DNA of 27,122 nucleotides, taken from positions 1-27,122 of IMG/VR virus record IMGVR_UViG_3300043410_000516; one strand, 5' to 3'. Each line of letters begins with the position of its first letter. The first letter of the stretch is position 1. Positions 1-27,122 of this stretch are shown here, piece after piece. The notes under the pieces were generated by a model. It saw only the letters and a list, made by a program, of their open reading frames with translations. It was not told the DNA's origin and searched no databases. The stretch is from a virus. The translations under genes and the position numbers were made by a program.

Positions 1-403
1 GCCATACCGAAGGCTTCCAATCGCCATATTCATCAGCAACAATGTAGTCGAAGAACAGACCACGCAAAGCGTCAGCATTATCAGCACCAAATAGTTGAAT
101 ACGAGAACCGTTAGCAAAGTCAATTCGCATTTCAGACTCGTTGACTGTGATGCCCTTAATAATCTTGGTGTAATACTTGAAGTAATCCCAAGCAACGCTT
201 TTAGCTTGTTTGTAAAATGGAGCGATGTAGGCTGCTCTGAAATCATGCCTTGTGGTCCTTAATGCTTCTCTGATTAAGTGATTTATACAGGCGACTGTCT
301 TGCCAGCCCTACGGTGAGCTACTACAACACTCCATCTTTTGTCGCCATTGTGTAATGGCATAAACGCACTTCTCGGTCTATACGGAAGTGGTGTCTTGTT
401 CAT
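1..403 (-). CDS. terL: Terminase large subunit, N-terminal part (cut by window edge)
   Basis: This is the ATPase motor that packages DNA into the prohead. About 134 residues are visible before the window ends. A Walker A-type loop AHRRAGKT lies at residues 29-36 and a Walker B segment DYIVADEYGDW near residues 118-128, with acidic D123/E124 as in terminase large subunits. The C-terminal nuclease domain is outside the window. The start at 403 overlaps the end of the upstream gene by 26 bases; another in-frame ATG lies 6 bases earlier (409). It follows a TerS-like gene, as usual for packaging modules. The family call is firm; the subtype (headful or cos) cannot be judged from this part. Confidence 0.93.
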   Translation of the reverse strand, partial: MNKTPLPYRPRSAFMPLHNGDKRWSVVVAHRRAGKTVACINHLIREALRTTRHDFRAAYIAPFYKQAKSVAWDYFKYYTKIIKGITVNESEMRIDFANGSRIQLFGADNADALRGLFFDYIVADEYGDWKPSVW

Positions 404-704
404 TTGCATCTAGCCAGCCATATACTTGTGCCAATGTATCGTCATCAGCGCTTACCTCGACTGCTTTTAAGTCAGGCAATACTTTAGCTAGGAGCTTTAA
501 CCTTGTTTCTGTCTTGAACTTGGCAACAGCTAACTCATCATTAGCAATAGGCATATCCAATGTGTTATGAATAGCTTGGATGTACTTTTGACCCTCTAAT
601 AGCTCTCTTAAAGCCTCTTTACGCTCTGCTCTACGTCTATCGCCATAGGTTACAGATTTCTCTTTAAGATTCAAGTCTTTAGTATTTGTAGGTTCCTGTG
701 CCAT
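378..704 (-). CDS. Putative terminase small subunit
   Basis: This is a 108-aa protein encoded directly upstream of, and overlapping, the large terminase gene. By position it is the likely DNA-recognition subunit. The sequence is mostly helical and charged: a basic N-terminal third (YGDRRRAERKEALRELLEG), a central helix rich in Lys and Leu (TETRLKLLAKVLPDLKAVEV) and an acidic tail. I see no obvious helix-turn-helix, so the call rests on gene order and on size and charge pattern, not on a motif. It could instead be a different small packaging accessory protein. Confidence 0.55.
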   Translation of the reverse strand: MAQEPTNTKDLNLKEKSVTYGDRRRAERKEALRELLEGQKYIQAIHNTLDMPIANDELAVAKFKTETRLKLLAKVLPDLKAVEVSADDDTLAQVYGWLDANEQDTTSV

Positions 705-739
705 ATATGTTCATAAGAGTGGTCTTACGCTCCATAAAA

Positions 740-901
740 TTATTTAGTCATTAGCGCTTTAGCTAACTTCTTTGGGTTTTTCTTGACACCTTCATGTGCC
801 ATTTTTGCTGCTGTTTCTTGAGGGATGCCTACACGCTTTGCAACTTCAGCAGAGTGGGCGGCAGCCTCAAATAACTTATGCTGCTGCAAATTGTAAGGCA
901 T
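740..901 (-). CDS. Small conserved-looking phage protein, 53 aa, first gene of the late transcript
   Basis: The gene starts at ATG 901 with a good AAGGAA ribosome site upstream and stops at TAA 740. The protein begins MPYNLQQHKLFEAAAHSAEV and continues with VGIPQETAAKMAHEG, then ends in a lysine-rich helix (KKNPKKLAKALMTK). The middle looks like a short helix-turn-helix-like hairpin. It is the first gene after the late promoter and terminator and sits 35 bases upstream of the TerS-like gene. Small basic proteins of this kind are common beside phage terminase genes, but I know no assigned function. It may help DNA recognition in packaging (inference from position). Confidence 0.7.
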   Translation of the reverse strand: MPYNLQQHKLFEAAAHSAEVAKRVGIPQETAAKMAHEGVKKNPKKLAKALMTK

Positions 902-1120
902 GATAAATTCCTTTTATATATTTTGGTAATAACACTAGCTTGTGTTTAAGATAGTCACAAATAATCGGCAATTAAGCATGATTACGCTATCCCCGAATGA
1001 TTTAGCTTTCAATTTAGCTTTAGCTTGCTAAATACATCTCTTAATGTAAGACGCTATTGCAATGGGTATTGTTATCCCTTGCTAGTTAGGGTTGCTTATT
1101 CTTTATTACACGCTATTACC
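902..1120 (-). repeat. Noncoding late leader with short direct repeats and a palindrome
   Basis: No reading frame is supported here on either strand. The stretch lies between the 1121-1147 terminator and the first late gene. It contains TTTAGCTT three times in 26 bases (1001-1008, 1013-1020, 1019-1026), ACGCTAT three times (984-990, 1051-1057, 1110-1116), and a near-palindrome AACACTAGCTTGTGTT at 931-946. The 9-mer TAATCGGCA at 962-970 equals half of the operator-like palindrome at 5640-5653. Its place next to the terminase genes makes a packaging recognition site possible, but no cos or pac motif can be read directly. Confidence 0.4.
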
Positions 1121-1147
1121 AAAAAAAAGACCGCCATATAGACGGTC
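1121..1147 (-). terminator. Intrinsic terminator in front of the late genes (tR'-like)
   Basis: On the minus strand, GACCGTC and GGCGGTC form a 7-bp stem with one G-U pair and a TATAT loop. Eight T residues follow at once (1128-1121). It lies 45-70 bases downstream of the promoter at 1199-1227 and upstream of every late gene, so late transcription needs read-through. The 9-mer CCGTCTATA in its left arm is repeated 36 bases upstream (1173-1181), giving an alternative partner for the GGCGG arm. Confidence 0.85.
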
Positions 1148-1198
1148 GAAACGGAGATGTTAGAACAAAACCTATAGACGGAATTGTCCTACACGCGC

Positions 1199-1227
1199 AT
1201 TATTGCACACTTTTGACTTTTTGTCAA
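1199..1227 (-). promoter_or_regulatory. Strong sigma-70 promoter, leftward (late promoter, pR'-like)
   Basis: On the minus strand, TTGACA (1227-1222) is separated by exactly 17 bases from AATAAT (1204-1199). The predicted start is near 1192. The -35 box is one arm of the inverted repeat TTGAC-AAAAA-GTCAA, and AAAAGTG/AAAAGTC words recur across the -35 and spacer region, where a Q-type protein binds in lambda-like phages. A second TTGACA lies at 1250-1245. The position after the last early-left gene and before the terminator fits a late promoter. Confidence 0.8.
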
Positions 1228-1250
1228 GCACTTTTTGCATTATTTGTCAA

Positions 1251-1430
1251 CTATTTTGATAAGTCTTTGATTCTATTAGCATCTGCTTTTTTAGCTAAAA
1301 TCATTCTAATCTCATGGTCATCTACCTCACGGATTAGCTTATTCCAGCATGTGCGTAGGCTTAACCAGCTATTATATTGGCGCTCGTATTTCTCTTTCCA
1401 ATACTTGGCTTCTTTTTCCCAATCAACCAT
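1251..1430 (-). CDS. Hypothetical protein, 59 aa, last gene of the early-left operon
   Basis: The ATG at 1430 has an AAGGAAAAG ribosome site 4-6 bases upstream, and the start overlaps the end of the preceding gene by 8 bases, which supports translational coupling. The protein is rich in W, K, R and E (MVDWEKEAKYWKEKYERQYN) and probably forms a helical hairpin or coiled coil: its first half has regularly spaced aromatic and charged residues and the second half ends in KKADANRIKDLSK. No family was recognised. It lies between the Q-like gene region and the late promoter. Confidence 0.7.
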   Translation of the reverse strand: MVDWEKEAKYWKEKYERQYNSWLSLRTCWNKLIREVDDHEIRMILAKKADANRIKDLSK

Positions 1431-1734
1431 TCTTTTCCTTTAATGCTTGTTCAATAGCACGACTAATATCAAAATGATTTGGAAATTGTGGCAATTTTAA
1501 CCATATCTCTTTTATCTCATCATCCGTTAATCCTTGCGATTGATGAGTTTTTATCACTTCATTGGCTTTACTATTTGTAGATAGCCAAGCCACAGGTTCT
1601 TGCGCTGGTTGTTCTAGTGCTTCTTCACAGGCATTGATTGCACCTTTCACCCATGCAGTTTCATATACTCTGTCGTTATTTAAACAATTTAAAACTTTTA
1701 ATGCTTTGTGTATTGCTTCGTCTTTTTTATTCAT
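1423..1734 (-). CDS. Hypothetical phage protein with AQEPVAW motif
   Basis: This is a 103-aa protein with start ATG 1734, sharing one base with the stop of the preceding gene. The N-terminal half is a helix (DEAIHKALKVLNCLNNDRVY, then AWVKGAINACEEALEQ). The linker QPAQEPVAWLSTNS resembles a motif seen in many small accessory proteins of proteobacterial phages, where it often joins a helical part to a variable part. The C-terminal part, LTDDEIKEIWLKLPQF, looks like a short three-helix unit. Function is unknown; the family resemblance comes from memory of the EPVAW motif only. Confidence 0.7.
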   Translation of the reverse strand: MNKKDEAIHKALKVLNCLNNDRVYETAWVKGAINACEEALEQPAQEPVAWLSTNSKANEVIKTHQSQGLTDDEIKEIWLKLPQFPNHFDISRAIEQALKEKNG

Positions 1735-2060
1735 CAATATAATCCTTGTTCTGGTAGTTTCTTGGCTAGTTTACTTAACGCTATGTCATAGTGCATGTCA
1801 ATCATAATAGGGTTAACCAATGTCTTTTCCCCCATCCATCTTACATAAATAGCTGTTCTCTCAATCGTGCTTAAATCATCTATGCACTTATCCACAGTTT
1901 GAGCTGCTTTGTTATCTACTTCGTCTTCCAGGTCATCGAATGAATGTATTGAGCCTGTTAGAAAGCCACTTGATTTAGTCTTGTATCCTAGCTTTAGGTT
2001 GTCGTTCTTCATCCAAGTGCGCCATATATCAAGATAATGTAAAACTTGACTACTTTCCAT
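1734..2060 (-). CDS. Q-like antitermination protein (putative late gene activator)
   Basis: This is a 108-aa protein. The N-terminus SQVLHYLDIWRTWMKNDN followed by LGYKTKSSGFLTG resembles the W..W.....GY pattern at the start of antitermination protein Q-type families (Phage_antitermQ). The C-terminal half, IDDLSTIERTAIYVRWMGEK followed by IALSKLAKKL, looks like a sigma-region-4-like helix-turn-helix. It is read from ATG 2060, since the codon at 2063 would be TTG. Context strengthens the call: it lies just upstream of a strong promoter and terminator pair that precede the terminase genes, the same relation as lambda Q to pR'/tR'. The protein would bind near the late promoter and make RNA polymerase resist termination. 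An ArpU/RinA-like regulator is the main alternative. Confidence 0.6.
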   Translation of the reverse strand: MESSQVLHYLDIWRTWMKNDNLKLGYKTKSSGFLTGSIHSFDDLEDEVDNKAAQTVDKCIDDLSTIERTAIYVRWMGEKTLVNPIMIDMHYDIALSKLAKKLPEQGLY

Positions 2061-2063
2061 CAA

Positions 2064-2306
2064 TTAACCTTTCTTCCACATATAACCACCAACGATTGAA
2101 TTAGATTTAACCTGTTTATAGCCTTGCTTCTTATACATTTCATCAATAAATGAATTCATTGCTGGATATTTTTCTTCGCATTTTTTTGAAATCTCTTGTA
2201 GCTTTAACATATCCATCACTTGTTCGGCAGAGAAATCCCTAAAAGTATATCCCCTAGCTTTAATGTATTCTTCTTCTTGGTCTTCTAAATAATCAGGAAC
2301 CGCCAT
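2064..2306 (-). CDS. Hypothetical protein, 80 aa
   Basis: The protein is acidic at the start (MAVPDYLEDQEEEYIKARGY), helical in the middle (FSAEQVMDMLKLQEISKKCE) and basic at the end (YKKQGYKQVKSNSIVGGYMWKKG). The start overlaps the end of the NinG gene by 14 bases and the stop is 3 bases before the Q-like gene, so it belongs to the same operon. No family recognised; in lambda the stretch between ninG and Q also holds small genes, but there is no sequence basis to equate them. Confidence 0.65.
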   Translation of the reverse strand: MAVPDYLEDQEEEYIKARGYTFRDFSAEQVMDMLKLQEISKKCEEKYPAMNSFIDEMYKKQGYKQVKSNSIVGGYMWKKG

Positions 2307-2832
2307 TTTGCATATCCTTTATTTTTTGTTGATAATGCTTCTTAATCTTAATTATCTCATCTATCGTGTATTTCTTGGCTTCATGCTTACCTTCTAGCCA
2401 TTCAACCTTTTCTATTCCGATTTTGGCCACGAGTTTTCTGCGATATTCGAGAAGGTTTCCTGACAGATGGTTGTTGCAAACTGAACATTGCTTGTGACAA
2501 TTATACTCGTTGAAACGGAGTTCAGGTGCTGCGCCAACAGTTCTGAAATGCCCAGCGTGATATTGTCCTCCATGATGTCGTGAACAACTAATACAAGGTT
2601 CTGCTTCATCTCTCATCCTTATGTATTTATTAAATACTGCTTGAGCTTCTTTAAGATAGTCAGCCCTTGATTTTAGTTTAGCCTTGGCTTCCCTGTGTTC
2701 TTTCTTTTCTTTTTTTGCTTTTAACGCATTAGCATGTTCAATAGCGCAAGGAATACCGCAGCAGATTTGTGCAAAACGCATAGGCTCAAACTGTTTCTTG
2801 CAGATTTTGCAAACTTTTAATCTTGCAGCCAT
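2293..2832 (-). CDS. ninG: NinG (Rap) recombination nuclease family protein
   Basis: This 179-aa protein matches the lambda NinG/Rap family along its whole length. It has an N-terminal zinc-type cluster (VCKICKKQF, then QICCGIPC), a basic helical stretch, and the core PCISCSRHHGGQYHAGHF followed by RTVGAAPELRFNEYNCHKQC and SVCNNHLSGN. The Cys and His residues (C80, C83, H92, H95, C112, C116, C119, H122) are in the family arrangement. Lambda Rap is a structure-specific nuclease acting on branched recombination intermediates. The start MAARLK at 2832 is preferred over a longer start at 2850 because it matches family starts. It follows a NinB-like gene, as in the lambda nin region. Confidence 0.92.
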   Translation of the reverse strand: MAARLKVCKICKKQFEPMRFAQICCGIPCAIEHANALKAKKEKKEHREAKAKLKSRADYLKEAQAVFNKYIRMRDEAEPCISCSRHHGGQYHAGHFRTVGAAPELRFNEYNCHKQCSVCNNHLSGNLLEYRRKLVAKIGIEKVEWLEGKHEAKKYTIDEIIKIKKHYQQKIKDMQNGGS

Positions 2833-3125
2833 ACACCACGCAAAGCACAATAACGCTCTACTTCATTCATAAAATCTGTCAAAGCCTCTACGTCAAGCTC
2901 TGATGTGGCACGAAGCACATAGATAGTATTGCCATCAGGCTTATTAAACTCGTCATATCCTAGCCATTGGTCCTTGCTCATTACTTTCCACCATGCAGCA
3001 GGGTGATATAAGCCATCTTTTCCTTTAAGCTGTTCAGACATCAAGTTAAATAGCTTATGCAAGCGTCTGTTTTGTTCAGAACTTCTGCGTTTAATCTGAC
3101 CACAGGTAGGACACTTATCTGCCAC
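2817..3125 (-). CDS. ninB: NinB (Orf)-like recombination mediator
   Basis: This 102-aa protein has the NinB pattern: SSEQNRRLHKLFNLMSEQL near the N-terminus, HPAAWWKVMSKDQWLGYDEF in the middle and TSELDVEALTDFMNEVERYC with GVWL at the end. Lambda Orf/NinB binds single-stranded DNA and SSB and helps load annealing or strand-exchange proteins. A short CPTCGQ motif at the very start is an extra small zinc-like element. The start is GTG (3125) with GAGG 6 bases upstream. The stop overlaps the NinG start by 16 bases, so the two are translationally coupled. Confidence 0.82.
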   Translation of the reverse strand: MADKCPTCGQIKRRSSEQNRRLHKLFNLMSEQLKGKDGLYHPAAWWKVMSKDQWLGYDEFNKPDGNTIYVLRATSELDVEALTDFMNEVERYCALRGVWLQD

Positions 3126-3342
3126 GTTTGCCTCGCACTTGCTTTACTTCTTTTTCGATTCTTGGCTTGGTGTAAGGAATAATCCACGTTCCATCTTGGT
3201 CGTAAGTGTTACTCCAGTTACCGCTTTTAATCTCTGTGCCATCTTTAAGCGTAACACGATAGCTAATACCGCCATTACTGCCATCATATAAGCAAAAGGC
3301 TTTAGCCCACATAGTTTTATTAAATTGAAAGCTCATTTTCAT
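3115..3342 (-). CDS. Hypothetical protein, 75 aa, beta-rich
   Basis: The pattern of alternating residues (NGGISYRVTLKDGTEIKSGN, then WSNTYDQDGTWIIPYT) suggests a small beta-sheet protein with a very basic C-terminus (RIEKEVKQVRGKRGR) that could contact nucleic acid. Start ATG 3342 has GGAG just upstream; an internal ATG at 3336 is possible. It overlaps its neighbours on both sides by 11-23 bases. No family recognised. Confidence 0.65.
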   Translation of the reverse strand: MKMSFQFNKTMWAKAFCLYDGSNGGISYRVTLKDGTEIKSGNWSNTYDQDGTWIIPYTKPRIEKEVKQVRGKRGR

Positions 3343-3496
3343 TCTCCAGTCTAACTGCTGTCATGTAAAGTTTGCCATCTTCTATTAACCAAACAATATG
3401 ATGTTCTAATCCACAATCACAGCATTTAAGTAAATACTTTTCACCAATAGGAACTTCAAAAGTTTCAAAATCTTTTCTATAAACTATTTCACTCAT
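3320..3496 (-). CDS. Hypothetical zinc-ribbon-like protein, 58 aa
   Basis: The ATG at 3496 overlaps the helicase stop as ATGA and the stop is at 3320. The middle carries YLLKCCDCGLEHHIVW, a CCxC...HH cluster that could bind one zinc ion together with further residues. The rest is short beta-type sequence and an acidic C-terminus (LENENELSI). Small CxxC/HH proteins of this kind often sit between replication and recombination genes in phages; function unknown. Confidence 0.65.
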   Translation of the reverse strand: MSEIVYRKDFETFEVPIGEKYLLKCCDCGLEHHIVWLIEDGKLYMTAVRLENENELSI

Positions 3497-4350
3497 TGCT
3501 TGCTCCTATAGAAGTCCTGCTCATATACATAGCTTGCTTGATTGTAATCATACATCAATTCAGCTACGCCTGGATGCCCTGTCGAGTTAAATCTAACCTT
3601 TTGAATATGTACCTGCGTTAACTGTGGATTATTCATTACGTTACGCCAAATAGCTATGCAGTTATCAGCTTTGTTAAACCAATGTGCAGAGCCTGATATA
3701 TCGTAAGGTCTAGGCACAGGATAATTACCATCTGGTCCTTTAGATAGCTTCATAGGATGCGCCACCAAAAATAAATGTGTCTTAAATTCTCTAGCAGCTC
3801 TACGCAATTCTGTAAGCACACGAGAGATATATTCAGTTTCGCTTAATCCTGCTGGCCTATAATGGTCCATCTCATTCCAAGGGTCAATCACCAGCGCACG
3901 AGGTTGCACAGTAGATTGCTCTAGCCATGGTAAAGCCTCATTGATAATGTGCATAGGCGTAAACTCTGTTTCTTTTGGCTTAATGAAAGCAAAGTGTTGA
4001 TTCATTTTTTCAATGCCTTCAAACATCTCATTTTGTGACATTTTACGTTGACCAAAGAAAGGTTTATGTACAAACTTCTCAATAATCTTTTTAGCGTGCA
4101 TCTCTAGAGGATGGTTTTCAGGAGAAAACATACATATACGATAATTATGTTTAATAGCGAGATTGACACAAAGAGCATCAAGCCATTCAGATTTGCCGTG
4201 GCTAGGCATGCCTGTAATGACAGTAAACTCGCCATGCTTAATACTAAAAAAGCTATCCAAATTACTCCATCCAGTAGTATGTCCACGAGCTACCCCACTT
4301 TCGTATAGTTGATTGATTTCTAGTAATAGTGATTTAGGATTGACTATCAT
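3493..4350 (-). CDS. DnaB/Twinkle-type replicative helicase (RecA-like domain)
   Basis: This 285-aa protein contains the C-terminal helicase core only. Walker A is GMPSHGKS (residues 47-54), Walker B ALVIDPWNE (152-160), and a sensor-type strand HLFLVAHP lies at 192-199. GSAHWFNKADN (220-230) is the signature loop of phage and mitochondrial Twinkle-like helicases, and VRFNSTGHPG (252-261) carries the arginine-finger region. There is no primase domain and no full DnaB N-terminal domain, so priming is probably left to host DnaG. It follows the initiator-like gene with ATGA overlap, giving an initiator-helicase pair like lambda O-P or O-DnaB modules. Confidence 0.88.
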   Translation of the reverse strand: MIVNPKSLLLEINQLYESGVARGHTTGWSNLDSFFSIKHGEFTVITGMPSHGKSEWLDALCVNLAIKHNYRICMFSPENHPLEMHAKKIIEKFVHKPFFGQRKMSQNEMFEGIEKMNQHFAFIKPKETEFTPMHIINEALPWLEQSTVQPRALVIDPWNEMDHYRPAGLSETEYISRVLTELRRAAREFKTHLFLVAHPMKLSKGPDGNYPVPRPYDISGSAHWFNKADNCIAIWRNVMNNPQLTQVHIQKVRFNSTGHPGVAELMYDYNQASYVYEQDFYRSKQ

Positions 4351-4955
4351 ATAGCTGGTGCTTTCGGATTGTTATTAGGAATATTAGCCCAGTTGTCACG
4401 AATAGCGTTCATAAAAGCAGAATCCCAATCAATATATTTATAGCCTTTAGACTGTGCTTTTAATACAAAGCTGTCAAGATGTTTTTCAAGATTGTAATAT
4501 TTATTCTTTTCAGCCCATTTAATTACTCGTTCGCTTACTGTGAAATTATCAGGAATTCTCGTTTCCTTTACTTCCACTCCCTTCCTTTCCTTCCTTCCTT
4601 CCGTGATGAGTACTCCATGAGTCCTCAATGATTCATCATATATTGGGCAAGTAGGTTTTGATGGTCTGTTGATAAGTTGATGTTTATTAAAGCCTTGTAT
4701 ATGTAAATATAATCTATCCTCATAGCTATATTCAATTAGTAATTCTTTTGCAAGCAATTCTAAAATCAATGGCTCGCAATCTAAATTGTCTAAAGGAAAT
4801 ACTCTAGCTTTAATTTGTTTAGCTGAACGGTCTAGATTGCCATTATCATCAGCAAAGTTCCATGTGCCAATGAATAGTAAACGAGCACTCAATGAGCACT
4901 CTGTGAGCTTTTCATCAGTCCAAAAGTCTGGTTTTATTGTTCTTATTCTAGCCAT
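4347..4955 (-). CDS. Phage replication initiator / helicase-loader-like protein (O/DnaT-like)
   Basis: This is a 202-aa protein read from ATG 4955 (AGGATAAAG ribosome site); a longer start at 4970 is less likely. The N-terminal domain MARIRTIKPDFWTDEKLTEC with SLSARLLFIGTWNFADDNGN is the winged-helix start common to phage replication proteins. A basic linker around residues 118-131 joins it to a C-terminal domain (IPDNFTVSERVIKWAEKN, then YKYIDWDSAFMNAIRDNWA) that resembles DnaT/replication-protein C-terminal domains binding ssDNA and helicase. The linker DNA (4561-4603) is an unbroken-looking purine tract on this strand built from GGAA repeats, in the part of the gene where lambda-type O genes carry their origin. 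Confidence 0.8.
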   Translation of the reverse strand: MARIRTIKPDFWTDEKLTECSLSARLLFIGTWNFADDNGNLDRSAKQIKARVFPLDNLDCEPLILELLAKELLIEYSYEDRLYLHIQGFNKHQLINRPSKPTCPIYDESLRTHGVLITEGRKERKGVEVKETRIPDNFTVSERVIKWAEKNKYYNLEKHLDSFVLKAQSKGYKYIDWDSAFMNAIRDNWANIPNNNPKAPAI

Positions 4956-5412
4956 TTTCTTTATCCTCATACATTTTTATGTATCCACGGAAATCAATAT
5001 GAATATCTCTTACTTTTAATCCTAAATCATAAAAAGCCCTAAAACAAGCACAATCCTCACAATCTGTTTCAGCAAATAATGAGTCGTAATCAAAATTACA
5101 ATATCCAGCTATCATAAATGCTATTGATGTTCTATCATTTGGACCATCATAATCCAAATATGAACTTATTTTTTTTAACATATCTTTATAAGCATGATGA
5201 TTTTTGTGACAATCTTCACATAAAACTATTAGTTGATTAAGATTATATTCCCAAGGCTCATGTCCTTTAAAATATTCTTTATGGTGAACATTTAATGATG
5301 TTGAATCATCAAAACACATTTGACAGCAAAAGTTAGCTTTTTCCATAGCTTGTAATCTAACTTTTTGCCAACGGGGGTCTTTTAGCTTTTCATAATAAGT
5401 CTTTTCAGCCAT
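4948..5412 (-). CDS. HNH endonuclease, first gene of the early-left operon
   Basis: This 154-aa protein has a clear HNH fold in its first half: WQKVRLQAMEKANFCCQMC provides the first zinc knuckle, SLNVHHKEYFKGH the catalytic His pair (residues 43-44), and NLNQLIVLCEDCHKNHH the Asn and second knuckle (C65, C68, H69, H72-H73). The C-terminal half is Cys- and Asp-rich (FAETDCEDCACF) and unrecognised; it may be the DNA-specificity part. The start ATG 5412 has GGAG directly after the U-run of the structured leader. Role may be homing, nicking or packaging-related cleavage; the gene looks like an insertion at the head of the operon. Confidence 0.85.
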   Translation of the reverse strand: MAEKTYYEKLKDPRWQKVRLQAMEKANFCCQMCFDDSTSLNVHHKEYFKGHEPWEYNLNQLIVLCEDCHKNHHAYKDMLKKISSYLDYDGPNDRTSIAFMIAGYCNFDYDSLFAETDCEDCACFRAFYDLGLKVRDIHIDFRGYIKMYEDKENG

Positions 5413-5422
5413 TTTTTACTCC

Positions 5423-5533
5423 AAAAAAAAGGCCTCACCTGGACTCTCACTCTTTTTTAAGGAGCGTTGGTGGAGCAGGTCAGTACCTGCCAGAGTCCAT
5501 GTGAAGCCTTACTGAATGATAAATCACCACCAA
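5423..5533 (-). promoter_or_regulatory. Structured leader RNA with terminator-like U-run (possible attenuator or put-like element)
   Basis: On the minus-strand RNA, 5510-5492 pairs with 5447-5429. AAGGC-U-UCAC then TGGACTCT pairs with AGAGTCCA then GTGA-G-GCCTT: 18 pairs including one U-G, with one A-G mismatch. Inside are two hairpins, GCAGGT/ACCTGC with a four-base loop (5490-5475) and CGCTC/GAGTG (about 5466-5448). The upstream sequence TTGGTGG (5533-5527) is perfectly complementary to CCACCAA (5473-5467) in the junction, so a pseudoknot or a competing fold is possible. Eight U follow the long stem and then the RBS of the HNH gene. The U-G pair exists only in the leftward transcript, which supports that strand. 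Function is inferred. Confidence 0.6.
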
Positions 5534-5544
5534 GTGACAAGTGC

Positions 5545-5573
5545 ATGATAGCACAAAATGACTAAAAAGTCAA
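5545..5573 (-). promoter_or_regulatory. Early-left promoter (PL-like) with operator-like palindrome
   Basis: On the minus strand, TTGACT (5573-5568), a 17-base spacer and TATCAT (5550-5545) with an extended -10 TG form a strong sigma-70 promoter. The predicted start is near 5538. The palindrome TGACT-AAAA-AGTCA (5559-5572) covers the -35 box. It has the same 5-4-5 geometry as the palindrome in the opposite promoter, so one regulator may control both. Confidence 0.82.
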
Positions 5574-5579
5574 GATAAA

Positions 5580-5616
5580 TTTTATTTATTATCAAATATG
5601 CTCATAATAAATAAAA
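5580..5616. promoter_or_regulatory. 13-bp AT-rich inverted repeat midway between divergent promoters
   Basis: TTTTATTTATTAT (5580-5592) is the exact reverse complement of ATAATAAATAAAA (5604-5616), around an 11-base centre. Outward pairing continues for 3 more bases with one bulge. It sits almost in the middle between the two -35 boxes. It may be an operator, a UP-element pair for both promoters, or a melting site; the AT composition makes some symmetry likely by chance. Confidence 0.5.
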
Positions 5617-5631
5617 ATTTAAAAATAATTG

Positions 5632-5659
5632 TTGACACTTGCCGTAATCGGCATATAAT
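5632..5659 (+). promoter_or_regulatory. Early-right promoter (PR-like) with operator palindrome in its spacer
   Basis: The consensus boxes TTGACA (5632-5637) and TATAAT (5654-5659) are separated by 16 bases. The spacer holds the perfect palindrome TGCCG-TAAT-CGGCA (5640-5653), which a repressor or Cro-like protein could bind to block polymerase. The predicted start near 5666 gives a leader of about 25 bases before the first gene. This placement also rules out starting that gene upstream of the promoter. Confidence 0.88.
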
Positions 5660-5690
5660 GACCACATCAACAACGCAAACGGAGAATAAC

Positions 5691-6023
5691 ATGAGCAGAG
5701 GTTGGCAAGCAATGGAACATTACGAATACTATCTTAACAATCCTTACGAAAAAGAATGTTCTGAAGAAGAAGATGAGGATGACTACGAAGAAGAAAGGCC
5801 ATTTAAAAAGTCTGACCTTAAATTTAAAGATTTAAAAGTTGGTATGAAGTTTAGATTATATAGTGAAGATGATTGGGATGATTATAGTGAAGGTAAGATT
5901 GTAGAAATCTTCCCTAAAGATAATGGTGGCATAGCTGTTCAATTTGATGATGAAAATGGCGTATATACTTGGGCTTTTGATGCAGAACAAACAATTCACG
6001 AATTTATGGAGCCATTAGAATGA
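5691..6023 (+). CDS. Hypothetical acidic protein, 110 aa, first gene of the early-right operon
   Basis: The start ATG 5691 is chosen because the promoter lies at 5632-5659 and a GGAG site is at 5681; the open frame extends upstream but not on the transcript. An acidic low-complexity segment (ECSEEEDEDDYEEE) is followed by a basic patch and a compact beta-type domain (LKVGMKFRLYSEDDWDDYSE, then GKIVEIFPKDNGGIAVQFDD and VYTWAF). That domain resembles small SH3/Tudor-like barrels. Promoter-proximal acidic early proteins often bind host enzymes or mimic DNA, but here that is only a suggestion. No family recognised. Confidence 0.75.
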   Translation: MSRGWQAMEHYEYYLNNPYEKECSEEEDEDDYEEERPFKKSDLKFKDLKVGMKFRLYSEDDWDDYSEGKIVEIFPKDNGGIAVQFDDENGVYTWAFDAEQTIHEFMEPLE

Positions 6024-6160
6024 ATACTACAGAAGAAATAATCAGATTATTGCGTGAACTAACCGAGGAGCTTAAGCATGACAATGATGCACACGATAAT
6101 AGCCAGAAAGCGGAAACATCAACAAATGACACAAAAGAGGAGAAAGAAAATGTTAGATAA
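6020..6160 (+). CDS. Hypothetical protein, 46 aa
   Basis: The ATG at 6020 overlaps the preceding stop (ATGA). The protein is a short amphipathic helix (TTEEIIRLLRELTEELKHDN) followed by a disordered charged tail (ETSTNDTKEEKEN). Its last codons contain the ribosome site (GAGGAGAAAG) of the next gene. It could be a leader-type coupling frame as well as a functional peptide. Confidence 0.5.
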   Translation: MNTTEEIIRLLRELTEELKHDNDAHDNSQKAETSTNDTKEEKENVR

Positions 6161-6248
6161 TCTTATTTACTTTGGTATGTATGCTTTGGCAATCTGCATA
6201 GTGTTTGTGATTGTAGCTTTATTAGCTGATTTGTTTGGGTGGGAATAA
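6150..6248 (+). CDS. Single-pass membrane peptide, 32 aa
   Basis: ATG 6150 has a very strong GAGGAGAAAG site upstream. Nearly the whole protein is one transmembrane helix (YFGMYALAICIVFVIVALLA) with a short acidic start (MLDN) and a DLFGWE end. The next gene begins at the stop (TAATG). Such early membrane microproteins often act on host membrane processes or superinfection, but no homology is claimed. Confidence 0.6.
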   Translation: MLDNLIYFGMYALAICIVFVIVALLADLFGWE

Positions 6249-6418
6249 TGAGTTATCAACAATGGTATGAAACCGTAGCAAGAGAGGAAGAATATATGAG
6301 CATTAAAAATAATGCTTTAGAATCTGCAATAGATTTATTACAACATATTGATGGCGGTAGATTTCAATCATTGATTGATGAAGTAATAAAAGAATGTAAA
6401 GAAGCATTAAAAATTTAA
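6248..6418 (+). CDS. Hypothetical helical protein, 56 aa
   Basis: The start overlaps the previous stop (TAATG). The protein is helical and acidic (MSYQQWYETVAREEEYMSIK, then NALESAIDLLQHIDGGRFQ and a final helix VIKECKEALKI). No motif recognised. Tight packing in the operon and codon-like composition support it as a real gene. Confidence 0.6.
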   Translation: MSYQQWYETVAREEEYMSIKNNALESAIDLLQHIDGGRFQSLIDEVIKECKEALKI

Positions 6419-6428
6419 AGAGGAAAAT

Positions 6429-6590
6429 ATGAAATCAGCATCAAGTTTAAAGTCAGTTAGCGAATATGCTAAAGAAGTAGGTAAACCAGAGCGTACTATT
6501 CGACAACAATGTGTTGACAATAAGTTATTAGCGTTTAAGGTCGGAAATCAATGGTGTGTTGTTGGACCATATAAAGAAAATGAAAAATAA
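6429..6590 (+). CDS. Excisionase/AlpA-like helix-turn-helix protein, 53 aa
   Basis: SVSEYAKEVGKPERTIRQQC followed by VDNKLLAFKVGNQWCV is the MerR/excisionase-type winged helix: helix, turn, recognition helix (PERTIRQQC), then a beta wing (LAFKVGNQWCV). The ribosome site AGAGGAAAA precedes ATG 6429. The protein has only the DNA-binding unit. Since no integrase is seen, it may be a transcription regulator or Cro-like factor acting on the operators near 5.6 kb, and not an excisionase. Confidence 0.75.
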   Translation: MKSASSLKSVSEYAKEVGKPERTIRQQCVDNKLLAFKVGNQWCVVGPYKENEK

Positions 6591-6611
6591 TTTGAACTTT
6601 TGTGGGATTTG

Positions 6612-6707
6612 GTGTCTAATATAACCGTAGGTCGCTGGGGAGCGAGCAATTTGTTGATGCTAACTCATTAACAAGCCTACATACCCACTCAATGTTAGTT
6701 AGGACAC
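6612..6707 (+). promoter_or_regulatory. Multibranched 5' RNA structure covering the RBS of the HNH gene
   Basis: Gene-free stretch 6591-6710. Predicted pairings: GTGTCTAA (6612-6619) with TTA-G-GACAC (6699-6707, one bulged G); GTAGG (6627-6631) with CCTAC (6676-6680); hairpin TCGCT-GGGG-AGCGA (6632-6645); hairpin TTGTTGAT/ATTAACAA (6651-6658/6667-6674, one G-T). The outer stem includes the AGGA ribosome site at 6701-6704 of the gene starting at 6711. Alternative GTGGG/CCCAC pairing (6602-6606/6684-6688) exists. It looks like a translational switch for a homing-type nuclease. Structure is read by eye. Confidence 0.55.
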
Positions 6708-6710
6708 ATC

Positions 6711-7208
6711 ATGATTACACAAGATTATTTACACTCTATTTTAGATTACAACCAAGATACAGGTATTTTTACTTGGAAAGTTGCTAGACAGCGCATAAAA
6801 ATTGGACAAATAGCTGGCACGTTAAATAAAGGCTACAGTCAAATCATTATTGACCATAAAATATACCAATCACATAGATTAGCTTGGTTTTATGTTTATG
6901 GTTATTGGCCTAATGTAATAGACCATATCAATGGCAAGCCAAATGACAATAGAATTTCTAATTTAAGAGATGTAAGCCGTGCAGAAAATAGCAGAAATGC
7001 AAAAACGCCAAGCACAAATACTTCTGGAGTTAAGGGAGTAAACTGGCATAAAGCAAAACAAAAATGGCAAGCAGTTATAAATATTGATGGACATAAAAAC
7101 AAACATCTTGGATACTTTGACAACCTTGAGGAGGCCAAGCAATTTATGGAAAATGAAAGAATTAAACTTCATGGCGAATTTGCCAATCATGGAACAGGAG
7201 AAAAATAA
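6711..7208 (+). CDS. HNH homing-type endonuclease with AP2 DNA-binding domain
   Basis: This is a 165-aa protein. Residues about 53-97 form an HNH_3 nuclease unit: SHRLAWFYVYGYWPNVIDHI, then NGKPNDNRISNLRDVSRAEN, with the DH dyad and the NR..NLR Asn motif. Residues about 104-157 form an AP2-type DNA-binding domain: SGVKGVNWHKAKQKWQAVIN, then LGYFDNLEEAKQFM. Free-standing genes of this type move by homing and often insert between phage genes. It is preceded by an unusually structured leader covering its RBS, and it overlaps the next gene by one base. A second, divergent copy of the same architecture is at 10490-10951. Confidence 0.9.
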   Translation: MITQDYLHSILDYNQDTGIFTWKVARQRIKIGQIAGTLNKGYSQIIIDHKIYQSHRLAWFYVYGYWPNVIDHINGKPNDNRISNLRDVSRAENSRNAKTPSTNTSGVKGVNWHKAKQKWQAVINIDGHKNKHLGYFDNLEEAKQFMENERIKLHGEFANHGTGEK

Positions 7209-7426
7209 TGATTACAGTATTGCAAGTAAACGGTATTGAGCTTACTATTGATTACGAATTAGAAACCAGTCCTGTGTATTTTGGTGACCTAGAATCAGAA
7301 TACATTGAGATTGATATTAACAAAGTAACATGGCTTAATAACGATGTACTACCGCTTATTCGTGCGCTAGAAGATGAAGAAGCACTTAAACTAATTATTC
7401 GTGACAGATTCGAGGACAGAGAATGA
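7208..7426 (+). CDS. Hypothetical acidic protein, 72 aa
   Basis: ATG 7208 overlaps the preceding stop (TAATG) with AGGAG about 8 bases upstream. The first half is beta-type (VLQVNGIELTIDYELETSPV), the second an acidic helix (VLPLIRALEDEEALKLIIRD). No family recognised. The C-terminal helix with repeated E/D suggests a protein-binding role. Confidence 0.65.
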   Translation: MITVLQVNGIELTIDYELETSPVYFGDLESEYIEIDINKVTWLNNDVLPLIRALEDEEALKLIIRDRFEDRE

Positions 7427-7581
7427 ATGATTTTGAAATAAAAACTTATGGTGAATATTCTGCTTATGTCGAAGAAGGATGGTACACAGTAAAAGAATTA
7501 GAAAAACTATTAAATCTATTGAAATCTACAAATGCTAGACAATCTGATGCAATAAGAAAATTAATGGAGATTCCAAAATGA
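7423..7581 (+). CDS. Hypothetical protein, 52 aa
   Basis: The ATG at 7423 overlaps the preceding stop (ATGA) and the stop at 7581 overlaps the ATG of the annealing protein gene, so translation is coupled on both sides. Short beta start (DFEIKTYGEYSAYVEEGWYT) and a helical leucine-rich end (VKELEKLLNLLKSTNARQSD). No motif recognised; it may be an accessory of the recombination genes that follow. Confidence 0.6.
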   Translation: MNDFEIKTYGEYSAYVEEGWYTVKELEKLLNLLKSTNARQSDAIRKLMEIPK

Positions 7582-8168
7582 AATTTAATGAATTAAGAAA
7601 GATTAATGTTAATGACCATATCGAAAAGAAAAATGGTTTATCGTATCTCTCATGGGCTTGGGCTGTTGATTCATTACTACAAAACGACCCTTTTGCAACC
7701 TGGTCTTATGACGAGCCTAAAGCGTTCGGTAAAACATTGATGGTGTTCTGTACAGTAGAAGCATTTGGTAAAAAGATGACTGCACAGCTACCTGTGATTG
7801 ATTACAAGAACCAAGCTATCCAAGAGCCTAACGCTATGCAAGTCAATACAGCTATGCAAAGATGTCTAGCGAAAGCGATTGCATTACATGGGATTGGATT
7901 ATATATTTACGCTGGGGAGGATATTCCTGTGGAAGAACCTGTAAAAAAGCCTGAAGCGGTCACACCATTAGCTGGTGCATTAGACCATTACTCAAAAGAG
8001 GAGCAGGAAGTCTTACGATGGACTGCTGAACAAACAACGCAATTAGTCGCTCAAGGTGACATTGATAAAGCAGTAGCAAACTTGAAGGCTTTTACAGGTG
8101 AGGATAAAATCGCCCTGTGGAGCTTACTTGACTCCCGTACCCGTTCAACTTTAAAGAAAGCAGCATAA
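7578..8168 (+). CDS. DUF1071/Sak3-like single-strand annealing protein
   Basis: This is a 196-aa protein. Residues 1-118 carry the DUF1071 pattern: YLSWAWAVDSLLQNDPFATW near the start, then LMVFCTVEAFGKKMTAQLPV and MQVNTAMQRCLAKAIALHGI with GLYIYAGEDIP. This domain belongs to the phage single-strand annealing proteins grouped with Rad52-like Sak/Erf families, which pair complementary ssDNA in phage recombination and end repair. The C-terminal part after residue 130 is helical and variable, possibly for partner binding. The next gene encodes an SSB-like protein starting at the last base of this stop codon. NinB and NinG in the opposite operon probably serve the same pathway. Confidence 0.82.
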   Translation: MKFNELRKINVNDHIEKKNGLSYLSWAWAVDSLLQNDPFATWSYDEPKAFGKTLMVFCTVEAFGKKMTAQLPVIDYKNQAIQEPNAMQVNTAMQRCLAKAIALHGIGLYIYAGEDIPVEEPVKKPEAVTPLAGALDHYSKEEQEVLRWTAEQTTQLVAQGDIDKAVANLKAFTGEDKIALWSLLDSRTRSTLKKAA

Positions 8169-8443
8169 TGGCACAACAATACGAACAACGTGATAACTCT
8201 GGCTCATTGTTTAAGAATGACCGTAAAGAAAATGAAAATCAACCAGGCTATACAGGTAAATGTATGGTGAATGGCAAGCCTATGCAAGTATCAGCATGGG
8301 TGAAAGAAGGCAAGAATGGTAAGTTCTTTAGCTTATCATTTCAAGAGCCTTGGAAACCTGCTGGTGAGCCAGACAAAGCTAATGGCTATATGAAAGACCC
8401 ATTGCCTTTGAATGAATACCCAGACGAGGAAATCCCGTTCTAG
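8168..8443 (+). CDS. SSB-like single-stranded DNA-binding protein
   Basis: This is a 91-aa protein. A small beta-rich core (GYTGKCMVNGKPMQVSAWVK, then GKNGKFFSLSFQEPW) fits a single OB-type fold, and the chain ends in EYPDEEIPF, which closely mirrors the acidic DDDIPF tip of bacterial SSB that docks repair proteins. N-terminal NSGSLFKNDRKENENQPG is a typical start for phage SSB-like proteins that carry DUF736-like cores. Placement right after the annealing protein gene fits a recombination pair. It would coat ssDNA and recruit host or phage enzymes through the tip. Confidence 0.72.
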   Translation: MAQQYEQRDNSGSLFKNDRKENENQPGYTGKCMVNGKPMQVSAWVKEGKNGKFFSLSFQEPWKPAGEPDKANGYMKDPLPLNEYPDEEIPF

Positions 8444-8452
8444 GAGATAATT

Positions 8453-8644
8453 ATGAATGCATTTAGTGAAGCATTAGCATTAGAATCAGCAAGTGACTTG
8501 CCATATAAAAATGGTGAATATAAACTTAATTCTAATGAATTAGTGGAATATGCAAAAATTGTAGCTTACAAAACTGCATATAACTTAAAAAACGGAATTG
8601 AAATTGATTGGGAAAAAAGTCCATTAGTTATTATTGACTGCTAG
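8453..8644 (+). CDS. Hypothetical protein, 63 aa
   Basis: AGGAGATA lies just upstream of ATG 8453. The protein is helical (EALALESASDLPYKNGEYKL, then ELVEYAKIVAYKTAYNLKNG) with a short WEKSPLVIIDC end. Its stop codon lies in a 7-bp hairpin (8633-8649) that opens the large noncoding structured block. No family recognised. Confidence 0.6.
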   Translation: MNAFSEALALESASDLPYKNGEYKLNSNELVEYAKIVAYKTAYNLKNGIEIDWEKSPLVIIDC

Positions 8645-8923
8645 TCAATCATTTCCCAAGCTATTAGTGGGAAAACAATAGCAAAGCAGCATAGACTATC
8701 CTATAGTTTTACCTTACTATGTGATGCTTCGTTGAAGTGTACGAGAACACTAGCCCTATGCTGCAACATAGGCACAATTTATGGGGCGAAAGCATACTTT
8801 TTTATCTTAAGACAATAAAATTGATATAACCAATCTCGTGTTAGTAGCCCCACCCTTTTGAGAGGTAGCATTTATTAACTTTTATTAACGACAATGATAA
8901 TTTTTTTAACCGCTACCTCTCAA
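8633..8923 (+). ncRNA. Noncoding block with long nested stems (candidate structured RNA or origin region)
   Basis: About 296 bases (8645-8940) hold no supported gene. Perfect stems on the plus strand: ATTGACT/AGTCAAT (8633-8639/8643-8649); TTTCCCA/TGGGAAA (8652-8658/8668-8674); GCAGCATAG/CTATGCTGC (8686-8694/8756-8764), enclosing ACTAT/ATAGT and AGTGT/ACACT hairpins; CCTATG/CATAGG (8755-8760/8767-8772), which competes with the previous stem; TGGGGC/GCCCCA (8782-8787/8847-8852); and the 12-bp TTGAGAGGTAGC/GCTACCTCTCAA (8858-8869/8912-8923), whose AT-rich loop has TTATTAAC twice. This resembles no tRNA or intron I know. It may be an RNA element or a replication origin. Confidence 0.45.
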
Positions 8924-8940
8924 TCCCTATAGGAGATGAT

Positions 8941-9309
8941 ATGTATAAAAACGCAAATAGATATATGCAATTTTCAGCAGGAAGAATGTCTTTAGACGCT
9001 TTGATTGAATCTGGAATTGATGAATTATCACCTGAACAACAAAGAGAAAATTTAACTGCAAGAAATGAATATTTAAAATCTATAATTAACAGCAGACCAA
9101 AAAAAGAAAAAATGTTAATTGGTCAGGAAATATATCAAATACAACAAAAATTTATTGAATTAAAAGAAAAAAAGAAACAAATATCCAATCAAAGTGTTGA
9201 ACAACATTTTATTGTAGTATGCAAAGAAAGATTTACTAAATTTCAATTTGATTTGTTAATCAATGAAGCCAAAAAAAGAGCTGCTGCTGAAGGAGATAAT
9301 GATGACTGA
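8941..9309 (+). CDS. Hypothetical phage protein, 122 aa, coiled-coil
   Basis: RBS AGGAG at 8931 and start ATG 8941 follow the noncoding block. The centre is a long charged helix (IYQIQQKFIELKEKKKQISN) likely to form a coiled coil. The C-terminal segment VEQHFIVVCKERFTKFQFDL followed by LINEAKKRAAAEGD resembles a short conserved tail seen in phage early proteins of unknown function. Overlaps the next gene by 11 bases. Confidence 0.7.
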   Translation: MYKNANRYMQFSAGRMSLDALIESGIDELSPEQQRENLTARNEYLKSIINSRPKKEKMLIGQEIYQIQQKFIELKEKKKQISNQSVEQHFIVVCKERFTKFQFDLLINEAKKRAAAEGDNDD

Positions 9310-9790
9310 AAGTATTTACACAAATCCACGCCTCTTGCAGATGACCGAAAACAATAAAGAAAACATCTGTAACGCAATTAAAGACGAATGGCTAGATGCA
9401 GATGCCATCGGTAAGATTATTGGCGTATCACGCTCTCGTGCAAGTGTTCTGTGCAGGATTTTAGGCGAGGAAGGCTATGTGAAGTTTGAGGAAAAGCAAA
9501 TGGTTAAAGATGCGCCTAATGGTCGCAGACGCAGATTCTACAGAGCTGTTAAGCCTTATGTGCAAAAAGAGATTATCTTAAAAGACCCCAAAGAAATGAC
9601 TAGACCTGCTAAATACTATGGTCAGGGTACTATGTTTAATCCTTGGGAACCTAAACTACCTGAAGGCACATTGAGAGAAGTGTCATTATTTAACGATAAG
9701 GATGCTGACTATTTCCATGCACCTTTAAAGAAACGTGGTGCAATTAGCATCGGTTCTACATTTTCACTTTATGATTCGGCAACATTATGA
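9299..9790 (+). CDS. Winged-helix DNA-binding protein (putative transcription regulator)
   Basis: This is a 163-aa protein. Residues about 20-80 form a winged helix-turn-helix: KENICNAIKDEWLDADAIGK, then IIGVSRSRASVLCRILGEEG (recognition helix SRSRASVLCRIL) and the wing YVKFEEKQMVKDAPNGRRRR. The remaining half has short conserved-looking blocks (RPAKYYGQGTMFNPWEPKLP) and no known domain. Start is ATG 9299 or 9302, with AAGGAG 5-8 bases upstream. An early-operon DNA-binding protein of this sort could act on the divergent operators or on host genes (inference). Confidence 0.72.
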   Translation: MMTESIYTNPRLLQMTENNKENICNAIKDEWLDADAIGKIIGVSRSRASVLCRILGEEGYVKFEEKQMVKDAPNGRRRRFYRAVKPYVQKEIILKDPKEMTRPAKYYGQGTMFNPWEPKLPEGTLREVSLFNDKDADYFHAPLKKRGAISIGSTFSLYDSATL

Positions 9791-9801
9791 GCGAGGATAC
9801 T

Positions 9802-9945
9802 ATGACTTACATTCCAGTACAAAGAACAGGCATCGAAGAATTAAAATGGTTAGAGATGCAAGCCAAAATGGCAGAGATTAAAAAGCAAATGGGTGATAAA
9901 TGGCTGCTTGCTAAACCTGTGGAGCGTGTAAATGGAAATTCTTAA
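9802..9945 (+). CDS. Hypothetical helical protein, 47 aa
   Basis: ATG 9802 has GAGG 5 bases upstream; an in-frame ATG at 9787 overlapping the previous stop would add five residues. The protein is one amphipathic helix (GIEELKWLEMQAKMAEIKKQ) with a basic tail (WLLAKPVERVNGNS). It overlaps the next gene by 14 bases. No family recognised. Confidence 0.6.
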   Translation: MTYIPVQRTGIEELKWLEMQAKMAEIKKQMGDKWLLAKPVERVNGNS

Positions 9946-10084
9946 TAAATTAATTATTTGTTGGGTTGCATTTGGACTATTTACTTTTGCTATTATTAAA
10001 GCTCCGTTTATTGTCTTTGGATTATTTTTATTTGCTGTCATGACTTGGATTTTTTATTTGCTTATCAAAGACTGGAAAAAATAA
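9932..10084 (+). CDS. Two-helix membrane protein, 50 aa
   Basis: GGAG lies 7 bases upstream of ATG 9932. Two hydrophobic stretches (LIICWVAFGLFTFAII and PFIVFGLFLFAVMTWIFYLL) are separated by the short turn KA and the chain ends in the basic KDWKK, so both ends probably face the cytoplasm. Early expression and lack of lysis neighbours argue against a holin. No homolog recognised. Confidence 0.6.
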   Translation: MEILNKLIICWVAFGLFTFAIIKAPFIVFGLFLFAVMTWIFYLLIKDWKK

Positions 10085-10227
10085 TGGACCGTTTCTGGAC
10101 TGCATGTTTAGCATTTAGCTTTATTTGTGGCATGTTCGTAGCGCATATCATTGAGATGGGTCATGGCTGCACGATTACTGTAGAAAGAGGGCGTGAGGCG
10201 CATGTATATATTGGGAGAGCAGAATGA
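10084..10227 (+). CDS. Small membrane-anchored protein, 47 aa
   Basis: ATG 10084 overlaps the previous stop (TAATG), preferred to an upstream ATG at 10045 that would overlap the membrane protein gene deeply. A single hydrophobic helix (WTACLAFSFICGMFVAHIIE) is followed by a short extracytoplasmic-looking tail (CTITVERGREAHVYIGRAE). The next gene starts in its stop codon. No family recognised. Confidence 0.55.
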   Translation: MDRFWTACLAFSFICGMFVAHIIEMGHGCTITVERGREAHVYIGRAE

Positions 10228-10493
10228 GTAGCAATACTTATGTATTTACTTACGAAGAACTACAAGGCCATCTAAATACGGCCTTTATTAATACCATTAC
10301 ATCATTAAAGGATGAAAAGTATTTAACGCAAAAAGAATGCAACGACATCTGCAGCAATTATTCCATCATTATTGAAAGTAACGGATGGCTACCTAAGGCT
10401 GTTGCTAAATGGATGGGGATGAGCGATATTCATTTTAGATACCGCCTAGTGAAAGCTGTGAATAGACGAGGTGAAAAGGAAAATGCAAAATGA
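10224..10493 (+). CDS. Hypothetical protein, 89 aa, possible HTH
   Basis: ATGA overlaps with both neighbours. The N-terminal half is helical (TYEELQGHLNTAFINTITSL). The C-terminal half, NGWLPKAVAKWMGMSDIHFR followed by YRLVKAVNRRGEK, reads like a helix-turn-helix of the type that recognises a site with a basic recognition helix (FRYRLVKAVNRR). This is a weak call without a family match; it may regulate or bind DNA. Confidence 0.6.
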   Translation: MSSNTYVFTYEELQGHLNTAFINTITSLKDEKYLTQKECNDICSNYSIIIESNGWLPKAVAKWMGMSDIHFRYRLVKAVNRRGEKENAK

Positions 10494-10951
10494 AACCACA
10501 AGATTATTTACAATATCAATTAGACACAGGAAAATTTATTTGGAAAAAATCACCAAATAGAAGAATTAAAGTTGGAACAGAAGCAGGATTTCTTCAAAAT
10601 GGTTATATTGCTATAAGATTTTTTGGTAAAACAATTTATGCTCATCGTTTAGCATGGTTATTTATTTATGGAGAATATCCTGAAAATGAAATTGACCATA
10701 TCAACGGGATAAAAACTGATAATAATATAGATAATTTAAGAGATGTAACTAGAGAAACTAATATGAGAAATATGAATTTTGCTAGAACAAATAATTTATT
10801 AAATATATTAGGGGTATCAAAATCTGGTAAAAAATTTATTTCAAGAATTAGAACAAATTTAGGAAGAATATATCTTGGAACTTTTGATACAGCAGAAGAA
10901 GCTCATCAAAGTTATATTAAAGCAAAGGAAAAATATAATGGCTGCGCATAA
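10490..10951 (+). CDS. HNH homing-type endonuclease with AP2-like domain (second copy)
   Basis: This is a 153-aa protein. The HNH_3 part is AHRLAWLFIYGEYPENEIDH, then INGIKTDNNIDNLRDVTRET, and the AP2-like part is LGVSKSGKKFISRIRTNLGR, then YLGTFDTAEEAHQSY. It shares domain order and many positions with the protein at 6711-7208 but has diverged and is more AT-rich, so the two are probably independent or old insertions. It lacks the long structured leader of the first copy; its start overlaps the preceding stop (ATGA), so expression is coupled to the operon. Confidence 0.88.
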   Translation: MKPQDYLQYQLDTGKFIWKKSPNRRIKVGTEAGFLQNGYIAIRFFGKTIYAHRLAWLFIYGEYPENEIDHINGIKTDNNIDNLRDVTRETNMRNMNFARTNNLLNILGVSKSGKKFISRIRTNLGRIYLGTFDTAEEAHQSYIKAKEKYNGCA

Positions 10952-11249
10952 ATGGGCAAAAGAAATAAAAGCATGGGCTGATGGTGCAGAGATTGAATTT
11001 AGAGAATATAAACGAGATAAAGCGTTAGATAGATATGTTTGGTCTAATTGGAATGACAATTTTTTCCCAGAATGGTTATTAACTAATGTTGAATACCGCA
11101 TTAAACCACAGCCTAAAGAGCCACAGTATTTGTATGTGTATCAAACAAAAGATGGTTTGCCAGAATTTCAGATATTGGATTTTTATATTGAACATGACCT
11201 ATATAGAAAATACATAGGCAAAATTAAACTGGAGCAAGATGATGAATGA
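10938..11249 (+). CDS. Conserved phage protein of unknown function, 103 aa
   Basis: ATG 10938 with AAGGAAAAA upstream is preferred to an earlier start that would overlap the HNH gene by 77 bases. MAAHKWAKEIKAWADGAEIE followed by FREYKR, then VWSNWNDNFFPEWLLTNVEY with RIKP, is a pattern I recognise from many phage early proteins: a helical start, a tryptophan-rich loop and the final (E)YRIKP motif. Function is not known. The C-terminal part (YLYVYQTKDGLPEFQILDFY) is beta-type. Confidence 0.75.
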   Translation: MAAHKWAKEIKAWADGAEIEFREYKRDKALDRYVWSNWNDNFFPEWLLTNVEYRIKPQPKEPQYLYVYQTKDGLPEFQILDFYIEHDLYRKYIGKIKLEQDDE

Positions 11250-11475
11250 CAAATACATAGAAAAGCTCGGCAGGTTAATTTGTAATACTTACGGCATTAA
11301 AGACCATGAGCCAGCTCGTGTAGGAAAGCTAATCAATACGACTTACCGATTGCTCGAAGAAGAGTACATCAGGGATTGTCGTGAAGAAGTTAATCAAGCG
11401 CAATGGGATGAGAAGCGTATGGATGTCGTGGGTAGCAACGGAAACGAAGGGTTGCATTATGAAAATATGGATTGA
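11239..11475 (+). CDS. Hypothetical protein, 78 aa
   Basis: Start is ATG 11239 or 11242 with GGAG at 11231. The protein is helical and charged (NDKYIEKLGRLICNTYGIKD, then ARVGKLINTTYRLLEEEYIR), ending in a flexible tail. It overlaps its neighbours by 11 and 17 bases. No family recognised. Confidence 0.6.
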   Translation: MMNDKYIEKLGRLICNTYGIKDHEPARVGKLINTTYRLLEEEYIRDCREEVNQAQWDEKRMDVVGSNGNEGLHYENMD

Positions 11476-11671
11476 TGACGCATATACCGATATTATGTTG
11501 GCTGCAATGATTAAACGAGAAAAGAAGATGATTGAGTTCTTTTTGAATGAGAATGATTACATGACTGCTGATGATAGACTTGCAGATGAAGAACTAATAC
11601 ATGGGTTTAATATCTTGTTAAAATACTACGAGGTGCAATGTGAAGTTGCTTCTACGCCCGATAAAGTTTAG
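11459..11671 (+). CDS. Hypothetical protein, 70 aa
   Basis: ATG 11459 has AAGGG 7 bases upstream and is preferred to a start at 11381, which would lie deep in the preceding gene. The protein is helical (DDAYTDIMLAAMIKREKKMI, then FFLNENDYMTADDRLADEEL) and acidic. It overlaps the next gene by 32 bases. No motif recognised. Confidence 0.6.
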   Translation: MKIWIDDAYTDIMLAAMIKREKKMIEFFLNENDYMTADDRLADEELIHGFNILLKYYEVQCEVASTPDKV

Positions 11672-11777
11672 AGGCTCACAGCTTTTAATGAAAAGGTTTA
11701 TAAAAGTTAGACGCTTTTACAAGAATGAGCGTAGAATAAACGAATGGTATAAATATCGTGGGTATAAACGATTATGA
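11640..11777 (+). CDS. Hypothetical highly basic peptide, 45 aa (GTG start)
   Basis: GTG 11640 is preceded by GAGGTG 4 bases upstream; a shorter ATG start at 11688 gives 29 aa. The product is very rich in Arg, Lys and Tyr (KRFIKVRRFYKNERRINEWY, KYRGYKRL), which suggests nucleic acid binding. The stop overlaps the next start (ATGA). The short length and alternative start make this less certain than its neighbours. Confidence 0.45.
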   Translation: MKLLLRPIKFRGSQLLMKRFIKVRRFYKNERRINEWYKYRGYKRL

Positions 11778-11914
11778 AATACGTTCTATTAGATGAAGAA
11801 GGCCAGCCAATTAGGTACTTTGATTACGCAGCAGAAGGAACTGTGCCTGTGCCTGAAGAACCAAAATTGACGTATGATGAACTATTAAATGAATGTGGAG
11901 AAGCGCCATTATGA
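11774..11914 (+). CDS. Hypothetical protein, 46 aa
   Basis: Both ends overlap neighbours by ATGA. Short beta start (KYVLLDEEGQPIRYFDYAAE), a proline-rich middle (VPVPEEPKL) and a helix (TYDELLNECG). The start VLLDEEGQPIRYFD resembles short phage tail-chaperone-like or fibre-associated proteins, but its place in the early operon argues against that role. Function unknown. Confidence 0.55.
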   Translation: MKYVLLDEEGQPIRYFDYAAEGTVPVPEEPKLTYDELLNECGEAPL

Positions 11915-12204
11915 CATCACCAATAAGTAAAGAATTGCAAGAAAAATTAAATGAAATTCATAAAGAAAAGATGGGATATGACAGCGTCCACAGACCATCT
12001 CACTATCAAGGCAAAGTAGAATGTATAGACGCTATTGAAAGCGCAGTAGAAGGCTTGGAAGGGATAGAGGCTGTTTGTGTTGCCAATATTATCAAGTATG
12101 TCTGGAGATTCAAAAAGAAAAACAAAACTGAAGATTTACAAAAATCGCTTTGGTATTTGAACAAGCTAATCAGTCTGCAAGAATCAGACAGGGAATTAAG
12201 TTAG
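11911..12204 (+). CDS. DUF3310 family protein
   Basis: This 97-aa protein has the DUF3310 pattern: HRPSHYQGKVECIDAIESAV, then AVCVANIIKYVWRFKKKN and LQKSLWYLNKLI. These proteins are widespread in phage early regions and are sometimes annotated as nucleotide kinase-like, though without a P-loop here, so no reaction is claimed. ATG 11911 with GGAGAAG upstream overlaps the previous stop; a longer start at 11893 is unlikely. This is the last gene of the rightward operon. Confidence 0.85.
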   Translation: MTSPISKELQEKLNEIHKEKMGYDSVHRPSHYQGKVECIDAIESAVEGLEGIEAVCVANIIKYVWRFKKKNKTEDLQKSLWYLNKLISLQESDRELS

Positions 12205-12292
12205 GGCAAGATTTGGTAGCTACTGCATGCTAGTGTGAAAGCCAGAAAAATCCTAACTTGCTACATCCTCTTATGCTGGCTTAACGCCCTAA
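12198..12292. other. Structured element between the converging operons
   Basis: The stretch lies between the rightward operon stop (12204) and the leftward operon stop (12289). Complementary pairs: TTAGGGC/GCCCTAA (12201-12207/12286-12292), enclosing AAGCCAG/CTGGCTT (12239-12245/12276-12282). Alternatives are AAGTTAGG/CCTAACTT (12198-12205/12252-12259) and GTAGC/GCTAC (12216-12220/12260-12264), which interleave. No T-run follows any stem on either strand, so it is not a standard intrinsic terminator. It may still stop or process convergent transcripts. Confidence 0.45.
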
Positions 12293-12699
12293 TAGTAACC
12301 GTCTGTTTCGCCTTTAATTGTTTTAGCTATGCCTGTATCAATTAAAATCTTGGCTCTCTTGCGAAGTTCATCTAAATTTTTGGCATCTTGACCAATATAA
12401 CGACCATATTCATTGTTAGTTGTATCCATTTGTCTTTCAGCATCAGCTTCCATAGGCGCACCAACAAAAGGTATGTGACTTTCATGTAGCCATCCACCAA
12501 ATTGAGCTGGTGTATTGCCATATTTGTTAGCCATCATGCCAGACCATAACAAATGACGATAAGCATCAGCAGGACCATTATGTTCAGTATTCTTTCCATA
12601 CAATGCAATAGCTTCATCAGAAGCCATCTTTTGAGCTGTATATGGATTAGCAGGTATATCTGTCAATAATTGTGCTAATTTGTTTGCTTTATCTGCCAT
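12289..12699 (-). CDS. DUF6973-like protein at the end of the lysis genes
   Basis: This is a 136-aa protein. The core NGPADAYRHLLWSGMMANKY, then GGWLHESHIPF and MEADAERQMDTTNNEYGRYI, matches the His- and Asn-containing pattern (DA.RH..W...HE...MD..NN..G) of the DUF6973 group, seen in phage lysis regions and in bacterial toxin tips. Conserved His and Glu could form a hydrolase-like site, so a wall- or membrane-acting role at the end of infection is plausible but unproven. There is no signal peptide. It is the last gene of the late operon. Confidence 0.68.
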   Translation of the reverse strand: MADKANKLAQLLTDIPANPYTAQKMASDEAIALYGKNTEHNGPADAYRHLLWSGMMANKYGNTPAQFGGWLHESHIPFVGAPMEADAERQMDTTNNEYGRYIGQDAKNLDELRKRAKILIDTGIAKTIKGETDGYY

Positions 12700-12757
12700 A
12701 AATACCCTTTAGAACGCACAGAAACGTGCCATAATCGATTTTCTTTTTAATTTAATA

Positions 12758-12958
12758 CTAGCGTTCCAACTGAAGAATATAATCGCCTAATTTGCGTGTA
12801 TTTTCTTCGTCTAAACACATACCGCCATTAACCTTTTGTATCTTGAGGGTCGGTTTGGGGATTGACGGCTTCTTGATGGTACACATGCAACTCGTTAAAG
12901 TGATGGTCAAACCAATCAGCAGGAGCTTCCTCAATAGCATCATGCTCTTGTTGTACAT
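12758..12958 (-). CDS. O-spanin, outer-membrane lipoprotein (Rz1-like)
   Basis: This is a 66-aa protein. The N-terminal basic residues and hydrophobic segment (LLRKLLLIGLTITLTSC) end in the lipobox LTSC, so a mature lipoprotein begins at C24. The rest is short, with a proline- and lysine-rich linker (IKKPSIPKPTLKIQK) and a helix (ENTRKLGDYILQLER). The gene overlaps the preceding one in another frame, the hallmark of Rz/Rz1 pairs. It would join the i-spanin across the periplasm and fuse inner and outer membranes at lysis. Confidence 0.8.
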   Translation of the reverse strand: MYNKSMMLLRKLLLIGLTITLTSCMCTIKKPSIPKPTLKIQKVNGGMCLDEENTRKLGDYILQLER

Positions 12959-13034
12959 GTTCTGCTTCCTTTTTTGCTGCCCAATCTTGATATAGAGCGA
13001 GCAGCCTATCTATAATTAACAGAAGGTATTTCAT
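12828..13034 (-). CDS. Putative i-spanin (Rz-like)
   Basis: This is a 68-aa protein with start overlapping the holin stop as ATGA. The N-terminus MKYLLLIIDRLLALYQDWAA is a weak membrane anchor interrupted by Arg/Asp, followed by a charged helix (KKEAEHVQQEHDAIEEAPAD) and a WFDHHFNEL segment seen in other small phage lysis-cassette proteins. The overlap with the lipoprotein gene in a second frame is the main reason for the call. The anchor is shorter than in lambda Rz, so the pair may be unusual. Confidence 0.6.
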   Translation of the reverse strand: MKYLLLIIDRLLALYQDWAAKKEAEHVQQEHDAIEEAPADWFDHHFNELHVYHQEAVNPQTDPQDTKG

Positions 13035-13198
13035 TTGTCTTTAGTAAACACACCCAAAGCGCCTATTACAGCTAAACCAAGTGCAACAATAGCATCAGCT
13101 TGGTCAGGTGAAATAGATACGCCTACGGCTGTTAAAAGTGCTACTAGACCACGCCATGTAGATGCTTCTTTACCACGAGCTAAAATAAAGTCTTTCAT
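13031..13198 (-). CDS. Holin, two transmembrane segments, 55 aa
   Basis: Start ATG 13198 overlaps the endolysin stop and stop TGA 13031 overlaps the i-spanin start. After a short basic start (MKDFILARGKEASTWR) come two hydrophobic helices (GLVALLTAVGVSI and ADAIVALGLAVIGALGVF) around SPDQ, then a charged end (TKDK). Small size, two helices and position between endolysin and spanins fit a class II/III type holin that times membrane permeabilisation. Confidence 0.8.
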   Translation of the reverse strand: MKDFILARGKEASTWRGLVALLTAVGVSISPDQADAIVALGLAVIGALGVFTKDK

Positions 13199-13641
13199 AT
13201 TGCCTCCTTGTATTGGTGATATGTTGCTACACCGTTATTAAATGTTGCTGTTAAAAATTGATTACGCATTTCAGGTGCAAATGAGATATGTACCCATGTG
13301 CCTTCCATAATACATTGGTCGCACTTAATGCCCGTGCGCTTGAGCTGTCTTATAATAGCTTCAGGATTGCCAAAAGACGGGGCTGTGAAATCGGCAGCGT
13401 ATCCATCCATGTGGGCAGACTTTGAGCTTCCACCGATAAGTTTATTAAGAGCAGAAGAACGATAACCAGAACTAATATGTATAGAAGAAAGGAGTATTGC
13501 TCTAACTTGCTCAAGTCCTTTAGCAAGCGTTTCAAGGTTTCTTTTAACTGCGTCTGACGGTTCATTATCAATTCCTTTGCGTGTTGCCGTTTGAGAAAAG
13601 GTTAATTCCTCAAGCGTAAAATGTTCCGTCAATTGCGTCAT
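13195..13641 (-). CDS. Endolysin, M15-type peptidase
   Basis: This is a 148-aa protein of the peptidase M15_3 type: an N-terminal helix TEHFTLEELTFSQTATRKGI, then SSGYRSSALNKLIGG, then the zinc site SAHMDGYAADF with H77 and D84 and the second His in TWVHISF (H118). It cuts peptide cross-links or side chains in peptidoglycan. There is no signal peptide or wall-binding domain, as in Gram-negative phages that rely on a holin, which is encoded just downstream with ATGA overlap. Confidence 0.88.
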   Translation of the reverse strand: MTQLTEHFTLEELTFSQTATRKGIDNEPSDAVKRNLETLAKGLEQVRAILLSSIHISSGYRSSALNKLIGGSSKSAHMDGYAADFTAPSFGNPEAIIRQLKRTGIKCDQCIMEGTWVHISFAPEMRNQFLTATFNNGVATYHQYKEAI

Positions 13642-13796
13642 TCTTTTCCTTTCAAGAATACTAAATCGTCATCATCTAATAGTCCGACATCATCATCTTT
13701 AATAAAAATACACTCTTGGCATACATCGGTTTCTTGCTCATCATCCTCTATTTCAAAAGGTGTTCCGCACCAAGAGCATATTGATATTTTTCTCAT
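13638..13796 (-). CDS. Small zinc-ribbon protein, 52 aa
   Basis: Two CxxC pairs (ICSWCGTPFE at C7/C10 and VCQECIF at C26/C29) form one zinc ribbon; the rest is acidic (EIEDDEQE, DDDVGLLDDDDL). ATGA overlaps join it to the phosphoesterase and endolysin genes. Similar tiny zinc-ribbon proteins occur in many phage lysis regions; the role is unknown. Confidence 0.65.
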   Translation of the reverse strand: MRKISICSWCGTPFEIEDDEQETDVCQECIFIKDDDVGLLDDDDLVFLKGKE

Positions 13797-14554
13797 TTAT
13801 ATTTCTCTTTCAGATATTTCAATGTCAGAGGTAATTCATCGAATCTGCCATCATGTACGTCATATAGCATGTAGCAACCCCTAAAATGGTTATTACCTTG
13901 AGGACCAAGATAATCTTCTTCGTGTTCATAACAACTTCCACAGATAATAGCTGTCATCTCTTGACCAGCAGCGTTCATGCCATAAGCGATTTGACGGCCT
14001 TGTTGATGGAACGCAAAGCATGACATATGTTTTCGAGTAAGAAGTGCAGCAGCGCTAGTGATAGGTCTGCCCATAACCCCCGACGTGAAGTAATGTGAGA
14101 ACGCTATGCCTTCAATAATGACCACATCGAGGAACTCATGTACCTTCCAGTCCTGATAAGGAAGGTCATCAGTTGATATAAGACCATCTAGTTTTCTATC
14201 TTCGTTAATTGCTCGGTTGATGCGGCTCTCGTGGTTACCAAGTAGCATGTGCATATCAGGCTTGTATTGTTTATCTTTGTTCTTGCGAGCCTTATCATTA
14301 AAATCAAATAAAGGCTGAAGAAGGGCATCCATCGCCTCTCTAGCAGCCCAAATATCTTTTTGATAGCTACGACCTTCAAATGACTTTTTGCCGACATCAT
14401 AAGAAGAAAGGGATTCCATATCGCTGAAATCCCCTCCGCATACAATAATATCTGGCTTCTTTTTGACTATGTATTTCCCGATACAAGTGAGAAACGAAAA
14501 GTCAACATCTGGCTTTGCTTGAACATCAGGTAGAACGAAAATTGTTTTACTCAC
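13793..14554 (-). CDS. Calcineurin-like metallophosphoesterase
   Basis: This is a 253-aa protein. Metal-site motifs are LPDVQ (D10; Gln replaces the usual His at position 12), CGGDFSD (39-45, D42), LLGNHES (G106-E109), and later His residues at FSHYF (H154) and FHQQGR (H183), with GSCYEHEED near the end. The DxQ first motif is a departure from the usual DxH and may change metal use. The start is GTG 14554 with a strong AGGGGG site. It lies between the glycosyltransferase and lysis genes. The substrate is unknown: nucleic acid ends, nucleotides or cell-wall phosphates are possible. Confidence 0.8.
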   Translation of the reverse strand: MSKTIFVLPDVQAKPDVDFSFLTCIGKYIVKKKPDIIVCGGDFSDMESLSSYDVGKKSFEGRSYQKDIWAAREAMDALLQPLFDFNDKARKNKDKQYKPDMHMLLGNHESRINRAINEDRKLDGLISTDDLPYQDWKVHEFLDVVIIEGIAFSHYFTSGVMGRPITSAAALLTRKHMSCFAFHQQGRQIAYGMNAAGQEMTAIICGSCYEHEEDYLGPQGNNHFRGCYMLYDVHDGRFDELPLTLKYLKEKYK

Positions 14555-14562
14555 ATAACCCC

Positions 14563-14760
14563 CTATTGTAAGGTTGGCTCGTCAGTTTCTCCAATTTCGT
14601 AATACATACCCAAATCACCATCTTCAGAGAATACCTCTATTAATGAGCCGTTTGAAAATTCAATGACAAAGTCATCGTTCTCATTAATGTATATAGAATC
14701 AACAGTTTGGTCAATAACTGATTCAAACAATCTTTGGAGCTTGTCGAATTCGTCTTCCAT
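14563..14760 (-). CDS. Hypothetical acidic protein, 65 aa
   Basis: Helical start (DEFDKLQRLFESVIDQTVDS) followed by beta-type acidic sequence (DFVIEFSNGSLIEVFSEDGD). The ATG overlaps the preceding stop by one base (TAATG). No family recognised. It is probably a late-operon accessory with no membrane or metal motif. Confidence 0.6.
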   Translation of the reverse strand: MEDEFDKLQRLFESVIDQTVDSIYINENDDFVIEFSNGSLIEVFSEDGDLGMYYEIGETDEPTLQ

Positions 14761-14993
14761 TATTTGTCAGCTTTATTGTCTAGTTTCTCAAAAATGCGAT
14801 TAAGCATATCTTCAATCTTGTTAAAGCGCTGCTCTATTTCGTCTTTACGAACATAATGAGTAGGAAGGTCAATTTCAATTTCCTTCATGTCATTTTTTAG
14901 GTCTTGAACGGCATCCCAGAGTTGTCTGGCAAACCAACCAATAACGGCTAGGGCAGTACCCATAACTAGGTTAATTATCGATTGGTCGTTCAT
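14760..14993 (-). CDS. Membrane-anchored coiled-coil protein, 77 aa
   Basis: The ATG at 14993 has GAGG 6 bases upstream; a GTG six bases earlier is possible. One transmembrane helix (IINLVMGTALAVIGWFA) is followed by a coiled coil (LWDAVQDLKNDMKEIEIDLP, then DEIEQRFNKIEDMLNRIFEK). The motif LPTHYVRKDEIE and the ending KLDNKADK are familiar from small proteins near phage lysis and tail genes. It could be a spanin-like or holin-like accessory; the classic spanin pair is elsewhere (12758-13034). Confidence 0.65.
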   Translation of the reverse strand: MNDQSIINLVMGTALAVIGWFARQLWDAVQDLKNDMKEIEIDLPTHYVRKDEIEQRFNKIEDMLNRIFEKLDNKADK

Positions 14994-15642
14994 TCTCACC
15001 CTCTAAATATTTTAAATATTCTTGAAAATTGCTCTGATATTTTTTAGTGCCAATATGGTTGCAAGTCATAGAAGGGTCAATGTAAACTTTCCCACCTAAA
15101 TCACGCCATTTGCGACAAAATACGTTGTCCTCTGAAACTAACTTGCCATCCATGACTTTTACATCAAAGACCATGCGATTAGTCTTGCCTTCGTTTTCGT
15201 ATTCTTCTGATACTTCCCAAACATCTTTTAATGCTTTACGAGTAATTCGTAGAAAGCCTGTAGGTAATCCTGCTACTTCAATTAAACCGTTTTCTTCAGC
15301 TTTAAAGCCTGTTTCTAATGGTTTAACAGGGAATTGATGAAGGTCAGTCTTTTTAGGATAAATCCCCCCTACAACATCTGCGTCATAGGAGAGAAGTTTA
15401 TTTACCCATTCAGGTTGCCATTCAACATCAGAATCAATAAAAATTAAATCATCAAAGTCCTCGTCAAGTGCTAGTTTAACTAGGTCATTTCTAGCACGTT
15501 GAACAAGTGAATCATAAGCCATGTAAACAGGGATGATGACCGTATCTTCTGGTGTCATTCTAATCGTGTTGACTAAAGAGTTTGCAAACCATACATCAAT
15601 ACGACCATCATACGCTGGAGTACCAATTAAAACTTTACGCAT
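14971..15642 (-). CDS. Glycosyltransferase, GT-A fold
   Basis: This is a 223-aa protein. Start MRKVLIGTPAYDGRIDV, then YDSLVQRARNDLVKLALDED, with the nucleotide-sugar DxD motif in LIFIDSDVEW (D70-D72), the acceptor-side PTGFLRITRKAL, and EDNVFCRKWRDLGGKVYID with CNHIG near the end. This layout is common in phage-encoded GT-A transferases. It sits directly after the tail fibre gene, so it may glycosylate a virion protein or alter host surface sugar. It has no membrane segment. Overlaps the next gene by 23 bases. Confidence 0.82.
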   Translation of the reverse strand: MRKVLIGTPAYDGRIDVWFANSLVNTIRMTPEDTVIIPVYMAYDSLVQRARNDLVKLALDEDFDDLIFIDSDVEWQPEWVNKLLSYDADVVGGIYPKKTDLHQFPVKPLETGFKAEENGLIEVAGLPTGFLRITRKALKDVWEVSEEYENEGKTNRMVFDVKVMDGKLVSEDNVFCRKWRDLGGKVYIDPSMTCNHIGTKKYQSNFQEYLKYLEGENERPIDN

Positions 15643-15651
15643 AGAAACCTC

Positions 15652-17628
15652 TTATTTAGATTCAAGAGCTTCTATTCTAGCAAGTAAATCTTTGTTTTGT
15701 GCAGAAAGTTCTTTGACTGCGTTAATCAATGGCAATACAAACATTTCGTTAGACAAGCCTTGCAACCCGTCAGCTTCACGCACGTTCCAACCACCAAAGT
15801 GTTCATAGCCCAATTTATCCATTGCTGCTTTAACGTCTTGAGCAATCATACCGTACATTACAGCTTCGGTATCTTGAGTATTTTCTTCGCTGTAACCAAT
15901 AATATCTGTTGGATATTCGTTGTTTGGCTTCCAGTTATATGATTTAACTTTAAGTTCGTTAATAAAGTCTAAACCGATAGGCAAGTCTTGAATGTTTTGT
16001 TTGATGCGCTCGTCAGAGGCTTTAGTCCAAGTAGCGTTAGTAGTAAATTGGTTGTAAATGTAGTTTGTGCCTCCACGACCAAGAGTTACATAATTATCAC
16101 CTTGACCAACACCGCCTTGACCAATAACAATTTGACCAGAACCACCTGCTCCAGCTGTATGAGCATCTACCCCAATAACTACGTTATTAGTACCAGTTGT
16201 TAATATAGTTGACGTATATCCAGCGCCTTGACCAATAAGCGTATTACCTGCGCCAGTTGTTACGCCTTGTCCTGCTCCAGAACCTAAAGCTGTATTAAAT
16301 GAACCTGTTGCTACATTTAATGCAAAAGCACCAATAGAAGTACTATTTGTTCCTGTTTGAATACCCCATAATGCTTGAGTACCAACAGCAGTATTGTTAA
16401 TGCCTGTAGTATTAGCTGTCAACGCTTGATACCCAACAGCTACGTTATTAGTACCTGTAGTATTGTTATAAAGAGCTTGGAAGCCAAAAGCATCATTAGG
16501 CGTACCGCTTGTATTATTACGCAATGAAGCATAACCAACGGATGTATTGTTGGCTGCAGTATTTGCATACAATGAACGGAAACCTAAAGCTGTATTGTAA
16601 TTTCCAGTTGAGTTTGTATATAAAGATTCTGTACCAACGGCTGTATTGCTTGAACCTGTTGTTAATGTATATAAAGCAGAATTTCCAATACCTACGTTAG
16701 CTGAACCTGTAGTGTTGCTATATAAGGCTTGATAACCGAAAGCATCGTTAGGTGTACCTGTGGTGTTAGCTTGTAATGCTTGTTGACCTACGGCTGTGTT
16801 GTTTGATGCGTTATTAGTATATAAAGATTTATATCCAATTGCAGTATTATTAGCACCAGTAGTATTTGTATATAAAGATTGATAACCAATTGAAATATTA
16901 AAAGCATTTGAATTATATGCTGATTGATAACCAATAGCTATACCACCACCCATACCACCTACATTTGAATTGCCAGCACCATTACCAAAAACAGTAGATG
17001 CAGTATCTGAAGAATATCCTGTACCAACTTTTAAACCATGAATAGTAGCATCATTGTTAGCAGTTAAAGTACCTGTTACAGTTAAGTTAGTGACTGTTTC
17101 AGTAGCACCATTAGCATCTGACAATAATTGGAAGTTAGTGCCATCGTACATCACTTGCACAGCAGCGCCAGAAGCAATATCACCTGACACCAAAGCAGAG
17201 CCATCAGTTTTAACTAAAGATTTAGCACCAATAGAGTTAAGGTTAAGTGTACAAGCACCTGTATTCGCACCAGCAGCGATAAAACGGAATACTTGACCTG
17301 CTACATATCCTGTCATACCAACAGGCGCTGTGGCGGTGATTGTGTTCGTTCCAGACACACTTGTGAGATAGTTTAGAGTACCATCTTCTACTTGAGCTGC
17401 TGAAGCATACATAGTACGCACAGTTGCATTACCTACGCCTGTATGAGCATAAGTACCCATAGGAAGGTTAGCAACAGGGGTTGTTTGACCATCATAAGCG
17501 ATAGATTGCGTTAAAGCGGTGGCAATATCTGATAATGTGCCGTTAGCCCATGTTGATGATATGGTGGTGCCTGTGGTAACTGGATTACCAGCAGGTAATG
17601 AGTAGGTTCCTGAACCGTTTCGTGACAT
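15652..17628 (-). CDS. Trimeric tail fibre with YadA-head-like repeats and S74 intramolecular chaperone
   Basis: This is a 658-aa protein. The N-terminus (MSRNGSGTYSLPAGNPVTTG) is a known virion-attachment start of phage fibres. Residues 1-227 are beta-rich; 228-518 hold about 17 repeats of 16-20 aa with consensus N-T-A-V/I-G-Y-x-x-L-Y-x-N-T-T-G, like the left-handed roll of trimeric autotransporter heads. Residues about 538-658 are the S74 chaperone: SDERIKQNIQDL with S538-D539 as the self-cleavage point, YGMIAQDVKAAM and a final coiled coil (VKELSAQNKDLLARIEALES). The chaperone trimerises the fibre and then cuts itself off. Host recognition is its probable task. Confidence 0.92.
   Translation of the reverse strand: MSRNGSGTYSLPAGNPVTTGTTISSTWANGTLSDIATALTQSIAYDGQTTPVANLPMGTYAHTGVGNATVRTMYASAAQVEDGTLNYLTSVSGTNTITATAPVGMTGYVAGQVFRFIAAGANTGACTLNLNSIGAKSLVKTDGSALVSGDIASGAAVQVMYDGTNFQLLSDANGATETVTNLTVTGTLTANNDATIHGLKVGTGYSSDTASTVFGNGAGNSNVGGMGGGIAIGYQSAYNSNAFNISIGYQSLYTNTTGANNTAIGYKSLYTNNASNNTAVGQQALQANTTGTPNDAFGYQALYSNTTGSANVGIGNSALYTLTTGSSNTAVGTESLYTNSTGNYNTALGFRSLYANTAANNTSVGYASLRNNTSGTPNDAFGFQALYNNTTGTNNVAVGYQALTANTTGINNTAVGTQALWGIQTGTNSTSIGAFALNVATGSFNTALGSGAGQGVTTGAGNTLIGQGAGYTSTILTTGTNNVVIGVDAHTAGAGGSGQIVIGQGGVGQGDNYVTLGRGGTNYIYNQFTTNATWTKASDERIKQNIQDLPIGLDFINELKVKSYNWKPNNEYPTDIIGYSEENTQDTEAVMYGMIAQDVKAAMDKLGYEHFGGWNVREADGLQGLSNEMFVLPLINAVKELSAQNKDLLARIEALESK
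16075..16947 (-). repeat. Fibre repeat array with a 252-base higher-order period
   Basis: About 17 units, mostly 17 aa (51 bases), with occasional 16- or 20-aa units, lie within the tail fibre gene. Units 2-6 match units 7-11 in order, including both 16-aa units and the distinctive TPNDAFG(Y/F)QALY unit at residues 294 and 378. The DNA of the latter two copies is exactly 252 bases apart (about 16743 and 16491). This suggests a past five-unit duplication. Confidence 0.85.
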
Positions 17629-17631
17629 TTA

Positions 17632-19947
17632 TTACTCTCCTTTATTTTGAGCTGGAATAGACAACATTCCACCTTGAATCAATTTTTTAATCATTTCAGC
17701 CTTTGCAGAAGGTTGTTTATTTACTAATTCCATCAATCGTGCAGCTTCTTGAGGGTCTAATAATGCTTTAGCAAGTTTTTGCTGTAATGCAATATTTTCT
17801 GCTTTTACTAAATTGCTAGGAGCTAATAAATTCACTCCAAAAGGAGCTTTGCTAATTAAAGCATCAATTGTTTTAATAGTTGCATTAGTCAATTTAGGTG
17901 TTGCTGATTGATTGATTAAGCTATTCATGGCTAAATTTTGGAAAGTATTAGAGCCAGCACCTAATCCTAATTCTTGAGCATTAGATTTTCTAGCTAAATC
18001 TTTTGCTACATTTTGCAATGTATCCATTTGTTTTGGTGTCATTAGCTTTTCAATTGGCTGCTTAAATCCAGTAGCTTCTTTAACTGTTTGCAATGAATCT
18101 TTTAATGCTTTTGCATATTTAGCAGCAGTTTCTTTACCTAAAGCGCCATATTCGCTTAATGCAGGCTCAATTTTATCTAAAAGATTTTGACCAACCTTCA
18201 TTTGATTGATTGGCTTACTCATTTCAGCAAATTTATTATTTGCTTCTAAAAATCCAGCGCTACGATTATCAAGCCATTTCATGTAATCTGATTTTAAATT
18301 AAGCAATTCAGCTTGCAACGGACTTCCAGGTTGAGCATTTTTGATTTGCTCATCAATGCCTTTTTTAAGATTTAATAAATCTTCGCCTTTAATTCTTCTA
18401 CCAACAACAGTTTCAGCGGCTTTAGGCGCTTCTACGCCACCAACTTTGCCAATCAATTCTGCAAATTCTTGTGGGGTTTGATTATATTGTTTTAATTGAC
18501 TAGCAGCAAAAGCATCATAATTCATAGGATATGCTTTTTTGCCACGAATTTCGTTATCAATTAAATTAGTCAATGTTTCAATTCCACCATCAACTTCGCT
18601 TAATGCTGACTCTGGTAAATATCCACCTTCTACAGCAATTTGAACTGCATCATCTAATCCACGACCATTTTTAGTAAACAACCCTACTGTGGCACCTGAT
18701 TTTTTAGGAACTTTCTCACCAGTAACATCCATGATGTGACTCATGTTGATGCCGCCAGTTTTCTTTAAATATCCAGTAATGCCAATAGGTTCTTTTTCTA
18801 ATTTAACCTTTTCTGGCATTTTAGATACTGTTTTAATTAAAGATGGAACTTCAGCTTGAGCCATTTCTCCATAAACTGGAGCTTCAATTACAGGAATATC
18901 AAATTTAGTGCCACGAACTTTAGCAATTTTTTGAGCTTCTTGCAAAGCTCCAGCAGAGTGCATTCTTGACAATAAATCATTTAATTCATCGCCACCAATA
19001 ACATGAGTTTTAGAAAATTGCTCATACATTGGTTTAGTAACAGCTTCTCTAGCTTTCTCTGAAGCAGCCAAAGCCTCTGAATCTTTTGCAATACTTTGCA
19101 AAGCTCCAATTCTTGCTGATTTTTGTTGCAATTCTCTAGCTGTATATTCTTCAGGAAATGCTGATTTAGCAGCACGTTGCAACGCTGAAATTCCACCGCT
19201 TTCAGCCACTTCTGCTGCCGTAGGCTTGCTTCCAGAAATAATTTCTTTAGCTAGCTTAAGACGTTGTAAAACTTCAGGAGATTGAGTGCCAGTTACTTCT
19301 TGTAATGTTCGACCAATAATTCTTTCTTTACCAGCTTCAGTCAATGGTTCTGCAATAGCTTTAACAGTTTTTGCAGTTGCAGTTGAAGTAGGAACTACAC
19401 CGCCTGACAATCCACCAGTAACGATATTTTCAAATCTGCTTTCACCTGGCAATGTTGGTTGAGCTGCACCATATAAAGCGCCATAACCAACTCCACCCAA
19501 AGCTGTAGTTCCACCAGGAGCAAAAGCTAAAGGAAGTGCAGTAGCAACGTTCCCAGTTATTGCACCAACAGGAGCTTCACTAGCAATAATTCTATTTTCA
19601 CGGATTTTTGATGTATCATAGCCTTGTTGTGGAATACCACGAGTTTCAACATCTAATGGATTTTTTGCATGAGTTAATTCATAGGCAGTTTGTTTAACAC
19701 CTTCCCACAAATTAGATGGAGCAGTCATAGCCCCTTCAATATTGCGTTGAATCCAAGGCTCTTGCCTTAATTTAGAGCGCAATTGCTCCTCTTGAGCCTT
19801 TTGTGCATATAATTTTTTGTAATCAATTCCGCCAGACTCTTCTGATTTAGCTTCTTTATATGCTTGAGCTACAGTATTAAATTCAGGAGTGCCTTTTTTA
19901 GATTGATTAGCTACTATCCAACTTGCGTAATCTTCAGCATTTGCCAT
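17632..19947 (-). CDS. Large internal virion / DNA ejection-type protein
   Basis: This is a 771-aa protein, the largest in the window. The N-terminus (DYASWIVANQSKKGTPEFNT, then VAQAYKEA) is a short helical motif that recurs in internal proteins of podoviruses. Residues about 120-165 are rich in Gly, Ala and Pro with hydrophobic runs (AITGNVATALPLAFAPGG, TTALGGVGYGALYGAAQP) that could insert in a membrane. The remainder is long charged helices. It follows two other internal-type proteins, matching the three ejection proteins of P22-like phages. No lytic transglycosylase motif was found. Confidence 0.65.
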   Translation of the reverse strand: MANAEDYASWIVANQSKKGTPEFNTVAQAYKEAKSEESGGIDYKKLYAQKAQEEQLRSKLRQEPWIQRNIEGAMTAPSNLWEGVKQTAYELTHAKNPLDVETRGIPQQGYDTSKIRENRIIASEAPVGAITGNVATALPLAFAPGGTTALGGVGYGALYGAAQPTLPGESRFENIVTGGLSGGVVPTSTATAKTVKAIAEPLTEAGKERIIGRTLQEVTGTQSPEVLQRLKLAKEIISGSKPTAAEVAESGGISALQRAAKSAFPEEYTARELQQKSARIGALQSIAKDSEALAASEKAREAVTKPMYEQFSKTHVIGGDELNDLLSRMHSAGALQEAQKIAKVRGTKFDIPVIEAPVYGEMAQAEVPSLIKTVSKMPEKVKLEKEPIGITGYLKKTGGINMSHIMDVTGEKVPKKSGATVGLFTKNGRGLDDAVQIAVEGGYLPESALSEVDGGIETLTNLIDNEIRGKKAYPMNYDAFAASQLKQYNQTPQEFAELIGKVGGVEAPKAAETVVGRRIKGEDLLNLKKGIDEQIKNAQPGSPLQAELLNLKSDYMKWLDNRSAGFLEANNKFAEMSKPINQMKVGQNLLDKIEPALSEYGALGKETAAKYAKALKDSLQTVKEATGFKQPIEKLMTPKQMDTLQNVAKDLARKSNAQELGLGAGSNTFQNLAMNSLINQSATPKLTNATIKTIDALISKAPFGVNLLAPSNLVKAENIALQQKLAKALLDPQEAARLMELVNKQPSAKAEMIKKLIQGGMLSIPAQNKGE

Positions 19948-19948
19948 A

Positions 19949-21220
19949 TTATAATCCTAAAATTGCATCAGCTTGTTGTCTTACAGCACTTGGCGCTGCG
20001 GCTTTTGTTTGATTTTGTAAAAAGTCAGGTTCAACTACATTTAATCCAGCAGCTTTGGCTTTTTGATATAGTGTGCGAGTAGCATTTTGCAAGTTTCTTA
20101 CAAAAGCAGCTTCATTTACACTAGGGTCAAGCGCACCAACAGAATCTACAAGTTTCTTACCTTCTGCATCAGATAATGCACCCATGCCTTTAAGAGCTTG
20201 CACCATTGGAACAAAAGTTTGAGCTTTAAATGTTTGCAAATTCACAGAAAAGTCTTTAGCGTCTGTATTTGGAATTATTCCCATCCAACTGCTTGCGCCA
20301 GTTCCAGCTTTTCTTCCAGGATGACTAAACAATAATTGAGCTTGGTCTAATACTTGTTGAGCAGAAATTTCATTTTGAGCTTTTTGTTGAACTTTAACAA
20401 CATCTTTAGCTTCTTGAGCTGCACTATAAGGCTGCATTCCTTGAGCTTGTTGACGAGTAACCAATTTTGGCTTACCAGTAACTGTGTCAAGTACAGAAAC
20501 AAGAGGTGCGTTAGCTGCTTGGAAGTTTTGACTAGATTTTTGCAATGCCATCTGATTAGCAAAGTTTTTCTCTTGCTGGGTAAGCTCAAAACCTTGACGC
20601 TCTTTATCACGAATACGAGTAAACTCTTGTTCATTAGCAGTTTGTTTTTCACGCCATGCACGTTCACCTGCTGTTTCTTCTTGTTTACCAGCAAACTCAA
20701 TACCACCCAACATAGCACGTTGTGTCAATTCAGGATTTTGTGTAGCAGCGCTATATCTCATTAAAGCATTGTAGCGGTCTGCGGCAGATACAGGAACTGT
20801 ACGAGCAGGTGCATTTACCATGCCCATATTAGGAGCCATTTCGCCTGTTGAACCTGTAATGGTTGGAGCTTGTTGTTCAGGTTGTATTGTGCGGTCAGCG
20901 ATGTCTTTATTGTATTGCTCAAGAGCATCAGCAAGACGTTTTTGTTTGCCTGTTTCGTATTCACCATATTGTTGCATGGCTTTTTCTTCTTCTTTGCCAC
21001 CAACATATTGGTTTGCGATATTAGCAAGATATTGAGTCCATGAAGGTGCTACATAATGACCAGATACCATTTGACCTTGAGGCGCTTCTTGATTGCGTAA
21101 AGCATCAGCTTGAGCAAGTCTGCGCTTTAATAATAATTGTGCAGTAGTATCATTTTGTACGCCAACATTTTGATTAGGAATGTTTTGACCAAATTGAGGT
21201 ATGTAATCCATAAAGGCCAT
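19949..21220 (-). CDS. Internal virion / ejection-type protein, 423 aa
   Basis: This is a Gln-, Ala- and Lys-rich, mostly helical protein (LLLKRRLAQADALRNQEAPQ, then KQKRLADALEQYNKDIADRT). SWTQYLANIANQYVGGKEEE near residue 60 resembles a motif in internal virion proteins of podoviruses. Near the C-terminus, FKAQTFVPMVQALKGMGALS and DAEGKKLVDSVGALDPSVNE are better conserved-looking blocks. GGAG lies 6 bases before ATG 21220. Its place between two other internal-type proteins supports a part in DNA ejection. Confidence 0.62.
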   Translation of the reverse strand: MAFMDYIPQFGQNIPNQNVGVQNDTTAQLLLKRRLAQADALRNQEAPQGQMVSGHYVAPSWTQYLANIANQYVGGKEEEKAMQQYGEYETGKQKRLADALEQYNKDIADRTIQPEQQAPTITGSTGEMAPNMGMVNAPARTVPVSAADRYNALMRYSAATQNPELTQRAMLGGIEFAGKQEETAGERAWREKQTANEQEFTRIRDKERQGFELTQQEKNFANQMALQKSSQNFQAANAPLVSVLDTVTGKPKLVTRQQAQGMQPYSAAQEAKDVVKVQQKAQNEISAQQVLDQAQLLFSHPGRKAGTGASSWMGIIPNTDAKDFSVNLQTFKAQTFVPMVQALKGMGALSDAEGKKLVDSVGALDPSVNEAAFVRNLQNATRTLYQKAKAAGLNVVEPDFLQNQTKAAAPSAVRQQADAILGL

Positions 21221-21221
21221 A

Positions 21222-22250
21222 TTAAGCTCCTAGCATAGAGTAATTAACGGCACGGAAGCCATTAGGCATTGTAACAACAGCATCAGGAATGACTTTTTCA
21301 ACCTCTTGAGCCATAACACCGACTTGAGTACCATGACCAGCAATATCTTTGTATTCTGGTTTGTATTCAAATGAGTAAATCTTAATGCCGTTATTCAATG
21401 CACCAATTTCTTTAACATTGTCTTTCAAGTTTTCATCAGAATATCGAAGTGCAGCTCCACCCAAGCTCATTAAACCACCCATAAAGCCACCAGCACCTGC
21501 ATTAGCTGCGTTAGTAGCTGCTACTTGAGCGTTATATTGTTGGTTAGCTGCGCCTAGCAAATCTGCACCTGCTGTGCCAGCTTGTTGAACTGGTGATACA
21601 AAGTTAGGATTCTGAACTTGTGTGCCTGTACGCAATGCGTTAATAACGTTGATAGGTTGCATTTGGTTGTAGGCTTGTTGATTGAATGCTTGTTGTTGTG
21701 CGCCAAGACCTGTTTGCATACCTTGAATTTGTGCAGAAGTGAGCAAGTCATTTTGTTGTTGTTGGAACTCACGATTAGCATTAGCATAAGCCTCTGAACC
21801 TGGAGCAATACCTTGATTAGCCATTTTGGTATCGAAAGCAGCTTGAGATGCAGTCATAGTCGGTTGCAATCTACGCATAATCGCATCAGAATAAGTTTCG
21901 CCAGCATTGATAGGCATTTGTGGCAAACCAGTCATATCTACACCAGGCTTGCTCAATACCCCTTGAGCATAATTTAAACCTGTTTGTGCAGTACCTAATA
22001 ATCCAATATCAAGTGCATTTGATTGATTAAGTTTTTGCTGTTCCGCTGGTGAAAGAGTTTGGGTAACTTGATATAGCTGATTGCCAAATTTGTCTGTTTC
22101 AGTTGGTGCATAAACCAAATTGCCATACGGTGTGTATTGATTGACACGATTAGCAGCAGCCGTAGCACGAGCCGCTTCCAAATTGCCAGCAGCAGTCGCT
22201 TGAGCTGCACCTGTATAATCAGGAGCTGGAGGTGCTGAAGATTTACCCAT
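21222..22250 (-). CDS. Internal/tail protein with short C-terminal S74-like domain
   Basis: This is a 342-aa protein. The start MGKSSAPPAPDYTGAAQATA with GNLEAARATAAANRVNQYTP is familiar from podovirus proteins encoded near ejection genes. The middle is Gln/Ala-rich helix; residues 252-267 (AGGFMGGLMSLGGAAL) are a glycine-zipper-like hydrophobic stretch. Residues 271-342 are an S74-like chaperone unit (SDENLKDNVKEI, then GTQVGVMAQEVEKVIPDAV and NGFRAVNYSMLGA) with the Ser-Asp pair present. It lacks the final coiled coil, so it may not cleave or may act in assembly only. Confidence 0.75.
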   Translation of the reverse strand: MGKSSAPPAPDYTGAAQATAAGNLEAARATAAANRVNQYTPYGNLVYAPTETDKFGNQLYQVTQTLSPAEQQKLNQSNALDIGLLGTAQTGLNYAQGVLSKPGVDMTGLPQMPINAGETYSDAIMRRLQPTMTASQAAFDTKMANQGIAPGSEAYANANREFQQQQNDLLTSAQIQGMQTGLGAQQQAFNQQAYNQMQPINVINALRTGTQVQNPNFVSPVQQAGTAGADLLGAANQQYNAQVAATNAANAGAGGFMGGLMSLGGAALRYSDENLKDNVKEIGALNNGIKIYSFEYKPEYKDIAGHGTQVGVMAQEVEKVIPDAVVTMPNGFRAVNYSMLGA

Positions 22251-22253
22251 TTC

Positions 22254-22652
22254 TTATCCTTTATTCCAATTTAACATACGGCAGTTATGAGGCCACAAAG
22301 TCATGACTAACATATCCCCATTACGACCTGCATCTTTTAATACGGCTTCTATTTCAAAGCCAATCTTTTTGTTTAGCTTAATTGCTTTGTAGTTATCTGC
22401 CTCAACGGTAGCGGTGAAGCGTTTAACCTTGCATTGATTAAAAATATAATTTGCTACTTGAAACCAATAATCTCTTGGCGGTGGTGAATCTATGCGTTGA
22501 TGCCCAAACATATTATTACCGTTGTAATTCTCAAAGGCTGTACCTGCGACTATTACGCCATCTACTTCCCAGCCTAAAGCAGTCATGCCTTCGGTAAAAG
22601 CACCGACTTTTGACATGACCCAACGAGCTACATGTTCACCTTGAACCAACAT
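22254..22652 (-). CDS. GNAT-like acetyltransferase domain protein in the tail cluster
   Basis: Read from ATG 22652 (TAATG with the tail gene stop), giving 132 aa; a longer frame begins at 22697. The C-terminal half VKRFTATVEADNYKAIKLNK followed by KIGFEIEAVLKDAGRNGDML and VMTLW fits the last part of GNAT N-acetyltransferases (N..A..L..K.GF). The N-terminal part (GVIVAGTAFENYNGNNMFGH) fits the central strand region. Similar small GNAT-like proteins occur beside tail genes in podoviruses, where no substrate is known. Confidence 0.7.
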   Translation of the reverse strand: MLVQGEHVARWVMSKVGAFTEGMTALGWEVDGVIVAGTAFENYNGNNMFGHQRIDSPPPRDYWFQVANYIFNQCKVKRFTATVEADNYKAIKLNKKIGFEIEAVLKDAGRNGDMLVMTLWPHNCRMLNWNKG

Positions 22653-24172
22653 TAGAGGATTGCTCCACCTTCCATTACGATGTCTGTAGATACCCAACGT
22701 ACTTGTAAATTATTAGAAGCTACCTTAACAATAGGTGCTGCGTAATAACCTACACCATGAATACCTTGCCAGTTTTGAATCACTTGCAAGCCACCACCCC
22801 AATTTGCACTATCCCACACACCTGTATCCCATTTACCAATATTGACAGGCGTTGTTGTAAGTGGAGCAGACAAATCGTTAATATTAAAATCAATATCAAT
22901 ACCTGCATAAATACCAGGGTTACCATCAGCTCTTAAAATAGGGCGTGACATAGTGAATCGTTTTAATGTGCCAGCACCGTTAAAGCTATTAAATGCTTGT
23001 AAGCCATATGCGTTAATATTATTTCCGTTGTCACCATTGGTGTACCAAGCACGACCAACATAACCATTACCACCAAAATAAGGATTATCTTCAAACAATT
23101 CTAAACAGTTAGCATTCCAGCCTGTGTAATTACACCATGCACCGTTAATCGTATTCATTACGAATTGTTGCTGATTTTGTCCCTCTTGAACAGGTACATT
23201 TAACCATAGTTGATTGATGGTAGGAACGTATAATAATTGCCATCCAAAGTTAGCACCGTAATCAGTCACAGCTTCAGAGATAGCAAATTGAATTTTATCA
23301 GTAATCGCTACTTTAGGGTTGACACGAGATGACTGCAAAGCAGCAGACATAGGAATCACACCATCCTGACAAACGACTAGCATATCACCAGCATATTTGT
23401 ACAATGAACGATTACCAACAGGTGCGCCAATATCCCATACACCAACCATAGACCATGTTGTTGGAGAAGCAGGGTCATCACCTTGATAAACAATCACCTG
23501 ACCTCGTGATGTCATAATCACATAATGGTCGCCAACACCTTGTCCTGCATCAATAGTCCAAGTGCCGTGAGATACAACATAGCCACCTTTTGTAGCCCAT
23601 GCTGATACATCTACAACATTCGCTGCACCAGAGATAGATTGAACTGGCAAATACCATACTTTTAACGTGCCATCTTCAATAAAAAACTGTCTTTGGGCAT
23701 AGAGTATAGGGTCACGCAATTTCGTGGCTGTAACGCCTGTTATTGAAGGCGTTGACCATACAGAACCGTTATAGTTACGAGGTGCATCTACACCATTCGC
23801 CATAGATAAGTAATTGCCACCAGAAGTCGCTAGATTGAGATAACCCCATTTAGAGTTAGACAATCCTGTTAGAACTGCTGAACCTACTGCGCCTTGTGAA
23901 GTAACGTCATAAACACTACCACCTGCAATCGCAAATAATGTGTTTGTTGTGCCACCTGCATAAGCCATTAAGGTTTGAACTTGACCACTAATCCCTGTAG
24001 CCCATTTTGCATAGCCATTACGCAATTGCATTTCTGTGGTTGCTGGATACCAGTTAGTTAAAGTAACGGCATCCAAAGGACCCATTGCTGTTAAACCATC
24101 TCGTGCGTTCCAACCACCTGTAGGAGCTGGCAAGCTAATTGGCTGTGATACTGCTCTTTTAGCGATAGCCAT
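22652..24172 (-). CDS. Tail stabilisation / nozzle protein (P22 gp10-like)
   Basis: This is a 506-aa protein from ATG 24172 (GGAG upstream). Repeated beta-strand blocks with aromatic and glycine residues (GLTAMGPLDAVTLTNWYPAT, then YAKWATGISGQVQTLMAYAG and KWGYLNLATSGGNYLSMANG) suggest a beta-propeller-like tail protein, as in packaged DNA stabilisation or nozzle proteins of short-tailed phages. It follows the adaptor-like gene and precedes the internal proteins, as expected. Subfamily identity is inferred from gene order and repeats, not a signature. Confidence 0.72.
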   Translation of the reverse strand: MAIAKRAVSQPISLPAPTGGWNARDGLTAMGPLDAVTLTNWYPATTEMQLRNGYAKWATGISGQVQTLMAYAGGTTNTLFAIAGGSVYDVTSQGAVGSAVLTGLSNSKWGYLNLATSGGNYLSMANGVDAPRNYNGSVWSTPSITGVTATKLRDPILYAQRQFFIEDGTLKVWYLPVQSISGAANVVDVSAWATKGGYVVSHGTWTIDAGQGVGDHYVIMTSRGQVIVYQGDDPASPTTWSMVGVWDIGAPVGNRSLYKYAGDMLVVCQDGVIPMSAALQSSRVNPKVAITDKIQFAISEAVTDYGANFGWQLLYVPTINQLWLNVPVQEGQNQQQFVMNTINGAWCNYTGWNANCLELFEDNPYFGGNGYVGRAWYTNGDNGNNINAYGLQAFNSFNGAGTLKRFTMSRPILRADGNPGIYAGIDIDFNINDLSAPLTTTPVNIGKWDTGVWDSANWGGGLQVIQNWQGIHGVGYYAAPIVKVASNNLQVRWVSTDIVMEGGAIL

Positions 24173-24174
24173 AA

Positions 24175-25092
24175 TTAAGCTCCATAATTTGCGTCTGGAA
24201 TATTCTCCCAACCAATCAATACGTTGGCTGTTCTTGGTGCAAGTGACAATGTTGGTGAGCCTTGGTCATTAGATTTAGCAATGTTAAGTTGCATATCGTA
24301 ATCACGTTGATAAGATGAAGTATCAAAGCCCTTAACTTCAAAGTATTTCTTTTTCAATCCCAAAACCATCAAACGGTCAGGGAAGATTGAAGTGTCACTA
24401 TCATTTGTAAACTGTGGCAATGAAGCGCCAGCAGTAGTCCTCGCCCAATCTGTTGAAACGTATTCAAAACTTAAATATTCGTTAGTAGATGTCAAAGGCC
24501 AGATTTGGAACTCTGAACCCATGATACGCCAGCGAATACGAGGACCAGTTGAAATATAAGATGACTTCAACCATTGCCATTGTTGTGGTGTTTCTGGGCC
24601 AAGCATTTCCCAGCGTTTAGACTTATCGTATTGTGTTCTGTCTGTGATACGGTCAAACCCTGCTGGTAGAGGATATTTAACTTGACCGAATGTATATTGA
24701 CCATTGCCATCGCTAGTTGCAGCGCTGTTAATAGTAACTGTTGTACCTAATGCAGATACGACTGCTGTACTTTGAATAACGCCTAAACCTTGTACTTGGA
24801 AATTTGTGGCGCCTTGAGCATTGATAAATGCGACTGTTGCAGGGTCAACGCCTACGATGTCGTAAGTTCCCTCAATAATAGCGCCATCAGATTGGGTATA
24901 TTGTGAGTACCAATCGTATTCAATGTTAAGGGCTTCCCAAGGATACTCTCTCGCAAGCTCATTTCCTAAAGCGTTAGCTAAATAGTAAAGTTGTTGCACA
25001 TCAGCAGCAGTATTCCCTGCTACGGAGTTAGGCAAAGCAAGACCCATTTCTACGGATGCTTGTTGTACCAGTTGCAAGAGAGTTAGTGCCAT
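24175..25092 (-). CDS. Head-tail adaptor (P22 gp4 / tail tubular A-like)
   Basis: This is a 305-aa protein. The helical N-terminus (LLQLVQQASVEMGLALPNSV, then QLYYLANALGNELAREYPWE) and the later LPAGFDRITDRTQYD, GPRIRWRIMGSEFQIWP and YLSFEYVSTDWAR follow the pattern of connector/adaptor proteins in short-tailed phages. FPDRLMVLGLKKKYFEVKGF near residue 250 is the C-terminal helix that packs on the portal in that class. A small beta domain (residues about 75-140) is inserted. Gene order between capsid and tail proteins supports this. Confidence 0.7.
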   Translation of the reverse strand: MALTLLQLVQQASVEMGLALPNSVAGNTAADVQQLYYLANALGNELAREYPWEALNIEYDWYSQYTQSDGAIIEGTYDIVGVDPATVAFINAQGATNFQVQGLGVIQSTAVVSALGTTVTINSAATSDGNGQYTFGQVKYPLPAGFDRITDRTQYDKSKRWEMLGPETPQQWQWLKSSYISTGPRIRWRIMGSEFQIWPLTSTNEYLSFEYVSTDWARTTAGASLPQFTNDSDTSIFPDRLMVLGLKKKYFEVKGFDTSSYQRDYDMQLNIAKSNDQGSPTLSLAPRTANVLIGWENIPDANYGA

Positions 25093-25093
25093 A

Positions 25094-25687
25094 TTATTCC
25101 TCTGTAGTTTCTTCCTCTACCTTTGCTTTCGCTTTGGTTTTGGGTTTATTTGCTTGAGCAGCTAACTCGGCAATTTGCGCTTCCATACGAGCAATGATTT
25201 CATCTCGTTTAGATAACTCGTCAGCTTGTTGTTGAACTAAAGCTGTGTCTTTTGCGCTTGACAAGAAAGCCTTTGCTTTATCACGCAGAGCAAATGGTGA
25301 CATACCTGCTGCCATACCGATTGTGTTTAATTGTGCGTCAGAAGCACCAGCAATCTGCTCTACTGTGTAGAATTTAAAATGTTTGAGTTCAGCAGCTACG
25401 GCTGCATTTAGTACAGGCCAATCATTGAGTAATGTACCCTCGATTTCACCATCTACCTTTTCGTTTTGGTATCTTGCCCATTCGATAGGGAAGCGTTTTT
25501 TATCTTCATCTTGAGCAAAAGTATCAATGCTCAAAGTTTGGTTGCCAGGAACTTCAATCAAAATGAAGTCACGCATTTCCATAATTGGGCGGCCTTCTAA
25601 TGCTGTCTTGAAGTTGTTTTGTACTGCTCGTTGGTAAAACTTGATATTCAGACGTGAGTCTGGGCTGTTTGTGTCAGTTTGATACAT
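25094..25687 (-). CDS. Hypothetical virion-region protein, 197 aa, with helical C-terminus
   Basis: The N-terminal domain (RLNIKFYQRAVQNNFKTALE, MRDFILIEVPGNQTLSIDTF) is beta-type. Around residues 105-145, FYTVEQIAGASDAQLNTIGM followed by SPFALRDKAKAFLSSAKDTA looks like a small helix-hairpin-helix unit. A coiled coil (ELSKRDEIIARMEAQIAELA) and a lysine-rich tail (KPKTKAKAKVEEETTEE) end it. This order next to the capsid gene is common in podoviruses, but the function is unknown; it could be a head completion or minor capsid protein. Confidence 0.65.
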   Translation of the reverse strand: MYQTDTNSPDSRLNIKFYQRAVQNNFKTALEGRPIMEMRDFILIEVPGNQTLSIDTFAQDEDKKRFPIEWARYQNEKVDGEIEGTLLNDWPVLNAAVAAELKHFKFYTVEQIAGASDAQLNTIGMAAGMSPFALRDKAKAFLSSAKDTALVQQQADELSKRDEIIARMEAQIAELAAQANKPKTKAKAKVEEETTEE

Positions 25688-25744
25688 TGATATTCTCCAA
25701 AGTGGTTTGGGTTTGTACTAGACTCTCACCATGAAAACCTAGTA

Positions 25745-25768
25745 GAAACCCCTCCCCGAAGGGAGGAG
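25745..25768 (-). terminator. Possible leaky terminator after the decoration gene
   Basis: Minus strand: an 8-bp stem (25768-25761 with 25756-25749, one U-G) closes the very stable C(UUCG)G tetraloop. The T-run after it is only three residues (25748-25746), so termination is likely to be partial or the hairpin protects RNA ends. It follows capsid and decoration genes, whose products are needed in large amounts. Confidence 0.6.
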
Positions 25769-25781
25769 AATCAATCAGTTA

Positions 25782-26081
25782 TTAAACTGAAGCCTTACCG
25801 AACCAGCCATATTGACCTGTCAACAAAGCTACAGCAGGAGCGATATAAGCGCCACCTGTTGAAGTTGCAACAAATGTAGTTGTGCTGATTGAGCATGATG
25901 TTTCACCAGCAGTAAAGTCATTACCTGCTTTAGCGAAAACATAACGCAAACCGTCAGAGCCAAATACTTCGTTACCTAATGGACCCATGTTAGGAATGAG
26001 TGTAGAACCATCAGATGCGATTTGTGTTTGAGCTGCTGAAGTAAGGTCAACGCCTGAAATTGGGGTTACTGAATATGCCAT
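25782..26081 (-). CDS. Putative capsid decoration or minor head protein
   Basis: This is a 99-aa protein, beta-rich with many small residues (YSVTPISGVDLTSAAQTQIA, then CSISTTTFVATSTGGAYIAP). It is encoded 16 bases after the major capsid gene, and a stem-loop follows it. That spacing and expression context match decoration proteins, but the sequence has no signature that proves it. It may instead be a head fibre or linker. Confidence 0.55.
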   Translation of the reverse strand: MAYSVTPISGVDLTSAAQTQIASDGSTLIPNMGPLGNEVFGSDGLRYVFAKAGNDFTAGETSCSISTTTFVATSTGGAYIAPAVALLTGQYGWFGKASV

Positions 26082-26097
26082 GTCTAATTCTCCTTAA

Positions 26098-27093
26098 TTA
26101 AGCTGTTAATACGCCAGAGAATTGTGGGCCAGAGCTAGTTAAGTTACCAGCCCAACCAATCAATTTCACTACTGCGTCTTGGTTTACAGATTGACGTTCG
26201 CCACCGATTGGTGTGAAGTTACGGTCTGCATGTGGACGGAAGTAGATGTAGTTTGTATTCAAGAACCACATATGGTTTGCAGTTGCTTGGTTACCAATAC
26301 CACCACCAAGTACCACGTCAGCAGATGTACCGCCACCGTAGAATTTCAATGAAGCGAAACCAGCAGCGCCTTCTTCAGCAGAAGTTACACGTTGGATAGC
26401 TTGCAATGAGTTTACATATAGGCTGTAGTAGTTGTTGTCAGCTACAATCAAGTCAGCCTTGTCATTACCACGAACTAGCTTGATAGCTAATTGTGTCATG
26501 TAAGATTGAATGTTAGCAGCAGAAACAGCAGCGCCTCCGTCTGTTACGCCAGAGAACGCTTGGTTACGCCAGAAAGACCATGTAGCACGGTTGATACCGC
26601 CATACACGCCTGTTGCTGGGCTATCAGCTACAGCAGCAGCCAAACCAGTCAAGTTTTTACCACCGTTACCTGTACCGTTACCGTAGATGTCTGTTTGGAT
26701 ACGGTTCATCAATTGGCCTTCAGCAACCTGTACACGACCTTCTAACAAGTCGATGATTGCTTCTTTAGAACTGTTTTGCAACATTTCTAGGCCAGAGATT
26801 GTTACAGCACTAGCGTATTGAGCGATAGAGAATTGAGCTGCAGAAATTGGGCTGTTAGGCGCAATGTTCAGAGTTTCATAACCGCTGTATGAGTTAGTGT
26901 TGTTTGTGTTGCTGTCGTTGTACATGATTTCTTCAAGAATCACGTTACCACCGCTGAATGGGCGAACATTGCCACGTTTGCGTAGGCGGTCAAGAACTGC
27001 GTTGTTTAGTGTTACGTTGTCAGCCAATTTGCCACTACGAGATTGAATGGTAGTTGCAATAATGTCTGATACGGTTGAATTGGCAAATGCCAT
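26098..27093 (-). CDS. Major capsid protein
   Basis: This is a 331-aa protein. The helical start MAFANSTVSDIIATTIQSRS, then LNNAVLDRLRKRGNVRPFSG and NVILEEIMYNDSNTNNTNSY, with AVTISGLEMLQNSSKEAIID followed by LLEGRVQVAEGQLMNRIQTD in the spine-helix position and a C-terminal beta domain (YFRPHADRNFTPIGGERQSV), is the pattern of HK97-fold major capsid proteins in short-tailed phages. It has a strong AAGGAG site at 27104-27099 and is followed by a decoration-like gene. Length and spine helix fit; there is no separate protease domain in the protein. Confidence 0.85.
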   Translation of the reverse strand: MAFANSTVSDIIATTIQSRSGKLADNVTLNNAVLDRLRKRGNVRPFSGGNVILEEIMYNDSNTNNTNSYSGYETLNIAPNSPISAAQFSIAQYASAVTISGLEMLQNSSKEAIIDLLEGRVQVAEGQLMNRIQTDIYGNGTGNGGKNLTGLAAAVADSPATGVYGGINRATWSFWRNQAFSGVTDGGAAVSAANIQSYMTQLAIKLVRGNDKADLIVADNNYYSLYVNSLQAIQRVTSAEEGAAGFASLKFYGGGTSADVVLGGGIGNQATANHMWFLNTNYIYFRPHADRNFTPIGGERQSVNQDAVVKLIGWAGNLTSSGPQFSGVLTA

Positions 27094-27122
27094 AATATCA
27101 CTCCTTAATTATCAGATTAAAC

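Follow-up and report, generated by a model that had tools for sequence, protein, structure and literature searches.

A doubly pseudoknotted leader RNA with a terminator-like tail at operon starts in uncultured phages

The window analysed here, a stretch of 27,122 bases, is the virus record IMG/VR IMGVR_UViG_3300043410_000516 (positions 1 to 27,122). On its minus strand, a promoter is followed by a leader RNA of about 115 bases, an HNH gene, a replication initiation gene and a DnaB-type helicase gene. The leader is predicted to form a nested double pseudoknot from six helices, which we call P0, PK1, PK2, P2, P3 and P4. The features, in window coordinates, are as follows.

5573-5545, minus strand: promoter, with -35 TTGACT (5573-5568), a 17-nt spacer and an extended -10 TGTGC-TATCAT (hexamer 5550-5545)
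5523-5538, minus strand: P0 hairpin, stem 5538-5534 with 5527-5523 and a 6-nt loop UUGGUG (5533-5528)
5527-5533, minus strand: 5′ strand of PK1, UUGGUGG, which is the P0 loop plus one stem base
5467-5473, minus strand: 3′ strand of PK1, CCACCAA, in the junction between P3 and P4
5510-5515, minus strand: 5′ strand of PK2, UCAGUA, just before P2 and overlapping its base
5480-5485, minus strand: 3′ strand of PK2, UACUGA, in the loop of P3
5492-5510, minus strand: 5′ arm of P2, 19 nt
5429-5447, minus strand: 3′ arm of P2, 19 nt, with the mismatch A5500 x G5439
5474-5491, minus strand: P3 hairpin, 5491-5486 with 5479-5474, closed by a G-U wobble
5448-5466, minus strand: P4 hairpin, 5466-5462 with 5452-5448, with an A-rich loop and no linker to P2
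5430-5423, minus strand: run of eight U in the window sequence, a terminator-like tail directly 3′ of P2
5412-5422, minus strand: Shine-Dalgarno GGAG (5422-5419) and spacer to the first ATG (5412)
4948-5412, minus strand: first gene, HNH endonuclease
4347-4955, minus strand: gene for a replication initiation protein (phrog_1408)
3493-4350, minus strand: DnaB-type helicase gene

No close relatives of the window's HNH protein were found. A divergent rightward promoter (TTGACA-16-TATAAT, window 5632-5659, plus strand) carries the palindrome TGCCGTAATCGGCA in its spacer, likely an operator, and no structured leader lies downstream of it.

A sequence-only reading of the window had proposed a helix of about 18 bp that encloses two hairpins and is followed by eight U and the ribosome-binding site of the first gene, together with a perfect match between TTGGTGG (5533-5527) and CCACCAA (5473-5467). 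All of these elements are present: P2 has 18 pairs and one mismatch, the enclosed hairpins are P3 and P4, and the complementarity is exact. Its list lacked the P0 hairpin around TTGGTG, PK2 (TCAGTA 5515-5510 with TACTGA 5485-5480), the conserved character of the single P2 mismatch and the apparent transcript start at P0. Folding of 5540-5400 gives -52.6 kcal/mol (z -4.15), and none of 200 dinucleotide shuffles was as good; the outer 9 bp of P2 alone, closed with a GAAA cap, average -12.9 kcal/mol. A stable stem with a U-rich tract directly after it, as in intrinsic terminators, is found here. A simple calculation gives a chance expectation of about 0.15 exact 7-mers between segments of such lengths. 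Hence, the 7-nt match is weak evidence when taken alone, and the comparative data decide.

The first homologous leaders were found through helicase relatives in IMG/VR. A degenerate pattern scan of IMG/VR contigs returned at least 119 stretches, and a structural descriptor with a filter gave 126 members, 100 of them distinct (at least 100 versions), referred to here as class A. These leaders sit at operon starts in uncultured phages. One copy (L298) lies in the chromosome of Polynucleobacter sp. UK-Kesae-W10, with genes for a CI-like repressor and a DnaC-like protein next to it in a prophage-like context, and two further copies (L310 and L311) come from other genomes of the same family, the Burkholderiaceae. 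With the covariance model, sense strands score 60-113 bits and the reverse strands of the same sites no more than 40 bits, in agreement with the earlier assignment of the structure to the leftward transcript. Consensus leaders searched against 50,697 phage records matched only two uncultured Manatee Spring genomes, and against plasmids they gave no match; the window's own leader produced only spurious Blast matches among the same phage records. In Rfam 15 no family reached the gathering threshold for the leader, which gave chance-level matches when the stretch was searched alone, and the literature searched contained no description of it.

Covariation statistics were computed on 45 diverse sequences, with shuffles and slid partners as controls. 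In the real alignment 95.1% of pair cells are paired, compared with 75.2% in shuffles, and 367 cells carry double changes, as opposed to 86 in the shuffles and no more than 69 with slid partners. The covariation score reaches 0.571, against 0.180 for shuffled and at most 0.091 for slid sequences. Compensatory changes keep all six helices, including PK2 and the 7-base PK1. The outcome that would speak against the fold, relatives keeping the sequence without the pairing, was examined, and the opposite was found.

The individual helices behave consistently. P0 is paired in 97.3% of cells, with double changes in four of its five pairs, and in relatives its stem has 5 bp and its 6-nt loop reads UUGRNG in most. 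PK1, which is kept across relatives, is paired in 99.3% of cells and shows the pair types GC/AU/CG, CG/AU/UA and GC/AU. Nine PK1 loop sequences occur; 97 of the 100 members pair fully with their own partner, whereas a loop set against the partner of another loop type hardly ever gives complete pairing (0.1%). PK2 is more variable, with 24 different sequences among the 100 members and a strand of 5-7 nt, and at least five of six positions are Watson-Crick paired with the member's own P3 loop in 92/100. Double changes are seen at 16 of the 19 positions of P2. A P2 mismatch at positions 9-11 is present in 98/100 members (A-C in 60, U-U in 22, A-G in 6), with essentially none elsewhere; a hinge, avoidance of RNase III and avoidance of a perfect DNA palindrome are each possible explanations. 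P3 has about 5-6 bp, is paired in 97.7% of cells and is closed by a G-U pair in 44 of the 45 sequences, and P4 has 4-7 bp in relatives. No mutually exclusive or antiterminator helix covaries, and other candidate helices show at most three double changes. One fold accounts for the data, because every additional candidate helix lacks covariation.

The position of the leader is as regular as its fold. In 84/100 members, 5-8 nt separate the end of the best -10 match from P0, so that transcription is expected to begin at P0 or beside it. After P2, at least six of eight nucleotides are T in 94/100, and most of the 18 leaders that come from loci of 50% GC or higher retain the U-run; L144 has only four T in these 8 nt. 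A start codon lies within about 25 nt after P2 in 99/100, mostly at 16-19 nt, and where the first match is an in-frame TTG, an ATG is found at about 17-18 nt. The first genes, whose types were assigned by visual inspection of the sequences, are a varied set: most encode replication initiators of several types, and the rest encode DUF1376/DUF4373-like proteins, HNH and GIY-YIG nucleases, ParB-like proteins and others. The two Burkholderiaceae copies (L310 1600-1501, minus strand; L311 1501-1600, plus strand) have the class A fold without a U-run or obvious promoter, directly before an HNH gene, and the fold was possibly carried off by this homing endonuclease gene. A direct functional link between the RNA and the HNH gene, as in HEARO/IscB, was rejected because most first genes are replication initiators.

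Leaders of other kinds were seen in the same phages and their relatives. In sister phages the class A slot is occupied by a class B leader (L009:3273, L025:3042, L029:1975, L033:2671, L305, L306 and L308), in which the loop of one hairpin is complementary to the apical loop of a second one that resembles a terminator and is followed by U8. The class B variants compensate each other (GGACAAG/CTTGTCC, GGACTAG/CTAGTCC, GGTCAAG/CTTGACC). Several class A contigs also contain, on the same strand and 3-4 kb further downstream, a class C leader that has a promoter of its own. Here the loop of a hairpin pairs with a strand in the interior of the terminator domain, forming a predicted kissing pseudoknot with the compensating variants TGTCGGGCA, TGTGGGCA, TGCGGGCA, TATCCGGC and TGTCAGGC. 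The class C leaders, with positions along the printed strand, and the late-side leader of the window are the following.

L276:4001, plus strand: class C leader
L237:6348, minus strand: class C leader
L238:7167, minus strand: class C leader
L246:3567, minus strand: class C leader
L159:8982, minus strand: class C leader
Window 1120-1227, minus strand: late-side promoter (1227-1199) and short structured leader with a hairpin (1147-1129) and U8 (1128-1121), z -5.86

In relatives the late-side leader (class D) is a hairpin with a conserved UCUCCG loop, and a terminator hairpin immediately precedes the first late-side gene. Before the late-side promoter, in the position of lambda Q, lies a gene conserved in relatives (2063-1734, minus strand) that encodes a 109-aa protein. 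Searches of Pfam, PHROGs, NCBIfam and PDB sequences gave nothing significant for this protein, and its AlphaFold model weakly resembles sigma region 4. Classes B, C and D had no Rfam 15 match at the gathering threshold in the sampled loci; the only match was a tRNA in L298.

Sequence comparison establishes the fold, its place at the transcript start, the U-run and a nearly constant spacing to the first gene. We interpret the leader as the complete 5′ UTR of the replication operon, built as a pseudoknot scaffold within a promoter-proximal intrinsic terminator that gates expression, and we give this explanation an even chance of being correct. P0 would fold first during transcription, PK2 and P3 would come next, and the P0 loop would then capture the P3/P4 junction as PK1 before the 3′ arm of P2 is made. 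Since such a scaffold would hold the 5′ arm of P2 ready, the 19-position helix would close at once while the U-run occupies the active site, and the polymerase would stop or pause. The outer 9 bp would act as the terminator stem inside the exit channel, with the conserved mismatch as a hinge to the folded domain, and most transcripts would end as an RNA of about 115 nt. Read-through would depend on a factor that recognises the folded RNA, for which P0/PK1 is the obvious target, or on a modified polymerase.

This terminator model is favoured by the covariation of every helix, by the near-perfect P2 and the stability of its outer 9 bp, by the U-run also in GC-rich phages, by the regular placement of the -10 box before P0 and of a start codon shortly after P2 ahead of diverse genes, by the lack of a competing helix, by the leaders of the same logic in classes B and C, and by the late-side promoter that leads into a hairpin and U8. 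Against it stand L310 and L311, which have no U-run, and L144 with its four T; the U-rich stretch before the Shine-Dalgarno sequence could also serve translation instead. Because L310 and L311 keep the fold without the U-run, termination is perhaps not the sole function; the two copies caution that the fold may be of use where no termination occurs, or may have been carried off by a homing endonuclease gene. Furthermore, a terminator does not need two pseudoknots, and the fold must therefore do more, which the model leaves to some further factor. The sequence-only reading had proposed that the leader decides between termination and read-through. Its structural half is strongly borne out, in that the replication operon opens with a conserved pseudoknotted cis-leader ending in a terminator-like U-run, and the deciding role is plausible.

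An unlikely alternative is that the leader RNA is itself a processive antiterminator that stays on RNA polymerase past later terminators, the U-run being a pause for folding. Such RNAs, putL and putR, are known from phage HK022, and the earlier reading had invoked the put RNAs. Like them, the present leader is a structured phage RNA near an early promoter, one per operon, with a proposed role in cis control of termination, and the single promoter-proximal leader per operon, the transcript of the Manatee Spring phage record that would continue through NinB towards terminase, and the lack of an alternative antiterminator helix fit this idea. However, put RNAs consist of two simple stem-loops without a pseudoknot or a terminator tail, whereas the present RNA is a pseudoknotted three-way junction, and no sequence or Rfam relation between the two was found; the resemblance is functional at most. 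A strong terminator fused to an antiterminator would also be odd, and the protein in the Q position, with its weak sigma-4-like fold, could do the job instead.

Also unlikely is a stabiliser and translation leader, in which the knot would protect the mRNA 5′ end like a cap and the U-run would be a site for ribosomal protein S1. The expected start of the transcript at P0, the nearly fixed distance from P2 to the start codon and the two copies with the fold but no U-run before an HNH gene would all suit such a role. Nevertheless, the U-run abuts the base of the helix, this base has the canonical A-rich/U-rich form of a terminator, the U-run is retained in GC-rich phages, and translation enhancement does not require 18 perfect pairs. 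Another candidate, pairing of the Shine-Dalgarno region with the 3′ strand of PK1 (UUGG with CCAA), was set aside: TTGG occurs within 25 nt downstream in 73/100 members, but several lack it, and a T-run followed by GGA yields TTGG for free. The c4 antisense RNA of P1/P7/P22-type phages, also a structured phage leader directly upstream of operon genes, pairs with a downstream Shine-Dalgarno region, and no c4 match was found in the window with Rfam.

The compact RNA bounded by a promoter, a 5′ hairpin and a terminator-like 3′ end, with PK2 sequences that vary widely between phages, would also suit a trans-acting small RNA or decoy whose downstream genes are expressed by read-through. We regard this as improbable, given that a free-standing RNA has no need of a first gene within about 25 nt in 99/100 members and that the loops are satisfied inside the molecule.

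Sensing of a ligand, which the sequence-only reading had offered as an option, is very improbable. The compact three-way junction, the pseudoknots and the conserved core residues resemble those of a riboswitch, but no mutually exclusive helix covaries that could serve as an expression platform, and the downstream genes share no product, pathway or metabolic theme. Likewise, the covariation screen found no classical antiterminator helix, and any switch must therefore act through a protein, RNA polymerase or the ribosome. With no competing helix, a classical attenuator or riboswitch is less likely, and a factor that alters the polymerase or recognises the folded RNA is more likely. Leader-peptide attenuation was rejected, as an ATG open reading frame of at least five codons is found in only 21/100 leaders.

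A self-cleaving ribozyme of the HDV fold is scarcely credible: the nested strand order is identical (P1 5′, P2, P3, P3′, P1′, P4, P4′, P2′) apart from P0 and PK2, with a 5′ segment pseudoknotted to the P3/P4 junction, but P4 joins P2 without a linker in the aligned members, which leaves no J4/2 strand, the bearer of the catalytic C in HDV ribozymes; the P3 loop is taken up by pairing with the strand before P2 (the second pseudoknot joins other strands than in HDV), and Rfam gives no HDV match. As put, HDV and riboswitch RNAs each fail a tested defining feature, we file the leader as a new family within the known kind of structured phage leader RNAs, and not as a member of any of these three.

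Returning to the terminator model, the closest known layout is the Q-gated pR′-tR′ leader of lambda (6S RNA), in which promoter, short leader and terminator likewise precede an operon. The second promoter of the window (1227-1120) has the same position, after the Q-placed gene; a difference from lambda is that a leader of this kind precedes the early operon as well. The target of Q in lambda is DNA at the promoter, and to our knowledge no conserved pseudoknot is known in the lambda late leader.

Few phage RNA elements are known to control termination (nut, put and Q-gated leaders). The family described here, with 100 distinct members, two covarying pseudoknots and a terminator-like tail, has hardly any counterpart among cultured phages or in Rfam. 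As a compact and testable case, it lends itself to studying how RNA polymerase is steered by tertiary folding of RNA, and its covariance model marks operon starts in metagenomic phages. The same pairing of a loop with a terminator in classes A, B and C suggests, tentatively and with somewhat less than an even chance, that a large group of uncultured phages gates each operon by a promoter-proximal terminator knotted to an upstream hairpin, that at least three leader types have converged on this design, and that these phages follow an RNA-centred transcription programme with their own antitermination factor or with direct action on RNA polymerase. If the leader does act directly on the polymerase, RNA-only antitermination would be widened beyond HK022.
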